A stretch of DNA of 64,000 nt from Arenibacter arenosicollis (GTDB lineage Bacteria; Bacteroidota; Bacteroidia; Flavobacteriales; Flavobacteriaceae). A program made the translations under genes and the position numbers. The DNA lies in contig NZ_JACLHY010000006.1 of the NCBI RefSeq assembly GCF_014397245.1, positions 62,001 through 126,000 on the forward strand, written 5' to 3'. Positions 1-64,000 of this stretch are shown here, piece after piece. The notes below the pieces were generated by a model, which was given only the letters and a program-made list of their open reading frames with translations, was not told where the DNA came from and did no database searches. Position 1 is the first letter of the stretch. Each line of letters starts with the position of its first letter.

Positions 1-65
1 ATAAGCTACACTAATAACTTACTTTACAATTATATATACTATAAAAATATTGGTAATTACATCGT

Positions 66-3000
66 TTATTTTGCCTTGACTACCTTCATAACACCTTGCA
101 TAATTCGCCAATGACCTGGAAAAGTGCAGATAAAGGGATAATCTCCTGGTTCTTGGGGAGCTATGAATTTTAACACAACCTTTTCTTCAGGGTTTATAAT
201 GGCAGTGGCAAAAAGCACTTCGGGCATGTCAGGGACATAATTTTTCTCCGCACCATTGGCGCCCATAGCCAATTTATCCGCGGCTATGCCCACTTTTTCC
301 TTTTCACCGGATTTGGTAATAACAAGGTTGTGCTGCATAAAATCCGTATTCTCAAAAACGAGCTCAACAGCCTTTCCTGCTTCCACAACAAATTCGGTTA
401 TGTCGTATTTCATTTCGTTTTTAATAGTCTTGATATTAATAAAAATGGCATTGGAACCACTATCCAAACTATTATCCGCATCCAATTCCACCTTATTGAT
501 ATAGGTTTCTACCAAGAGCTCCGCTGGCGACTTATCGTCAAAGAGGTTCTTGGCAGATTTGGAAAAATCCAATTCAACTTCATATTTCCAATCCCCTGCC
601 AACGAGACATTATATTGGCCAGTCTTTAAAAACATTTGCTCCTTTTTGCCCCAAATTCCACCTCCGCCACCAGTATCCTCGACCCGGACGGCAATGGAAT
701 TGCTACCGGCTTTTAAGACCCCTGATGGGATCTGATATACCCTATTGGCCTGATAATCCTTCTCTGTTCCGCCAACCAGCGTACCATTAATATAAACCTT
801 ATCGGAATCGTCTATAGGACCTAAAGCAATAGTGCCCGACTTGGCAGCAACATTGGAAGGAACATCAATATTTTTACGAAACCAAATTATACCATCCATC
901 TGCAATCCAGCATCCTCAATTAGCTGTGGAAGGAGCATTGTTTCCCACTTGGAATCGTCAAACCCCATTATGTTTCTTTGATTTTTATCTGATGATCCAA
1001 TTTTAAAATTAGGGTTGGAAGCCATAAATGAAGTGATAAACCCTTGATGATGTTTGCTACCGGCCACGTAAAGTGCCTTTGCCAACCAATCATCGGCCAC
1101 AACTTGTTCCTCCTGACTCAACTCAAACAATTGTCTCCCAATTTCAGCATTAGCCTCCCTTTCGGAAAAATATAAAAGGGCGGCCAATTGTACCTCAGGG
1201 TCTTTGTCTTTCAATATGTTGGATTTTAACAGCAACGCATCTACAGTTTCGTTTTTCGGCAAGATCTGAATGGCGGCTTTTCTAACCGCTACTGATGGAT
1301 GCTTTAAGGCGGTCTTGACTACTTCCATTGCCTCGGCATTGGAAGAAACAACACCAAGTCCATCCAAAGTCCATAAACCATGCAATGCTCCAGGATTAAG
1401 TCCCAATGCGTCCACTTGGGTATTCCCGACCAATTTGATAAGATCTGGCGCGACCTCAGTATTTCCGTTTTCAACCAATAAACGTTGGGCGGTCATTCGC
1501 CAAAACATATTATCATTGGTTAGGGCTTTTACCAAACCTTTTGAATCGCCCTTATCCAAGGTAATGGATTTTTTGTCCTCGGCATCTTTGGGCAAAATGC
1601 GCCAAATACGCCCCTTAGACTTATCGCGTAGCGGGTTTTCGTAAGCATTCCCCAGTCCGTTGACGGCATCATATCCTCCTCTATCTGTGTTAGGAGTAGG
1701 ATTGTGTTGAATAATAAAATTATACCAGTCCAATACCCAAACTGCACCGTCTGGACCAACTTTGGCCTCCACTGGGGAAACCCATTCATCCGAGCTGGCC
1801 ATTAAATTGCCCCCATCCTTTTCTATATATCCGGCTCCATCCTTTTCAATTTTGGCAATATGAACTACCCCTCCCGTTGGTTCGCAAACGAAGGCATAAG
1901 AATTCCAATATTGTTTTGGAAAGCTTCGTGCAGTATAAAAATGGTGTCCTGCGGCCGCTGTAAAGCCCCCGAAAACATCAACCTGTCTTATGTTTTGTGT
2001 AATTGGTAACATGGCGTAATGGCCATCTATTTTTGTACTTCCCTTAAGTGAAATCCCTGCAACATCTTTTAGGCTCTTATTGGGTATCCCCATAAAAACA
2101 CTATGCGTATTGTTAGCGGTGGATGCAAAAATGGAATTATCCTCGGTAATCCCCAATCCCCAAGTATTGTTACTCGTATTGGTCAGAAATTCAAAATTCC
2201 CAAAGTCCCTATTGAAACGATATATTCCTTGACCAAATTCGAAATTATCACCGGAAATAGTCCCTTTAAAACCTGAATATCCAACTACCCCGTAGATATT
2301 ATTATCAATTCCACGTTGAAGGTTTGATGGTCCGGCGTGGGTATCAAAAACACCCCAGCCATTTATAACTATTTCCTTTATATCCGCTTTATCATCAAAA
2401 TCAGTATCCTTCAAAAACAAGAAATATGGCGCTTGGGAAACCAAAATTCCCCCATTCACAAAGGTAAAACTGGTAGGTATATTTAATTTATCGGCGAAGA
2501 CTGTAAACTTATCGGCTTTTCCATCCCCGTCCGTGTCTTCGCAAATTTTTATTCTGTCATCTCCAGAGCCTTTGTCGTCCCGCACTGTATTGGGATAGTC
2601 AACGGTCTCTATAACCCAAAGTCTACCTTTCTCATCCCAGTTCATTGCTATCGGGTTAATAATATTTGGCTCGGAAGCAAATAGCTCCAGCTTAAACCCA
2701 GCTGGGACCTGGATTAATTTAGCCGATTCCTCCGGTGACAAAGGCAATTGGTATTTGGGGGCAGGATCTCTTTTCTCATAATTGGGAATATTGGCCATTT
2801 CTTTATAACTCAGACTTGGTATGTTCTTGGAGAATTCCTCCCAGTTCTTTTTAACTTGATCACTTACCGCCCAGAGAATACCTTCTTTAATAAGATTTTG
2901 AAATCCGGGTTTGCTCCAAGTTCTTTCATCATGTCCGTAAGCTGTATAGAATACCTTCCCCTTGCCAAATTGCTTTACCCAAGTCCATGGTTCATGATGG

Positions 3001-3572
3001 TCACCTTCCACCCTCTCCTTCAACACCGTAATATCATCTGCCAACTTATCATGAACATAGGTTTCATCCCAGGTCGAGAATTCTTCTACGGCCTGCATAA
3101 TAGGGTGTGACTTATCAATAATTTTGGCTGTAAAGGTATCAGTGCCGTGCGATTTAAATTGCGCTCCTACTAAATCCACATATTCTTCAGACTCGTGAAA
3201 ACAGAAGCTCGCACAATGAATAGGGATAAATGCATGACCTTCGGCAACATAATCCAACAATGCCTTCTCCTGTTCTGGAAACCTACTTTCATGATTGGCA
3301 TATATAATTACCCCGTCATAAAGATCCAAATTTTCCGGATTTAGATCTTCTACCTTCTCTGTATAGGTAATATTAATACCACTTTGCGTAAGGGCTGAAG
3401 CCAATATAGGCATGTAGACCCTAGAATTATGGTGCTCTATGGCATGGCCTAGGAACAACATTTCTACACGTCTGGGTTGATCGTCCTTCTTTTTCTTCTG
3501 CGAAGAATTACAAGCTGCTAGGGTTAGAATGACTATTAGCCAACAGAATAAACGTGCCATTATGGTTTTCAT
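66..3572 (-). CDS. ThuA / PVC-type dehydrogenase / HEAT / cupredoxin multidomain lipoprotein
   Basis: A 1168-residue exported lipoprotein; the signal peptide ends in a lipobox with Cys21. Reading along it I see a ThuA-like domain (about 35-245), a membrane-bound sugar dehydrogenase beta-propeller of the PVC type (about 275-665), HEAT-like repeats (about 670-870), a galactose-binding-like jelly roll (about 880-1040) and a C-terminal azurin/auracyanin-like cupredoxin (about 1055-1168). The cupredoxin keeps all type-1 copper ligands: His1081, Cys1149, His1154 and Met1158 (C-x4-H-x3-M). There is no CxxCH haem motif. ThuA proteins are linked to sugar metabolism and the propeller family oxidises sugars, so the inferred role is periplasmic sugar oxidation with a built-in copper electron carrier. 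It is divergent from the AraC gene at 3767, a likely regulator. An internal Met5 is an alternative start. Confidence 0.85.
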   Translation of the reverse strand: MKTIMARLFCWLIVILTLAACNSSQKKKKDDQPRRVEMLFLGHAIEHHNSRVYMPILASALTQSGINITYTEKVEDLNPENLDLYDGVIIYANHESRFPEQEKALLDYVAEGHAFIPIHCASFCFHESEEYVDLVGAQFKSHGTDTFTAKIIDKSHPIMQAVEEFSTWDETYVHDKLADDITVLKERVEGDHHEPWTWVKQFGKGKVFYTAYGHDERTWSKPGFQNLIKEGILWAVSDQVKKNWEEFSKNIPSLSYKEMANIPNYEKRDPAPKYQLPLSPEESAKLIQVPAGFKLELFASEPNIINPIAMNWDEKGRLWVIETVDYPNTVRDDKGSGDDRIKICEDTDGDGKADKFTVFADKLNIPTSFTFVNGGILVSQAPYFLFLKDTDFDDKADIKEIVINGWGVFDTHAGPSNLQRGIDNNIYGVVGYSGFKGTISGDNFEFGQGIYRFNRDFGNFEFLTNTSNNTWGLGITEDNSIFASTANNTHSVFMGIPNKSLKDVAGISLKGSTKIDGHYAMLPITQNIRQVDVFGGFTAAAGHHFYTARSFPKQYWNSYAFVCEPTGGVVHIAKIEKDGAGYIEKDGGNLMASSDEWVSPVEAKVGPDGAVWVLDWYNFIIQHNPTPNTDRGGYDAVNGLGNAYENPLRDKSKGRIWRILPKDAEDKKSITLDKGDSKGLVKALTNDNMFWRMTAQRLLVENGNTEVAPDLIKLVGNTQVDALGLNPGALHGLWTLDGLGVVSSNAEAMEVVKTALKHPSVAVRKAAIQILPKNETVDALLLKSNILKDKDPEVQLAALLYFSEREANAEIGRQLFELSQEEQVVADDWLAKALYVAGSKHHQGFITSFMASNPNFKIGSSDKNQRNIMGFDDSKWETMLLPQLIEDAGLQMDGIIWFRKNIDVPSNVAAKSGTIALGPIDDSDKVYINGTLVGGTEKDYQANRVYQIPSGVLKAGSNSIAVRVEDTGGGGGIWGKKEQMFLKTGQYNVSLAGDWKYEVELDFSKSAKNLFDDKSPAELLVETYINKVELDADNSLDSGSNAIFINIKTIKNEMKYDITEFVVEAGKAVELVFENTDFMQHNLVITKSGEKEKVGIAADKLAMGANGAEKNYVPDMPEVLFATAIINPEEKVVLKFIAPQEPGDYPFICTFPGHWRIMQGVMKVVKAK

Positions 3573-3766
3573 GATAAAATTTTATTTGTGTTCAACAATG
3601 ATAACCATTAAACCGGTACAAAGAATACTATATGTTATCCGAAGTTGACTATATTATATCATAGGATTGGATTTATACCTATATTTACAGATAAAAAACT
3701 ACAAAATACTGACTTCATACTATAAACTTGTTGTTCTTTTTTAAACAATTCAATCCTTATAACTAA

Positions 3767-4633
3767 GTGAAATCAGCCTTACAGAAATCGCCTATTCCAA
3801 ACTCGCACGCCTTTGTAGCCAAAATATTGCGACAACCCAACTTTGATCCTATTTGGCATTTTCACCCGGAATATCAACTATTTATGGTCTTGAAAGGCAG
3901 TGGCACGCGTTTTATTGGCGATCATGTAAAACATTTTAAAGAGGGGGACATCACTTTTACCGGTCCCAATTTACCGCATATGTGGCGCAGTGACAATGAA
4001 GGCATGACTGTAGAGCAGAATTTATGGTCAGAGGGAATTGTGGTATACTTTCACGAGGATTTTATAGGCAATAGTCTTTTGCAAAAGGAAGAAATGATCA
4101 AACTTAGGCAATTGTTTCAAAAGAGCCTGCGAGGGTTGGATATTACCGGCAAAACAGCCAGCTCCATTCGCGCTATGCTAAGCAATCTTTTACATCTTGA
4201 AGGCATGGACAGCGTTTTGGAATTATTCAAAATATTAAACTGCCTTTCCAACACAACGGAAACTACCTTATTGGCCAGTCCCGGCTATACCAACTCCTTA
4301 AAAGAAGGCGATACGGAAAGAATGAATAATGTACACGCCTACGTAATGAAGAATTTCAGAGGTAAAATAGAGTTGGACACCGTGGCTTCCTTGGCTAATA
4401 TGACGCCTACCTCGTTCAGCAGGTATTTTAAAATCCATGCCAATAAGACCTTTTCGGAATTTTTAAGTGAGATTAGGATTGGCTATGCCTGTAAACTTTT
4501 GATCGAAGAAAAAATGAATATTGGTCAGGCATGCTATGAGAGCGGATTCCAAACCTTATCCAATTTCAACAAACAGTTCAAGGCGATTACCAAAAGAACG
4601 CCGATGTCCTATAAAAAAGAATACAAAGTTTAA
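3767..4633 (+). CDS. AraC family transcriptional regulator
   Basis: A 288-residue regulator with an N-terminal cupin-like sensing domain (residues about 15-100, including an HFHPEYQL segment typical of AraC cupins) and a C-terminal AraC double helix-turn-helix (about 185-286). The start is GTG; no upstream ATG fits the frame. It lies back to back with the large dehydrogenase lipoprotein, separated by 194 bp, so regulation of that gene in response to a small carbohydrate-like ligand is the simplest inference. Nothing in the sequence names the ligand. Confidence 0.85.
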   Translation: MKSALQKSPIPNSHAFVAKILRQPNFDPIWHFHPEYQLFMVLKGSGTRFIGDHVKHFKEGDITFTGPNLPHMWRSDNEGMTVEQNLWSEGIVVYFHEDFIGNSLLQKEEMIKLRQLFQKSLRGLDITGKTASSIRAMLSNLLHLEGMDSVLELFKILNCLSNTTETTLLASPGYTNSLKEGDTERMNNVHAYVMKNFRGKIELDTVASLANMTPTSFSRYFKIHANKTFSEFLSEIRIGYACKLLIEEKMNIGQACYESGFQTLSNFNKQFKAITKRTPMSYKKEYKV

Positions 4634-4668
4634 CCAAACATGGGCCCCTAAAGCCTGCCCTATAATTT

Positions 4669-4704
4669 TTTGAATAAATAATTACTTTAATTAAAGTAAT
4701 TTTG
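4669..4704 (+). promoter_or_regulatory. Bacteroidota-type promoter of the FAD dehydrogenase gene
   Basis: The core TAATTTTG (4697-4704) matches the Bacteroidota -7 consensus TAnnTTTG. A TTTG at 4669-4672 may serve as the -33 element, with a slightly long 24-nt spacing. The core ends 4 nt before the ATG at 4709, which predicts a very short or leaderless transcript. Confidence 0.5.
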
Positions 4705-4708
4705 CGCT

Positions 4709-6265
4709 ATGGTAAGAAACATTCAGCTCAGGACCACCCTTTTGGAAGAATCCGTAGAAGATATCCTAAAAAAGAAAGCTGCAAAATATTTAAAAACCCC
4801 CATTCAGGAAATTTCAACGATAAAAGTGCTTCGGAAATCTATCGATGCCCGGAAATCTACCATATATTTTAATTATAAGGTTTCGGTTTATATCAACCAA
4901 CCTGCACCAAAAAATAATGAGTACAGCTTTGAATACAAAGATGTTTCCAAAGCCAAAAAAATACACATTATAGGTTTTGGACCTGCAGGCATGTACGCCG
5001 CTTTGCGCTGCATAGAACTGGGGTATAGACCCATTGTCTTGGAAAGAGGAAAGAATGTGAAGGACCGTAGGCGCGACCTAAAGGCCATTAACAGGGACCA
5101 TATCGTAAATGAAGACTCCAATTACTGCTTTGGCGAAGGCGGAGCAGGCACCTATTCCGACGGCAAACTGTACACCCGAAGCCTTAAAAGAGGGGATGTC
5201 CGAAGAATCTTCGAAAATTTGGTTTTTCACGGTGCAACAGAACAAATCCTAATAGATGCCCACCCACATATAGGCACCAACAAATTACCCAAATTGGTAC
5301 AGAATATTAGGGAGACCATAATTAGACATGGAGGGGAGATACACTTTCAAACCAAGGTAGTCGATTTTAAGATTCACAATAACAACATCAAAGGGATCAT
5401 TTTGCAAGATGGCAGCGAAATGCCCACGGACAGAGTTATTTTGGCTACTGGGCATTCGGCAAGGGATATATACTATTTGTTGAACAACAAAAAAATTGCC
5501 ATACAAGCCAAATCATTCGCTATGGGTGTCCGTGTAGAACATCCGCAACATATTATAGATAGCATTCAATACCATTGTTCAGGGGAGCGCAACGAATTGC
5601 TTCCGGCTGCTTCCTATAGTCTGGTAGAACAGGTTAAGGATAGAGGGGTATATTCGTTTTGCATGTGCCCGGGAGGGTTTATAGTTCCAGCGGCAACCGC
5701 TCCAGGAGAAGTGGTCGTCAATGGTATGTCGCCCTCCAAGCGCAACAACTTATTTGCCAATTCGGGAATTGTAGTTGAGATAAATGTGGATGTTGACATC
5801 CATAAATATGAACACTTTGGGGCATTGAAAGGTTTGGAATACCAGAAAGATTTGGAGCGATTGGCTTTTACCTCTGGAGGAAGAAACCAAACAGCACCTG
5901 CACAACGATTAACTGATTTTGTGGAAGGAAAACTATCCAACGATCTAAATCCGACTTCATATCAACCTGGCCTAAAATCAGCACCTTTACATTCGCTTTT
6001 ACCTAAATTGATCGGTAGCAGGCTGCGTTCAGGTTTTACGGCCTTTGGAGAAAAAATGAGGGGCTACTACACTGCAGAGGCCAATATTGTGGGAGTAGAA
6101 TCCAGAACCTCTTCGCCCGTAAACATTCCTAGAAATGAAAATTTGGAACATCCTGAAATCAAGGGATTATTTCCCTGTGGTGAGGGTGGCGGTTACGCTG
6201 GCGGAATAGTATCAGCTGCCATGGATGGTGAACGCTGTGCCGAGGCTGCGGCCGCTGGACTATAG
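4709..6265 (+). CDS. FAD-dependent dehydrogenase, COG2509 type
   Basis: A 518-residue cytoplasmic flavoprotein. An N-terminal alpha/beta domain of about 80 residues precedes the Rossmann dinucleotide motif GFGPAG at 89-94. A glycine-rich CFGEGGAGTYSDGKL segment and a C-terminal GEGGGYAGGIVSAAMDGE segment are hallmarks of the uncharacterised FAD-dependent dehydrogenase family (COG2509). The substrate is unknown. It is monocistronic, with its own promoter core right before the start, and is followed 69 bp later by the helicase gene with another promoter core. The family assignment is firm; the reaction is not. Confidence 0.85.
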   Translation: MVRNIQLRTTLLEESVEDILKKKAAKYLKTPIQEISTIKVLRKSIDARKSTIYFNYKVSVYINQPAPKNNEYSFEYKDVSKAKKIHIIGFGPAGMYAALRCIELGYRPIVLERGKNVKDRRRDLKAINRDHIVNEDSNYCFGEGGAGTYSDGKLYTRSLKRGDVRRIFENLVFHGATEQILIDAHPHIGTNKLPKLVQNIRETIIRHGGEIHFQTKVVDFKIHNNNIKGIILQDGSEMPTDRVILATGHSARDIYYLLNNKKIAIQAKSFAMGVRVEHPQHIIDSIQYHCSGERNELLPAASYSLVEQVKDRGVYSFCMCPGGFIVPAATAPGEVVVNGMSPSKRNNLFANSGIVVEINVDVDIHKYEHFGALKGLEYQKDLERLAFTSGGRNQTAPAQRLTDFVEGKLSNDLNPTSYQPGLKSAPLHSLLPKLIGSRLRSGFTAFGEKMRGYYTAEANIVGVESRTSSPVNIPRNENLEHPEIKGLFPCGEGGGYAGGIVSAAMDGERCAEAAAAGL

Positions 6266-6306
6266 GTCTATTTATTGATTTAAACGGTTTATCCAAACTA
6301 ATCCCC

Positions 6307-6314
6307 TACCTTTG
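6307..6314 (+). promoter_or_regulatory. TAnnTTTG promoter core of the helicase gene
   Basis: TACCTTTG matches the Bacteroidota -7 element and lies 20 nt before the ATG at 6335. I see no clear TTTG -33 element at the usual distance. Confidence 0.45.
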
Positions 6315-6334
6315 CCACTTATTTTACATACTAC

Positions 6335-7609
6335 ATGACATTCAAAGACTTAGGTATTATAGAGCCTATCCTAAAAGCCCTAACGGCAGAAGGCTATACA
6401 AATCCAACTCCAATACAAGAACAGTCCATTCCCATATTACTTAAGGGCAAGGACCTATTGGGTTGCGCGCAAACAGGAACCGGTAAAACGGCGGCATTTT
6501 CCATCCCCATCATTCAACAAATGGTTATGGACAGGGAAGCCAATCAACAACAACGAAAAATTAGAACTTTGGTGGTTACCCCTACGAGGGAACTGGCCAT
6601 TCAGATCGGGGAGAGTTTTACCTCGTACTCTCGATTTACAGGAATAAGAAACACTGTAATTTTCGGAGGCATTAAGCAAGGAAGGCAAACAGATGCTTTG
6701 AGAAAGGGAGTGGATGTGGTTATAGCCACTCCAGGAAGGTTATTGGATTTAATGAACCAAGGGTTTATTTCCTTAAGGGATATTAAGTATGCCGTATTGG
6801 ATGAGGCCGACCAAATGTTGGACATGGGCTTTATCCACGATATAAAAAAGATAATTGCCAAATTACCTTCAAATAGACAATCGCTATTCTTCTCCGCCAC
6901 CATGCCACCGGCTATAGTGGAACTATCCAAAAAAATCTTGGGCGATTTTGACCGTGTTACCATTAAACCACAACAGGCCACAGCCGAAAAAGTAGAACAA
7001 GGTGTTTATTTTGTCACCAAAAAAAATAAACCAAGCTTATTGATCCATCTTTTGGAAAAAGAGCCCAATGATTCGGCCCTTGTTTTTTCACGTACCAAGC
7101 ATGGCGCCAATAAAATAGTAAAACAATTGGCCAAGGCCGATATTAAGGCCGATGCCATTCATGGAAATAAGTCACAAAATGCTAGACAAAAAGCATTGGG
7201 CGATTTTAAAGATGGTGAATTAAAGGTGCTTATTGCAACGGACATTGCTGCTAGGGGAATAGATGTTGAGGAACTTTCCTTGGTCATCAATTACGACCTG
7301 CCCAATGTTCCGGAAACTTATGTACATCGTATAGGTAGAACAGGTAGGGCCAGTGCCAGTGGTATTGCACTATCATTCTGCGATGCAGAAGAAAGACCTT
7401 ATCTAAAGGATATACAAAAACTTATAAACCAACAGGTTCCCGTAATAAAGGACCATCCTTTTGTGGATGACGGATCTGAGGAGGTGCCTTTGGTAGAAAA
7501 AAAACATCACAATAACAGGCAAAAACCAAGGACTGGTCATTCCAATTCCAGGGGTGGTAGAAATAACAACCCCAATAGGAACCGAAATAACAGACCAAAA
7601 AGGGATTAG
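6335..7609 (+). CDS. DEAD-box ATP-dependent RNA helicase, RhlE-like
   Basis: A 424-residue RNA helicase. It carries the Q motif (Phe3 and Gln28), Walker A AQTGTGKT (45-52), PTRELA, the DEAD box, SAT, and the C-terminal helicase motifs ARGIDV and HRIGRTGRA. The last 50 or so residues form a basic tail rich in Asn, Arg and Gly, typical of RhlE-type helicases in Bacteroidota and likely to bind RNA non-specifically. Expected roles are ribosome assembly, mRNA turnover or cold adaptation. It appears monocistronic. A long inverted repeat (7691-7737) separates it from the next gene. Confidence 0.92.
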   Translation: MTFKDLGIIEPILKALTAEGYTNPTPIQEQSIPILLKGKDLLGCAQTGTGKTAAFSIPIIQQMVMDREANQQQRKIRTLVVTPTRELAIQIGESFTSYSRFTGIRNTVIFGGIKQGRQTDALRKGVDVVIATPGRLLDLMNQGFISLRDIKYAVLDEADQMLDMGFIHDIKKIIAKLPSNRQSLFFSATMPPAIVELSKKILGDFDRVTIKPQQATAEKVEQGVYFVTKKNKPSLLIHLLEKEPNDSALVFSRTKHGANKIVKQLAKADIKADAIHGNKSQNARQKALGDFKDGELKVLIATDIAARGIDVEELSLVINYDLPNVPETYVHRIGRTGRASASGIALSFCDAEERPYLKDIQKLINQQVPVIKDHPFVDDGSEEVPLVEKKHHNNRQKPRTGHSNSRGGRNNNPNRNRNNRPKRD

Positions 7610-7690
7610 CATTTAAAAACTAATCCGCTTTGGGCCTAATTGGTCAATGATATAAATCCCCGATAATTAGCAGGTATTTAAAAAATTCAA

Positions 7691-7737
7691 GATATTTATT
7701 CTTTTAAAACAACCTATTTTTTAAAAGAATAAATATC
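7691..7737 (+). repeat. Perfect 19-bp inverted repeat abutting a start codon
   Basis: Left arm 7691-7709, 9-nt loop 7710-7718, right arm 7719-7737; all 19 pairs match. The right arm ends two bases before the ATG of the EEP-family gene. No T-tract follows on the plus strand, so it is not a standard terminator. It could be a hairpin masking the translation start or a DNA operator. Confidence 0.8.
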
Positions 7738-7739
7738 AA

Positions 7740-8582
7740 ATGAAAAATTTATTTACTACACTAGTAATTGGTTTGGTCCTTTTTGCTATTCCACTACCCT
7801 CATTGTCCCAAACTACGAACATCATCAGTTATAACATTAAATATGACAATACTGGGGATACGATCAACAATTGGAACGACCGTAAAGCGTCATTGGCGAA
7901 ATTAATTCAGCATTATGATGCCGATATTGTAGGTATTCAGGAGGGATTGCACCATCAGGTGGACTATTTAAACACTGCCCTGACCGATTATTCCTATGTG
8001 GGTATAGGTCGGGATGATGGCCAGGAAAAAGGGGAATACTCGGCAATTTTCTATAATTCCAAAAAATTTAAAGTACTAAAAACGAATACCTTCTGGCTAT
8101 CCGAAACACCCGAAAAAGTATCGGTAGGATGGGATGCCTCCTTAGAAAGAATCTGCACCTATGCCCTATTTCAAAATGTAAAGACCAAAAAACAGTTTTG
8201 GGTATTCAACACCCATTTTGATCATCGGGGAATGCAGGCAAGGGTCAACTCCGCACAACTCATTTACAAAAAAATAAATGAAATTAACACCTCCAAGCTG
8301 CCTGTAATCCTCATGGGAGATTTAAATTTAACCCCTGACTCCGAGCCTATTCAATATTTGAAAAAGAACCTGACAGATGCCATGGAAATATCACAAAAAC
8401 CATTCTATGGCCCTATTGGCACCTTTAATGGTTTTGATCAGGATAGAATTATGGAAAATAGAATAGACTATTTTTTTGTAAAAAATGTTGACGTCTTGTC
8501 CTATACCCATATTGATGACAGAATGCCCAATAACAAGCATATTTCGGACCATTTGCCAATTCTAATGACCATAGCCAATTAG
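7740..8582 (+). CDS. Secreted endonuclease/exonuclease/phosphatase family protein
   Basis: A 280-residue protein with a signal peptide of about 23 residues. It shows the EEP-fold active-site set: GIQEG (metal-binding Glu), NTHFDHRG (His), GDLNLTPDSEPI (Asp/Asn) and a C-terminal SDHLPI (Asp-His). The family hydrolyses phosphodiester or phosphomonoester bonds in DNA, phosphoinositides or sphingomyelin; the exact substrate cannot be read here. Length and motif spacing resemble the secreted EEP hydrolases common in Bacteroidota. The PaiB-like gene starts only 8 bp after its stop, suggesting co-transcription. Confidence 0.85.
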   Translation: MKNLFTTLVIGLVLFAIPLPSLSQTTNIISYNIKYDNTGDTINNWNDRKASLAKLIQHYDADIVGIQEGLHHQVDYLNTALTDYSYVGIGRDDGQEKGEYSAIFYNSKKFKVLKTNTFWLSETPEKVSVGWDASLERICTYALFQNVKTKKQFWVFNTHFDHRGMQARVNSAQLIYKKINEINTSKLPVILMGDLNLTPDSEPIQYLKKNLTDAMEISQKPFYGPIGTFNGFDQDRIMENRIDYFFVKNVDVLSYTHIDDRMPNNKHISDHLPILMTIAN

Positions 8583-8590
8583 TTGATTAT

Positions 8591-9202
8591 ATGTACACCC
8601 CATCGCATTATAAAAATGAAGACCTAACAGAAGTAAAGGAATTCATAAAACAAAACAGTTTTGGAATATTGGTGAACCAAACCAATGGGAAGCCTTGGGC
8701 CTCACATATTCCCTTGGAGTTGGATTTGGACGGGGAAGGAAAGGACATTTTGGTAGGGCATATCTCAAAAGCAAATCCTCAATGGAAAACCTTTGAAGCC
8801 GCCGAAGAAGTTCTGACCATCTTTAATGGTCCACATAGTTATGTCTCCTCATCCTGGTATAAGGAGGAGGAAGTACCTACCTGGAACTATATTGCTGTTC
8901 ATGTGTACGGAAAAATACAAATATTGGAGGAAGCTGCCGTCCTCGCCTCCCTTCATAAATTAGTGGATAAATACGAAAAAGAATCTACCGATCCCATTTC
9001 CATAAATAATCTATCCAAGAATACCATGAAACAAATTAAAGGTATTGTAGGATTCCAAATTAGTATTACTGATATTCAAGCTACCTATAAATTGTCGCAA
9101 ACTAGGCAACAGGACCATCCAAAAATATTGGAAGAACTACAGAAAACCAATAAGCCTGGTTCCTTGGCAATTGCCAGTTGCATGAAGCATTTAAAAAAAT
9201 AA
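8591..9202 (+). CDS. FMN-binding negative transcriptional regulator, PaiB-like
   Basis: A 203-residue protein matching the FMN_bind_2/PaiB family along its whole length: an N-terminal MYTPSHYKNED start, a split-barrel FMN-binding core with PHSYVSSSWY and VPTWNYIAVHVYGK, and a C-terminal KGIVGFQISI segment. PaiB of Bacillus affects sporulation and protease genes; in most genomes the family is better seen as a flavin-binding split-barrel protein with an unsettled role. It probably shares a transcript with the preceding EEP gene. Confidence 0.87.
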   Translation: MYTPSHYKNEDLTEVKEFIKQNSFGILVNQTNGKPWASHIPLELDLDGEGKDILVGHISKANPQWKTFEAAEEVLTIFNGPHSYVSSSWYKEEEVPTWNYIAVHVYGKIQILEEAAVLASLHKLVDKYEKESTDPISINNLSKNTMKQIKGIVGFQISITDIQATYKLSQTRQQDHPKILEELQKTNKPGSLAIASCMKHLKK

Positions 9203-9244
9203 AGCCTGAAAGTATTTATTATTCGCATTCAAAAATATTGATAC

Positions 9245-9919
9245 ATGAGCCTAGATCAAGAAAAACAAATAGCTGCCAAGGAAGCAGTGAAATATATTAA
9301 AAGTGGCATGACGGTGGGATTGGGAACAGGTTCTACTGCGGCCCATATGGTTAATGAATTGGGGAAACTAGTTTTAAACGGACTAAAAATAGTTGGAGTG
9401 CCCTCCTCGGAAACCACAAAAAAATTAGCAACTGAAAAGGGAATACCGCTTATCACTTTGGAAAATGCCAGTTCAATTGATGTTTATATTGATGGTGCCG
9501 ATGAATTTGACTCCTATATGCAACTTATAAAAGGAGGCGGAGGCGCCCTTTTAAGGGAGAAAATATTGACCTATAACTCCGATTTGGTCATCATAATTGC
9601 TGATTCTCAAAAAGAAGTAAAAAGGTTGGGCGATTTTAAACTGCCAGTGGAAACCATTCCATTCGCTACCCAGAAAATAGAGAAGTTGCTCAACAAAATG
9701 GGGCTTCAACCTAAATTAAGAATAAAGGATGGTAAAAACTTTATTACAGATGAAGGTAATTTTATTCTAGACCTTAACATTGCGGATATTACCAATATTC
9801 CCGCGTTGGAAAGCAACCTAAAGCAAATTCCAGGTATTGTAGAAACAGGGCTATTCTTGGATATGGCCGATATTATTATTGTAGGGAAAGGTGAAACCGC
9901 CATTACTATTAAAAAATAA
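9245..9919 (+). CDS. rpiA: Ribose-5-phosphate isomerase A
   Basis: A 224-residue enzyme interconverting ribose 5-phosphate and ribulose 5-phosphate in the non-oxidative pentose phosphate pathway. The phosphate-binding loop GLGTGST (25-31), the DGADE motif and the KGGGGALLREK catalytic stretch are all present, and the length is normal for RpiA. It lies 42 bp after the PaiB-like gene on the same strand and ends before a strong terminator hairpin at 9981. Confidence 0.95.
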   Translation: MSLDQEKQIAAKEAVKYIKSGMTVGLGTGSTAAHMVNELGKLVLNGLKIVGVPSSETTKKLATEKGIPLITLENASSIDVYIDGADEFDSYMQLIKGGGGALLREKILTYNSDLVIIIADSQKEVKRLGDFKLPVETIPFATQKIEKLLNKMGLQPKLRIKDGKNFITDEGNFILDLNIADITNIPALESNLKQIPGIVETGLFLDMADIIIVGKGETAITIKK

Positions 9920-9980
9920 GAAGGTTTAGGCTATTTAGTGTAACGGTGGCCAGGCAACTGGACTTACTTGGTCACCATAT

Positions 9981-10024
9981 ACAGAAGAACCTGTAAAATT
10001 ACGTTACAGGTTCTTCTGTTTTAA
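9981..10024 (+). terminator. Rho-independent terminator after rpiA
   Basis: A perfect 16-bp stem (9981-9996 with 10004-10019) around a 7-nt loop is followed by a short T-run. It sits between convergent genes and may also stop transcription from the minus strand. Confidence 0.85.
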
Positions 10025-10046
10025 AATGAAATAAAAAGAAAATTGC

Positions 10047-10835
10047 TCAACGCGCTTTTCTGATCAATTGGGCCATATATACATATTTCATGTCCCTTAA
10101 CCCTATACCTTCCTGCATAGCTTTGGTAGAAGCTGGTGTGGCGCCCTCACTCCAATTAATATTTTGGTTAAGGGCCTGCTTATAGTCCTTGAACATACTT
10201 ACGGTCATATGGGAAGCGTAGGTATCACTGCCTATTGGACTAATAAAGCGTATTAAACCCCAGTTGCCTTTTCCACCAGCATCTACAACTTTTTGGTGGA
10301 TGGGCTGAAAGATTTCCATCTCTGCCTTTTCATATGAATCGTAATTCATTAAGTCTACCTTCATTAAATCTATCTGGGCTACCGTACCCAAAGACATATT
10401 GAACTCTCCTTTGGTAGTGGCAATTTCTTCTGCAAATATTCTTACCGCCAAATCTCGGGTTGTCGAGGAATGGTTTAATTTTTTGTCAAGATCGGTTTCC
10501 GACATTTTCGGATACGCTGCCTTCGCCCTCTCCATCAAATGTGCCCAACTGCTACCGTCCATCATCTTTACCGGGTCGTTATATAACGAAACGGTCAAAT
10601 ACTGAAATCCCTGCTGTTCGCCCCCTGGGCTCAGCGCCCATAGGTCCCAGCCGATAATATCACCTGCTTTTACACGTTGTACCTGAATTTTTTCCCAAAA
10701 CTCTTCCGTGGCGCTATACTCCATTTCCTGTTCATTGTCCACTTCCATAAATTCAAATACCAAATACAATTTTTCTTGAGCAATAGCCAAATTGCCCATT
10801 AACAACAATGCGAATAGAATCAAAATTTTTTTCAT
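10047..10835 (-). CDS. Secreted protein with two ABM-like repeats, function unknown
   Basis: A 262-residue protein with a clean signal peptide (cleavage after about residue 19). The mature part has two similar halves, one starting at YLVFEFMEVD and the other at AQIDLMKVDL; each has a beta strand, a long helix, a Trp-Gly segment and a strand ending in a T/A-VS-hydrophobic motif. This resembles duplicated ferredoxin-like dimeric alpha/beta-barrel (ABM) domains. The protein resembles in layout the two secreted proteins at 14521 and 15330. A candidate LytTR operator lies 144 bp upstream, next to the regulator gene. No function can be assigned. Confidence 0.7.
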   Translation of the reverse strand: MKKILILFALLLMGNLAIAQEKLYLVFEFMEVDNEQEMEYSATEEFWEKIQVQRVKAGDIIGWDLWALSPGGEQQGFQYLTVSLYNDPVKMMDGSSWAHLMERAKAAYPKMSETDLDKKLNHSSTTRDLAVRIFAEEIATTKGEFNMSLGTVAQIDLMKVDLMNYDSYEKAEMEIFQPIHQKVVDAGGKGNWGLIRFISPIGSDTYASHMTVSMFKDYKQALNQNINWSEGATPASTKAMQEGIGLRDMKYVYMAQLIRKAR

Positions 10836-10979
10836 AATTATAGGTGTTATTGGTTAATGCTACTCTTTCGGGTTATTGATCTTCTTCAAAATCACAACCC
10901 AAATTAAAATCCAATCATTGGTTCGCTTGAACACAATGGAATGTTATATTAACCAAATAATTTAATAATAATCAAATAG

Positions 10980-11008
10980 TTAGGACGAATGGAAGTTATA
11001 ATTGTCCG
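10980..11008 (-). promoter_or_regulatory. Candidate LytTR operator, site A
   Basis: On the minus strand the site reads CGGACAAT, 13 nt, CGTCCTAA. Both half-sites and the spacing recur exactly at 13828-13856. The half-sites are 21 bp apart start to start, about two helical turns, which fits the direct-repeat spacing known for LytTR regulators. It precedes the secreted gene at 10047-10835 in the same orientation as site B precedes the gene at 13920. Confidence 0.6.
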
Positions 11009-11045
11009 TAGGCAAGCTTAAAATTACCAAAGCATTGAACCTATA

Positions 11046-11780
11046 TTAAATAGTATGTAAGTGTTTGAGAAGATGTTCTTTAAAAGATTTACTTATGGGA
11101 ATAACTTTTCTATTAATTTCCAAATGGTTATCGGCAACCACATCCAATTTGGCAATGTTGACCATATAAGATCTATGAACCCTAATAAACATATGGCTCT
11201 TAATTTCCTTTTCAACAACCTTAAGGGTTGTACTGATTAAGTAGTTCCCACTAGATGTTATTATATTACTGTAATTTCTATCGGCCTCTATATAAAGAAT
11301 TTCGTCTAACAGTAACTTCACCATTCGTCCATTATGTCTAACGAAAATACGGTCTACCAAAACCTCAAAATGTTCGGAGATATCTTTTACCTCTGCACTA
11401 TTTTCATGTATTTGATCTACGACCAAGGCAATGGTTCTCTGCAAATCCAAATTATTAAAGGGTTTTGAAATAAAGGCATAAGGGTGTGTAGCCTTAGCCT
11501 TGGCAAAAGTAGCTTCATCGCTATTGGCCGTAAGGTATATTATGGGAATCTTTTTGGATTTCTGAATCTCAATTGCCGCTTCAATTCCATTAATTGCTCC
11601 CTTTAGGTTAATATCCAATAAAATGATATCAGGGGTATTTGCCCTAGCGTGTAAAATGGCCTCCTCTCCCCTCGTTTCAATGCCCATGACTTCATATCCC
11701 AAATTGGAAAGTTGGACAGAAATATTTGCGGCGATGATCATATCATCCTCAACAATTAAAATACGGGTTTTTTGGTTCAT
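11046..11780 (-). CDS. LytTR family response regulator
   Basis: A 244-residue two-component response regulator. The receiver domain (about 5-120) has the acidic pair Asp12/Asp13 (in the VEDD segment), phospho-acceptor Asp56 in IILLDINLKG, the conserved Thr in YLTAN and Lys in ISKPF. The LytTR DNA-binding domain covers about 145-244, with the FIRVHRSYMVN signature. It follows the sensor kinase with only 2 bp between them, so the two form one operon. Likely targets are the flanking genes preceded by the shared 29-bp motif; that is inference. Confidence 0.93.
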   Translation of the reverse strand: MNQKTRILIVEDDMIIAANISVQLSNLGYEVMGIETRGEEAILHARANTPDIILLDINLKGAINGIEAAIEIQKSKKIPIIYLTANSDEATFAKAKATHPYAFISKPFNNLDLQRTIALVVDQIHENSAEVKDISEHFEVLVDRIFVRHNGRMVKLLLDEILYIEADRNYSNIITSSGNYLISTTLKVVEKEIKSHMFIRVHRSYMVNIAKLDVVADNHLEINRKVIPISKSFKEHLLKHLHTI

Positions 11781-11782
11781 AA

Positions 11783-13735
11783 TCAGGCTGCTTTAGGATG
11801 TTGAAATTCAAATGAAACTGAAGTTCCTTTCTTTTGGCGTAGCACCATTTTACCGTCCAATTGCTTGGTTAAAAGTGCTATCAACTGAGTACCAAACCCT
11901 ATTCCATTAGCTTTATTTCCATTCTTGATACCAATGCCATTGTCGTTAACCTTAAGTTCTAAATAATCGGACTTCTGAACCAGTCCTATAGTAATAGTTC
12001 CTTTTAGGTTGTTGGGAAAAGCATATTTCAAGGCATTTGTAATCAATTCATTAACTATTAATCCTATAGGCGTTGCTATATCAACATTTAGCTCGATCTC
12101 GTTCATTTCATAAACCATATTGATCCTTTGTCCGGCACCGTAGGAGTGAAGTACATAATCTCCTAAAATTTTAAAATAATTCTTCATCTCTATACTTGCC
12201 AAATTTTTTCCCTGATATAAATTTTGATGAATCATACTCATACTTTGGATCCGATTTTGGATTTGGTGCATGTTTTCCTTTATTTTTTTGTCGTCTATGT
12301 GGGTCGATTGGAGAGACAGCAAACTGGAGACCACCTCCAAATTATTCTTAACCCGGTGATGAATCTCTTTTATCAGGAATTCTTTTTCATTGTTTTGATG
12401 TTGCAGCAGTACATTCTTTCTTTGGTTATTTTTAATGGCTACAAAACCCAAGACCAAGAGAAACAATAATAATCCGGTGATAATCGAAGTTAAGATCTGA
12501 TTGGACTGTTGCTTTTTTATAGTTCCCTGTTGTAGAAGTATGGTATCTTCCTTTTGTGCAACCTCAAATTCCGTTTGTAACAAAGCAATGCGATGATCGG
12601 ATTCTGCCGTGAAGATTGCCTTTTTTAGCCCGTCATATTTTGAAAATGCTTTGTAAGCCTCCATATAGTTATGGTCGCCTGCATAAGCTTTCCCCAAAGC
12701 TTCATATGCCTGACTCAAATAATATTCATCCCCAAAATCATCAGTCGCTACATTAAGTGATTTTTGAAGGCTTTCTATCGCATTTTTATATTTCCCCTGT
12801 AGATTCTGCATTTTTCCAATGGATAGCCAGGACCGCATCAGCATAAATCCGTTCTCCAACAACTCAGCATATTTAACAGCATTGTGCCCGGCTTTTTCAG
12901 CTTTCTTGTAATTGTTTAAATAGGCATATAAATCCACAAGTGAGATATAGACATCACTCAAATTATTATAGAATCCGTAACGCTCACCAATGGCCAAAGC
13001 ATGTTCAAAATATTTTAGTGCTTCCTCATGTCTATTTAACTTAAGATAGTTGTTGGCTACAACATAAAGGGTGAAATCATAATCCAGATCAATAATCCCG
13101 TGTTCTTCAAAGAGGACTATGGATTTAATACCATATTTTAATCCTTTATCATATTTGGCCTGTTTCCAGAAAATATTACTTAAGTCGCTATAAGCAAGTG
13201 CAATAGCCTTTTTATCATTTTGCTCCTCCCCCAATCTTAGTGCTTCCATGGCATAATCGGCAGCCTTGTCCAATTGCCCCCGGCGTTCAAAAACATATCC
13301 TAGCTGTGTATTTAAAAAGGCAAGGTCCTTGGTCAACACCTTACTTTTAGCTTTTTCCAAGACTATTTGGGCACTGTCCAATTTTTCCATTCGCAAAAGA
13401 ATAGCCCCCTGTGTAATCTGAAATCGGCCATGCCATAATCTATTTTCCATTTCAAGGGTGCGCTCCAATCCCAACTTGGTGTATTGTAAGGCCTTTGTCA
13501 AATTTCGGGTGTGCCAGTAATAGGCAAGATCGTTTAGGATCTCAAATTTCAAGGTATCCGTGGGAGCGCCTTCATAGAACTTCTCCAAATGTTCCAAATA
13601 GGAGGCTCCAAAATTATCAGTATCCACAAACACCTTTTGATAAGGAATCTCCCTATCAAAATCTATGAGTTGACCAAATGAAAATGCACTAAAGAAAATA
13701 GTAATGAAAATTGCTATGTAGTGGTGTTTACCCAT
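11783..13735 (-). CDS. TPR-containing sensor histidine kinase, HisKA_2 type
   Basis: A 650-residue membrane kinase. A signal peptide (about 1-21) precedes a periplasmic array of tetratricopeptide repeats (about 60-380), then a coiled segment, one transmembrane helix (about 414-434) and a cytoplasmic kinase. The phospho-accepting histidine lies in the EIHHRVKNNL motif (His459) of the HisKA_2 family, followed by HATPase boxes NELITNALKYAF, DNGIGI and GIGFGTQLI. This is the common Bacteroidota partner for LytTR regulators. It is divergent from the secreted-protein genes starting at 13920. The sensed signal is unknown. Confidence 0.92.
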   Translation of the reverse strand: MGKHHYIAIFITIFFSAFSFGQLIDFDREIPYQKVFVDTDNFGASYLEHLEKFYEGAPTDTLKFEILNDLAYYWHTRNLTKALQYTKLGLERTLEMENRLWHGRFQITQGAILLRMEKLDSAQIVLEKAKSKVLTKDLAFLNTQLGYVFERRGQLDKAADYAMEALRLGEEQNDKKAIALAYSDLSNIFWKQAKYDKGLKYGIKSIVLFEEHGIIDLDYDFTLYVVANNYLKLNRHEEALKYFEHALAIGERYGFYNNLSDVYISLVDLYAYLNNYKKAEKAGHNAVKYAELLENGFMLMRSWLSIGKMQNLQGKYKNAIESLQKSLNVATDDFGDEYYLSQAYEALGKAYAGDHNYMEAYKAFSKYDGLKKAIFTAESDHRIALLQTEFEVAQKEDTILLQQGTIKKQQSNQILTSIITGLLLFLLVLGFVAIKNNQRKNVLLQHQNNEKEFLIKEIHHRVKNNLEVVSSLLSLQSTHIDDKKIKENMHQIQNRIQSMSMIHQNLYQGKNLASIEMKNYFKILGDYVLHSYGAGQRINMVYEMNEIELNVDIATPIGLIVNELITNALKYAFPNNLKGTITIGLVQKSDYLELKVNDNGIGIKNGNKANGIGFGTQLIALLTKQLDGKMVLRQKKGTSVSFEFQHPKAA

Positions 13736-13827
13736 TTTTTAAAACTATGATATACTTTAAAAAGCCGGGGTTCTTAAATATACGAATATTATTTACATAA
13801 ATCATAGGGTAATTAAAACCGCTTGTT

Positions 13828-13856
13828 CGGACAATAAATCAAGCCCTCCGTCCTAA
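13828..13856 (+). promoter_or_regulatory. Candidate LytTR operator, site B
   Basis: CGGACAAT (13828-13835), 13 nt, CGTCCTAA (13849-13856), identical in half-sites and spacing to site A at 10980-11008; both are preceded by CTTG. It lies between the kinase gene and the divergent gene at 13920, ending 63 bp before that start codon. Confidence 0.6.
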
Positions 13857-13919
13857 ACGGATTGACTCTCAACTTAAAAACCAATTAATTAGTTTAAGGT
13901 ATGGAGTTATTTAATAGTC

Positions 13920-14459
13920 ATGAAATCACCAATAGTACTTTTTATGTTTATGGTTTTAGGTTGTATTTCTTGCAAAAACGACCCAAAAACTATGGGCAAT
14001 GAAATAATAACAGAAAATAATGACAACCAAGAGGTTACTAAAAGAAATAAGCTTCAATCATCTATAGATGCATATCTAAACATTAAGGATGAAGAGGAAA
14101 TTAATGGGATGGTAACGGACAATTACATAAGAAACATGAACGGAATACCCGTAGTTACCAATAAATCGGAATTAAAGGCAAGGCTAAATCTATATACAAC
14201 CGGATTCCCCGACCATATTATATCATTGAGCAATAGCAACGTATGTGAAAATCAGGGTTATGTCAACTGGGTCTTTACTGGAACCCATACAGGACAATTT
14301 GCCGATGTTAACGCAACTGGGAAAAAAGTTAAAATAAACGGATTTTCACATCTGTATTTTAATAAAGAAGGACAAATATATCAAGAGGATATTTTTTACA
14401 ATGAATTGGAATTTTTACAACAACTGGGATACTCCCTGGTAGCTCCAATTCTTGAATAA
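13920..14459 (+). CDS. SnoaL/NTF2-like lipoprotein
   Basis: A 179-residue lipoprotein (lipobox ending at Cys15 or Cys18). After a polar linker, residues about 45-175 match the SnoaL-like ester cyclase branch of the NTF2-like superfamily: a predicted helix with an AYLN-like segment, FPDH, a VNWVFTGTHTG strand and a final HLYFNKEGQI-type strand with a terminal EFLQQLGY. The C-terminal half of the protein at 16781 shares the VNW.F/CTGT and QLGYS segments, so the two are paralogous. First gene of the plus-strand cluster, 63 bp after the candidate LytTR site. Surface location argues against a classical polyketide cyclase; function unknown. Confidence 0.75.
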   Translation: MKSPIVLFMFMVLGCISCKNDPKTMGNEIITENNDNQEVTKRNKLQSSIDAYLNIKDEEEINGMVTDNYIRNMNGIPVVTNKSELKARLNLYTTGFPDHIISLSNSNVCENQGYVNWVFTGTHTGQFADVNATGKKVKINGFSHLYFNKEGQIYQEDIFYNELEFLQQLGYSLVAPILE

Positions 14460-14520
14460 GGTAAAAGTTAAATGTTCCCCTCCACAAGTAATATGTACAA
14501 ACCATTAATTAATAAATGTC

Positions 14521-15288
14521 ATGAGAACACTTAGGAATTATCTAATTACAGCTGCCCTCTGTATATTTTGGCTAGGAATAGGTATTGCCCAGGGCAATGA
14601 CCAATTTCAGGCTTATTGGGTGCATGAGGATGTTGTAAAACCAAGCATGGTTATGCAATATGAAACTGTTTGCAAAGAACTAACGGATAATATGAAAAAA
14701 CACAATATCCAGGGTCTTAGCGTAATAGTGTCGAATACCGTCGACAACCGTTACATGTGGATTAGTCCAATAAACACCATAGCTGACGTGGACCGTCCGG
14801 TTTTCCAAACATTATCCGAAAAAATGGGGCCGGAAAATATGACAGCCATGTTCAATAAAATGAACAAATGTTACGATGTTGAACACGATTATATTATTCA
14901 AATGGACAAGGAATTGACCTACATGCCCGACGGAATTACTCAAACTCCAGTTGGGCAGGAATATCGAAAGTTTCATTATTACTACTATACACCAGGAAAT
15001 GCTGCAATTGTTAAGGAAAAAGCCCTAGCCATAAAGAAATTATTTCAAAGTAAAGGGTCCAAACTACATTATAGGGTGTACCACAGTGGATTTGGAAACA
15101 GAGGTGCCTATTATATGGTAGCCATTGCTGCCAAAGATGCTGCAGATTACGCCAATAAAATTACCGAGAACAATACATTAATGGGGCCGGAATGGCAAAG
15201 CACCTTTAGTGATTTTATGGGTAGCTTGATACAATATGAGCTGGTTGAAGGCCAAATGAGGCCAGATATGGCCTATTCTCCCAAATAA
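14521..15288 (+). CDS. Secreted tandem ABM-like protein, copy 1
   Basis: A 255-residue exported protein with a signal peptide of about 23 residues. The mature chain starts with a QAYWVHEDVVKPSM segment and contains two similar halves (about 28-125 and 150-245), each looking like a ferredoxin-like alpha/beta domain. It is clearly paralogous to the next gene (shared VHED.VKPSM, LSEKMG, ELTYMP.GI and GQMRPD/GQMHPD-type segments). The start ATG lies 61 bp after the SnoaL gene. No catalytic motif is visible; ligand binding or an ABM-like oxygenase role is speculation. Confidence 0.72.
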   Translation: MRTLRNYLITAALCIFWLGIGIAQGNDQFQAYWVHEDVVKPSMVMQYETVCKELTDNMKKHNIQGLSVIVSNTVDNRYMWISPINTIADVDRPVFQTLSEKMGPENMTAMFNKMNKCYDVEHDYIIQMDKELTYMPDGITQTPVGQEYRKFHYYYYTPGNAAIVKEKALAIKKLFQSKGSKLHYRVYHSGFGNRGAYYMVAIAAKDAADYANKITENNTLMGPEWQSTFSDFMGSLIQYELVEGQMRPDMAYSPK

Positions 15289-15329
15289 GGAATATTACGA
15301 GCAACATTATAAACTTAAACTTTAAAATT

Positions 15330-16106
15330 ATGAAAAACTTAAATCAATTAAATCAATTATTTGTCTTTGTATTATTGGTACTGTTGACTCCTTGCCTTGC
15401 ATTGGCCCAAGCGGAGAAAAATCAGGCCTATTATGTCCATGAAGACCAGGTAAAGCCTTCCATGATGCAAAAATACAACGAGGTATCCAAGGATTTTAAG
15501 GAAGCATGTAAAAAACACAATCTGCAAGACATCAGTTGGCAGGTTGCTTCTACCGACACCGGAAGGTATTTCAACATTTCCCCTATAGAAAATATGGCGG
15601 AACTGGACAAGAACGTTATGGCTCCCTTGTCTGAAAAAATGGGAGAGGAAGCCTTTAGAAATCTTTTTAAGCGGTATAATGAATGCTATGACAAACATGG
15701 TGATTATATGATTTATCTTAATAAAGAACTCACCTATATGCCAGAAGGCATAAGTACAACTACAGAGGGGCAGAACTACAGAAAATGGCATTTCTTACAT
15801 GTTACCCCTAGTAACATTCAAAATCTTAAGGGAAAGCTGAAAGAATTAAAAGCCCTTTATACTTCAAAAGGATCCAAGGAGTACTATCGCATATACCACA
15901 ATGGGTTTGGCAGTATGGGCGATTACTATCTCGCCGTAATTTCGGCAGTAGACGCAGAGGACTACGCTAAAAAATCCAAAGAAAATGAAGCATTATTGGG
16001 CGAAGAAGGAAAAAAACTATTTGATGAAGTGTTCAGTTACGTCTTAAAATACGAAACGGAAACTGGACAAATGCATCCCGATTTAGCCTATACACCATCA
16101 AAATAA
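15330..16106 (+). CDS. Secreted tandem ABM-like protein, copy 2
   Basis: A 258-residue exported protein (signal peptide to about residue 27), a tandem duplicate of the preceding gene with 41 bp between them. The same two-half architecture is present, with QAYYVHEDQVKPSM near the N-terminus and RIYHNGFGSMGDYY in the second half. Divergence from copy 1 is substantial, so the duplication is not recent. Function unknown. An imperfect hairpin region follows before the next gene. Confidence 0.72.
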   Translation: MKNLNQLNQLFVFVLLVLLTPCLALAQAEKNQAYYVHEDQVKPSMMQKYNEVSKDFKEACKKHNLQDISWQVASTDTGRYFNISPIENMAELDKNVMAPLSEKMGEEAFRNLFKRYNECYDKHGDYMIYLNKELTYMPEGISTTTEGQNYRKWHFLHVTPSNIQNLKGKLKELKALYTSKGSKEYYRIYHNGFGSMGDYYLAVISAVDAEDYAKKSKENEALLGEEGKKLFDEVFSYVLKYETETGQMHPDLAYTPSK

Positions 16107-16282
16107 ATTCATAAACAGGTAGACACTAGGTTTCAAAGAAACCTTGCGGTAAAAAGTAATTTGAAATTTTCAATTTGAATTAGCACTTTTTAGAAGAAAA
16201 TAAACCGACCCATTACTACAGCCACCCTACCTGTTTCTTACAAAAAATAATAACTAAAGTAGCAACAATTAAATTCAACAGT

Positions 16283-16717
16283 ATGAAAACAATGAAATCA
16301 ATTATCGGAGCCCTAATCGTCATTGCCCTATTTATCCCAAATTCTGCATCTGCACAGGAGGGACATTATTATACAGTAACCACCTGGACGCTTAGTATAC
16401 CAGAAAATGGATCTAGGGCAGAGCTCAATGCCCATTTAAAAGAATTTTCTGAAAAAATAACCTTCAAAAACGATAAGGTTATCAGTGAAAAAGTGTTCCA
16501 CCATATATCGGGTGCCGACTTACGAGATTTGGTTGTTATTAGTGAATATGCCAATTGGAACGATATAGATGCCGCATCCAATAAGCAAAATGAATTGATG
16601 AAAACTGCGTGGCCCAAGGAAGAAGACCGCATGGCCTTTATGAAATCGTGGAACAAATACGTGGTAACCCATTCCGACGAAATCTATCAAGAAATTCCAG
16701 AATTAACCAAAAAATAG
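16283..16717 (+). CDS. Small secreted protein, single ABM-like domain
   Basis: A 144-residue protein with a signal peptide ending about residue 24 (NSASA-Q). The mature 120 residues begin with a HYYTVTTWTLSIPE strand, followed by a long helix and a DLVVISEYANW strand, consistent with one ferredoxin-like ABM-type unit. It may thus be a one-domain relative of the tandem proteins upstream. A perfect 10-bp hairpin follows 13 bp after its stop. I do not recognise a named family. Confidence 0.65.
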   Translation: MKTMKSIIGALIVIALFIPNSASAQEGHYYTVTTWTLSIPENGSRAELNAHLKEFSEKITFKNDKVISEKVFHHISGADLRDLVVISEYANWNDIDAASNKQNELMKTAWPKEEDRMAFMKSWNKYVVTHSDEIYQEIPELTKK

Positions 16718-16730
16718 CATTGGTACATAA

Positions 16731-16757
16731 CCTGACGGGAGTTTTTATCCCGTCAGG
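16731..16757 (+). other. Intercistronic hairpin
   Basis: A perfect 10-bp GC-rich stem (16731-16740 with 16748-16757) around a 7-nt loop. No T-tract follows, so it is more likely an mRNA stability or processing element than an intrinsic terminator. Confidence 0.6.
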
Positions 16758-16780
16758 AACTAATGACAAACTAAAACATC

Positions 16781-17701
16781 ATGAAAAAATTACTAATTAT
16801 TGGACTGGCAATAGCTTTTATAACCGCATGTCAAGAAAAGGCGCCACAGCGCTATACTCAAAGTTCACCTGAAATTAATACGGTCAAGAAATTGATCGAC
16901 AATTACAATAATAAAACCTATGACACCAGTATCTATGCGGATACTTCAAAAACATATTACAACAAAAAGGATACCCCCTTAACACCTGATGAGGTTATTA
17001 CCTATCACAAAGAAAGGGATTTGGCCTACTTAAATAGAAGTTTCCTTGCAAAGGACCAAGAATATGAAATGGTACTCACTGATGATGGCGAAACATGGGT
17101 AAATTGTTGGTTGGATTGGCAAGGTACTCTTGCAGGAAATGGTCAAGTAGTCAATATCCCAATACACTTAACATATCGTTTCGCAGATGGTAAAATTGTT
17201 CGGGAAGTTGGGATGTGGGATCCTACGGAAGTGGTCCTTGCCGTCCAAGAAATGGAAATGAAAAACAGCATGTCTGCCGATGAAAAAGCTATTCAGGCTA
17301 CCATAGACAATGTCACCAAGGCATGGAATGCAAATGACAAGGAGTTAATGTATGGCAATTTGGCCAAAAATGTCACAAGAACAGCCAATGGGGTAACCAT
17401 CGCCAAAAAACAATCCGATTACGGAGACTTTATGGATATCTACCACAACGCATTTCCTGATTTTAAGGTAAGCTTGGACAAAACGGTAATTGATGGCAAT
17501 AAGGCCTATCTCAACTGGACATGCACCGGCACCAACAAGGGAGAATTCATGGGGAATCCACCTACCAACAAAAAAATCAAAACCCATGGTTTTAGTGTCT
17601 GGATGTTCGACAAGGCAAATAAGGCCATTAGAGAGGATGCCTTCTATGACAATCTCGTAGTTTACGAACAGTTGGGATATTCCATGCCCATGCCGAAATA
17701 A
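16781..17701 (+). CDS. Lipoprotein with two NTF2/SnoaL-like domains
   Basis: A 306-residue lipoprotein with lipobox Cys17 (FITAC). It has two NTF2-like halves: about 30-155, containing WVNCWLDWQGT, and about 170-300, containing FPDFKVSL, YLNWTCTGTNKGEF and a final QLGYSMP. The second half is the closer match to the single-domain lipoprotein at 13920. Duplicated NTF2-like domains often act as small-molecule binding or isomerase scaffolds, but no catalytic dyad is evident. The RidA gene starts 25 bp downstream, suggesting co-transcription. Confidence 0.75.
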   Translation: MKKLLIIGLAIAFITACQEKAPQRYTQSSPEINTVKKLIDNYNNKTYDTSIYADTSKTYYNKKDTPLTPDEVITYHKERDLAYLNRSFLAKDQEYEMVLTDDGETWVNCWLDWQGTLAGNGQVVNIPIHLTYRFADGKIVREVGMWDPTEVVLAVQEMEMKNSMSADEKAIQATIDNVTKAWNANDKELMYGNLAKNVTRTANGVTIAKKQSDYGDFMDIYHNAFPDFKVSLDKTVIDGNKAYLNWTCTGTNKGEFMGNPPTNKKIKTHGFSVWMFDKANKAIREDAFYDNLVVYEQLGYSMPMPK

Positions 17702-17726
17702 TAAAACCACCAAAACCAATATCACA

Positions 17727-18239
17727 ATGAACAAAAAAATAAAATTTCCCATTATAATTCCACTACTTTTCCTAATAGCAATAAGCCTAAACTGTAAGGA
17801 AAAAACCGCAGATAAAGCTATGGATCAACCTGCGATTATGGTGGAAAAGGAAATTCCAGAATATTTTCTACTGCGTCCTGAAGTCGAGAAGGCCTATGGC
17901 TACTCACATGCCGTAAAAATAGGGAATGCAATAAAGATTTCCGGAGCCGTGAGTATGGACGATGAAGGCAACCCGACCGCAATAGGAGATCTTGGACAGC
18001 AGATGAAAAACTGTTACTCCGACTTGGAAAAGGTCTTAACGCACTATGGATGCACCTTCGATGATGTGTTGGTAGAAAATGTTTTCACCACCAACATGCC
18101 CAAGTTTCTAGAAGTTGCCGCATATAGAAATGAGATTTATAAAAATCAATATCCAACAGGTTCTTGGCTAGGCGTCAAGGAACTGGCACTTCCGGAATTT
18201 ATGATCGAAATAGAATTGGAGGTTCATAAAGCGGAATAA
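17727..18239 (+). CDS. RidA family lipoprotein
   Basis: A 170-residue lipoprotein (lipobox near Cys23, ISLNC) carrying a complete RidA/YjgF/YER057c domain from about residue 40. Visible family features are VKIGNAIKISGAVSMD, an LGQQMKNCYSDLEKVL helix, VFTTNM and the C-terminal MIEIELEVHK. Family members deaminate reactive enamine/imine intermediates, usually in the cytoplasm; the Arg needed for that reaction normally precedes the final strands (as in R-x-A/C-V), and here the aligned segment reads WLGVKELALPEF, with no Arg. A non-deaminase role outside the inner membrane is therefore likely. Confidence 0.82.
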   Translation: MNKKIKFPIIIPLLFLIAISLNCKEKTADKAMDQPAIMVEKEIPEYFLLRPEVEKAYGYSHAVKIGNAIKISGAVSMDDEGNPTAIGDLGQQMKNCYSDLEKVLTHYGCTFDDVLVENVFTTNMPKFLEVAAYRNEIYKNQYPTGSWLGVKELALPEFMIEIELEVHKAE

Positions 18240-18390
18240 TATTAAGGTAAATCCATAAAATCATGATCAAACCAACTGTGCTTTAAGCCTGTATTGTATT
18301 CTGAAAACCAAATGGTTGCTTCCATATGATATTATTTTTTTTTAAATGAGGTAATCGAAATCCACCAAAAAAAGATATAAAACATTTATT

Positions 18391-18660
18391 ATGAAACAAA
18401 CAATTGTAACCAGACACAAGGTAGCAAACATTGATACTTGGCTTAAGGGACATGAAGATCGTGTAAGACTTTTTTCTCCTGTAGTATCCAGTTTTAGGAC
18501 CTTCCAAGACACAAATGATCCAAACTCCGTGGTTTTAGTTTTTGAGGATGCCGACATGGATAAGCTTGGAGCTATTATTAACGACCCCAAAAACAAGTCC
18601 ATTAAAGATAAACATACTGTATTGGAACCAATCATATTATCAATGCAAATAGCGTTGTAA
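18391..18660 (+). CDS. Small ABM-like cytoplasmic protein
   Basis: An 89-residue protein without a signal peptide. The pattern of one strand (TIVTRHKVANI), a helix around DTWLKGHEDR, a strand pair (VVSSFRTF and SVVLVFEDAD) and a C-terminal helix suggests a single ferredoxin-like unit similar to small DUF3764-type proteins. It starts 151 bp after the RidA gene. The function is unknown; its place in a run of ABM/NTF2-type genes supports a real gene. Confidence 0.65.
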   Translation: MKQTIVTRHKVANIDTWLKGHEDRVRLFSPVVSSFRTFQDTNDPNSVVLVFEDADMDKLGAIINDPKNKSIKDKHTVLEPIILSMQIAL

Positions 18661-18802
18661 AACGGACCTTAAACCTCAATTCTATTCTTGATTTAAAAAC
18701 AAAGCACTAAATTGAAAGAGATTACATTGCCCTCCCCCATAGAATTAAATATAAAATCCACAATTAAACCCACTAGCGTAAAAAAAAATCAACAAAATTT
18801 TT

Positions 18803-19348
18803 ATGGTCTTTTATTGGTTACATCTATTATATATTTTTATAGGTTCCAAATTATTCTGGAAGGAAGTTGATCTTACTTCGAATCAAACAAGAAAACGAAG
18901 GGTAAGCATTTTAGATTGCGACACCTTCAGGTATATGTCCAATGCCAAGTACGCTTATTATATGGACTTCATTCGATTTGAAAAAATGTTCCGGTCAAAA
19001 CTATTTGATAATACTGTAAAAAAGGGGATGTATGCCGTTTTAGGGTCTCAAAAAATCATCTATAAGAAACCTTTAAAAATGTGGTCAACTTTCACAATCA
19101 CCCTTATCCTCGAAGGATGGGACGACAAATGGGTATATCACAGTCAGGTTTTTGAACAAAATAACCAGGTGTGTGCCATTGGCTATACAAAAGCCGCTTT
19201 TTGGAAAGACAAGAAGGCACAGGATATAGAAATGATATTTAAAAATTGTGGTGTTACAATTATTGAAATGAAAATTTCAGCGGAAATAGATGACATATTT
19301 ATTAATGATTACCAACTTATAAAGAATACAACTGACATATTAACCTAA
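18803..19348 (+). CDS. Membrane-anchored hotdog thioesterase, THEM6-like
   Basis: A 181-residue protein with an N-terminal membrane segment (about 1-17) followed by a hotdog-fold acyl-CoA thioesterase-like domain. The segment ILDCDTFRYMSNAKYAYYMDFIRF matches in pattern the D-x-F-x-H-M-N-N-A-x-Y motif of THEM6/4HBT-like proteins (read here in two parts, LDCDTFRYM and SNAKYAYYMDF). The usual His of that motif is Tyr and the first Asn is Ser, so catalytic power is uncertain. The methyltransferase gene begins 12 bp downstream, and the acyl-CoA ligase lies further along, so a role in acyl-chain metabolism is plausible. Confidence 0.72.
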   Translation: MVFYWLHLLYIFIGSKLFWKEVDLTSNQTRKRRVSILDCDTFRYMSNAKYAYYMDFIRFEKMFRSKLFDNTVKKGMYAVLGSQKIIYKKPLKMWSTFTITLILEGWDDKWVYHSQVFEQNNQVCAIGYTKAAFWKDKKAQDIEMIFKNCGVTIIEMKISAEIDDIFINDYQLIKNTTDILT

Positions 19349-19360
19349 ATACTATGTAAC

Positions 19361-20398
19361 ATGGAAACAGCAGAAAAAATAACATTGGACCCATCAAAAA
19401 TCATGCAGGTCGGTACCGGATTTTTTGGCACCAAGACCTTGCTTACGGCAGTAAATATGGACCTTTTCACCATTCTGGCGAAGCGGGAATTATCTGGTAA
19501 AGACATTCAATCCAGGCTTGGTTTGCACTCTCGCAGCCTATATGATTTTTTGGATGCCTTGGTAGCCATGCGCTTTTTAAAAAGAAAGGGATTAAAAGAA
19601 AGTGCTCTTTACAGCAATGCCGAGGATGCCGATTTCTTTCTGGACAAGAACAAACCTAGCTACATAGGCGGAATATTGGAAATGTGCAACAACCGTTTGT
19701 ACCCTTTTTGGAATGATTTGGAGGATGGATTAAAAACAGGGTTGCCTCAAAATGAAACTAAGAATGGTGGGAAACCTCTTTTTGAAGCGATTTATGCAGA
19801 TCCAAAAAAACTTCGGGAATTTGTTGGAGCTATGGCCGGGGTACAAATGGGAAATTTTATAGAATTTGCCAAAGCATTTAATTTTTCCAATTACAAAACC
19901 CTGTGCGATATTGGTGGGGCGGGAGGATTTTTAGCGGCTCACGTCGCCATAAACAATCAACATATGCAATGTACATCCATGGATCTACCTGAGGTAGAAC
20001 CCATTGCAAAGGAAAACGTCCAGAATATGGGTTTAAAGGATAAGGTGAAAATTACATCTGGAGATTTCTTTACGGACGATTTTCCAAAATCGGACGTAAT
20101 TACCATGGGTAACATTTTACATGACTGGGGTACCAAGGATAAAAAAACCCTTATAAAAAAAGCATATGATGCCCTACCTAAAGGAGGTGCCTTGGTTGTA
20201 ATCGAAAATATTATAGATAATGACAGAAGTAAAAATGCCTTTGGACTTTTAATGTCCCTAAACATGCTCATTGAGACGGCCGAGGGTTATGACTTCTCTG
20301 CTTCGGATTTTGATGCAATGGCTCTGGAGGCAGGATTTAAATCAACTTCATTAATGCCGTTGAAAGGGCCTACAAGTGCTGCGATAGCCATAAAATAA
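19361..20398 (+). CDS. SAM-dependent O-methyltransferase, family 2
   Basis: A 345-residue methyltransferase of the hydroxyneurosporene/caffeate O-methyltransferase type. An N-terminal winged-helix dimerisation domain (about 15-95) precedes a Rossmann SAM-binding domain. Motif I is CDIGGAGGFLA (about 185-195), followed by SMDLPEVEP, GDFFTDDFP, the GNILHDWG post-motif containing the catalytic-type His, and ALVVIENI. It uses SAM to methylate a hydroxyl group on an unknown acceptor. Packed between the thioesterase (12 bp) and the hydrolase (15 bp), so it is part of one operon. Confidence 0.87.
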   Translation: METAEKITLDPSKIMQVGTGFFGTKTLLTAVNMDLFTILAKRELSGKDIQSRLGLHSRSLYDFLDALVAMRFLKRKGLKESALYSNAEDADFFLDKNKPSYIGGILEMCNNRLYPFWNDLEDGLKTGLPQNETKNGGKPLFEAIYADPKKLREFVGAMAGVQMGNFIEFAKAFNFSNYKTLCDIGGAGGFLAAHVAINNQHMQCTSMDLPEVEPIAKENVQNMGLKDKVKITSGDFFTDDFPKSDVITMGNILHDWGTKDKKTLIKKAYDALPKGGALVVIENIIDNDRSKNAFGLLMSLNMLIETAEGYDFSASDFDAMALEAGFKSTSLMPLKGPTSAAIAIK

Positions 20399-20413
20399 AA
20401 ATATGTTGTAGCT

Positions 20414-21487
20414 ATGAAAACGGTATTTTTATTCGGGACCATTTTTCTTGTTTTTTTAGTTTCCTGTGCGGAACAGCAACGATCAAAAATGGAAACGGAG
20501 CCTACATCCACCTATATGGATTACTCCAATAGCGAAGATCAATTTACAGGCGGTATTAATATGATTGCCATCAATACCCCTAAAGGAACTTTTAAGGTAT
20601 GGACTAAGCGGGTAGGCAACAATCCAAAAAAGAAAGTTCTATTGCTTCATGGCGGTCCGGGTGGTACACACGAATTTTTTGAATGTTTTGATGGTTATTT
20701 GCCAAAAGAAGAAATTGAATATATTTATTACGATCAATTGGACTCCTATTATAGCGACAAGCCCAATGACTCCACTCTCTGGACGACCGATCATTTTGTT
20801 GAGGAAGTGGAACAAGTACGAAAAGCCCTAAACCTAAATAAAGATAACTTTTATCTTCTTGGGCAATCTTGGGGCGGCATCTTGGCAATGGAGTACGCCT
20901 TAAAATATCAGGATAATTTAAAAGGACTTATTATTTCCAATATGATGGCCAGTATACCGGAATATGAGAAATATGCTGCTGAAGTGCTGGGGCCACAATT
21001 ACCTCCTGAGGTCTATAAGGAAATGAAAGCTATGGAGGCAAATAATGATTTTATGAATCCCAAATACTCGGAACTCGTAATGCAACATTACTATACCGAA
21101 CACTTTTTAAGATTGCCTATGAATAAATGGCCAGAATCCATTAATCGCGCAATGGCCCACCTCAACCCCAATATTTATGTTTTTATGCAAGGTTATAGTG
21201 AATTTGGGGTTACTGGAGATGCCACTTTAAAGGGTTGGGATGTCTCCCAGAAATTAAAAACCATTACAGTTCCTACCTTGGTTATAGGTGCCACACATGA
21301 TACCATGGATCCAAAATACATGGAATGGATGTCCAAAGAACTTCCAAAGGCCAGATTTCTATTATGTCCAAATGGTAGCCATTTATCGCAATACGATGAC
21401 CAAAAGACCTATTTCAGTGGATTGATCAAATTCATTACTGATGTTGACGACCATAATTTTAAACTTAATAAATACCGTCATGAATAA
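20414..21487 (+). CDS. Proline iminopeptidase-type alpha/beta hydrolase, lipoprotein
   Basis: A 357-residue lipoprotein (lipobox LVSC, Cys18). The alpha/beta-hydrolase core shows the HGGPGG oxyanion motif (79-84), nucleophile Ser152 in GQSWGG, the acid region ATHDTMDP and the catalytic His in NGSHLS. This set is typical of proline iminopeptidase (S33) relatives, several of which act on esters or amides other than dipeptides. The stop overlaps the next start by 8 bp (ATGAATAA), showing tight coupling to the acyl-CoA ligase. A periplasmic or outer-membrane site is implied. Confidence 0.85.
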   Translation: MKTVFLFGTIFLVFLVSCAEQQRSKMETEPTSTYMDYSNSEDQFTGGINMIAINTPKGTFKVWTKRVGNNPKKKVLLLHGGPGGTHEFFECFDGYLPKEEIEYIYYDQLDSYYSDKPNDSTLWTTDHFVEEVEQVRKALNLNKDNFYLLGQSWGGILAMEYALKYQDNLKGLIISNMMASIPEYEKYAAEVLGPQLPPEVYKEMKAMEANNDFMNPKYSELVMQHYYTEHFLRLPMNKWPESINRAMAHLNPNIYVFMQGYSEFGVTGDATLKGWDVSQKLKTITVPTLVIGATHDTMDPKYMEWMSKELPKARFLLCPNGSHLSQYDDQKTYFSGLIKFITDVDDHNFKLNKYRHE

Positions 21488-23123
21488 TTTCAGTTCTTCA
21501 ATGGAGGCTTTTCTTTATTGGGAAAAGGAAACACCAAGTAAGCCGTTCTTGATTCAGAATTATGAGAGCCATCAAAAGAGCATTTCATATTCCGATGCTG
21601 GGATTGAAATGAGAAAATTGGCTTCGTATTTATTAAAACTAGGACTACCTAACAAAAGTCATATTGCCTTGCTTTCCAAAAATTGCCCCCACTGGATTAT
21701 GGCAGATTTGGCCATATCCATTGCAGGATTTATTTCTATTCCCATTTACCCAACATTGACCTCCGAAGGGATAAATCAAATATTAACACATAGTGAATCC
21801 AAAGCCATTATTATTGGGAAACTGGACGATTTTGCATCCCAAAAAACAGGCATTCCCAATATCCCCATAATTAGTGTAAAAGCATTTGGAGCTAATACCG
21901 GAATATATTGGGAAGACATTATGAACCAGGAATTGGAGTTGATGGATTTGTATATACCGAAAAGCGATGATCTACGGACTATTATATATACCTCTGGAAC
22001 CACAGGACAGCCAAAAGGAGTAATGTATACTTCAGGGAATTTTACCAAAAGTTCAAGTACATTTACCCAGATAATAAACCTCCCAAAAAACCCTAAATTC
22101 TTTTCTTACTTGCCATTGGCACATGTTGCGGAACGCGCATTTTGCAATGGAATACTTTTTTACGGAGGCCAGATAACCTTTCCACATTCGTTGGAATCAT
22201 TCGCTGAAAACTTAGAGAAATTACAACCGGATATTTTCTTTGGCGTTCCTAGAATTTGGACCAAATTTCAAGAAAAAATTTTGGAAAGCCTTCCACAAAG
22301 AAAATTGTCCATACTATTATCTATTCCATTCGTGAACAAGGCAATAAAGAAAAAAATCCAAACCAAATTGGGATTGTCCAAGGCATCATTTATTGCCTCG
22401 GCGGCAGCACCCATTGCCAGTAGTTTGGTAAAATGGTACGCTGCAATCGGTATTTCCATTCAACAAGCTTATGGTATGACAGAAGATTGTTGTATTTCGC
22501 ATACCAATTTATCCGGTCAAAGTAAAATAGGAACTGTAGGTAAAGCACTGGAAGGGGTGAAAATTAAATTCTCTGAAGAAGGTGAAATTTTAATATTAAA
22601 CAACTGCCTTTTTAAAGGATATTACAAAGCACCGGAGATAACAGCGGAGGTTTTTGATAAAGAAGGATATTTTAAAACCGGGGATATTGGAGAATACGAC
22701 CATGAAGGTTTTTTAACCATCACTGGCAGGGTAAAAGATCAATTTAAAACCGATAAAGGAAAATACATATCCCCTGCCCCCATTGAACTGCAAATTTTAA
22801 AAAATACTGATATTGAACAGATCTGCGTTGTTGGCACCGGTATACCTCAACCTATAGCTTTGGTAACAGTTTCTTCTCTAGGGAAATCCAAATCTAAAGA
22901 TGATCTAAGTAAAAGCTTGTATCAATCTATTTTGGAAATTAATCCAAGTCTGCAAAAACATGAGAAAATATCCAAAGTAGTTGTAATGCAGGAGGAATGG
23001 AATGTAGCTAATGGATTTTCAACTCCATCGTTAAAAATAAAGAGGAATAGTTTGGAAAGGGTATTCCAGCCCTTGTATAAATCATGGTTCGAAGCTGATC
23101 AAAACGTAATTTTTAAATCCTAA
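21480..23123 (+). CDS. Long-chain fatty acid-CoA ligase (AMP-binding)
   Basis: A 547-residue acyl-CoA synthetase. The AMP-binding motif IIYTSGTTGQPKG, the A5 motif QQAYGMTE and the YFKTGDIGEYD and GRVKDQFKTDKGKYI signatures of long-chain (FadD15/FAA-like) ligases are present. It would activate a fatty or aryl acid to its CoA thioester using ATP. I chose the ATG at 21480; a longer frame open from 21441 would add 13 poorly conserved residues inside the previous gene. The 8-bp overlap with the hydrolase gene supports translational coupling. Confidence 0.9.
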   Translation: MNNFSSSMEAFLYWEKETPSKPFLIQNYESHQKSISYSDAGIEMRKLASYLLKLGLPNKSHIALLSKNCPHWIMADLAISIAGFISIPIYPTLTSEGINQILTHSESKAIIIGKLDDFASQKTGIPNIPIISVKAFGANTGIYWEDIMNQELELMDLYIPKSDDLRTIIYTSGTTGQPKGVMYTSGNFTKSSSTFTQIINLPKNPKFFSYLPLAHVAERAFCNGILFYGGQITFPHSLESFAENLEKLQPDIFFGVPRIWTKFQEKILESLPQRKLSILLSIPFVNKAIKKKIQTKLGLSKASFIASAAAPIASSLVKWYAAIGISIQQAYGMTEDCCISHTNLSGQSKIGTVGKALEGVKIKFSEEGEILILNNCLFKGYYKAPEITAEVFDKEGYFKTGDIGEYDHEGFLTITGRVKDQFKTDKGKYISPAPIELQILKNTDIEQICVVGTGIPQPIALVTVSSLGKSKSKDDLSKSLYQSILEINPSLQKHEKISKVVVMQEEWNVANGFSTPSLKIKRNSLERVFQPLYKSWFEADQNVIFKS

Positions 23124-23150
23124 CAATGTTTAGGTCCTATATCCTAGTAC

Positions 23151-23211
23151 TATAAAGAATGCAGATGAAGTTGGTACTTTTAAGCATGTTTATACCACAT
23201 CTGCCTTTATA
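23151..23211 (+). repeat. Long bulged inverted repeat
   Basis: The contiguous right arm (23193-23211, 19 nt) pairs fully with three left-arm blocks: TATAAAG 23151-23157, GCAGATG 23161-23167 and TGGTA 23172-23176, separated by 3- and 4-nt bulges. No T-run follows. It lies between the acyl-CoA ligase and the membrane acyltransferase genes. Confidence 0.65.
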
Positions 23212-23259
23212 GGTAAGTTGACACAGGCAATAATAATCTACCAAAACAACATTAAATTT

Positions 23260-24441
23260 ATGCAACTTAAAACCAAACGAATAGAATCCATTGATATATT
23301 AAGAGGTTTGGTCATGGTTATTATGGCCTTGGACCATGTAAGGGACTATTTTAACTACGGTTCATTTTTTATTGACCCCACAGATGTGGAAACTACTACA
23401 CCAATTCTATTTTTTACACGCTTTATAACACATTATTGTGCCCCGGTATTTGTATTTCTTGCCGGAACTTCTGCTTTTCTTTACGGTAGGAATAAAACCA
23501 GAGCTCAACTCTCAAAATTCTTGCTAACCAGGGGTATTTGGTTGATTTTTATGGAAATTGTAGTCAACAACCTAATCTGGACCTTTGATCTTACTTACAG
23601 TTTTCCCATACTACAGGTTATTTGGGCTATAGGCTTTAGTATGATTTGTTTATCATTTCTAATTTATTTACCAAAAAAAATTATCTTGGTTATTGGTTTG
23701 GTTATTATTGTGGGACATAATCTATTGGATGGTATTGTAATGCAGGGGAACAGTCTGCAATCTATAATCTGGTATCTTTTGCACCAAAATCAAATATTAG
23801 TACTCGGACCCGATAAAATGATTTTGTTTCATTACCCAGTTATTCCATGGATTGGATTGATGGCATTGGGTTATTGTTTCGGACAGCTTTACGTAAAGGA
23901 CTTTGATGCAAAACTAAGACAGACATGGCTGTTGCGGATGGGATTAGGGGCCTTGGGCCTGTTCTTTGTATTAAGAGGATTGAATATCTACGGGGATTTG
24001 GTACCCTGGACCATGCAGGACACTAATACAAAAACAATTATGTCCTTTTTTAATGTAACAAAATACCCACCTTCACTGGCTTTTGTACTAATTACCATTG
24101 GTCCGGCACTTCTTTTCCTATATGCCGTAGAAAATGTAAAAAACTCCATTTCCAATTTCTTTATGGTTTTTGGAAGAGTTCCCTTCTTCTATTATTTTCT
24201 ACATGTATTGGTAATTCATCTAGTGGCCATAGCTGGGATTCTAATTTTTGGCGGCAATTGGAAGGACATGATATTAACTGCCGATGTATTTATGAATGAA
24301 AAACTGGCTACCTATGGCTATTCCCTGTGGGTCGTTTATTTGGTATGGATCGGGATAGTACTTGCTCTCTATCCCCTATGCAAAAAATACATGGTATATA
24401 AGCTTAATAATCGGGATAAATGGTGGTTGAGCTATTTATGA
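23260..24441 (+). CDS. DUF1624/HGSNAT-type membrane acyltransferase
   Basis: A 393-residue multi-spanning membrane protein. The N-terminus RIESIDILRGLVMVIMALDH is the hallmark of the DUF1624/heparan-alpha-glucosaminide N-acetyltransferase catalytic family, related to acyltransferase 3 proteins, which move acyl groups across or onto substrates at the membrane. About ten hydrophobic helices follow, with RVPFFYYFLHV near the end. I place the start at the ATG 23260; a TTG at 23218 would add 14 residues and would fall just after a hairpin. Its neighbours (acyl-CoA ligase, thioesterase) suggest that it consumes an acyl group made by this operon. Confidence 0.82.
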   Translation: MQLKTKRIESIDILRGLVMVIMALDHVRDYFNYGSFFIDPTDVETTTPILFFTRFITHYCAPVFVFLAGTSAFLYGRNKTRAQLSKFLLTRGIWLIFMEIVVNNLIWTFDLTYSFPILQVIWAIGFSMICLSFLIYLPKKIILVIGLVIIVGHNLLDGIVMQGNSLQSIIWYLLHQNQILVLGPDKMILFHYPVIPWIGLMALGYCFGQLYVKDFDAKLRQTWLLRMGLGALGLFFVLRGLNIYGDLVPWTMQDTNTKTIMSFFNVTKYPPSLAFVLITIGPALLFLYAVENVKNSISNFFMVFGRVPFFYYFLHVLVIHLVAIAGILIFGGNWKDMILTADVFMNEKLATYGYSLWVVYLVWIGIVLALYPLCKKYMVYKLNNRDKWWLSYL

Positions 24442-24710
24442 TATTTGGTTTTCAAATACCAAAGCACTAAATGCCGTATCCCTTTAGCTGAAAACCATCC
24501 CGGTTTAATATTATGATAGTCAAGAGCAAAAATCCATTCCCAAAACAGCAATACAAACAATAAAAAGAAAAGTATTTAATTAGAACAGTGTTTAGGGTTT
24601 ATACGCATACCTCTTTAAAGTTATTGTAGTAGTGGATATTTTATCTGCTATCACATCTTTATTAAAGTTATAAACTCTATAAATACCCTAAGCTTAGAAT
24701 TCATATTACG
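24442..24710. other. Intergenic region between convergent genes
   Basis: AT-rich stretch with no convincing open reading frame. A weak 6-bp stem right after the acyltransferase stop (about 24446-24464) is the only structure I see before the terminator at 24711. Confidence 0.6.
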
Positions 24711-24749
24711 CCAAAAAGAAAAAGGACAAGGTATTACCTTACCCTTTTC
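24711..24749 (-). terminator. Terminator of the sigma-to-CRTAC1 locus
   Basis: Stem of AAAAGG/CCTTTT (24720-24725 with 24743-24748) and AAGGT/ACCTT (24728-24732 with 24736-24740) with a small internal mismatch. On the minus strand it is followed by a T-rich run, 30 bp downstream of the CRTAC1-like gene. Confidence 0.65.
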
Positions 24750-24780
24750 TCAACTAACCTAACAACTCAAAACTCACTTT

Positions 24781-27700
24781 TTAATTTTTTAAGGGTATTT
24801 GGTAAAGCAATAAAGGTTCATTGTTCCTAGCTACCAAAAGACCTTTCTTATAATTTTTCCCTAGATCAATATAAGAAGCTCCCCTTACGTCTCCTTGCAC
24901 GTAAAGTCCGGATTCCTTAGCTGGGACATTATTATAAATACCATTATCCAAACCTTTAAGATAATGGCCATAACTTGCATCACTCCTAGGGGTTTCAACT
25001 TCTGAACCATAAAGATTTCCAAAGAGAATTAGGTCCGTGTTTTTTACCCCGTCATTCTGCATCGTCAATATTTTATTTACTGAGGAAATCTGTACACTAT
25101 TGGGTAGTGGAGTAAAACTAAAATGCCTATTGTCCTCGTTAATTAAAATACAACTAGCAAAATTGGTAGCTGCTAGATGACGGGCATTGTCCAAGCCCTC
25201 ACCATACACCTCGCGTAAACTGGCCTTACCAAAATCTTTATAAGTTTGGAACTTTTTCTTTATGAAGGGCATTTGCCCAGAAGAACATTCCCTTCCCCTC
25301 AAAGGATACATTTGCTCCCCCTCGTGGTAACCCAAAACTATATCATTGGTATTATTTTGATCAAAATCGTTTAAATACAAGTGGAATGGTTCCTGTTCTG
25401 AAGCCTTATATTTATAATTAAGGCCAAGATTTCCTGCAATTAAATCCATATCCCCGTCATAATCAATATCGGCAGCAGCAAGACTAAACCACCAACCCAC
25501 ATTATTATTTAATCCAAATGGCTCGGATATATTATGAAATTTATTGTTCTTGAAACTAAAGGCCTGTATATTGCCCCATTCTTGAGCAATAATTAGTTCT
25601 TCATATTGATCATTGTCCAAATCCACCCAGAGTGCATCCGTTACCATACCAAAATCATTGAGATCCGGAAAAGCTAAATCTGTGACATCCTCAAATACAA
25701 TATTGCCATTAGTGGATACATTTCTTAAAAGAAGACTTTTGGAAGGATAGCCATAATTTTGAGGCTGTAACCGCGAACCAATGAATAGATCAAGATTACC
25801 ATCCCTGTCATAATCCAAAGTTTTCACAACCTGGCCGCTACCAAGAATTTCAGGAATAGCATGGTTGTTTCTAATAAACTTGCCCTTACCATCATTTTCA
25901 TAAAAGCGGTCCAAATAAAATAAATTTCCTGCTTCTTTTTCATTTCCACCACTTACCACATAAAGATCTTGGTCCCCGTCCCCATCCGCATCCAGAAAAA
26001 TAGCACCGGTATCTTCCTGGCTTTTGTCCAATTCAAATGATTCCATGGGTTGGCTCTCAAACATATTATCTGTAGCTTGTAAATACAAGACCCCTGATTG
26101 CCCCATTGCCCCCCCAATGTAAAAATCTTCCAAACCATCATTATTCACATCGGCAACTGCAATACATGGCCCAAATTGAGACATTTTATGGGGCATCAAG
26201 GATTCCATGGAAAAATCATTATAAATATTTTCGACATGTTTAAAGTTGATGCCATATTCCTCCGTTATATCCTGAAATGCATAATCTGGCTTATCCTTTT
26301 CGAACGTTGCTTTCCCTTCTGGGGCATATTGAATAATAATTTCTTGATTGGCATTTATATTGGTCAAAATCTGATATTGCCCATCTGGCCAAACCACTTT
26401 TACCGAATCAAGTTTTTTTATATCCCCAAGGCCGAAATGAATAGGCGAGGCCATTGCGGATTGAAAACCTCTTGAGAAATAATTTTCGGCATAAAAGGTT
26501 TTATTGTTGGCGTTGACCTCTATTCGGGCCCCAATACCATCAATATTCTTATCTGGACCTTTTAACACAATTTTCAAAAATGTATTACTTGATTGATTGT
26601 TACGGTACAATTGGGCGAAATCATCTGTATTATTAACTATGATATCCAAGTCCCCATCATTATCAAAATCGGCGTAGGCTGCGCCATTGGAATATGTGGC
26701 TGTTTGATTGACGGCCAGTTTATTAAATTTTAGATCTCCTCCATTTAGATAAAAATAATTTTCTTTTTTTCGTTCTGGTAACTTGTCCAGTAAATCATCC
26801 ACATACTTAGCCAGATCTACTTTTCTGCTGCGTAGACCTTCTTGATATTTCTCTTCCAAATATATCGCAAAATCATTGTTTCTGAAATCCATTTTAATCC
26901 CGTTGGAAACAAACAAATCCTTGTATCCGTCGTTATCCATATCCAAAAGTAATGGGGCCCAGCTCCAATCGGTACTGGATATATCTGCCAGCTGCGCTAT
27001 ATCAGAGAAAGCTGGAATAATCGTGTTTGGAAACCTACCATTGTTAATCTGAAGGGCGTTATACATATACTGTCTATGTAGACCCAAGTTCTCAATATTA
27101 TAAAATTGAGCCACGTTCATACCACTCATACTGGTCTTTTGGGTAAAATTATCCTCAGCCATCATATCAAGTGATATAATATCCAATAGGCCATCGTTAT
27201 TTATATCTGCAATGTCATTACCCATAGAAAAAGTGGACATATGATTAAAGGACTCCAAGGAACTTTCCGTAAAGGTGCCATTTTTGTTATTTAAATAAAG
27301 ATGATCCTTTTCATAATAATCATTACTGACATAGACATCCGGCCAACCGTCATTGTTAAGGTCCCCAATGGCCACACCAAGACCGAAACCAAGATTATTG
27401 CTGATAATCCCTGACTCTTGGGTAACATTGACAAACATACCGTCATCATTCCGGTACAGCTTTTCTCCAATTTTATCAGATCTGCCCGCCATAATTTCTG
27501 CCGTTTCTTCAATTCCGTACATTTCTATATTATGGTTGACCAAGAACATATCTAAATCCCCATCACGATCGTAATCAAAAAAAGAAGCTTGGGTTGAATA
27601 ATGAGGTAAGTCTAGACCATATGATTTTGCATCCTCCTCAAAGACAGGGATATTGTCCTTATTCATTCCTTTATTTATCAATAATAGGTTACGCAAAGGT

Positions 27701-28158
27701 TCATCGGTTTCAAAACGGCCCGATTTAAGGATGTAAATATCCTTTAAACCATCATTATTGATATCCACAACGGTCACCCCAGTAGGAAAACCTCCATTGC
27801 CTTGAGCATTGGCAGCTACACTTACATTTCTAAATTTTAAGCTTCCCAGATTAAGGAATAATTTATTGGTTCGCAGATTACTTACGAAATAAACATCCTG
27901 AAGTCCGTCGTTATTAAAATCCGCAACGGCAACACCTCCCCCATTATAAAAGTATTCATAATAAAAACCGTTCATGGTAGTGGTCTCCTGTAGCTTATTG
28001 TTAAAATTAATTCCAGTATCCTCTACTCCCAATACGGTATATAATTCCTGTACTTCCTCTTTCCCTTTTTTAGCTTCATTATCGGAACAGCTAAAGAACA
28101 ATAACCCAACAATTAATATAAAGGAGTTGAAAATTAATATCTCATTTTTCTGCCTCAT
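24781..28158 (-). CDS. CRTAC1-like FG-GAP/VCBS lipoprotein with ASPIC/UnbV domain
   Basis: About 1125 residues. I take the ATG at 28158, whose ATGA overlaps the stop of the upstream transporter gene; an in-frame start at 28200 would lie inside that gene. The lipobox (FFSC) then falls at Cys24. The protein is filled with FG-GAP/VCBS calcium-loop repeats (D-x-N/D-x-D-G blocks such as DFNNDGLQD and DYDRDGDLD), with an ASPIC/UnbV domain (GIGARIEV to VVWPDG) in the middle, then more repeats. Such proteins form surface beta-propellers and often accompany SusC/SusD loci in marine Bacteroidota. Likely role: surface binding of a substrate; enzymatic activity is not shown. Confidence 0.87.
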   Translation of the reverse strand: MRQKNEILIFNSFILIVGLLFFSCSDNEAKKGKEEVQELYTVLGVEDTGINFNNKLQETTTMNGFYYEYFYNGGGVAVADFNNDGLQDVYFVSNLRTNKLFLNLGSLKFRNVSVAANAQGNGGFPTGVTVVDINNDGLKDIYILKSGRFETDEPLRNLLLINKGMNKDNIPVFEEDAKSYGLDLPHYSTQASFFDYDRDGDLDMFLVNHNIEMYGIEETAEIMAGRSDKIGEKLYRNDDGMFVNVTQESGIISNNLGFGLGVAIGDLNNDGWPDVYVSNDYYEKDHLYLNNKNGTFTESSLESFNHMSTFSMGNDIADINNDGLLDIISLDMMAEDNFTQKTSMSGMNVAQFYNIENLGLHRQYMYNALQINNGRFPNTIIPAFSDIAQLADISSTDWSWAPLLLDMDNDGYKDLFVSNGIKMDFRNNDFAIYLEEKYQEGLRSRKVDLAKYVDDLLDKLPERKKENYFYLNGGDLKFNKLAVNQTATYSNGAAYADFDNDGDLDIIVNNTDDFAQLYRNNQSSNTFLKIVLKGPDKNIDGIGARIEVNANNKTFYAENYFSRGFQSAMASPIHFGLGDIKKLDSVKVVWPDGQYQILTNINANQEIIIQYAPEGKATFEKDKPDYAFQDITEEYGINFKHVENIYNDFSMESLMPHKMSQFGPCIAVADVNNDGLEDFYIGGAMGQSGVLYLQATDNMFESQPMESFELDKSQEDTGAIFLDADGDGDQDLYVVSGGNEKEAGNLFYLDRFYENDGKGKFIRNNHAIPEILGSGQVVKTLDYDRDGNLDLFIGSRLQPQNYGYPSKSLLLRNVSTNGNIVFEDVTDLAFPDLNDFGMVTDALWVDLDNDQYEELIIAQEWGNIQAFSFKNNKFHNISEPFGLNNNVGWWFSLAAADIDYDGDMDLIAGNLGLNYKYKASEQEPFHLYLNDFDQNNTNDIVLGYHEGEQMYPLRGRECSSGQMPFIKKKFQTYKDFGKASLREVYGEGLDNARHLAATNFASCILINEDNRHFSFTPLPNSVQISSVNKILTMQNDGVKNTDLILFGNLYGSEVETPRSDASYGHYLKGLDNGIYNNVPAKESGLYVQGDVRGASYIDLGKNYKKGLLVARNNEPLLLYQIPLKN

Positions 28159-29594
28159 ACCCCAACAAAGACTTTTTTCTTTTGGGAAGTATATACCCAA
28201 AATGCAATTGTAATGGCCAATGTTATTAGAGTGCCCCCTATATAGGAAATTTCGTTTGGCAATTGAAAACCTTCCGGGGCAATTAAAATATAGGTACTAC
28301 ATACCATAGTCATAAAAATTGCTGGTAATAGGGTAACCCAGTAAGCCTTATTTTCATATATCAAATAAGCCGTTATTGTCCAAAGCACGATCATGGCCAA
28401 GGTTTGGTTGCTCCAAGCAAAATAGCGCCATATTATTCCAAAGTCTATCTGTGTAAGTGCGAAGGCAATGATAAACAGCGGCAAACTAATAAGAAGCCTG
28501 TTCAATATTTTTTTTTGGTTGGACTTGAAAATATCGGACAGTATTAAACGAGCAGACCTAAATGCCGTATCGCCCGAGGTAATAGGGGCTGCAACAATTC
28601 CCAATAAAGCCAATACCCCGCCAATCTTACCCAACATGTTAAGTGATATTTCATTGGCAGCCCAGGCTGCATTGTTGTTGTTGGCGATCATTGCCCCATT
28701 TAATTCTTCCACATTTCCAAAAAAGGTCATAGCAGCTGCAGCCCAGATCAATGCTACGATTCCCTCCGTTACCATTGTTCCATAAAAAATCTTTCTTCCA
28801 AGTGTTTCGTTATTCATACAGCGTGCCATTAATGGAGACTGGGTAGCATGGAATCCGGAAATGGCACCACAGGCAATAGTTATAAATAGAATTGGAAACA
28901 ATGGAGTTGCCTCGGGGTCATTGGTCATATTTCTTAAATTACCGGGCACCAATTCAGGAATATTATAATCCCCAAAAAAAAGGGCAATTAATAGTCCAAC
29001 AGCCATAAGTAACATGGCCACTCCAAATATGGGGTAAAGCTTGCTTATTAATTTATCTATGGGCAGTAATGTGGAAAGGATGTAATAAACCAAGATAATG
29101 GCTACCCAAATCCAAACACTCCAGATATTCCCCGTCATACCATCGATTATTTTTGCGGGGCCCACCAAAAAAACGGTCCCTACGAATATCAAAAGTACTA
29201 CAGAGAAAAAGCGCATAAATTGTTTAGCGGTGGTACCAAGATATATTCCCACCACTTCACTAATACTCAAACCATCGTGCCTTATAGACAGCATTCCGGA
29301 AAAATAGTCGTGTACTGCCCCTGCAAAAATACTGCCCAGTACAATCCACAAAAAGGCTGCCGGTCCAAACATGGCACCTGCGATAGCACCAAAAATTGGC
29401 CCCAATCCAGCTATATTTAAAAATTGGATCAAAAAAACCTTCCAAGTGGGCAATGTCATAAAATCTACATCATCCCTAAGCCTAACGGCCGGGGTCTCCC
29501 TATCCTTATCCACGCCAAAAATACGTTCCACAAATTTTCCGTACGTAAAATAACCAAGTATTAAAGCTCCTATTGATAATACGAATGATATCAT
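28155..29594 (-). CDS. Carbon starvation protein CstA family transporter
   Basis: A 479-residue inner-membrane protein with about 13 hydrophobic helices matching the CstA family (segments YGKFVERIFGVD, LGPIFGAIAGAMFGPAAFLWI, GAISGFHATQSPLMARCM and SGDTAFRSARLILSD are characteristic). Characterised family members import peptides or pyruvate. It is shorter than E. coli CstA and belongs to the compact variant. Its position inside a SusCD operon, overlapping the CRTAC1 gene by 4 bp, suggests it carries the final product of periplasmic processing into the cytoplasm. Confidence 0.9.
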   Translation of the reverse strand: MISFVLSIGALILGYFTYGKFVERIFGVDKDRETPAVRLRDDVDFMTLPTWKVFLIQFLNIAGLGPIFGAIAGAMFGPAAFLWIVLGSIFAGAVHDYFSGMLSIRHDGLSISEVVGIYLGTTAKQFMRFFSVVLLIFVGTVFLVGPAKIIDGMTGNIWSVWIWVAIILVYYILSTLLPIDKLISKLYPIFGVAMLLMAVGLLIALFFGDYNIPELVPGNLRNMTNDPEATPLFPILFITIACGAISGFHATQSPLMARCMNNETLGRKIFYGTMVTEGIVALIWAAAAMTFFGNVEELNGAMIANNNNAAWAANEISLNMLGKIGGVLALLGIVAAPITSGDTAFRSARLILSDIFKSNQKKILNRLLISLPLFIIAFALTQIDFGIIWRYFAWSNQTLAMIVLWTITAYLIYENKAYWVTLLPAIFMTMVCSTYILIAPEGFQLPNEISYIGGTLITLAITIAFWVYTSQKKKVFVGV

Positions 29595-29652
29595 CTAAAT
29601 TATGTTTTATTTACTATTTTAAACTTATTGTAGGCCTATTCCCCCCACCCCT

Positions 29653-30771
29653 TTATTCCAATTCTTCCAAAAATTCGGATACTATATAAGCGTATGTATG
29701 CTTGCCCGAATTTGAAAACCGCAAAAGTTGAGCGTTAATTTGTGGATTAGTCATTACATTTTTTTCAATTGCAGTGAGGTAAACTTTGAGTTGATTTTTT
29801 GTCATTAGCTCCAAACTGCTGCCCAATAAGACCAAAACCTCAACGGGAGCCTGTTGAATATGATTTAACAACAAACTTCTATTGTTGATATCTACTGTAG
29901 CAAAACTTTCCCAAAAAGGCATTTGTAAGCTATCGCTTTCCCAGAACAATTTAGGAAGATTTTGTACAATATAGGTACGAACCATGGGAATACCCTCCTT
30001 GAAAATTTGTACTATTCGGTCCTTGTAATCAATATACTCTTCATTATTCAAAGACTTTAGCGCATACATTTGATAATCCTGCTCGTTGCTCATGAGCATA
30101 TAGCGCTTCATTTCTTTATCAAAGTTGGATGTGGTAAAATCCTGTAGTTCTGCCTTAATGGTTCCGTGCACAATATTCCATGCAACATAACAGGAATAAA
30201 GTGCCCCATCTACTACAGATTCCTTTACTTCGGTTATAGTGGCCCCCGCTTTGGCGTCTGCACCGTCGAGTTCAGAATCCTCGGGCTTTTCCACCAACTC
30301 ATCAATTTTCTTTCTTTTCAAAATTGAATTGTCATCCATTAATAAATGGTGCAATTTTTCATAATCCTGTTCCAAGAATTCCTCATGATCATGTTTCGTC
30401 AACGTCTGGCCCTCCACCTTATCATAACCAGCATACGCTCCCAATAAATTCCAATAAAGTGTAAGATACATTAATCTGCATTCGCCATCTGCACAGACCG
30501 GAGTACAAATATCCGCTGTATAAAGTACTGGTCTATTCTGCGTGGTAACAAGGATATCAACATTCTGATTGCCCAAAGTCTCTACTTCAATAAAATATGG
30601 GGTTGGTTTATTTTTTAACACCATACCCTCCTGCCATTCCAATGCAAAGAACTCCGGTTTTTTGCTCAGCGTTTTATGTTGGGAAACACTTGTAAGAATA
30701 ACGTCTGTTTTTTGAGTCCATACAAGTCCCAATCCACAAAATAGTAATGTAGTTATTATTATTTTCATCAT
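29653..30771 (-). CDS. Secreted FMN_bind-like redox partner protein, copy 1
   Basis: A 372-residue exported protein (signal peptide to about residue 19). It has a cysteine cluster Cys89, Cys93 and Cys98 in a CTPVC-x4-C pattern, a YWNLLGAY segment, TKHDHEEF and an AGAT motif at 175-178 in an ADAKAGATIT context. The latter resembles the S/T-GAT site where FMN_bind domains of NqrC and RnfG carry covalent FMN. A helical repeat C-terminus follows. It is paralogous to the protein at 44920, and both lie beside a FAD oxidoreductase gene (here 42 bp downstream of it). Inferred role: electron carrier for that enzyme. No family name is certain. Confidence 0.7.
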   Translation of the reverse strand: MMKIIITTLLFCGLGLVWTQKTDVILTSVSQHKTLSKKPEFFALEWQEGMVLKNKPTPYFIEVETLGNQNVDILVTTQNRPVLYTADICTPVCADGECRLMYLTLYWNLLGAYAGYDKVEGQTLTKHDHEEFLEQDYEKLHHLLMDDNSILKRKKIDELVEKPEDSELDGADAKAGATITEVKESVVDGALYSCYVAWNIVHGTIKAELQDFTTSNFDKEMKRYMLMSNEQDYQMYALKSLNNEEYIDYKDRIVQIFKEGIPMVRTYIVQNLPKLFWESDSLQMPFWESFATVDINNRSLLLNHIQQAPVEVLVLLGSSLELMTKNQLKVYLTAIEKNVMTNPQINAQLLRFSNSGKHTYAYIVSEFLEELE

Positions 30772-30813
30772 GATTTACATACTTCTTTCATGGAACAAGA
30801 TGGGCTTCAAAAA

Positions 30814-32601
30814 CTATTTCTTGGATTCTGGAATAGGTGTATATTTTTGTTTTTCTATAAGAGCCATATATTCATCCAAATACCCCGTATAAATATCCCT
30901 AGGATTAACATCGTACTTTTTACAAAGTGATGCTGCAAAACCTACAGCGGCACCCATTTGTCCAGTTGTCCTCATTACTCTTGGTCCACCCAGGCCAACA
31001 TGGGAAGTACTGAAATTCCTACCGGCCATAAACAAATTACTTATATTTTTTGAATACAAGCTTCTGTATGGGATATAATATTTAGGAGTCTTATAAAATA
31101 GCGCTTCAGAAATAAAGTCAGGATTTTTCACATCCTCCAATACGGTCTGATAATGTACGTCCACCTCCCTTGTTTCCTCCACTACACCATCAGGGAAAGA
31201 GCGGCCGGATTTGGCATCGTTTAATGTAAAAATATAATCTCCCACCAATCTTCTGGATTCTCGTTTACCAACTAGATAAGATACCCATTCCAATTTTCGA
31301 TTGGCATTTTCAGGTAATTTTTTGGCATTGCCGAAAGAACCATAAATAGCCCTTAGCATATGATCGCGGATTTCCTCGGCATCGTCTATTTGATTAAGAT
31401 CATTACGGCTAAACTCCCACTGCCATTCTCCCTTGACTTTGGCATAATCCCTGGCCACTGGCATTGCCCAAGGTACCTCAGGGAATTTTTCCTGCTGGTC
31501 CGCTTCATAGGAACGCCAAAGCACTGAAGATCCCATTACAGCATTATCTGGTTGTTTTGGACTCCATAATTCCCCATGCTCTTTCCATTCTTCCCCATAT
31601 TGATCAACACTTTCCCGTCCATAAGAAAATTCTGCGCCGGCCCAAAAACCTATCCAACCATCTCCAGTTGAATCCACAAAAAGTGGCGCCTCAAAGCGAA
31701 TGCGTTCTCCTGATGCTGTTTGACGAGCATCTACATAACTGATTCTATTTTCAACAGCTTTTGCATCGTAAGCCCTCCAATTTAAAAAGAGTGATATATT
31801 CTCATAACTTTTTACATTGTTATCCCTTTTTATTTGGTCTTTATGTGCTTCGGGAGATCCATTGGGATAATGTTCCGTATCCAACTTCTTAAGGATCCGT
31901 TCAAAATTACCATATATACCCAAGGTATGTACCCTAATTTCGCTACTGGCATTACCTCCCAAAACAGGTCGGTCGTGAATTAGCGCCACCTGTAGCCCTT
32001 GCTCTGCGGCCGCTATAGCTGCTGCGCAACCAGCAATTCCTCCGCCTACAACAACTAGGTCATATTTCTTGGCAACTTTGGGTGCCAACGGCTCCATAAC
32101 AACAGTTTTCCGCCAAGTAGCCAACTTATTCATGGATGAAGGTGGTTCAACGTCAGAAGTAGTAAAATAGATGGCATCACATCGACCGTTAAAACCTGTA
32201 AGATCTACAAGTTCCAAAGTATTTTTTTTATTCGTTATCTGAACAGCTCCGGCATATTCCCAACCCCAACCAGAACGAAGGCCTAGTGTATTTTCCAACA
32301 CCAAGCCATTTACCTTTATCTGGAATTTTCCCGGTGCTTCCCATTCTCCCGGCACCCAATTCTTGGTTCGTGCCCAAACCTTATATTCGCCATTCTTTTT
32401 GAAATTTACTTGGGTTTGCGCATTTTCCACAGGTACACCCATGCCATGGGCCTGAAGATAGGAAGAACCCATTTGTTCAATGAATTGGGGGTCAACGACC
32501 CACCCCCCTTTATCGTCAAAACTTTCCGCTTCCAGCAATAAATCTTGGGAAATCGTTAAATTTATACTGAAGAAGCACAAAGTTAAAATCAAATATTTCA
32601 T
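30814..32601 (-). CDS. Secreted FAD-dependent oxidoreductase with golvesin/CBM-like domain, copy 1
   Basis: A 595-residue exported flavoenzyme. After the signal peptide (1-19) comes a jelly-roll domain (about 20-150, YKVWARTKNW) like golvesin or CBM35 carbohydrate-binding modules. Then a FAD_oxidored domain begins with GGGIAG (186-191), followed by VLGGNASSEIRVH and, near the end, SLYSKNISNLFMAGRN with GPRVMRT. The family oxidises alcohol or sugar-like substrates in polysaccharide and inositol catabolism. The same LGGNASSEIR and SLYSKNI..L blocks recur in the second flavoenzyme at 42971. Part of the SusCD operon; probable partner is the FMN_bind-like protein downstream. Confidence 0.85.
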   Translation of the reverse strand: MKYLILTLCFFSINLTISQDLLLEAESFDDKGGWVVDPQFIEQMGSSYLQAHGMGVPVENAQTQVNFKKNGEYKVWARTKNWVPGEWEAPGKFQIKVNGLVLENTLGLRSGWGWEYAGAVQITNKKNTLELVDLTGFNGRCDAIYFTTSDVEPPSSMNKLATWRKTVVMEPLAPKVAKKYDLVVVGGGIAGCAAAIAAAEQGLQVALIHDRPVLGGNASSEIRVHTLGIYGNFERILKKLDTEHYPNGSPEAHKDQIKRDNNVKSYENISLFLNWRAYDAKAVENRISYVDARQTASGERIRFEAPLFVDSTGDGWIGFWAGAEFSYGRESVDQYGEEWKEHGELWSPKQPDNAVMGSSVLWRSYEADQQEKFPEVPWAMPVARDYAKVKGEWQWEFSRNDLNQIDDAEEIRDHMLRAIYGSFGNAKKLPENANRKLEWVSYLVGKRESRRLVGDYIFTLNDAKSGRSFPDGVVEETREVDVHYQTVLEDVKNPDFISEALFYKTPKYYIPYRSLYSKNISNLFMAGRNFSTSHVGLGGPRVMRTTGQMGAAVGFAASLCKKYDVNPRDIYTGYLDEYMALIEKQKYTPIPESKK

Positions 32602-32698
32602 ATCTATTTATATTAATTATTTAAAAAAAACGGGTTTGCTCATGAGGTGATAGGTGATTGGTTCCCTAATACATTTCCTCCTTAAATATTACACTATT

Positions 32699-35227
32699 TT
32701 ACTTATATTCCAACCAAGCTGTTGACATACAGTCCTTATCAGCAACAATTCTTATCCACCTGGACTGAAAATTATCGGGAAAATCATAATAATAATCTTC
32801 TCCACCCTTAATGGTTACTTCTTTAAAGGTCATCCAAGGACCATGGCCTATGGGTTCCACTTCTATTTTATATGTAACCGAAATGTTGGATTGATTGGAT
32901 ATTTTAATGCTTTTTTGATCATAAAACCCGATCAAATAAGGATCGCTGGGCTCATTGGCCTTTACGGTAGAATCTTTCCATGGTCCACCCTCTCCAACCG
33001 GTTTACCCAATTTCCATAAATCATCTATTGCTCCTGCCCATACCTTTGCCTTGCCATCTTTTGATTGAATTATATGCTCGTTGGGTTCCGCAAAATCTGA
33101 TGAGATACCGGTTAAAACCAACAATCCGCGATAGGAGGCGTAATCATGAATTAGCATATTATGTGACGACACTGGACGTATTTTAGCAAAACCATCAGCA
33201 TTTTCGGCTGGTAATTCATAAAAGGTACCTGAGCAGTTTAATAGATCTCGCTCAGTAGAGACCTCGCGACAAATTCGAAGTGCACCATTGTCCATTCCCT
33301 CTTTAAAATCATCACTGCCTTTAGGTAATCTCCAACGTCTCCCTTTGTCATCCACTATCAAAACCGAAGCATCGTCCGTGGTCAATACATTTTTAGGTAT
33401 TGCCACCTTTTCTCTCATAAATTCTACTATTTTATTATCCTCCTTTTTAACCAAGTTCAGTAATGAATCCAACTCATAGTATCCCGTTTCCCGGAATCCT
33501 TCTTTGGAAATATCGCCTGCCAATACTCCCAAGGTACGCCTATTATCCCCTAAAGCCCATAGCAACCCGCCAGTGGCATTATTGTCCGATATATCAACAA
33601 TACCCCTGAACATGGAATTTGGGGTATTTATCCTGCTATCTTTGTCGCCATAGAAAAAATGAACGGTGGCCTTTGTAGCTTTATTTGGTTTTATGCGTAC
33701 CCACTCACCAGTTTCGTTATCTTGAAACATAATATGCTTGGACTCACCAGCTGACACATTAACCGACTTTAATGGCGTCCAAGAACCGTTTCCCTCCTTA
33801 TCCACTTCAAAAGAAAACGAAACCGATGTGGCGCCTTCATTCTTGATCCATGCCGATCTATTTTCCCAACCTGTAAAAAGAAAGGGCTCCGAAAATTCAT
33901 TGGCCCTGACTTCTTCGGAAATCCAAACGGCACCTTCCGCTGTATTGGGCCCCAATTCATCTGGTTTATTCAGGGATGTAAACCAAAGGTTGGAATTGGA
34001 TTCACCCGGACCTATTAACTCCCCTTTCTGCCTGCGAGTGTTTAAAAATTCTTTTTGTGCAGAATCGTCACAACCAAAGACCAACTGATCGTTCCATCTA
34101 CTAAAATCCCCGATTACCTTTAGATAAGCCGAACGAGGTCTAATTCCAGCAGAATTCTCGGCAGTAAATTTTTCTGGAAAATGCCAGAACAGACCATGCA
34201 TAGTCATTAAAAACTCTGGCACTTCATCCGTTCCTATATTTCTGATCCTGGGCCATTCTGTGTTCCAACCGTGCGCTCCGTCGTAAGAGTGACTTGCTTT
34301 GGGCAGCCTGTAATAATCCCATCCAGTCTTAGGATTTCGAACACCCACCAGAACGGATTTAAAGTCCCAACCTGTGGCCCAAATGGGGTCATTTTCCGGG
34401 TCTTTATTGCCGTAAATACCACCTGGTCCAGTAACTTCTACGAATTGGTTTCGTCTTACCACCTTCCAATCCTTACCATCCCACTCCGACAATGAACCTG
34501 ATTCAACATCAAATTTTCCTAAGGCTGCTTGATTGGCCTCCCCATTGTTGCTATACACCATGACTCCCTGTCCCGAATAAAGTCCCTTTCCATGAGCACC
34601 TGGTAATAAGGGGCCAAATTGATGCAAATCACTTGCTTTTCGGAGTGCATTGGCATCTGGATAAAGGGTTGTGGATTCTAAGCTGTTTACATCTACCTCA
34701 TAAAATCCTTCCTCCATGGTAGCATAATAGATCTTACCCTCCGGATCAGATAAATGACGTGCATTTCCAGTATGCCTACCTGGCATTTTATCATAAGGGA
34801 TTACATTTACTTTTCCAGTTTGGTCAACGGCATAGGGACCAATAAATAATTGTTTACTTTCCGAGTGCACCATACGGTTGGCAGGTGTACCCCCAATACT
34901 TTCTTCCCTTACTTCTTGATCCAAATCTGAATTTATTGCATACAATTTATCCGAGGAACCATTCGGCTTATGAGGTCCATAGGTTACGACCCATAATTTA
35001 TCCGCCCAAGGTACTACCGCCCCGGTTCCGCATTCTCCTTCTAAATTATACATGGCCAGATGAGGATATATCCCACTGACAGACAAATATTTACCTATCT
35101 TCTCTTCTGTTTCATTTTCTTCTATCTTATTTTTGCATGATAGTGAACAACATAACAACAAAATGGCACCTAGATAAATAAAATTGATTTTTATAACTTT
35201 TATCATTGCGTATTTCTGTTTTACCAC
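32699..35227 (-). CDS. Large lipoprotein, probable beta-propeller, function unknown
   Basis: An 842-residue lipoprotein (lipobox LSC around residue 31; Met8 at 35206 is an alternative start). The body is beta-rich with repeated Trp/Gly strand segments (VVPWADKLWVVTYG, GKIYYATMEEGFYEVD, LLVLTGIS), suggestive of a propeller, and ends with two similar modules containing G.G.W.....V.V..GE (near 485-520 and 800-842) that look like beta-sandwiches. No catalytic motif is recognisable. It follows the SusD gene after a strong palindrome and precedes the FAD oxidoreductase, so a surface or periplasmic substrate-handling role is inferred. Confidence 0.72.
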   Translation of the reverse strand: MVKQKYAMIKVIKINFIYLGAILLLCCSLSCKNKIEENETEEKIGKYLSVSGIYPHLAMYNLEGECGTGAVVPWADKLWVVTYGPHKPNGSSDKLYAINSDLDQEVREESIGGTPANRMVHSESKQLFIGPYAVDQTGKVNVIPYDKMPGRHTGNARHLSDPEGKIYYATMEEGFYEVDVNSLESTTLYPDANALRKASDLHQFGPLLPGAHGKGLYSGQGVMVYSNNGEANQAALGKFDVESGSLSEWDGKDWKVVRRNQFVEVTGPGGIYGNKDPENDPIWATGWDFKSVLVGVRNPKTGWDYYRLPKASHSYDGAHGWNTEWPRIRNIGTDEVPEFLMTMHGLFWHFPEKFTAENSAGIRPRSAYLKVIGDFSRWNDQLVFGCDDSAQKEFLNTRRQKGELIGPGESNSNLWFTSLNKPDELGPNTAEGAVWISEEVRANEFSEPFLFTGWENRSAWIKNEGATSVSFSFEVDKEGNGSWTPLKSVNVSAGESKHIMFQDNETGEWVRIKPNKATKATVHFFYGDKDSRINTPNSMFRGIVDISDNNATGGLLWALGDNRRTLGVLAGDISKEGFRETGYYELDSLLNLVKKEDNKIVEFMREKVAIPKNVLTTDDASVLIVDDKGRRWRLPKGSDDFKEGMDNGALRICREVSTERDLLNCSGTFYELPAENADGFAKIRPVSSHNMLIHDYASYRGLLVLTGISSDFAEPNEHIIQSKDGKAKVWAGAIDDLWKLGKPVGEGGPWKDSTVKANEPSDPYLIGFYDQKSIKISNQSNISVTYKIEVEPIGHGPWMTFKEVTIKGGEDYYYDFPDNFQSRWIRIVADKDCMSTAWLEYK

Positions 35228-35340
35228 GTTAAAGTCCCTTCAATGAACCTAACTAAATTAAAAATCGAAAAATTAGACTTGTAATAGCCATTTCTCTAAT
35301 AGCTATCCACAATACTTATTTTTTGAAAACTCAATAAAAG

Positions 35341-35374
35341 AAATCCCTGGAAATAGTACTATTCCCAGGGATTT
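35341..35374 (-). terminator. 34-bp near-perfect palindrome after the SusD gene
   Basis: A 17-bp inverted repeat with one mismatched position, centred on AATAGTACTATT, just after the SusD stop codon. On the minus strand it is followed by CTTTTATTG. It could partly terminate the sigma/FecR/SusCD transcript or stabilise its 3' end, lowering expression of the downstream oxidoreductase genes. Confidence 0.7.
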
Positions 35375-35379
35375 AAATA

Positions 35380-37134
35380 TTAATAACCTGAATTTTGAGT
35401 CAAATTGGAGTTCAATAAACGCTCGGAGGCCGGTATAGGCCACAAATATTGACGTTCTGGGAAATTTATGGTATTCAGGGACCTACAAAGTCCGGCATTC
35501 AACAAGGCCGAAAAATCAGGTAAACCGTCCTCGCCTATTTCTGGAGTCATTCCCCAGAACCATAGACCCGGATTTACTACATTATCCATTAATGGTCCTG
35601 TTGGAGGAACCGTCACGTTTCCGTCTGTGGCTACATTCAACATACCATAGGAAGTCCCCGTAAGTGCCTTTTCCGCCAATCTCCACCGTATAAGATCCAT
35701 ATACCGTCTGCCTTCAAAGGCAAGTTCTGCACGCCTTTCACTTCTTACTTTACGACGTAGTTCATCTTGATCTGTAGTGGTTACTGCTGGATTAGGAATG
35801 CCGGAATTAGCGTATGCCCGATCACGTACCTCATTTAATGCCCCAAGAACACTAGCGTCAATCTGATTCAATTCAATTTTTGCCTCAGCGTACATCAATA
35901 AAACATCCGCATATCTAATAACAATTAAATCCGGATCTGTAAGATAGTCCTTCCAGTCCTCGTCCACGCCCTTTTTCCAGGCCAATCCATTAAAGGAAGC
36001 AAAGGCCGCAACAGATTGGGTATCATTGTTTTTTATGAGACTATTAGAAGCAAAATCAATAACCTCTTTTTTTGTAGGGTTTGGTGTGTATTCCAGACCT
36101 ATAAAGTTAGAACCATCACTTGGAGACAATCCATCTCCATCTTCCAACGAACCAAAAGGTACAATGGTCATACTACATCTAGGATCTCTATTCTTGAATG
36201 GATTTTGAGGATCAAACAAAGGGGATTCATCAACTGGTAAACCATCAATACATTCGAAAGAGGCCAACAATTCCCAGGTAGGATTTCTTGCTCCCCACCC
36301 TCCATGGTTTCGTGGCAAATAATCTCGGACGTTGTCGTTTCTAATCTCATTTAGGTCTGCATTCCGTGGAATATGAAAGATGGTTTCCTTAGTATTTTTG
36401 GTACTGGACACAAAAAGTTCCTCAAAATTAGGATAAAGCTCGTATTCACCTAAATCCATACAATCCTCCGCCGCTTCTGCTGCTGTGGCATTATCTCCCA
36501 TGTATAGGGCAATCCTAGCCTTCATGGCATAGGCCGCTCCCTTTGTCGCGTACTTTAAACCGCCATAAGATACTGGCAGATTAAGGGCTGCATCATCATA
36601 ATAGGCATAAATTCTTTGAAGTATTTCATCCTTATTTGTTCTACCTATTTCGAAAGATTCATCAACTGTAAGTTCCTCTTCATAAAAAGGAACATCACCG
36701 TAATGGGAAATAAGATATGACCAGTAAGATGCCCTTAAAAAATTAGCTTCAGCCTTAAATAACTTGGTATCATCTGCGGTTAGAATATCCTGTGTTTCCA
36801 ATTTTTCAATTACCACCAATATTCTAGTAATGGCTTTGTACATATTGGACCAATTGGTAGACGCTGTTCCGTATTCCGAGGAAACCGTTCCTGCTTTAAT
36901 ATCATCCAAGGCATCTCTTCTTTGCCAGTCATCAGTCCATCCTGCAGCAGATTGGTCCTCTGGCCAAAATACTTCTCTATATCCCTCATTCAAGGATTGC
37001 CTGAATTGATCTTTATTCTGATACCAACTTCCCGAACTGGCCGCATCCTCCTGCACCAAATCCAACTCAGTACATGAATATCCCAAAAGCAGGAACCCAA
37101 TACCAAAAATTGTTTTATATATATAGTTTTTCAT
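35380..37134 (-). CDS. RagB/SusD family nutrient-binding lipoprotein
   Basis: A 584-residue surface lipoprotein with lipobox Cys21 (GYSC). It has the SusD fold signatures: N-terminal W-NKDQFRQSLNEGY, the TPR-forming helices including FLRASYWSYLISHYGDVPF, the DLIVIRYADVLLMYAEAKIELN motif (here written in two parts, DLIVIRYADVLLMYAEA and KIELN) and the C-terminal RRAELAFEGRRYMDLIRW and YLWPIPASE. SusD proteins lid the SusC channel and bind the imported nutrient. It is encoded 10 bp after the SusC gene. Confidence 0.95.
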   Translation of the reverse strand: MKNYIYKTIFGIGFLLLGYSCTELDLVQEDAASSGSWYQNKDQFRQSLNEGYREVFWPEDQSAAGWTDDWQRRDALDDIKAGTVSSEYGTASTNWSNMYKAITRILVVIEKLETQDILTADDTKLFKAEANFLRASYWSYLISHYGDVPFYEEELTVDESFEIGRTNKDEILQRIYAYYDDAALNLPVSYGGLKYATKGAAYAMKARIALYMGDNATAAEAAEDCMDLGEYELYPNFEELFVSSTKNTKETIFHIPRNADLNEIRNDNVRDYLPRNHGGWGARNPTWELLASFECIDGLPVDESPLFDPQNPFKNRDPRCSMTIVPFGSLEDGDGLSPSDGSNFIGLEYTPNPTKKEVIDFASNSLIKNNDTQSVAAFASFNGLAWKKGVDEDWKDYLTDPDLIVIRYADVLLMYAEAKIELNQIDASVLGALNEVRDRAYANSGIPNPAVTTTDQDELRRKVRSERRAELAFEGRRYMDLIRWRLAEKALTGTSYGMLNVATDGNVTVPPTGPLMDNVVNPGLWFWGMTPEIGEDGLPDFSALLNAGLCRSLNTINFPERQYLWPIPASERLLNSNLTQNSGY

Positions 37135-37144
37135 TTTTATAAGT

Positions 37145-40100
37145 TTAAAAATTAGCTTTTACCCCAACAATAAAGGACTTTGTAATTAAATATCCACTCC
37201 CCTGCTCCGGGTCTATACCTTCCGGCAATTTATCTACTGTAAACAAGTCGTTTCCTGCTACATATAATCGTAGGGAAGAAAATCCGTTTTCCCCAAATAT
37301 ATCTGAGGGCAAAGTATATCCTAATGTAATGTTCTTAACCCTAAAATAGGAACCTTTGAGCAACCAGTAATCTGAAAAGCTATTATAGTTGTTGCCCACA
37401 GCATTTTCTGACAAACGTGGATAAGCCGCATTTAGATTTTGTTCCGTAGTATTATAGGTACTCCAATAATTACCTGCGTACAGGGTAGATGGCGACTGCC
37501 AACTTTCTTGAAATGGTCTGATAAAAATTGGTGCAAGATTAAAGTTTTGTTGGCCCACGCCTTGGAAAGCCATACCAAGGTCGAACTTCTTGAATTCCAA
37601 ATTTAGATTTCCTCCGTATTGATAGCGCGGCAAAGAGCCTCCTAAAATGGTCTTGTCCAATTCATTGATTATCCCATCAGGCGTGCCGTCCGGACCACTT
37701 ATATCCTTATATTTAATATCACCAGGCCTAACTGCATTACTGGTCGTAGCCGAATTATCCACTTCGGCCTGCGTTTGGAATAATCCATCTGATTGGTAGC
37801 CATACCAAGATCTAAATTCGCTACCTTCTTCAGACAAAATATTACCATCAAATAAACGTTTCCCGTTTACATCGCCAATTATGGATTTTGAATCAAAAAT
37901 ATTAAAAGAGGTCGTCATCCTTAAATCCCCTATACTTTGCCGATAAGTTAGTCCAAATTCCCAACCCGTCGTATCCATCCCACCAACGTTGACCGTAGGA
38001 TCATCATAACCACTTAATGCGGGTATACTTAAATCCAAAAGCATGTCCCTAGTATCCTTTTTAAAATAATCTGCGGTTATGGACAACTTATTATTAAACA
38101 TATTTAGATCAATACCTAAATCCAAGGTTGTGGTTGTTTCCCAGGTTACGTCCTCTATGGCTAAGAACCGCTGGGCAGCAGATCTCACAGCTTGTACATT
38201 ACTGCCATTGGCAATCAAAGCATTACTAAATTGAAGTACCGATAAATATAGATAATTCCCCAATCTATCGTTACCAAGGCTACCATAGGAAGCTCTTAGT
38301 TTTAGAAAGGAAATGGCAGGGTCCAAGGCCTCCATAAAATTTTCGTTGGAAACTACCCAACCTCCGGAAACAGAAGGAAAAGAACCCCATCTGTAATCTT
38401 TTCCAAATCTTGAGGAGCCATCCCTTCTAACTGTGCCCTGGATGTAATATTTATTATTATAATTATAGGCCAACCTTCCGAAATACGAAGAATAGGCATT
38501 CTCCGAAACGCTTGTACCACTATCAAAAACCTTGTCTATAGGTGCTTGGTTCAAGAAAGGATAATCGCTGCTTACATATTCATTACCTCTTACCCCCAAA
38601 GTTTCATTTTGGGAAGAATATTCTTCATAACCTATTACACCACTAATATTATGATTGCCGTAGCTTTTATCATAATTAACAAGGGCTTGCGTGGTTATAG
38701 TGTTGTCGTTTGTCCTTCTCTCTATTAAATAGGTTTGGGTAGAGTTATGACCTGAAATATAATTTGGATTTGCCAATTGATTTGGGTCATCGAAGTCCCA
38801 ATACGGAATGGATTTATTAAAGAATTTATACTTATTAAATTCAAAATTAGGAGCTAAATTTACCGATATTTTAAGAGCTTCACTGGGTTTATAGAACAAA
38901 CCTACTTTCCCATAGAACAAATAATTCTCGTTGGTCTGATACCCTCCGTGATGCAATTCGGCATAAACATTATCTCCAGACTTGCTTTCGGCAATTCTGC
39001 CATCTGCCCACAAAGCAGCATAAACTGGTGCTGACTTTATAGCCCTAGCAGTGGGGTCTAAAGTAGGTCTGTCATCCTTTGTCAGCTTCATGGCAAAATC
39101 TAATGTGGCACCAAGTTTATCAGAGATTTTAATATCATTATTGATCCTCGCATTATATCTTTTCCAATCACGATGGGCATACAAGGCATCTTGATACTCA
39201 TAACCAAAAGTAGCATTGGTCTTTACCCTTTCCGATCCTCCACTTATATTTATGTTATGTCTGTAACCCGAAGAAGACTTTCTCAATATTAAATCCCTCC
39301 AATTGGTATCAGGGTATTGATCGGGATTAATGGCGTTATTGGCGGTATAAGAAGAAATTAAATCTTCTGACCAAGTAGGATATTGATTGGCATCATTACC
39401 ATTATCATTCCATGCCTTTTCATTATCCATTTCCATGTAGCGAATGGCAGCCACGTTTCTTCTCGTTTCTGTAGGGGAATTAATAAAATACTCTCCACTA
39501 TACCCTAGGTTGAAAACTTCACTTTTACCTCTTTTTGTGGTTATAATAATAACCCCGGCAGCAGCCCTGGAGCCGTATATTGCAGCTGAGGCACCATCTT
39601 TAAGTACAGAAATACTTTCAATCTGATCTGGGTTAACATCATTAATACTGGACACAGGAACGTCATCAACAAGTATTAAGGGAGCACTGTTACCCTGTAA
39701 AGTGGTAACCCCTCTAACCCTAATTTCATTTCCCGCACCAGGTTCTGAATTGCTCCTAGTAACACTTACCCCGGCGACCGAACCCTGTAAAGCATTGGAA
39801 ACGTTGGTAGTACTCCTTGCTGCAATTTCATCGCCGTCCACGACACTGACCGAACCAGTTATATCTTTTTTGGCCTGGGTGCCATATCCAACCACTACAA
39901 CCTCTTCCAGCCCAGAAGAACTTTCTTCCAAACTAACATTTACAACTGCCTGTCCATTAACGGGGATTTCCTTTGTCGCGAAACCAATATAGGAAATGGT
40001 TAAAACTGCATTCCCATTTTCAACGGTCAAGGAAAAGTTGCCATCAAAATCGGATTGGGTACCATTGGTAGTACCCTTTTCCACAATACTGGCCCCTGGC

Positions 40101-40561
40101 AAGGGAACTCCTGTATCATCGGTGATAGTCCCAGACATGGAAAAACCCTGTAATTTTGGGTAATTGGTGACTGTTACCGTCTGCACCGGCACTTCTTTTT
40201 TCTTAACTACAACCTGTCTATCGTCAATTTTATAATCAAGATCCGTGTTCGAAAATGCATTATCCAAAATAGTGGCAACATTTGCATTTTTTAATCGAAT
40301 AGAGATTTTCTTATTACTGTTCAATACATCATCCTTATAAAAGAAAACAAACTCGCTTTTATTCTGTATTTCCTTAAAGAGCTCTTCAAAAGTTACTCCG
40401 GTGACATTAATGTCAATCTTGGTTTGAGCATTGGTTAGGTTGGCATACACCGAACTGAGACCGATACATATAAACAATATAAATATCCTCATAATGGTAA
40501 TTATTCCGCGCCAAAGGGTTTTTTCACCCCACAAGGGAACGCGCTTGAAAATTTTATTCAT
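37145..40561 (-). CDS. SusC/RagA TonB-linked outer membrane transporter with STN domain
   Basis: An 1138-residue TonB-dependent transporter. A signal segment (about 1-46) is followed by a secretin/TonB short N-terminal (STN) domain (about 50-120), a carboxypeptidase-D-like regulatory domain (about 140-212), the SusC signature EEVVVVGYGTQ (219-229), a plug domain with GNSAPLILVDDVP and SVLKDGASAAIYGSRAA, and a 22-strand barrel ending in FIVGVKANF. The STN domain is the part that signals to a FecR anti-sigma factor, which fits the sigma/FecR pair directly upstream. The imported substrate is unknown. Confidence 0.96.
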   Translation of the reverse strand: MNKIFKRVPLWGEKTLWRGIITIMRIFILFICIGLSSVYANLTNAQTKIDINVTGVTFEELFKEIQNKSEFVFFYKDDVLNSNKKISIRLKNANVATILDNAFSNTDLDYKIDDRQVVVKKKEVPVQTVTVTNYPKLQGFSMSGTITDDTGVPLPGASIVEKGTTNGTQSDFDGNFSLTVENGNAVLTISYIGFATKEIPVNGQAVVNVSLEESSSGLEEVVVVGYGTQAKKDITGSVSVVDGDEIAARSTTNVSNALQGSVAGVSVTRSNSEPGAGNEIRVRGVTTLQGNSAPLILVDDVPVSSINDVNPDQIESISVLKDGASAAIYGSRAAAGVIIITTKRGKSEVFNLGYSGEYFINSPTETRRNVAAIRYMEMDNEKAWNDNGNDANQYPTWSEDLISSYTANNAINPDQYPDTNWRDLILRKSSSGYRHNINISGGSERVKTNATFGYEYQDALYAHRDWKRYNARINNDIKISDKLGATLDFAMKLTKDDRPTLDPTARAIKSAPVYAALWADGRIAESKSGDNVYAELHHGGYQTNENYLFYGKVGLFYKPSEALKISVNLAPNFEFNKYKFFNKSIPYWDFDDPNQLANPNYISGHNSTQTYLIERRTNDNTITTQALVNYDKSYGNHNISGVIGYEEYSSQNETLGVRGNEYVSSDYPFLNQAPIDKVFDSGTSVSENAYSSYFGRLAYNYNNKYYIQGTVRRDGSSRFGKDYRWGSFPSVSGGWVVSNENFMEALDPAISFLKLRASYGSLGNDRLGNYLYLSVLQFSNALIANGSNVQAVRSAAQRFLAIEDVTWETTTTLDLGIDLNMFNNKLSITADYFKKDTRDMLLDLSIPALSGYDDPTVNVGGMDTTGWEFGLTYRQSIGDLRMTTSFNIFDSKSIIGDVNGKRLFDGNILSEEGSEFRSWYGYQSDGLFQTQAEVDNSATTSNAVRPGDIKYKDISGPDGTPDGIINELDKTILGGSLPRYQYGGNLNLEFKKFDLGMAFQGVGQQNFNLAPIFIRPFQESWQSPSTLYAGNYWSTYNTTEQNLNAAYPRLSENAVGNNYNSFSDYWLLKGSYFRVKNITLGYTLPSDIFGENGFSSLRLYVAGNDLFTVDKLPEGIDPEQGSGYLITKSFIVGVKANF

Positions 40562-40619
40562 AATTTTGTTTTTGGTAAGTTAATGCTGCTCTAATACAGC
40601 AATGTTAATTTTTTCACGG

Positions 40620-40654
40620 CCGGTGGATGGGCAAACATCCTCCGGCTTTTTTTG
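40620..40654. other. GC-rich hairpin in the SusC leader
   Basis: Stem 40620-40629 with 40638-40647 (9 of 10 pairs) and an 8-nt loop. Seven T residues follow on the plus strand, where no gene ends; on the minus strand it lies in the transcript between FecR and SusC. A decayed version exists in the duplicate at 46301-46337. Confidence 0.65.
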
Positions 40655-40699
40655 TTGGTTTTTTTTCGAATTTCAGGTTTTTCTCATTTGCGTGTTGGT

Positions 40700-41788
40700 T
40701 TAGTTGGTTATAGTTATTTTGTTGTCGTCCGTACGTTCATATTCCAGGTCCGTGGCCAGCCCAATGGTCCCGATCACTTTTTCGATGTCCTCCTTCAGGT
40801 CCAGGTAACCGGAAAAGGTACCTTCTCCCCTAACGTCCTCGGCTATGTTTATCTCCACGTTGTAATAGCGCGAAAGTCGCTTCATGATGTACCTCAGATC
40901 ATCGTTCCTAAAGATCAGCACCCCGTCCCTCCACGAAAAATATTGGTCTACGTCCACTTCCCGTGAACTCATACTCTGTGTACTTCTATTGTAACTGGCC
41001 ATGGTACCAGGTACGATCTTCAATTGGTCCTGGCCAGATATTAAGGATCTTTCCCCGTAGCTTATCCGTACACTGCCACTCTTCAATACCGTATTTATAG
41101 ATCCCTCGTCCATATAATTGCTCACGTTGAACACGGTGCCCAGCACCTCGATCTCCTGGCCTTCCGAAAGAACCGTAAAGGGGCGCTCCCTGTTATGGGA
41201 GACCTCGAATATAGCTTCCCCTTCCAGGTAGACCTCGCGTTTGTGATGTGGGAAGACGGCCGGATATACCAACCTGGAACCTGAATTCAACCATACCTTG
41301 GTACCGTCCGAAAGCTGCACCTCGGACCTTTTGCCGTAGGGCACGATCAGCGTGTTGTAGACCACCTCCTTTTCCTTGGAGGCCTGTTGGTCTATGGCCC
41401 TGCTGTTTCCGATATCCACATGCTCCCCTGTGGACGAATAGTTCAACCTGGCCGTTTCCTCGTCCATGGCCACGTTCTCCCCGCCGTCAAGGACCAGTAC
41501 TACCTTGTCCGTCCCCTTGCCGTCCTCGGTGGCCGTGGTCCTGGCAAAATCGGATATAGTGGCAGTGGGGGTTTCCCTTAGGTAAACCAAACCGGCAATA
41601 ATGGCCAGGGAAGCGGCCATGGCCATGCCTACGGCATACCTGGCCCGACGCCTTCTGGTATTCAGCGAACGGACGGACCCAAGGATCCGGGTCCTTAATT
41701 CTTCCCTTTCCGCCTCGGTCAGCACTACGGGATCCATGGATCCTGACTTTTCTTTTCTCAAACTGTACTGTTTTAAAGGCAATCCCAT
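40700..41788 (-). CDS. FecR family anti-sigma factor, copy 1
   Basis: A 362-residue single-pass inner-membrane protein: a short cytoplasmic segment, a transmembrane helix (about 51-70), a periplasmic FecR domain (about 150-245, YGKRSEVQLSDGTKVWLNSG) and a C-terminal DUF4974-type domain (about 288-358). It should hold the adjacent ECF sigma factor and release it on a signal from the SusC STN domain. Only about 50 residues precede the membrane helix, shorter than the usual 80 or so. An internal ATG at 41737 is an alternative start and is the only ATG open in the duplicate copy. Markedly GC-rich compared with its neighbours. Confidence 0.9.
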   Translation of the reverse strand: MGLPLKQYSLRKEKSGSMDPVVLTEAEREELRTRILGSVRSLNTRRRRARYAVGMAMAASLAIIAGLVYLRETPTATISDFARTTATEDGKGTDKVVLVLDGGENVAMDEETARLNYSSTGEHVDIGNSRAIDQQASKEKEVVYNTLIVPYGKRSEVQLSDGTKVWLNSGSRLVYPAVFPHHKREVYLEGEAIFEVSHNRERPFTVLSEGQEIEVLGTVFNVSNYMDEGSINTVLKSGSVRISYGERSLISGQDQLKIVPGTMASYNRSTQSMSSREVDVDQYFSWRDGVLIFRNDDLRYIMKRLSRYYNVEINIAEDVRGEGTFSGYLDLKEDIEKVIGTIGLATDLEYERTDDNKITITN

Positions 41789-41861
41789 GAAAATTCAGGA
41801 CCCCCTACAATACTATAAGCAAGTCTTTCTCCCTATATAGACAGTATTGACAAAAGAAATA

Positions 41862-42476
41862 TTAAAAAAAAATGATTTTGATAAATACCCCCAGTAAAAA
41901 AGGGTGTTTTCGTAAAGCTTTAATCGCTCTGTAAATAGTAGTTCTTGCAGTTTCGATGGATATATCCATTATATCCGCTATTTCCTCGTACGTTCGCTCC
42001 TGATCAAATCTCAGGTATAGGCCTTTCTTTTGTTTTGGTGTCAAGGTATCCAGAGCCTCCTGTAAATTAATAGTCCTTTCAGCCATCCCTTCTTCCCGGA
42101 TTATATCTTCCTCAAAGGATTCTGTGTGATTTTTGACTAGACTTTGCTTAAATATATTGCCATCAATTTCTATTGGAAAGTCTTTTCTCTTGTACTGCCT
42201 ATTAATTTTCCGATTTAAGGATTTTATTAAATAATATTCCACATTATCCGTAAAGGACAATTTGGCCCTATATTTATATAAATCAAAAAATAAATCATGA
42301 ATACAGTCCATCACATAATCCTTGCTGCCGTCTTTACGCATGCCATGTGCAAATAAAATATCAACGAATCGGTCATACAACTGTCCGAGAGCAGCCGTAT
42401 CACCTTGTCGCATTTTATTCCAATAAATTATTTCTAATTTTTCGGAACTACCTTTTTTTTGGTCTTTGATATCCAT
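41862..42476 (-). CDS. ECF-type RNA polymerase sigma factor
   Basis: A 204-residue sigma-70 family factor. Region 2 covers about 25-90 (LGQLYDRFVDILFAHG and CIHDLFFDLYKY) and region 4 about 140-195 (LTPKQKKGLYLRF then TYEEIADIMDISIETARTTIYRAIKALR, a helix-turn-helix). With the FecR gene 73 bp downstream and the STN-containing SusC next, it forms the classic cell-surface signalling trio of Bacteroidota nutrient loci. The C-terminal hydrophobic tail is slightly longer than usual. No promoter is evident upstream. Confidence 0.93.
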   Translation of the reverse strand: MDIKDQKKGSSEKLEIIYWNKMRQGDTAALGQLYDRFVDILFAHGMRKDGSKDYVMDCIHDLFFDLYKYRAKLSFTDNVEYYLIKSLNRKINRQYKRKDFPIEIDGNIFKQSLVKNHTESFEEDIIREEGMAERTINLQEALDTLTPKQKKGLYLRFDQERTYEEIADIMDISIETARTTIYRAIKALRKHPFLLGVFIKIIFF

Positions 42477-42864
42477 ATGCCCAATACAAGAAATCCCCCT
42501 CCGAACTTTCCACTTTACCCATTTTAGACCCTATTAAAATAATCCTACCAATATTTTTCAACTATTTCTCCTAGAACTAATTGCGGGCTTTGTAGTTAAG
42601 TAATTGAATTACAGAACCTAATTTCATGATTCATCATTTGAGCCATTAAACTGTACGGAATAGGGTATTAACCAAATATAATCAAAAGGGTTAAACATTT
42701 AAAAAAAAGGGCCGGTTAAACAAATTTCCAGGTACTGACACATTAAACTTCAACACTCAGAAGAAGCAAATTATAAATTATTTTCAATTGAGAAGCATAA
42801 TTTTACATCCCCCCACGGAAGGGTTACAAAATCTCGAATACTAATTGGGATGTGGGGTATTACT
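42477..42864. other. Intergenic region upstream of the sigma factor gene
   Basis: AT-rich, no open reading frame that looks coding and no clear TAnnTTTG core in the sigma gene's direction. It presumably holds the promoter of the sigma/FecR/SusCD locus and ends at the terminator of the upstream oxidoreductase gene. Confidence 0.55.
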
Positions 42865-42906
42865 CCAACAAAATTAAAGGCCGTTCCCTAATTTAAGGAA
42901 ACGACC
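42865..42906 (-). terminator. Terminator after the second FAD oxidoreductase gene
   Basis: An 11-bp stem including two G-U pairs (42896-42906 with 42879-42889) and a 6-nt loop. On the minus strand it is followed by TTTAATTTTGTT. It separates the upstream oxidoreductase pair from the sigma factor operon. Confidence 0.75.
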
Positions 42907-42970
42907 CAATACTTCACATCATAATTCCTGATTCCACACAAAAGAAAAGGATTATTTCAAATTTTTTTCT

Positions 42971-44908
42971 TTATTCCTGATAACAACGCACTTCAAAAAT
43001 CTTGGCCAAGGGATCACCATTGGTCCTTGTTACCCTAATTTTCAATTGTTTTATTTCAACGGGATCAAAACTATGGTTAACAAGCCTTAAATAATTATTT
43101 TCATTACTAAGGAGTACTTTGTCAATATTTTTGCCTTTTACTTCAATACTATAATCCGACACAGTTTCAGGTTGTTGGCCCCTAATTTGGTTGTCATTTA
43201 CCCAGTCTTGTGCGGAAAGACGCAAAAAGCGGTCTAAGCCGGTATCAAACATTAGCTGGATTTTATTGATTTTTACCGATTTTTTCCAACTCAGTAATAT
43301 CCATTGTTCACCATTTTCCATATTGGCACACCATTTATGGGTATTGCCATCGCCAACTTCCCTATTATACCCATCAATTATGTTTATAGCCCGGCCATCC
43401 TCAGTTTCAGAGGAAGCTGAAATCTTGGCAGATCTGGCCAAATCATTTTTATCCTCATTTTTTACACCAAGAAGTGCCTGGTCCTGTCTAAGTAATACTT
43501 GTTGAAGTATTTTTATATGCTCGGCACTATTTCCTAGCTCAGTAGGCAGCATCCCATTTTTATTACAATAGTCCATTGCAGTTCCTATGGCCTGGCCAAG
43601 TATACTGCACGTAGCCATTACCCGGGTGGAAGACAAGGCCACGTGTGAAACACTAATATTTCGACCGGCAACCAGCAGATTATTTATATTTTTACTGTAT
43701 AATGACCTAAAGGGAATAGAATATGGGCCTTTTAATGGAATAGAGACATATGGTACTTCTCCAGTGGTGTCCATCCCACCCGGAGGGTGATCATCCAATG
43801 GCCATCCACCATAGGCTACTCTATCTTCAAAAAGTGTTGCTGCTTGGACGTCTTCCTGTTTCATGATATAATCACCTTCCACACGTCTACTCTCCCTTTT
43901 TCCTGGAATCATCCCTATGGAATCCAATGCCCAATTTTCAGAATCGGGGTGGTTCCCCGAATTCTTTATATAATCCCAAACCCCAAATAGAACAGCCAAT
44001 AAATCCTTTCTATTCTGTTGGCCATCGCGCACAATATCTATTTCACCACCTAATTCCAACCACCAATAACCGTATTCATAGGTTGAAATATTGCGATGTA
44101 AAAAATCTTTTGTCGTATACTTTCTAGCCCATTTTGGAGGCGTGTAGGGCATACTTTTATCATATTTCTTTGCCGTAAACAAAAGACTGTTGCCCATTGT
44201 TTTTTGATCCTCAATATCTACGGCCAGGGATTCGCCCCATTTTGATTTTGCTTCCCTTCCACGCATATATTGTGCGCCCGCTTGAGCCGCCAAAGTGGCG
44301 TCACCTGTACAGTCGGCATAAAATTTAGCCTTTATTACGGAAATCTCCTCTGTAGGTGAACAAAGGGCCATAATCTGATTAATTTTTCCATCTACCACCT
44401 CAGCATCGTATAGTGCTGTATCTAGCAATAGGGTTATATTCTCTTCAGAAATTAATTTATCGTACAAAATAAAATCCCACATTTCATAGGAGCGTTGAGG
44501 ATTTTGTACGGCTTCGGTCAATACAAGTTCTTCCAAAATACCGGTCTCCCTCCATATTTGATTTAACTGGCTGGCGCCAGAAATATGCATTCTTATTTCG
44601 CTACTGGCGTTCCCTCCCAACCTTGATCTATCTTGGATAAGAATTACCTTGCTTCCATTCCTGGCGGCGGCCAAAGCGGCACATATACCTGCCATACCAC
44701 CTCCAGCAATCAACACATCGGTTTCATAAAACTTTTTCTTGTAGACATCTGTATCCACAAGAATTTGTGCTTTATTCGAATTATCAGTGAACTTTCCAAA
44801 TAATTCCGCACCGTCCACAGCATCTTTGCCAAAGACAGATATTGGGCCCATTAAAAAAGCACCGGATCCCAATCCGATGGTTTTCATAAATCCTCTTCTT
44901 TTTGTCAT
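42971..44908 (-). CDS. Exported FAD-dependent oxidoreductase with C-terminal discoidin-like domain, copy 2
   Basis: A 645-residue flavoenzyme with a twin-arginine-like leader (KRRGFMKTIGLGSGAFL), so probably exported folded with its FAD. The FAD_oxidored domain starts at AGGGMAGICAAL (about 68-79), with LGGNASSEIRMH and SLYSKNINNLLVAGRN matching the enzyme at 30814. Residues about 490-645 form an F5/8-type (discoidin-like) beta sandwich, a likely carbohydrate-binding module; copy 1 instead has its binding module at the N-terminus. The FMN_bind-like gene lies 11 bp upstream. The substrate is unknown; sugar or polyol oxidation is a reasonable inference. Confidence 0.85.
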   Translation of the reverse strand: MTKRRGFMKTIGLGSGAFLMGPISVFGKDAVDGAELFGKFTDNSNKAQILVDTDVYKKKFYETDVLIAGGGMAGICAALAAARNGSKVILIQDRSRLGGNASSEIRMHISGASQLNQIWRETGILEELVLTEAVQNPQRSYEMWDFILYDKLISEENITLLLDTALYDAEVVDGKINQIMALCSPTEEISVIKAKFYADCTGDATLAAQAGAQYMRGREAKSKWGESLAVDIEDQKTMGNSLLFTAKKYDKSMPYTPPKWARKYTTKDFLHRNISTYEYGYWWLELGGEIDIVRDGQQNRKDLLAVLFGVWDYIKNSGNHPDSENWALDSIGMIPGKRESRRVEGDYIMKQEDVQAATLFEDRVAYGGWPLDDHPPGGMDTTGEVPYVSIPLKGPYSIPFRSLYSKNINNLLVAGRNISVSHVALSSTRVMATCSILGQAIGTAMDYCNKNGMLPTELGNSAEHIKILQQVLLRQDQALLGVKNEDKNDLARSAKISASSETEDGRAINIIDGYNREVGDGNTHKWCANMENGEQWILLSWKKSVKINKIQLMFDTGLDRFLRLSAQDWVNDNQIRGQQPETVSDYSIEVKGKNIDKVLLSNENNYLRLVNHSFDPVEIKQLKIRVTRTNGDPLAKIFEVRCYQE

Positions 44909-44919
44909 TGCTTTAATTA

Positions 44920-46074
44920 TTATAATTTGACATTAATATTTTTTCTATAATCATTCAATTTTTTGGAAACAAGTCGATATTCCTGTTCATGGGTAGTCAA
45001 AAATTGATATGCCTCCTGGGAAATTTCCTTATTCTCGGAATCCAATAGTGATAAAATTTCTTTAATTGATAAAGATGTAAGTTTGTCTTTATTGCGGTCA
45101 AGTATTTTAAAAGCCTTCTTTAATTGGGATTTATCCAAAGAGCCTAAATTAGAAGCCAAAACAGTCAGGGACTCCCCTTCTAGATCTCTATCTTTAAACC
45201 TATTAAGTATTTCATTTTGCATTTGAAATTCCACCTTTTTTAAAAGACTTATTATTTGTGATTGATATTTGACTGATGACCATACCCAGTCCGGTATTTT
45301 TTCAATTGCGAAATACGGGACATATGAACTGCCCCTAGATATCAATCCAATAAGGTAGGATGTAAACTTTTCATCCTCGGGGGCAATCTTGTTCAAAGCA
45401 TAGAATTGAAGATGGTAATTATCAGAGTTTAACATAGAAACCAATAATTCCTCATTCATCAAAGATTCGGTATGGGCCACAATTTTATCTGCCACTCCTC
45501 CATTTACTATGTGCCACAAGGTATGTGAACTGTAGACCGCTCCGCGTACTACTGCCCCACTAAGTGATTTATAGGTGGCTCCTGCCACACCATCTATAAC
45601 ATCCGATTTAATTTGAATACTGTGGTCTACTAAGTCCTCGGCCTTATAATTCGCAAGTAGAGAGGTTTTGTCCTTTAAAATTTCTTTCATTTTAACATGA
45701 TCGTCCGCAGTAAACTTGATATGATCAAATTTTGTAAATGGATCTAATGGCACTTCCGTATAATCCACGAAATTGCCTAACAGATCCCAATATACTTCGG
45801 CGAGCAAATTATAACATACTCCTTCCTCACAAACCGGGGTAACTACATAACTATAATACTGGATCGGCTCATTGCTGGAATTAAAAATTAAATCCACTTC
45901 CAGTTGTACGGAATCTTTAGTGTAGACTACAAACGCTCTTTCTTTTCCTGGGGTTGGATCTTGTACTTCCAAGGACATAAAAAGCCAAAGGATAATGAAA
46001 AGCACCAAAAACTTAAATGTATGCAAGAACTTGACAAACCTTATAAGACCAATAGAAATTTGAGCTTTTGACAT
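44920..46074 (-). CDS. FMN_bind-like membrane-anchored redox partner protein, copy 2
   Basis: A 384-residue protein anchored by an N-terminal membrane helix (about 18-36). It shares with the protein at 29653 a TPVC-x4-C cysteine motif (Cys82, Cys87), YWDLLG, a TKFDHIKF segment, an AGAT motif (164-167) like the covalent flavin site of FMN_bind domains, and a V-GA-YS....W-IV-G segment. The C-terminal half is helical and HEAT-like. It is the first gene of a two-gene unit with the FAD oxidoreductase (11-bp gap). A role in electron transfer from that enzyme is inferred, not shown. Confidence 0.7.
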   Translation of the reverse strand: MSKAQISIGLIRFVKFLHTFKFLVLFIILWLFMSLEVQDPTPGKERAFVVYTKDSVQLEVDLIFNSSNEPIQYYSYVVTPVCEEGVCYNLLAEVYWDLLGNFVDYTEVPLDPFTKFDHIKFTADDHVKMKEILKDKTSLLANYKAEDLVDHSIQIKSDVIDGVAGATYKSLSGAVVRGAVYSSHTLWHIVNGGVADKIVAHTESLMNEELLVSMLNSDNYHLQFYALNKIAPEDEKFTSYLIGLISRGSSYVPYFAIEKIPDWVWSSVKYQSQIISLLKKVEFQMQNEILNRFKDRDLEGESLTVLASNLGSLDKSQLKKAFKILDRNKDKLTSLSIKEILSLLDSENKEISQEAYQFLTTHEQEYRLVSKKLNDYRKNINVKL

Positions 46075-46384
46075 GAAATATATCCAGGTATCTTAGTTAT
46101 GTTTAATTGATTTAAATGTGGACTTCGAATTACAATTTCTATATCCGAAATATTGTAAAGCCATCTTCACAATTAACTATCATTTTTGATTGTATATTAA
46201 GTGTATTGGCCAACCTAGGTAAATAGTGATGACCATATTTATCATAAATTAATATTTGGTAAATTAATGCAGTTCTAATACAGCAAAGTTATTTTTTCAC
46301 GGCCGGTGGATGGGCAAACAAACTCCAGCCTTTTTTTCATAGATTCTTACTCATTAAATCCATTAATCGGATTAGTAAAATGTT
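46075..46384. other. Intergenic region between the second FecR and the FMN_bind-like gene
   Basis: 310 bp without a gene. Its right part (from about 46260) is the diverged copy of the SusC leader, including a decayed hairpin at 46301-46337. The left part presumably holds the promoter of the FMN_bind-like/FAD oxidoreductase pair. Confidence 0.6.
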
Positions 46385-47556
46385 TTAGTTGGTTATGGTT
46401 ATTTTGTTGTCGTCCGTACGTTCATATTCCAGGTCCGTGGCCAGCCCAATGGTCCCGATCACTTTTTCGATGTCCTCCTTCAGGTCCAGGTAACCGGAAA
46501 AGGTACCTTCTCCCTTAACGTCCTCGGCTATGTTTATCTCCACGTTGTAATAGCGCGAAAGTCGCTTCATGATGTACCTCAGGTCATCGTTCCTAAAGAT
46601 CAGCACCCCGTCCCTCCACGAAAAATATTGGTCAACGTCCACCTCCCGGGAACTCATACTCTGTGTACTTCTATTGTAACTGGCCATGGTACCAGGTACG
46701 ATCTTCAATTGGTCCTGGCCAGATATTAAGGACCTTTCCCCGTAGCTTATCCGTACACTGCCACTCTTCAATACCGTATTTATAGATCCCTCGTCCATAT
46801 AATTGCTCACGTTGAACACGGTGCCCAGCACCTCGATCTCCTGGCCTTCCGAAAGAACCGTAAAGGGGCGCTCCCTGTTATGGGAGACCTCGAAGATGGC
46901 TTCCCCCTCCAGGTAGACCTCGCGTTTGTGATGTGGGAAGACGGCCGGATATACCAACCTGGAACCTGAATTCAACCATACCTTGGTACCGTCCGAAAGC
47001 TGTACCTCGGACCTTTTGCCGTAGGGCACGATCAGCGTGTTGTAGACCACCTCCTTTTCCTTGGAGGCCTGTTGGTCTATGGCCCTGCTGTTTCCGATAT
47101 CCACATGCTCCCCTGTGGACGAATAGTTCAACCTGGCCGTTTCCTCGTCCACGGCCACGTTCTCCCCGCCGTCAAGGACCAGTACTACCTTGTCCGTCCC
47201 CTTGCCGTCCTCGGTGGCCGTGGTCCTGGCAAAATCGGATATAGTGGCAGTGGGGCTTTCCCTTAGGTACACCAAACCGGCAATAATGGCCAGGGAAGCG
47301 GCCATGGCCATGCCTACGGCATACCTGGTCCGACGCCTTCTGGTATTCAGCGAACGGACGGACCCTAGTATCCGGGTCCTTAATTCTTCCCTTTCCGCCT
47401 CGGTCAGCACTACGGGATCCATGGATCCTGACTTTTCTTTTCTCAAACTCTACTGTTTTAAAGGCAATCCCATGAAAAATCAGGACCCCCTACAATACTA
47501 TAAGCAAGTATTCCTTCCTATATAGACAGTATTGACAAAAAAATATTAAAAAAATG
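46260..47556. repeat. Duplicated GC-rich FecR segment, copy 2
   Basis: Direct repeat of 40577-41868 on the same strand, about 5.7 kb apart. Homology stops within the last codons of the sigma gene on one side and in the SusC leader on the other. I see no flanking target duplications, terminal inverted repeats or transposase. Confidence 0.9.
46385..47422 (-). CDS. FecR family anti-sigma factor, orphan copy 2
   Basis: About 345 residues from the ATG at 47422. It differs from the FecR protein at 40700 at only four positions that I can find (Ala/Thr before the membrane helix, Thr/Ser after it, Met/Val and Arg/Lys in the periplasmic part). The upstream ATG used for copy 1 is followed here by a stop (TAG at 47450-47452 in place of TAC), so translation must start at 47422 or a TTG at 47446. 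No sigma factor or SusC gene accompanies it. It could titrate or cross-regulate the sigma factor at 41862. Confidence 0.85.
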   Translation of the reverse strand: MDPVVLTEAEREELRTRILGSVRSLNTRRRRTRYAVGMAMAASLAIIAGLVYLRESPTATISDFARTTATEDGKGTDKVVLVLDGGENVAVDEETARLNYSSTGEHVDIGNSRAIDQQASKEKEVVYNTLIVPYGKRSEVQLSDGTKVWLNSGSRLVYPAVFPHHKREVYLEGEAIFEVSHNRERPFTVLSEGQEIEVLGTVFNVSNYMDEGSINTVLKSGSVRISYGERSLISGQDQLKIVPGTMASYNRSTQSMSSREVDVDQYFSWRDGVLIFRNDDLRYIMKRLSRYYNVEINIAEDVKGEGTFSGYLDLKEDIEKVIGTIGLATDLEYERTDDNKITITN

Positions 47557-47639
47557 AATGTGATTCGTTCTAAATCAGCGGTTAACGGTAGGAAATGCAT
47601 AATTGGCGCATAGCATAAAGTTTTTTTTCAAATACCTAC

Positions 47640-48959
47640 CTAGCCTTTTGGCAACTCCCAACCGTTGTGGTATTGGGCATTTATCAAAGCATTTGAACTG
47701 TCATCTGAAAATTGGCCTTCATAATTGTCCCAGTAAATTCTGTTACCGGTTTTAAAGGCAATATTACCCATGTGGCATACCAAGGCCGCATCATACCCAA
47801 CTTTTAATGGGGCTTTTAATTGGGAAGCATCACGGGATTTTACCGCCTCAATAAAATTTACGGTGTGTTTGTCCAGCCCATTGCCTTGGTTTTGTTGTAA
47901 CGTTATGCTTTGCATCTTATCCTTTTCGGCAATTACCTCCCAACCATTTCGGTCCAAAACAAGGGTACCATTATTACCAATAAACGAGATTCCGTGATTG
48001 CGTCCGTAATTACCATTATCTATCCCTGTAGCATGTTCCCATAAGATGGAAAAACCATCATACTCATAAACGGTCTGCAATGTATCCGGAGTTTCTGAAG
48101 CATCATTGGGATAGGCAAACTTACCTCCCAAAGCCATCACCGATTTCGGAGTGTTGGCCTTCATTCCATATAGTGCATAGTCCATGAGGTGCACTCCCCA
48201 ATCTGTCATTAATCCTCCTGCATAATCCCAGTACCATCTAAAATTAAAATGGAACCTATTGGCATTAAAAGGTTTCTTGGGTGCTGGCCCCAACCACATA
48301 TCATAATCCACTCCAGCAGGAGTAGCGGTATCCGGCAAAACAGGAATAGACCCCATCCAACCTTGGTAGGCCCAAGCTTTTGCCAAGCGAATTTCTCCTA
48401 ATTTTCCGGAATGGACAAAGTCTATGGCATCCACGAAATGGGGCTGACTCCTTTGCCATTGCCCTATTTGCACCATTCGATCACTTGCCTGAACAGAATT
48501 TAACATAAGGTTACATTCCTCTATGGAATTGGCCAGAGGTTTTTCGCAATACACATCTTTTCCAGCCTTTACAGCATCTGAAAGTTGTAGGCAATGCCAA
48601 TGATCTGGAGTACCAATAATTACTACATCAACATCTTTATCCTCCAATAATTTTCTATAGTCCTTATATAACTTTGGTTTTTTTATACCCGCCTTTTCCA
48701 AATCGGACGTTCTCTTTTTTAGCACACTATCATCCACATCACACAGGGCTACAACCTGAATTTCACTCATTTTAAGCATAGAGCTTAAATCGCTAAATCC
48801 CATACCATTGCAACCGATCAACCCCACACCGATTTTGTCGTTTGGACTAATATTCCTTCTAATGGAAGCCAATAGGTCCATTGGAATTAAAAATGCAGCC
48901 CCTGTACCCATTGCCAAAAGCGAGCTCTTTTTTATGAATTTTCTTCTATTCTGTATCAT
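47640..48959 (-). CDS. Exported Gfo/Idh/MocA family oxidoreductase
   Basis: A 439-residue NAD(P)-dependent oxidoreductase-family protein with a twin-arginine leader (NRRKFIKKSSLLAMGTGAAF). The Rossmann domain begins with GVGLIGCNGMG and includes the EKPLANS motif with the catalytic-type Lys; the C-terminal alpha/beta domain contains YAGGLMTDWGVHLMDYALYG, usual for exported members in Bacteroidota and Planctomycetes. These act on sugars, aminosugars or inositols, with cofactor carried through the Tat system. On the same strand and upstream of the second FecR and the oxidoreductase pair, so possibly the first gene of that unit. Confidence 0.87.
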   Translation of the reverse strand: MIQNRRKFIKKSSLLAMGTGAAFLIPMDLLASIRRNISPNDKIGVGLIGCNGMGFSDLSSMLKMSEIQVVALCDVDDSVLKKRTSDLEKAGIKKPKLYKDYRKLLEDKDVDVVIIGTPDHWHCLQLSDAVKAGKDVYCEKPLANSIEECNLMLNSVQASDRMVQIGQWQRSQPHFVDAIDFVHSGKLGEIRLAKAWAYQGWMGSIPVLPDTATPAGVDYDMWLGPAPKKPFNANRFHFNFRWYWDYAGGLMTDWGVHLMDYALYGMKANTPKSVMALGGKFAYPNDASETPDTLQTVYEYDGFSILWEHATGIDNGNYGRNHGISFIGNNGTLVLDRNGWEVIAEKDKMQSITLQQNQGNGLDKHTVNFIEAVKSRDASQLKAPLKVGYDAALVCHMGNIAFKTGNRIYWDNYEGQFSDDSSNALINAQYHNGWELPKG

Positions 48960-49003
48960 GGTAATATGGAATTTATAAACCCTTAATGTACAAAATAATA
49001 TAA

Positions 49004-49032
49004 CAAAAAAGCACCAACTTTTGGTTGGTGCT
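49004..49032 (-). terminator. Terminator after yajC
   Basis: A perfect 9-bp stem (49010-49018 with 49024-49032) and a 5-nt loop, followed on the minus strand by six T residues. It ends the DUF1573-yajC transcript. Confidence 0.88.
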
Positions 49033-49055
49033 CTTAATACTATTGAAGAAGAAAA

Positions 49056-49343
49056 TTATTTCTTTTCGGGTGCGTTTAATTTTTTGCTCATCTCCATAGA
49101 AATAGAGGAACGATCAAATTTAATTTTTCCGGCCATAGTTTCTATAATACAAGAAAAATCATTATCGTTTAAATCGGCGATTTTTCCGTGCATACCACTC
49201 TTGGTAACAACTTTATCTCCCCTTTTTAACTCCTCTGCAAATTTCTTCTCTTGCTTTTGACGTTTTCTTTGTGGAGCGATCATAAAAAAATACACCACTA
49301 CAAACATCAATATGAGCGGAAGATATGGATATTGTTCTAACAT
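49056..49343 (-). CDS. yajC: Preprotein translocase subunit YajC
   Basis: A 95-residue protein with one N-terminal membrane helix (about 6-22) ending in IAPQRKRQKQ and a cytoplasmic YajC domain (ELKRGDKVVTKSGMHGKI). YajC associates with SecDF at the Sec translocon. It lies 12 bp after the DUF1573 gene, an order common in Flavobacteriia, and is followed by a terminator. Confidence 0.93.
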   Translation of the reverse strand: MLEQYPYLPLILMFVVVYFFMIAPQRKRQKQEKKFAEELKRGDKVVTKSGMHGKIADLNDNDFSCIIETMAGKIKFDRSSISMEMSKKLNAPEKK

Positions 49344-49355
49344 AATTTTATCTAC

Positions 49356-49829
49356 TTATTTAACAGGACCTACAGGACCTGCCCCTTTTGGAGTTACAAA
49401 TGCTTTTATTCTAAGTGTTTCAGTTCCTTTACTTGTGTTGGCCGTAACAGTAATAGTTTTGGTAACCTGGTTTTGACCAGAACCGTTAAACTTTACCAAC
49501 ATTTCACCTTTTTCACCTGGAGCTATCGGGGTGTTTTTTGGAAATTCCGGAATAGTACATCCACAGCTACTTTTTGCATCGGTAATAATCAATGGAGCAT
49601 CACCCGTATTTGTAAAGGTAAAAATAGTTTCTTGTGGAGTGTTTTGATCGATAGACCCAAAATCGTGCTCTACTTTATCGAACTCCATAACTGGAAGACT
49701 TTTTGAGGCTGCGTCTCTTTCGGCAGCAACTTCAACATTGGAAGCTTCGATTTTACTGGAGGCTTTTTCTTTACAAGAAAAAAGCACAAGTACAGAAAAA
49801 ACACTTAAGGATAAGAATAATCTTTTCAT
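49356..49829 (-). CDS. DUF1573 domain lipoprotein
   Basis: A 157-residue lipoprotein (lipobox FSC, Cys19). Residues about 48-150 form a DUF1573 immunoglobulin-like domain: FDKVEHDFGSI, FTNTGDAPLIIT, the SSCGCT cysteine pair and APGEKGEMLVKF. The function is unknown; the family is abundant and surface or periplasmic in Bacteroidota. Encoded between nusB and yajC, with a TAnnTTTG core just downstream of nusB that could drive it. Confidence 0.9.
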   Translation of the reverse strand: MKRLFLSLSVFSVLVLFSCKEKASSKIEASNVEVAAERDAASKSLPVMEFDKVEHDFGSIDQNTPQETIFTFTNTGDAPLIITDAKSSCGCTIPEFPKNTPIAPGEKGEMLVKFNGSGQNQVTKTITVTANTSKGTETLRIKAFVTPKGAGPVGPVK

Positions 49830-49940
49830 CTGTTTATATTTAATTGTTTTTTAAAAGTCAGATATAAATCACCACTAAACATCTTGATAAATTTCAAGGA
49901 TTGAGGTGGCTCATTCTATCTGTTTTAATTTTTATTTGCG

Positions 49941-49948
49941 CAAAATTA
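49941..49948 (-). promoter_or_regulatory. TAnnTTTG promoter core before the DUF1573 gene
   Basis: TAATTTTG on the minus strand, 111 nt before the start at 49829 and just after the nusB stop. I see no clear -33 element. Confidence 0.4.
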
Positions 49949-49960
49949 AGGAATATTTGT

Positions 49961-50908
49961 TTATAATAAACCTCTGCCAACTTTTTTTAGTTTGCCATCC
50001 TCCTTATATTCCCTAACCAGCTTATCCAAAATTCCATTAATGAATATGCTGCTTTTGGGTGTTGAATATTCCTTGGCAATTTCCAAAAACTCGTTTATGG
50101 TAACCCTCTCCGGTATCGATGGAAAGTTCAGTAGTTCGCAAATTGCCATTTTTAACAATATCGCGTCAATGTCTGCAATTCGATCTTTGTCCCAATTAGG
50201 CGTTTTACCTTCGATTTCATGTTCCAATTTGGAATTGTTCAACAGCGTTTTCGTCAAAAGTCTGTTGGCATACACCATATCATCCTCATCCTTAAAAAGA
50301 GGTGGTAAAAAATATGATGGAACACTACTTTCCTTTACTTTTTTAAACTGCTTTAGGAGATAGGTGTTTACTATAGGAATATCATCTACCCAAGTTAACT
50401 TATCATCTTCGAAATAATCATAAATCTTTTCATTAGGTGCAATAATCTCCCGAAACAGCTCTATGACAAGCTTTTTGTCCTCCTCATAGGTACTGTCGGC
50501 ATTGGACATATATTTATTATATATTTCACTTTCCATTACCTCCTTGTAAATAATCTTAATGTATTCTTCGTTCAAATACCAGTTGTTCAGTTTTCTTTTG
50601 GACAACTCATCCTTTAGGGATTTGTTACCAGAAATTTGAAGAAGTAATTTATTGCCAAGGAATTTTTCCTTGTTCGGATAAGAATCGGAGGTATTCTTTA
50701 AATATTTTTTGGAAGAAAGATTTACCTGATCCTGTGCCCTTTCATGCAATTCTATGAAAAGACTCAGCATCAACAAGTAAAGGGTATACATGTTTTCTAT
50801 GCTTACTTTCAAAAATTTTTCTTGTTTTTCAAGCGAATCATCCTTCGATTGTGTCAATGCATAAATACATTGCATAACTTTAACCCTAATGTGCCTTCTT
50901 GTAAGCAT
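49961..50908 (-). CDS. nusB: Transcription antitermination protein NusB, long form
   Basis: A 315-residue NusB, about twice the size of the E. coli protein. The N-terminus (MLTRRHIRVKVMQCIYALTQ) and the C-terminal half (about 170-300: DRIADIDAILLKMAICELLNFP, INEFLEIAKEYSTPKSSIFINGILD, here noted in parts) are the conserved NusB blocks; an insertion of roughly 120 residues lies between them. This enlarged form is usual for Bacteroidota. NusB binds boxA RNA with NusE in rRNA antitermination. It is divergent from the ABC transporter gene. Confidence 0.93.
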   Translation of the reverse strand: MLTRRHIRVKVMQCIYALTQSKDDSLEKQEKFLKVSIENMYTLYLLMLSLFIELHERAQDQVNLSSKKYLKNTSDSYPNKEKFLGNKLLLQISGNKSLKDELSKRKLNNWYLNEEYIKIIYKEVMESEIYNKYMSNADSTYEEDKKLVIELFREIIAPNEKIYDYFEDDKLTWVDDIPIVNTYLLKQFKKVKESSVPSYFLPPLFKDEDDMVYANRLLTKTLLNNSKLEHEIEGKTPNWDKDRIADIDAILLKMAICELLNFPSIPERVTINEFLEIAKEYSTPKSSIFINGILDKLVREYKEDGKLKKVGRGLL

Positions 50909-50948
50909 TTTTAAAGAACTTTAGTAAAATAAATAAAACTTTCGGGTA

Positions 50949-50956
50949 CAAAAGTA
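50949..50956 (-). promoter_or_regulatory. TAnnTTTG promoter core of nusB
   Basis: TACTTTTG on the minus strand, 40 nt before the nusB start codon. No clear -33 TTTG at the expected distance. Confidence 0.45.
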
Positions 50957-51015
50957 GGATTATATTTTTTAATCCTAGCTACCTTTTTCCGTATTATCTT
51001 ATGTGTTTTATAACA

Positions 51016-51044
51016 TTTGTTTAAGATTCAAAAAACTATCTTTG
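51016..51044 (+). promoter_or_regulatory. Promoter of the ABC exporter gene
   Basis: TTTG (51016-51019), 17-nt spacer, TATCTTTG (51037-51044): a full match to the Bacteroidota housekeeping promoter layout TTTG-N17-23-TAnnTTTG. It gives a leader of about 40 nt. Confidence 0.7.
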
Positions 51045-51087
51045 CCGAATTGTAATCCATAATGCCACAATTCCTGTTTCCTATCGG

Positions 51088-52842
51088 ATGAAAGAACTTA
51101 AACATCTAAATAAATATTTTAAAAAGTACCGATTTAAACTTCTTGTCGGTATTGTAATTACCATGATAGCCCGTGTTTTTCAATTGGTTATGCCTTCCTA
51201 TGTGAAGAAATCCATTGAAGTTGTGGAAGGTTTTATAGGCAATGATATTTTGAAGGCCGAGGCTAAGGAAATGCTTCTGGAATACATACTAATTATTGTG
51301 GGAGCGGCTTTGCTATCTGGCTTTTTTACATTTCTAATGCGCCAGACCATAATTAATGTTTCCAGATATATAGAATACGATTTAAAGAATGAAGTATTTG
51401 ACCACTACCAACTATTAAGTCTCAATTTCTACAAAAAGAATAGAACTGGCGATTTAATGAACAGAATTAGTGAAGATGTCAACCAGGTAAGGTTATACGG
51501 TGGCCCGGCTATAATGTACGGTATTCAAACACTAACACTTTTCGTGTGCCTTGTTCCGCTCATGTTTATAAAAGCGCCTGTTTTGGCACTATACGCCTTG
51601 TTACCATTACCCATTCTATCTGTTTTAATTTACCAGATCAGTAAGATAATTCATAAACGAAGCACCATTGTACAGGAGTTTTTATCCACCCTTTCAACCT
51701 TTACCCAAGAATCCTTTTCGGGAATTTCGGTTATAAAAGCCTATGCCTTGGAACCCCAGGTTAACACCGAACTGAAAAATTTAGCAATTGATGGGAAAAA
51801 CAAAAGTATGGACCTTGCCAAGGTGAATGCCTGGTTTTTTCCACTAATGATCCTTCTAATTGGAATTAGCAATATTTTCGTGATCTACGTTGGGGGCAAG
51901 CAATATATTGATGGTGAAATAGCATCAATTGGAATTATAGCGGAATTTATTCTATATGTAAATATGCTGACATGGCCGGTAGCAGTCGTAGGTTGGGTTA
52001 CCTCCATAGTACAAAGGGCAGAAGCCTCGCAAAAAAGGATAAACCAGTTTTTACAAGAAGAACCCAATATAGTTAGTACCGTAGAAAAGGAAACCCCCAT
52101 AAAAGGAAAAATAGAGTTTAAGAATGTAACCTTCACCTATGAGGATACCAACATTACGGCCTTGAACAATATATCCTTTACCATCAACAAGGGGGAGACG
52201 GTTGCCATAATAGGAAAAACTGGATCTGGAAAATCTACGATATTAGATTTAATTGCCCGTTTGTACGATATCGACTCTGGTGAAATTTTAATCGATGATG
52301 TTCCTATCAAGGAATTAAATCTTCAAAGCTTGCGAAAATCCATAGGAGCCGTTCCTCAGGATGCTTTTCTATTTTCCGACACCATAAAGAACAATATTAA
52401 ATTTGGGAAGGAAAATTCCACCGATGAGGAAATTATTACCGTGGCCAAGAAAGCGGTAGTACATGAAAACATAATGGGTTTTAACAAACAATATGAAACC
52501 ATCTTGGGAGAAAGGGGCATCACCCTAAGTGGAGGCCAAAAACAACGTGTTTCCATTGCCCGTGCACTCCTCAAAGACCCACAAATTTACTTGTTTGACG
52601 ATTGCCTTTCCGCGGTCGACACGGAAACCGAGGAGGAAATTTTAAATCAATTAAAAAACGAATCTAAAAATAAAACCACTCTAATAGTAAGCCATAGGGT
52701 TTCATCTGCCAAAAATGCCGATAAAATTATAGTTTTGGAAAACGGAAAATTAATGCAGGAAGGGACACACGAAGAATTAAATTCTGTTGACGGATATTAC
52801 AAAGAGCTGTATATGCACCAACTTTCTGAGAAAGAAAAATAG
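51088..52842 (+). CDS. ABC transporter, fused permease and ATPase (exporter type)
   Basis: A 584-residue half-transporter. A six-helix transmembrane domain (about 15-310) is followed by a nucleotide-binding domain with Walker A GKTGSGKST, signature SGGQKQR and Walker B IYLFDDCLSAVD. The residue after the Walker B Asp is Asp rather than the usual catalytic Glu, as in MdlA-type and other partly degenerate ATPases, so it may work as a heterodimer or slowly. Substrate unknown; lipid or drug export is typical. It has its own promoter and appears monocistronic. Confidence 0.92.
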   Translation: MKELKHLNKYFKKYRFKLLVGIVITMIARVFQLVMPSYVKKSIEVVEGFIGNDILKAEAKEMLLEYILIIVGAALLSGFFTFLMRQTIINVSRYIEYDLKNEVFDHYQLLSLNFYKKNRTGDLMNRISEDVNQVRLYGGPAIMYGIQTLTLFVCLVPLMFIKAPVLALYALLPLPILSVLIYQISKIIHKRSTIVQEFLSTLSTFTQESFSGISVIKAYALEPQVNTELKNLAIDGKNKSMDLAKVNAWFFPLMILLIGISNIFVIYVGGKQYIDGEIASIGIIAEFILYVNMLTWPVAVVGWVTSIVQRAEASQKRINQFLQEEPNIVSTVEKETPIKGKIEFKNVTFTYEDTNITALNNISFTINKGETVAIIGKTGSGKSTILDLIARLYDIDSGEILIDDVPIKELNLQSLRKSIGAVPQDAFLFSDTIKNNIKFGKENSTDEEIITVAKKAVVHENIMGFNKQYETILGERGITLSGGQKQRVSIARALLKDPQIYLFDDCLSAVDTETEEEILNQLKNESKNKTTLIVSHRVSSAKNADKIIVLENGKLMQEGTHEELNSVDGYYKELYMHQLSEKEK

Positions 52843-52922
52843 AAAAATGTTGTTAGATTAGGTTTTTTTTTCCACTTTTGACAGATATATACCTATGAAA
52901 AATTAACTATACACTAGACGAA

Positions 52923-53294
52923 ATGAGCGATAAAGATTTAATGGACCAAGAAGAAATTTATTCAAAAGTTTTACGAGCAGGAAGAAGAACTTATTTTTTC
53001 GATGTTAGAAGTACAAAGGCAGGAGACTATTATTTAACTGTTACTGAGAGCAAAAAGTTCACCCATGATGATGGTTCTTTTCATTATAAGAAACACAAGA
53101 TTTATCTATATAAAGAAGACTTTACCGCCTTTAAAGAGAATTTGGATGAGATGATGGATTACATTATTGATGAAAAGGGTTCTGAGGTAATATCCGAACG
53201 TCATCAAAAAGATTTTAAGAAAGAAGATTCTGAGGGAAATGGATCAATAAATTCTACAGACAGTTTTACAGATGTAAGCTTTGACGATATTTAA
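52923..53294 (+). CDS. PUR-alpha-like DUF3276 nucleic acid-binding protein
   Basis: A 123-residue protein matching DUF3276, the bacterial relative of eukaryotic PUR-alpha single-stranded DNA/RNA-binding proteins. Conserved blocks: EEIYSKVLRAGRRTYFFDVR, TKAGDYYLTVTESKK and HKIYLYKEDF, then an acidic tail. The protein is typical of Bacteroidota and supports the taxonomic reading. It lies 80 bp after the ABC transporter gene and is followed by a terminator. Confidence 0.92.
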   Translation: MSDKDLMDQEEIYSKVLRAGRRTYFFDVRSTKAGDYYLTVTESKKFTHDDGSFHYKKHKIYLYKEDFTAFKENLDEMMDYIIDEKGSEVISERHQKDFKKEDSEGNGSINSTDSFTDVSFDDI

Positions 53295-53320
53295 TCCAAT
53301 CGTGTTTTAATTAAAATATA

Positions 53321-53349
53321 ACGGCCCCTGTATTCACGGGCCGTTTTTA
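53321..53349 (+). terminator. Terminator after the DUF3276 gene
   Basis: A 7-bp GC-rich stem (53321-53327 with 53338-53344), a 10-nt loop and a run of T residues. Confidence 0.88.
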
Positions 53350-53454
53350 TTCTAATATTACCCAGTTTATTTATCGGGGAGCCCATCTATTCTACCATAT
53401 CTAACATGTCTACTTTCGTAAAAACATATAACTAAGCTTATTAGCCCAACATCA

Positions 53455-54492
53455 TCACTGCAATTTTACAAGAACTATATTTAGGATCAGGTGTACCAAA
53501 CAAATCACTAAGGCTGCAGGCCAACTAAAGACCATCAACAGGGCTACCATTAAAACGAGACACTGCAAAGGATAAATCAATAAGGCAAACATAAAGCGGG
53601 TAGTACTCAAAAATTCCTGCTCTGTTACTTTGGGTTTAATAAATTGTGACCATAAAATTATCATGGGGAAATTCAGCATAATAAAGAACACCTTCCACAA
53701 GTATTTAATTGCCGAATCTGTTCCTTTGAATTTAGGGTTGAGTATTGCCTCCTTTTCCAAAATTAGGTTAACCGCTTTGGGATTTAAATAATCCACATCG
53801 GAGCCCTTCAATTTTTGTATTATATCATCATACCTAGCTTCCGCCTCAATATGGGTAGTAAGTTTTTTCAATCGATGATATACTTCCTGTTTCAAACGGC
53901 CTGCAGATCCAGATATATCGTCTTTATCAAAAAAATCCTGAACCTTTATTTCCTCGCCATAATACAATGCCGCTTTATCTGGGAATTTTGCAGCATTTGC
54001 ATAGTTCACCCCAATGGGTACAATACCTATCTCCATTGAAGGATTTGTTTCCAAGGCCAAAAACAAAATACGGGTAAAGCCTTTGCTCAGAGGTCGGACC
54101 CTACGTTTTAAAGAATGGTTCCCTTCTGGAAAAATAAGTATAGCTTCTCCCTTGCCCAATAGATCGGAACAACGTTCAAAAATGGCCGTATTCCTTTTTA
54201 AGGAATCCTTACCATCCCTTATTCTATACACGGGAATCATCCTTAAAAATTCGAAAAGCATCTTTAATGCCGTCGTCTTAAAAACATCGGATCGGGTTAA
54301 AAAATAAGGCTTCCGATTGCAATGGGTTGCTACTAACAGGGCATCAAGCAAAGCGTTTTGGTGATTTGCCAAAAACATAACAGGCTTCCCAGTAGGTATG
54401 TCATGTAAGCCTTCAACTTTTATTTTGGCAAAGTAGAAGGTTATTGCCGTACGCAGCCAAACCCTAAAAAAATGATATCCAATTTTCCTCAA
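53455..54492 (-). CDS. Lysophospholipid / glycerol-phosphate acyltransferase
   Basis: A 345-residue PlsC-family acyltransferase. The acyl-acceptor motif reads NHQNALLD (about 44-51), the glycerophosphate site is PVYRIRDG-like and motif III is IFPEGNHS. Hydrophobic helices near the C-terminus (about 265-345) anchor it to the membrane. It would transfer an acyl chain to (lyso)phosphatidate or an ornithine/aminolipid precursor. The only plausible start is TTG at 54492, overlapping the stop of the upstream transporter gene (TTGA), so translation is coupled. Confidence 0.87.
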   Translation of the reverse strand: MRKIGYHFFRVWLRTAITFYFAKIKVEGLHDIPTGKPVMFLANHQNALLDALLVATHCNRKPYFLTRSDVFKTTALKMLFEFLRMIPVYRIRDGKDSLKRNTAIFERCSDLLGKGEAILIFPEGNHSLKRRVRPLSKGFTRILFLALETNPSMEIGIVPIGVNYANAAKFPDKAALYYGEEIKVQDFFDKDDISGSAGRLKQEVYHRLKKLTTHIEAEARYDDIIQKLKGSDVDYLNPKAVNLILEKEAILNPKFKGTDSAIKYLWKVFFIMLNFPMIILWSQFIKPKVTEQEFLSTTRFMFALLIYPLQCLVLMVALLMVFSWPAALVICLVHLILNIVLVKLQ

Positions 54493-55409
54493 ACAAGTTC
54501 CTCTTTATCAATTGGTCTATACCCCCATAAAGTAGCTAATGTTAATCCGGACACTAGGTGCCAAATTCCCCAAAAAGCTGCCAAAAGGGCCATTCCTCCT
54601 ATACCCTCAAAAAAAGTAAATATCAGGAGCAGGCCCAATCCTGAATTCTGGATTCCCGTTTCAATGGCTATGGTCCTTTTATTCCTTTGTGACAGCCCCA
54701 TAAGATTTGCAACAGAATAACCTGTAACAAAAGCCAGCAAATTATGTAAGAGCACAATCCAGAATACATAGAGGACATACTCCATAAAAATATCCCTATT
54801 GTCATATAAGGCCACAAAAATGAGCACTACAAAGAACATTAGTGATAGCACCTTTAGAACTTTCGCAGTTTTGAATGCCCAATTTGGACATATATGATTT
54901 ATCCACATGCCCAAAATTAGTGGTAACCCCAAGAGTAACGCTACCAGTTTGATCATAGCAAAAGGTGAAATGGCCACTTCTTGCAATAGGGTGGCTGTTG
55001 GAGGATAAAAGGAACCCCATAATTGAAGATTCAAAGGAGTCATCACCACTGCCAATAAGGTAGCCACAGCTGTTAGGCTAACGGACAAGGCCGTATTGCC
55101 TTTGGCCAAATGCGTTATAAAATTGGAAATATTGCCTCCTGGACAAGCAGCTACCATAAACATGCCCAATGCAATACTGGGCAAAGGCTCCATCAGCATC
55201 ACTAATATAAAGGTTACAGCTGGCAGCAATACAAACTGACTCAAAACACCTATAAAAAGAGGTTTTGGTTTCTTTACCAATCGTCTAAAATCATCCAAGG
55301 AAATATCCAAAGCAATCCCAAACATCACTAAGGCCAGAGCTATGTTCAGCATCCAAAGTGATTGCTCATTAAAGTTTATAAGGATCTTGTCCAGGGGGAT
55401 AGATGTCAA
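54489..55409 (-). CDS. Bile acid:sodium symporter family transporter
   Basis: A 306-residue membrane protein with nine or ten hydrophobic helices and the BASS/SBF signatures GMFMVAACPGGNISNFITHLAKGN (seen as AACPGGNISNF and THLAKGN) and ETGIQNSGLGL. It probably imports an organic anion with sodium; bile acids are only the family name. The start is a TTG at 55409, three bases after the CsaA-like gene; the N-terminal segment fits family members. Confidence 0.9.
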   Translation of the reverse strand: MTSIPLDKILINFNEQSLWMLNIALALVMFGIALDISLDDFRRLVKKPKPLFIGVLSQFVLLPAVTFILVMLMEPLPSIALGMFMVAACPGGNISNFITHLAKGNTALSVSLTAVATLLAVVMTPLNLQLWGSFYPPTATLLQEVAISPFAMIKLVALLLGLPLILGMWINHICPNWAFKTAKVLKVLSLMFFVVLIFVALYDNRDIFMEYVLYVFWIVLLHNLLAFVTGYSVANLMGLSQRNKRTIAIETGIQNSGLGLLLIFTFFEGIGGMALLAAFWGIWHLVSGLTLATLWGYRPIDKEELV

Positions 55410-55412
55410 ATA

Positions 55413-55751
55413 TTAAGAAATTTTAAGTCCATTGTCCACTTTGGACTCCGGTTGTAACAATATTACATCGGAACCGTCAACAGCCCCTAATATAAGACAT
55501 TCGCTCATAAAATTTGCAATTTGTTTTTTAGGAAAATTTACCACCGCAATTACCTGTTTTCCCAAAAGTTCTTCCTTGGAATACCTTTGCGTAATTTGGG
55601 CCGAAGATTTTTTTATCCCCAGATTCGCACCAAAATCCACGTGTATCTGGTAAGCAGGATTTTTGGCTTTTGGAAAATCTTTTATTTCAATAATAGTGCC
55701 CACCCTCATATCTATTTTAGAGAAATCGGGCCATGTAATAGTTTCTTTCAT
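55413..55751 (-). CDS. CsaA-like tRNA-binding domain protein
   Basis: A 112-residue single-domain OB-fold protein of the EMAP/Trbp111/CsaA type: FSKIDMRVGTI, FGANLGIKKSSAQIT and LGKQVIAVVNFPKKQI are conserved. CsaA has been described as a chaperone linked to protein export and as a tRNA-binding protein. It is the first gene of a minus-strand trio with the BASS transporter and the acyltransferase (gaps of 3 bp and a 4-bp overlap). Confidence 0.9.
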   Translation of the reverse strand: MKETITWPDFSKIDMRVGTIIEIKDFPKAKNPAYQIHVDFGANLGIKKSSAQITQRYSKEELLGKQVIAVVNFPKKQIANFMSECLILGAVDGSDVILLQPESKVDNGLKIS

Positions 55752-56020
55752 GTAACAATTCTGACTTTATAAATAATATCCTTAGGCACATTTCCGGAAT
55801 ATGCCCTATAGGTGTGGACTAAAAGGCCCATTTTCCCGCCTGAGTTTTTAACGGCACTTGGGGGACTGTATTAAAATTCCTTCAACCTGTAGCATTTAAC
55901 TACATTAAAATTCCCTGCGGTCTAATACTGTTGCATATAATTATCTTACCGCCCCTTTCTTGAAGGTTCATTTAAAAACAACTAATGCGCAATCCTTATA
56001 CAAAAATCTACAATTTCCTT

Positions 56021-56028
56021 TAACTTTG
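56021..56028 (+). promoter_or_regulatory. TAnnTTTG promoter core of the thioredoxin-fold gene
   Basis: TAACTTTG lies 30 nt before the ATG at 56059. Its position, inside a longer open frame from 55960, supports the downstream start. Confidence 0.5.
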
Positions 56029-56058
56029 TATAATACCTATCCTCAAAATATTAAAGTC

Positions 56059-56619
56059 ATGGCGAACACACCAAGTAATATGTTGCCTTTGGGCACAATA
56101 GCCCCTAGCTTTAAATTGCTCGATACTACATCGGAAAAATACAAAAGCCTTCAAGAATTAAAGGGCTCCAAGGGTACCGTTATCATGTTTATTTGCAACC
56201 ATTGCCCTTTTGTTAAGCACCTTAATTCCGAAATCGCAAAAACAGCCATAGAATACCAACATAAAGATATTTCATTTATAGCAATATCCAGTAACGACGC
56301 GGAAAACTACCCGCAAGATGCTCCACATTTAATGAAATTGATCAGTGTGGAGCAAAAGTATACATTTCCATATCTATATGATGAGTCACAAGAAGTAGCT
56401 AAAGCTTATGACGCAGCCTGTACCCCGGATTTCTACCTATTCGACGCGAATTTAAAATTGGTATATCGTGGTCAGTTCGACAACTCCCGTCCAGGAAACG
56501 GAATCCCTGTCAGCGGAGGTGATCTAAAAGGCGCTATGGACGCCCTACTCGAAGGAAAAGAAATAAATGCAAACCAAAAACCAAGTATGGGTTGCAACAT
56601 AAAGTGGAAAAAACAATAA
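56059..56619 (+). CDS. Thioredoxin-fold AhpC/TSA-like protein
   Basis: A 186-residue cytoplasmic redoxin. A CxxC motif (FICNHCPFVKH, Cys46 and Cys49) sits at the end of the first strand-helix unit, followed by the FIAISSNDAENYPQDAP and FYLFDANLKLVYRGQFD segments typical of the AhpC/TSA thioredoxin-like group in marine bacteria. It is probably a thiol peroxidase or disulfide reductase. The frame is open from a TTG at 55960, but the ATG at 56059 fits the family and has a promoter core directly upstream. Confidence 0.87.
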   Translation: MANTPSNMLPLGTIAPSFKLLDTTSEKYKSLQELKGSKGTVIMFICNHCPFVKHLNSEIAKTAIEYQHKDISFIAISSNDAENYPQDAPHLMKLISVEQKYTFPYLYDESQEVAKAYDAACTPDFYLFDANLKLVYRGQFDNSRPGNGIPVSGGDLKGAMDALLEGKEINANQKPSMGCNIKWKKQ

Positions 56620-56679
56620 GCACTGGAATGGACTTCCAATAAGTTTAGTTAAGTTATAAATTGTACTATTCCAAACAAT

Positions 56680-57231
56680 TTATGGACAATTCCAGCCCTT
56701 ACGTTCTATTAAACTTTCTATATGTGCTAAATGATGATTGCCATGCCAAGCATATTTTCCAATATTTTCCATAAGGCTTACCTCTACATTGCCATCGGGA
56801 TGCAAATAAACCTTTTCCAAATCTTCCTTGGACAAACCCTTTAAAAGATATACCAATTTTGCATGCAATGCTTTAAGGTAATTCAACGACAAGATAATTG
56901 GTGCGATATTGGCATCGAATAAATTACTCCATTCTTTTTCATCATAAGCTTTAATCACTGGTCTATCCTCCGTCAAAGCCCATTTAAATCTGGTATAACT
57001 GTGATGATGACTATCCGCAAGATGATGGACCACTTGTCTTATAGTCCACCCACCTGGACGGTAAGGAGTATTCAGCTGCTCCTGGTTTAGATCAATTACC
57101 AAATCTTCCAAACGCGTAGGCAGTGCCTCCAGTTCAGAAATCCAATCGGACAAAATTACCTCACTTACTTTTTGTGTAAAGACGAAATGGCCAATGGGAT
57201 ATTTCAATTCTTCTAAAGTTCTTTCTTCCAT
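56680..57231 (-). CDS. DinB/YfiT-type metal-dependent hydrolase or thiol transferase
   Basis: A 183-residue four-helix-bundle protein of the DinB superfamily, YfiT/BstA branch. The metal-binding histidines are visible in VVHHLADSHHH and near the C-terminus in YAWHGNHHLAHI. The family includes bacillithiol-S-transferases acting on electrophiles; many Bacteroidota make bacillithiol-like thiols, so a detoxification role is possible. It is convergent with the thioredoxin-fold gene. Confidence 0.85.
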   Translation of the reverse strand: MEERTLEELKYPIGHFVFTQKVSEVILSDWISELEALPTRLEDLVIDLNQEQLNTPYRPGGWTIRQVVHHLADSHHHSYTRFKWALTEDRPVIKAYDEKEWSNLFDANIAPIILSLNYLKALHAKLVYLLKGLSKEDLEKVYLHPDGNVEVSLMENIGKYAWHGNHHLAHIESLIERKGWNCP

Positions 57232-57595
57232 ATCATAAAATTAAAGAAGTTTGATTCAAATTAATTGTTATCCATTTAAATAATTGTGTTGATATTATAA
57301 ATATTACTCTTTGGAAGTGGTACCGCAGGTATGACTTAAAATTAGGTTTCTTGTTTGATACAAATTACAACTTTGGTAAATAAATATTATAAAAAAATAA
57401 ATTAAAAGAAATACACTACATCTTGCCTTTCAAAATGTTATAGACCAAAAATTGGGACAAAATCGATTTATAAAATAATTAAAAGACCATCTATTTTTGT
57501 TAAATTTTAATACTTTTTTAACCTTTTAAAAAAGTTGATTACAATGTAATCTACTAATTTTATAGGATATTAATTTTTAACTAAATCACTAAAAT
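57232..57595. other. AT-rich divergent intergenic region
   Basis: 364 bp, no gene. It must carry the promoters of the DinB-like gene and the peroxiredoxin. It contains a 15-bp dyad at 57537-57551. Confidence 0.6.
57537..57551. promoter_or_regulatory. Dyad upstream of the peroxiredoxin gene
   Basis: GATTACA, one central base, TGTAATC: two perfect 7-bp arms, ending 44 bp before the peroxiredoxin start. It could bind a dimeric regulator; none can be named. Confidence 0.4.
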
Positions 57596-58234
57596 ATGGC
57601 AACTATACGATTGGGCGACGCGGCCCCTGACTTTACAGCAGATAGTTCAATGGGAATGATCAATTTATATGATTATTTAGGCGATGGATGGGGTATTTTG
57701 TTTTCACATCCTGCAGATTTCACACCTGTTTGTACCACTGAGTTGGGAACTGCGGCAAAATTTAAAGCTGAGTTTGATAAACGAAATGTGAAAATGTTGG
57801 CACTTAGTGTTGATGGGGTGGAATCGCACGGTGAATGGATCAAAGACATTAATGAAACACAACACACCACTGTTAACTTTCCTATTATTGCCGATGAAGA
57901 CAAAAAGGTTTCCACCTTATACGATATGATTCATCCAAATGCGAATGACAGCTTAACAGTGCGTTCCGTTTATATTATAGCACCGGACAAAACGGTTAAA
58001 CTAATTATCACTTATCCTGCCTCTACAGGTCGTAATTTTCACGAAATGCTAAGGGTCATAGATTCGCTTCAATTAACTGCATACCACAAAGTAGCTACTC
58101 CGGCGAACTGGGAAAATGGTGATAGGGTTGTAATAAGCCCATCCATAAATACAGAAGATGCGAAGAAAATATTTACCAAAGGGGTGGAAGAAATTAAGCC
58201 TTATTTAAGGATGACTCCGCAACCAAATATTTAA
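57596..58234 (+). CDS. 1-Cys peroxiredoxin, Prx6 type
   Basis: A 212-residue peroxiredoxin. The peroxidatic Cys46 lies in HPADFTPVCTTELG, and the sequence has the LALSVDGVESH and RSVYIIAPDKTVKL segments and the C-terminal arm of the Prx6 family. No resolving cysteine is visible, so reduction by an external thiol is expected. It detoxifies peroxides in the cytoplasm. The gene stands alone, between a long AT-rich upstream region and a terminator. Confidence 0.94.
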   Translation: MATIRLGDAAPDFTADSSMGMINLYDYLGDGWGILFSHPADFTPVCTTELGTAAKFKAEFDKRNVKMLALSVDGVESHGEWIKDINETQHTTVNFPIIADEDKKVSTLYDMIHPNANDSLTVRSVYIIAPDKTVKLIITYPASTGRNFHEMLRVIDSLQLTAYHKVATPANWENGDRVVISPSINTEDAKKIFTKGVEEIKPYLRMTPQPNI

Positions 58235-58611
58235 TAACGCAACACCCAATATCAATTTTTAAACATTGAAGTCTTCCCATAATTTAGGAAGACTTTATTG
58301 TTCAAGGACGCGAGGTCCTCGACCATATTTAATTGAAGACAGCAAGATATTAACATATTCCACTATCGCCAGGGACATTTAAACATGTTCCATTATCATA
58401 CAAAAAAAGGAAGAAATCTAAGATAAAGTATCATGGGTTTAAGAAAATAAGTATTGGACCAAGACCATTAACGCACAGTTAATTAGCTGCATAATTTTGA
58501 TTCCCAGGGATGTCTCGACCCTGTCAAACAAAATATAACTATCAAAAAATCATGTAGTTAAATAATTAAACCCTATCTTCGCACCTAATTTAATTTTTTT
58601 AATTTTTTATA
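58235..58611. other. Intergenic region before the cold-shock gene
   Basis: It holds the peroxiredoxin terminator and the upstream region of the cold-shock gene, which probably includes a long 5' leader. I see no convincing coding sequence. TATCTTCG near 58574 is a weak -7-like element. Confidence 0.55.
58269..58300 (+). terminator. Terminator after the peroxiredoxin gene
   Basis: A 9-bp perfect stem (58269-58277 with 58287-58295) and a 9-nt loop, followed by TATTG. Confidence 0.7.
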
Positions 58612-58803
58612 ATGAATAAAGGAACAGTAAAATTCTTCAATGACTCCAAAGGTTTCGGATTTATCACTGAAGATGGCTCAAGCGAAGATCACTTTGTACA
58701 CATTTCTGGTTTAATCGACGAAATTCGCGAAGGTGATGTTGTAGAATTTGAACTACAACAAGGTAAAAAAGGATTGAACGCAGTAAATGTAAAAGTGATT
58801 TAA
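58612..58803 (+). CDS. Cold-shock domain protein
   Basis: A 63-residue single cold-shock domain with RNP1 (KGFGFIT) and RNP2 (DHFVHIS). It binds single-stranded nucleic acid, acting as an RNA chaperone. The length is typical of the compact CspA-like proteins of Bacteroidota. It is monocistronic with a strong terminator. Confidence 0.94.
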   Translation: MNKGTVKFFNDSKGFGFITEDGSSEDHFVHISGLIDEIREGDVVEFELQQGKKGLNAVNVKVI

Positions 58804-59035
58804 TAATTACGGTACAATTTTTTTTAGAAAATAGAGCCCATCCGCTAGGATGGGTTTTTTATTGAAACAAAAGTAAAGTTGATTAACAACATCGCTCAAA
58901 ATTCTTGTTTTCCTCCGCAACCACTGCCGATTTATCGCCTGCCCCTGTAATATTATTATTTTTTACGCAACCTTTTACACCTTTTATCATCTTCCAAAAA
59001 AACACTGAGTATACACCATTATAAATAACTGAAGC
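58804..59035. other. Intergenic region after the cold-shock gene
   Basis: Apart from the terminator at 58837 nothing coding or structured is apparent up to the small reading frame at 59036. Confidence 0.5.
58837..58861 (+). terminator. Terminator after the cold-shock gene
   Basis: A 7-bp stem CCCATCC/GGATGGG (58837-58843 with 58848-58854), a GCTA tetraloop and a T-run. Confidence 0.9.
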
Positions 59036-59122
59036 ATGACCACTTTTTTCACTATCCTATTGTCCTTGTTGGTAATAAATATTGCACTATTGGTATTAAG
59101 TCTCAATAGGACCAAAAGATAA
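59036..59122 (+). CDS. Possible 28-residue membrane peptide
   Basis: A short frame encoding one hydrophobic helix (about residues 4-23) followed by a polar, basic tail (SLNRTKR) and a stop. Composition and layout fit a small single-pass membrane protein with the C-terminus in the cytoplasm. It is too short for reliable coding statistics, and I see no strong promoter. It stands alone in a 470-bp gap between the cold-shock gene and the isomerase gene. Confidence 0.4.
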   Translation: MTTFFTILLSLLVINIALLVLSLNRTKR

Positions 59123-59218
59123 AAATTGATTTCCTAAAGTAACTTCAAAGTTCCATCCAGTTGTTAGCCAACTGGGTTGAAAACTTATATCGGCCTATAA
59201 ATCCCCAACCTTGGGCCA

Positions 59219-59249
59219 CAAAAAAAAGGCTCTAATTTCTTAGAACCTT
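59219..59249 (-). terminator. Terminator after the peptidylprolyl isomerase gene
   Basis: A 10-bp stem with one G-U pair (59240-59249 with 59226-59235), a 4-nt loop and a long T-run on the minus strand. Confidence 0.88.
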
Positions 59250-59272
59250 TCAATTACATTTAGCTTAGGCCT

Positions 59273-60205
59273 TTAACCAATGCCCATTAATTCAACATCA
59301 AATATTAGGGTGGCATTCGGTGGAATTACTCCTCCTGCACCTGCACTACCGTAGCCCAAATTAGATGGAATAACAAACCTTGCTTTGTCACCTACCTTCA
59401 ATAAGCTAATACCTTCGTCCCATCCTGGAATTACTTGGCCAACACCCAACTGAAAGCTTATAGGCTCTTTTCTCTTATAGGAAGAATCAAAAACTTGTCC
59501 GTCCAACAAAGACCCTTCATAGTGAACGGAAACATTTTTTCCACTTACGGCCTTGACTCCTTTTCCCTCTTGAACAATTTTATACCTAAGCCCACTAGCA
59601 GTTTCGTTAAAACCAGCCGCTACTTTATCCAATTCGGCAGCCATTTTTTTCTTTTCTTCCGCCAATCTCTTTTCCCTAGAGCCTTCAAAAGTTCTAAATG
59701 CCTCAACCGCATTCCATTTATCGGCTTCGGCCCCGATTCTTTCAATAGTTAAACTTTCAATTTTATCACCTTGTTTTATAGCATCCACTACATCCTGCCC
59801 TTCAACAACATGTCCAAAAACAGTATGCTTGTTGTCCAGCCAAGGAGTAGCCACGTGGGTAATAAAAAATTGGGTCCCGTTTGTTCCAGGACCTGCATTG
59901 GCCATTGAAAGTACACCAGGTCCGTCATGTGAAAGATCTGGATGAAATTCGTCGTCAAATTTATAACCACCGTCGCCAGTTCCCGTTCCAAGTGGACATC
60001 CACCCTGAATCATGAAATCTGGAATAACCCTATGGAATTTTAAACCGTCATAATACGGCTTACCTTGTGCTTTTATACTATTCTCCAAATTCCCCTCAGC
60101 CAAGGCCACAAAGTTACCAACCGTCCCAGGCGTTTTATCATGAGTAAGCTTAACCAGTATTTCTCCTTTCGAAGTATTGAATTTTGCGTAAATTCCGTCT
60201 TGCAT
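59273..60205 (-). CDS. Cyclophilin-FKBP fused peptidylprolyl isomerase
   Basis: A 310-residue protein joining two unrelated prolyl isomerase folds. The N-terminal cyclophilin (about 1-165) has [13 protein letters not shown] and a NGTQFFIT segment; a charged helical linker (about 170-205) leads to an FKBP domain (about 215-310) with [25 protein letters not shown] and the final DVELMGIG. There is no signal peptide, so it acts in the cytoplasm, probably as a folding helper. Both active sites look intact. Monocistronic, with a TACCTTTG core upstream. Confidence 0.93.
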
Positions 60206-60228
60206 ATCGCTGTTTTTTTATTAGTCTG

Positions 60229-60236
60229 CAAAGGTA
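60229..60236 (-). promoter_or_regulatory. TAnnTTTG promoter core of the isomerase gene
   Basis: TACCTTTG on the minus strand, 23 nt before the start at 60205. No clear -33 element. Confidence 0.45.
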
Positions 60237-60358
60237 AGGATAAGTTTTCTGTTTATAAAAATCTAGGGAACATAGAAAGTACATTTGGAACCCCCGTTTT
60301 AATTAAAAGAAATTCCGGATTCCTCATAGATATCTTAAATAATTGCTGTCGGCAGCAA

Positions 60359-61732
60359 TTATTTAATCCCATATTGATCGAAGAGATAGATTAAACTGGC
60401 CATAGAAGCCGCTCCAAGTTCCAATTCCCTTTTATTTACATGTGCAAAGGTGTCATTTGCGGAATGATGGTGGTCAAAATAACGTTGTGAATCAGGTCTT
60501 AGGCCTGCCAAAACAATATTGTCATTTTTTAAAGGTGCTATATCCGACCCACTCCCTCCTTTAATAAACAAATGCACCAAATAGGGTTCAAACAAACTTT
60601 TCCAGCTTTCCACCTGACTGAAATTAGCCTGGTCACAATCAAATGAAAAACCACGGGGAGTGAATCCTCCGGAGTCACTTTCCAAGGCAAAAATGTGTTT
60701 TTCATTTTTCTTGGCGGCCTGCTCCGCATAAGTTTTACCTCCTCGGAGTCCGTTTTCCTCGTTCATAAAGAGCACCACCCTTATGGTTCGTTTAGGCTTG
60801 TATCCGGTAGCCTTTAACAATCTTAGCACTTCCATACTTTGAACACATCCGGCACCATCATCGTGGGAACCATCTCCCAAATCCCAGGAATCCAAATGGC
60901 CACCTACCACCAAAACCTCATTTGGGTAAGTACTCCCCTTTATCTCCCCAATTACATTAAAAGAATCTGTGTCCGGTAATATTTTACAATTTTGTCTAAA
61001 GAAAAAATTTATGCCTGGATTTAATTTGAGCGTGGCACTGAGCAATTCGGCCCCGTTTGTACTGATGGCCGCTGCGGGTATCCTATCGCCCACTGGGGTA
61101 TCCCCATAACTCATTGCCCCTGTATGGGGAAAATCGTCCAGCCTTAGATTTAAAGACCTAACAATTACACCTACGGCACCGTATTTAGCCGCTTCGGCAG
61201 CCCCTGAATATCGTTGGTCCGAGCAACCTCTATAAGACTGAAAGGTATTAATATTGGCAGGATCCATAGGTTTATTAAAAAACACAATCTTCCCTTGAAT
61301 TTTTTCTTTCCCCAAAGTTTTTAATCCTTCAATACCATGTACCTCTACTACACCGGCCTTAATACCTCCAAAAGGTGTAGCAACAGACCCTCCCAATGCG
61401 CAAATTGGAACATTATTAGTTAATCCCGGGTCACTTTCTATATAAGCAAATTCTGGAGTACCCCTCACCCATTTAGGCACCTTTACGGGCTGGAGCCAAA
61501 CTCGATCTAGTCCCATGGAATCCAAGACTTTTTTGGTGTAATCTACCGCCTGTTGTGCCTGTAACGAACCGGAAAGCCGTCCTCCTATTTGGTTGGACAG
61601 ATAATTTAACCAAGCATAACCGTTACCATCGGTAAGGGCCGAAGTATAAATTTCCTTAATCTGATTTTGATCATTATTCTGTGCTTCAATATGTGCTGTA
61701 ATAAGTAGAAATACTACCAATAAATATTTCAT
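60359..61732 (-). CDS. Secreted M28 family metallopeptidase with PA domain
   Basis: A 457-residue exported aminopeptidase or carboxypeptidase (signal peptide to about residue 17). A protease-associated insert (about 130-250) precedes the M28 zinc site: the GGHLDSWDLGDGSHDDGAG block (His, Asp), NEENG (general-base Glu and metal ligand), ALESDSGG (Asp) and HHHSANDT (His). The layout resembles plasma glutamate carboxypeptidase relatives (PGCP-like). It cleaves N-terminal residues or dipeptides in the periplasm. Its start overlaps the PPK2 stop by 4 bp (ATGA). Confidence 0.92.
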   Translation of the reverse strand: MKYLLVVFLLITAHIEAQNNDQNQIKEIYTSALTDGNGYAWLNYLSNQIGGRLSGSLQAQQAVDYTKKVLDSMGLDRVWLQPVKVPKWVRGTPEFAYIESDPGLTNNVPICALGGSVATPFGGIKAGVVEVHGIEGLKTLGKEKIQGKIVFFNKPMDPANINTFQSYRGCSDQRYSGAAEAAKYGAVGVIVRSLNLRLDDFPHTGAMSYGDTPVGDRIPAAAISTNGAELLSATLKLNPGINFFFRQNCKILPDTDSFNVIGEIKGSTYPNEVLVVGGHLDSWDLGDGSHDDGAGCVQSMEVLRLLKATGYKPKRTIRVVLFMNEENGLRGGKTYAEQAAKKNEKHIFALESDSGGFTPRGFSFDCDQANFSQVESWKSLFEPYLVHLFIKGGSGSDIAPLKNDNIVLAGLRPDSQRYFDHHHSANDTFAHVNKRELELGAASMASLIYLFDQYGIK

Positions 61733-62607
61733 TCGTTTTCCAATTGTTTTTTATATTCTTCTAAATTAGCTTTTATTTTATCATCCAGTTCCGGTTCCCT
61801 TATATCTTTGTATTTTTTTAACTCTTCCAACAAAATAGCGGCAACAATTACCCGGGCGGCCTTTTTATTGTCAGATGGAACTACAAACCAAGGGGCATGA
61901 GGTTTTGAAGTATTGTTTATTGCCTCTTCATAACACTTTTGGTACTTATCCCATATTAGTCTTTCCTTTAAATCGCCTGGGGAAAATTTCCAATTTTTCT
62001 TCCTTAAAGCCAACCTACGCAACAAACGCTGTCGCTGCTCTTCTTTGGACAAATGAAGAAAAAATTTAAAAATGATAGTTCCGTTTTCTTCAATGTGGCG
62101 CTCAAAATTATTTATTTGTTCAAAACGCTTGTCCCAAAAATTTTGGTCTATGTCCGACACATTGTGGATTCCAGGGATATGCTCGTTCAAAATATATTCT
62201 GGATGCACCCTAGTCACCAAAACGTTCTCGTAATGTGTCCGATTAAAAACCCCAAATTTTCCCTTGGCCGGAAGGGCAATGTAGTGTCGCCAAATATAAT
62301 CGTGCTTTAATTCCAATTCTGTTGGCACCTTAAAACTATGAACCACCACTCCCCTTGCATTAAAATCTTTGAACACCTCCCTAATTAGGCTGTCCTTCCC
62401 TGCTGTATCCGTACCCTGTAAACAAATTAGTACGCTGTATTTGCCATGGGCATACATTGTGTCCTGAAACTCTCCCAGCTCAATCCTAATATTTTCCAAT
62501 GCCCTCCGCAATTTTTTATCTGACGAGTCTAAATCTTCCCTAGTATCTAAATTCACCAATTCAATTTCGCTATCAACCCTATAAGCATCTACCTCTATAT
62601 TTTTCAT
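61729..62607 (-). CDS. Polyphosphate kinase 2 family protein
   Basis: A 292-residue PPK2-family kinase with a Walker A loop (CLQGTDTAGKDSLIREVF), a Walker B/lid region with FNRTHYENVLVTRVHP, and DKRFEQINNFERH. Such enzymes make nucleoside di- or triphosphates from polyphosphate. A single PPK2 domain of this length suggests class I or III; I cannot tell which. Coupled to the peptidase gene downstream by a 4-bp overlap, though no functional link is obvious. Confidence 0.92.
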   Translation of the reverse strand: MKNIEVDAYRVDSEIELVNLDTREDLDSSDKKLRRALENIRIELGEFQDTMYAHGKYSVLICLQGTDTAGKDSLIREVFKDFNARGVVVHSFKVPTELELKHDYIWRHYIALPAKGKFGVFNRTHYENVLVTRVHPEYILNEHIPGIHNVSDIDQNFWDKRFEQINNFERHIEENGTIIFKFFLHLSKEEQRQRLLRRLALRKKNWKFSPGDLKERLIWDKYQKCYEEAINNTSKPHAPWFVVPSDNKKAARVIVAAILLEELKKYKDIREPELDDKIKANLEEYKKQLENE

Positions 62608-63023
62608 GGATAATGTTTAGTGCTCACATTAAGAGCAATTAGAAACAAAAAATATAGGAAATTATTCAAATTACCTAAAAGTTAAAGCTTCAATTTTTAA
62701 AGAAACCTAATTTCCATAATATTTGAAACAAATATGATGACCGGCTAAAACATCAATGCAATCGAAAGCTATCCATATGGACCTAAAATTCAAGGAATTA
62801 CTTTACATTATTAATAGACTATTGAAGACAGATTAGGGATTTTATCGATTCACCATCGGGAAAACATGAAAAAAAAATCACCATATATCCGAAGAAAGCT
62901 TCAGTTCGTCTAAAAATAAAATCAACTCCTGTACTTCGTCGAAAAAACATGGAAAAATAAAGTCGTAGGATTACCTTTACAAGGTTATATTTCCCAGTAT
63001 AACAAGAAACTAAAACCTACTTT
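62608..63023. other. Divergent intergenic region
   Basis: 416 bp of AT-rich sequence between the divergent PPK2 and secreted-protein genes. It presumably holds both promoters; TACCTTTA near 62974 is a weak -7-like element for the rightward gene. I see no supported gene. Confidence 0.5.
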
Positions 63024-63713
63024 ATGAGACTTTCCGTTATAGCTGTTTGTTCTTTTGCAATGCTTACTTTCTCCTCATTTAAGAATAACAAAGCCTGTGA
63101 ATATGCCGGTTCCAATATTGGCTACATTCAATCACAAACTGAAAAGGCAATAGCCACCGAAGACATTAATATGTCCAAATATTTTGCTTATAAGGCATTG
63201 AATGCCATAGTGAAATCCAAGTCCCAATTGGAAGATTGCGGCTGTGATCATGCTATTGAGCTGATCCATGAGAGTTCTGTTAATTTAACCAATGCCACCA
63301 AGGCCACTTCCTTACCAAGTGCCAAAATATTACTTAAAAAGGCATTGGACAAGGCCTCTGGAAGTTTAGAAGCCCTGGACGAACACGACTCCCATGATAG
63401 TAGGTATAACAATGATGTTTTGGCCATGAATACCAAGACTTCAATAGCAGAAAAGAAATCCCAACAACCTCTGGACAATAAAACTCTTGAAAACAAAGTG
63501 GACATCGCTTTGGAAAAGTTCAAAGTATCCTTGGACAAGGTGGTGGAATCCGTGGATTGTAAAGAAGCCTTGGCGTTTACACAAAACGTTTATAATATTT
63601 GTGAACAGCAACTTTTGAAACCGAACCTTTCCGAAGGCAAAAAATACTATAATCTAAAAACCAAGGAAATTGCAGCCAAGGCCCTTGAGAGGCTTGGTGA
63701 CTGCAAAAATTAG
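63024..63713 (+). CDS. Secreted helical protein, function unknown
   Basis: A 229-residue exported protein (signal peptide to about residue 20). The mature chain is almost wholly helical and contains paired cysteines (Cys25, a CGC pair near 74-76, further Cys near 180, 190 and 227). The N- and C-terminal parts look related (CEYAGSN-IGYIQSQ against CKEALAFTQNVYNICEQ), hinting at an internal duplication around a polar linker. I do not recognise a characterised family. It appears to be monocistronic. Confidence 0.7.
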   Translation: MRLSVIAVCSFAMLTFSSFKNNKACEYAGSNIGYIQSQTEKAIATEDINMSKYFAYKALNAIVKSKSQLEDCGCDHAIELIHESSVNLTNATKATSLPSAKILLKKALDKASGSLEALDEHDSHDSRYNNDVLAMNTKTSIAEKKSQQPLDNKTLENKVDIALEKFKVSLDKVVESVDCKEALAFTQNVYNICEQQLLKPNLSEGKKYYNLKTKEIAAKALERLGDCKN

Positions 63714-63892
63714 CAACTGTCCCTAAGCATTGGGCATAAGGCATTCCCGAAACTTAATCTGGGCAAACCCATATTGCAAAGCATAGTAGTATCAACACAT
63801 GGTTATCTCCGGCAAGCTTTCATTCTTGAACTATAATTCAACTCTAAACTCCATAAACGTAAAGGGTGAATTAAGTTTCCAAATAACACTAC

Positions 63893-64000
63893 CTATTTAC
63901 TCGCAAACAACTTTACGTCTTCTTCGGTTACTTCGTTTCCTCCAAGAATTATAAGTCGTTCCACAACATTCCTCAATTCGCGAATATTTCCCGTCCAATC
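63893..64000 (-). CDS. C-terminal end of a sigma-54-dependent transcriptional regulator (partial)
   Basis: The last 35 codons of a gene running off the right edge. The peptide starts DWTGNIRELRNVVERL, the conserved end of the AAA+ domain of NtrC-type activators (W-x-GN-x-REL-x-N), followed by a short tail ending in FASK. The tail after this motif is too short for a normal Fis-type helix-turn-helix, so the DNA-binding domain is missing or the protein acts without one. The rest lies outside the window. Confidence 0.82.
   Translation of the reverse strand, partial: DWTGNIRELRNVVERLIILGGNEVTEEDVKLFASK

Follow-up and report, generated by a model that had tools for sequence, protein, structure and literature searches.

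A conserved three-box motif beside a LytTR two-component system of Arenibacter arenosicollis is the probable operator of its response regulator

Two sites flanking a histidine kinase and response regulator gene pair in Arenibacter arenosicollis represent a three-box element that is conserved together with the regulator in many other Bacteroidota, usually before genes for predicted exported proteins. The full element comprises three TTCG-type boxes with a 21-bp period, TTnG[AG]TAA, TTCGGACA and TTCGTCCT, with a Bacteroidota-type promoter predicted directly downstream, and it very probably serves as the operator for the LytTR response regulator whose gene lies at 11046-11780 on the minus strand. 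Coordinates refer to the window, the whole 64,000-nucleotide stretch that was analysed (positions 62,001 to 126,000 of contig NZ_JACLHY010000006.1).

The regulator combines a receiver domain (Pfam Response_reg, 3.6e-20) with a following LytTR DNA-binding domain (3.3e-17), and the gene directly upstream codes for a TPR sensor histidine kinase (11783-13735, minus strand; Pfam HisKA_2, 8.1e-26, and HATPase_c), an arrangement that identifies it as a LytTR two-component response regulator. The initial annotation had placed a bipartite motif, CGGACAAT-N13-CGTCCTAA, on either side of this pair, and both copies are indeed present: one is at 10980-11008 on the minus strand and the other at 13828-13856 on the plus strand, the half-sites being the same in both and each spacer 13 nt long. 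Both sites face outwards from the kinase and regulator genes, each towards a secreted-protein gene, judging from N-termini that read as a signal peptide or lipobox. With spacers of 12-14 nt, the exact motif occurs just at these two places in the entire genome of the organism (5,396,743 bases, 77 contigs).

The motif proved to be tripartite rather than bipartite, each copy being preceded at 21 bp by a third box and followed by promoter-like elements. An alignment of 31 kinase-upstream regions (the window included), which were picked by orthology and not by the motif, displays the boxes TTCGATAAAT, TTCGGACA and TTCGTCC at 21-bp steps, followed by TT and then by a further T-rich element. In the window, the unit facing the line of genes that starts with a SnoaL-type lipoprotein spans 13803-13893 on the plus strand, with box R1 (TAGGGTAA, 13805-13812; family consensus TTnG[AG]TAA) outside the search core, box R2 (TTCGGACA, 13826-13833), box R3 (TCCGTCCT, 13847-13854; family form TTCGTCCT) and, at 13861-13892, putative -33 (ATTG, 13861-13864) and -7 (TTAATTAG, 13885-13892) promoter elements that fall in conserved columns, likewise outside the search core. 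The unit facing the gene for an exported 262-aa protein spans 10943-11033 on the minus strand, with R1 TTTGGTAA at 11024-11031, R2 TACGGACA at 11003-11010 and R3 TTCGTCCT at 10982-10989. The bipartite motif originally noted corresponds to the second and third boxes, the 10980-11008 copy lying in the latter unit and the 13828-13856 copy in the former. The boxes of 8 bp are 13 bp apart, which is within the range of LytTR operators (repeats of 8-11 bp, gaps of 11-13 bp, a period of 20-22 bp). Lengthening the spacer of the core by one base was rejected: each of the 31 regions then had 3-5 mismatches, in some measure because box 1 was matched to box 2; these matches, though poor, still exceeded those in mononucleotide shuffles.

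The exact core CGGACA-N13-TTCGTCC has 76 occurrences in 41 of 299 genomes of the same family, against 36 for the reversed control. A slightly wider core gave 80 matches in the collected loci, 73 of them intergenic and 7 within ORFs; one site (L084) was retained by hand because the ORF covering it is the kinase with an over-long start, whereas two (L165 and L166) were dropped because they are copies of one repeat. A sequence-only covariance model, whose E-values are rough, was trained on 71 sites. The spacing between R2 and R3 was set by the search pattern, whereas that between R1 and R2, which the search did not fix, is the same and gap-free in 71/71 aligned sites. Beyond the limits of the selected core, the 71 sites show no variation at the G and at one of the As of box 1, nor at one T in the -7-like element. 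Scores for box 1 range from -12 to -35 in the nine left-out core matches (the seven in ORFs and the two repeat copies), as against a minimum of +2.1 in the 71 training sites, though these positive sites also trained the profile.

Searched with this profile, all contigs of the A. arenosicollis genome together yield three sites, at E-values of 7.2e-15 (13803-13893), 1.1e-12 and 7.1e-11 (10943-11033), and no fourth of comparable strength; as all three were themselves training sites, the informative part is the gap to the next best match at 0.06. The third lies on another contig (C4), before a gene whose 309-aa product begins with an export-signal-like sequence and matches SnoaL_2 above the cut-off. 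As this site is unlinked, the predicted regulon extends beyond the locus and is not self-contained as first supposed; two relatives have at least 14 profile sites each.

The joint distribution of the motif and the LytTR regulator supports the link between them that the initial annotation had proposed. The orthologous group of the regulator is sharply bounded, being present in 59 of the 299 same-family genomes at 48% identity or more, with the next match at 41%. A site at E<=1e-5 is found in 56/59 regulator-positive but in only 1/240 regulator-negative genomes (Fisher test 7e-56, which takes genomes as independent, whereas related genomes are not). The lone regulator-negative exception (G247) has a kinase gene that runs into the start of its contig. 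The three regulator-positive genomes lacking a strong site are two with a degenerate box (G111 and G211, loci L076 and L087) and one that is 68% complete (G202), the best site of which reaches just 3.5e-4. Weaker sites occur in further regulator-negative genomes: G078 (2.8e-5) and G210 (9.2e-4) at E<=1e-3, and 13 more at E 0.001-0.01, where exact E-values would predict about 2 per 240 genomes.

The association reaches beyond the family. In the best 80 of 540 loci from a search of named genomes with an alignment of the regulator, a site at E<=1e-3 accompanies 28 of 34 regulators with at least 46% identity and 0 of 46 below it, a line drawn after the data had been inspected and including one locus (L327) whose identity spans 99 residues only. 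The best site lies outside the training set in 31 of these 34 loci, with a score above 0 in 27 of the 31. The closest regulator in this set, 98% identical to that of the window, comes from Arenibacter sp. F26102, and those with a site of this kind include Algoriphagus marinus (Cytophagales), Flavihumibacter profundi (Chitinophagales) and a Spirosoma MAG. In a phylum sample of 395 genomes, 13 have a site at E<=1e-3, nine of these being from the same family; two more are strong and come from other families of the same class (G418 and G483), while the two weak ones are more remote. The sites of G483 are adjoined by a kinase (50%) and a regulator (56%), and G418 has partial kinase matches (52-53% over about 200 residues).

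The regulator is the constant partner of the operator, more so than the kinase. The latter is more variable, distant loci having about 35% identity in the kinase as against about 50-56% in the regulator, and in G031 a regulator (48%) lies directly before a site with no kinase match. A search for the kinase in the 299 same-family genomes furnished the loci of 30 relatives (29 among the 30 best loci, plus that of G199); in 26 of these a SnoaL-type gene is directly divergent from the kinase gene, the exceptions being L070, L076, L087 and L090. In related genomes too, the motif precedes homologous exported-protein genes.

The conserved columns downstream of the boxes suggest how the regulator might act. 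They comprise TT at +34/35, T at +57 and TT at +61/62, with G at +64 in 31/73 sites. The Bacteroidota housekeeping promoter consensus as given in PMC7366714 has TAnnTTTG at -7 and TTTG at -33; the conserved TT, 7 bp beyond the end of box 3, fits the position of this -33 element, while the -7 element of the 10943-11033 unit fits the consensus poorly. The placement of box 3, ending 7 bp before the -33-like TT, suggests activation by the phosphorylated regulator, and we consider it likely that the regulator activates the downstream promoters. As the 21-bp period corresponds to about two helical turns, three LytTR domains could line up on the same side of the helix. Perception of a signal by the kinase, through its N-terminal TPR region, would lead to phosphorylation of the regulator, which would then switch on genes for exported proteins. 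Here these would be the six-gene line beginning with the SnoaL lipoprotein, possibly an operon, the gene of the 262-aa protein and the unlinked SnoaL-type gene on C4.

It is also possible, if considerably less probable, that the same operator and regulator serve in repression, or that the kinase-side site mainly autoregulates the divergent kinase gene; this alternative shares the operator-regulator link and its probability therefore overlaps with that of the link itself. CoxC, a LytTR regulator with a three-box site, is described as a repressor in PMC11347149, but the operator described there extends over the -35 box; in the present element, by contrast, box 3 stops upstream of the -33-like position. 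Autoregulation would accord with the location of the kinase-side site between divergent genes, where a conserved TATA-like stretch is found in the direction of the kinase, but unlinked sites, such as that on C4, have no kinase gene to autoregulate. Going by position only, activation is the better guess.

The 21-bp direct-repeat reading in the initial annotation is favoured by the three-box step and by diverged relatives, though its two original boxes also resemble an inverted repeat. In the 31-region alignment the likeness of R2 to R3 is higher when inverted (0.66) than when direct (0.51), while R1 and R2 are more alike as direct (0.60) than as inverted (0.36) repeats, and R1 and R3 are weakly alike either way (direct 0.35, inverted 0.32). 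The core could accordingly be seen as an inverted repeat, GGAC-N17-GTCC, bound by another dimeric factor that simply accompanies the locus. This is improbable: R1 keeps to the 21-bp step but lacks a GTCC half, and even the off-locus sites track the regulator by genome in the proportions given above. Moreover, two diverged relatives, with regulators 44% (L308) and 45% (L313) identical to that of the window, have three near-identical direct boxes at exactly 21 bp, namely TTCGGTCA three times in L308 and TTCGGAAA, TTCGGAAA and TTTGGAAG in L313 (variant pattern TT[CT]GGAA[AG]). We therefore read the operator as direct repeats, of which there are three rather than two; the symmetry of R2 and R3 is by itself ambiguous. 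Across the 52 loci with no profile match, no triple of this box was found at any other period from 15 to 28, the box for this search having been selected after L308 and L313 had been seen. When the sequence immediately following the regulator gene was searched in 37 loci for additional variant triples, period 21 was represented only by L313 and by a stretch of N in L343. A general count of triple repeats favouring period 21 was discarded, being dominated by tandem repeats in L341, L295, L301 and L354.

Binding of the sites by a different LytTR protein from these genomes, a paralogue of about 33% identity, appears very improbable: such a paralogue is present in A. arenosicollis (contig C18), but genomes with only the paralogue have no strong site, G001 and G050 having nothing at E<=0.01 and G120 a best site at 0.008. 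Chance resemblance of two short sequences is a negligible explanation, for although the short bipartite form has little specificity at up to three mismatches (36 matches, the reversed control having 28), the sites are conserved across genera, unique in exact form within their own genome, set apart by the gap in profile scores and accompanied by the regulator. The specificity resides in the fuller motif. Within the window, up to three mismatches allow 2 motif matches, both exact, whereas dinucleotide shuffles have a mean of 0.30 and reach at least 2 matches in 2/100.

The operator thus read for the LytTR response regulator can be compared with LytTR sites already described. RcoM is a one-component CO sensor. 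The usual LytTR site has two repeats with 11-13 nt spacers, according to PMC4847170, but RcoM-1 of Paraburkholderia xenovorans is reported in PMC11347149 to use three 8-bp repeats in direct orientation, TTCNNGCA, spaced by 12-13 bp, and to bind upstream of -35 as an activator. On that description, it resembles the present system in its LytTR domain, three-box geometry and position upstream of a -35-type element; R2 (TTCGGACA) agrees with its half-site at 5/6 specified bases, whereas R1 and R3 differ more. It is unlike the present system, in which a TPR kinase and a response regulator of receiver-LytTR type are combined with Bacteroidota promoters, unlike boxes and other targets. CoxC of Afipia carboxidovorans, according to PMC11347149, shares the LytTR domain, which binds three direct repeats, TTNNNGCN, at a similar period (intervals of 18-21 bp), but is a membrane-bound MHYT one-component repressor with its operator over the -35 box. 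YpdB-type regulators, according to PMC4847170, are likewise LytTR two-component response regulators with 11-13 nt spacers and a similar period, but YpdB has two repeats, GGCATTTCAT, and a LytS-type kinase as against the three boxes and TPR-HisKA_2 kinase found here. No description of the operator or regulon appears among the literature matches listed, the partial coverage of which makes this weak evidence of absence.

To our knowledge, the operators of response regulators in the Bacteroidota are poorly mapped. The present case provides a probable three-box LytTR operator within a two-component system, together with natural variants of that operator which adjoin diverged regulators. Regulator, operator and target list can here be read from sequence alone across the phylum. 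The case also offers a handle on exported proteins of unknown function, both SnoaL-type and unclassified.

On the regulator side of the locus, the predicted target is the gene of the exported 262-aa protein (10047-10835, minus strand), which has no Pfam or NCBIfam match. The line on the kinase side, all on the plus strand, starts with the predicted target gene for a SnoaL-type lipoprotein (13920-14459; Pfam SnoaL, 9.3e-15), followed by that for an exported 255-aa protein with two ferredoxin-like repeats in an anthrone-oxidase/monooxygenase-like fold (14521-15288; no Pfam match, AlphaFold2 pLDDT 86.6) and by a paralogue of the latter (15330-16106; 44% in the alignment). Next come genes for an exported 144-aa protein with no Pfam or NCBIfam match (16283-16717), a second SnoaL-type lipoprotein (16781-17701; Pfam SnoaL, 2.4e-19) and, last in line, a RidA-like (Ribonuc_L-PSP) lipoprotein (17727-18239; Pfam 3.7e-20). 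The best Foldseek match of the 255-aa model, 5f9p (anthrone oxidase-like; E 1.5e-9, TM 0.57), is a loose one at 11% identity. The 262-aa protein was assigned no ferredoxin-like fold because its structure model is poor (pLDDT 45.6) and its profile meets the 255-aa family only in the signal peptide.

The targets were surveyed in 106 sources, chosen for containing site matches or the kinase, with 116 distinct sites scoring above 10. For 111 of these sites, a first downstream gene in the direction of the motif lies within 400 nt. By sequence linkage, the first genes fall mainly into a SnoaL-type cluster (36), the largest, followed by a Pfam-less exported family (12), the 262-aa family (8) and relatives of the 258-aa protein (6). 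A crude signal-peptide rule predicts export for 95/111 first genes and for 405/912 other ORFs of the same loci, the latter background including spurious ORFs. More speculatively, and with considerable doubt, the system might represent an undescribed Bacteroidota-wide pathway, an extracytoplasmic response to aromatic or quinone-like compounds by means of exported SnoaL-type and anthrone-oxidase-like proteins. This reading draws on the fact that such folds are otherwise known from the tailoring of aromatic polyketides, and on the first genes of two relatives with enlarged predicted regulons (G025 and G253), which include those for an O-methyltransferase, a berberine-bridge-type FAD enzyme, SDR/NmrA enzymes and a putative cyclase.

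The predicted regulons of two of the relatives compared, G025 and G253, are enlarged, with a minimum of 14 sites in each genome at E<=0.01 in the profile search (loci L144-L151 and L264-L273), a count that is to be read as a lower bound. The first genes after these sites include those for methyltransferase, FAD oxidase, SDR and NmrA enzymes. Beyond the family, a locus of a genome from the same class (L262, G483) contains several sites close to the kinase-regulator pair, and the genes downstream of them read as SnoaL-type proteins and, in labels assigned by eye only, as a permease and a membrane protein.

Variant operators with triplicate boxes of the TTCGGTCA or TTCGGAAA type are predicted in L308 (about 264-311, minus strand) and L313 (about 661-708, plus strand), and the regulators adjoining them show 44-45% identity. 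Together, these variant boxes and diverged regulators present a candidate natural specificity switch. A pitfall in tests of the repeat period is the tandem repeat of 21-bp units (ATAACTATA...) in L341 (about 6702-6880), which is unrelated to the operator.

The stretch TTAAATATAC (window 13770-13790, minus strand), which is TATA-like in the direction of the kinase and kept in many of the 31 aligned kinase-upstream regions, is a possible kinase promoter. In L070 (G049), a single regulator is flanked by two kinases: read from the kinase start, the kinase is followed on the opposite strand by the LytTR regulator and then by another TPR kinase (47%). Besides L070, the regulator is convergent to the kinase in 9 of the 29 other loci examined from relatives.
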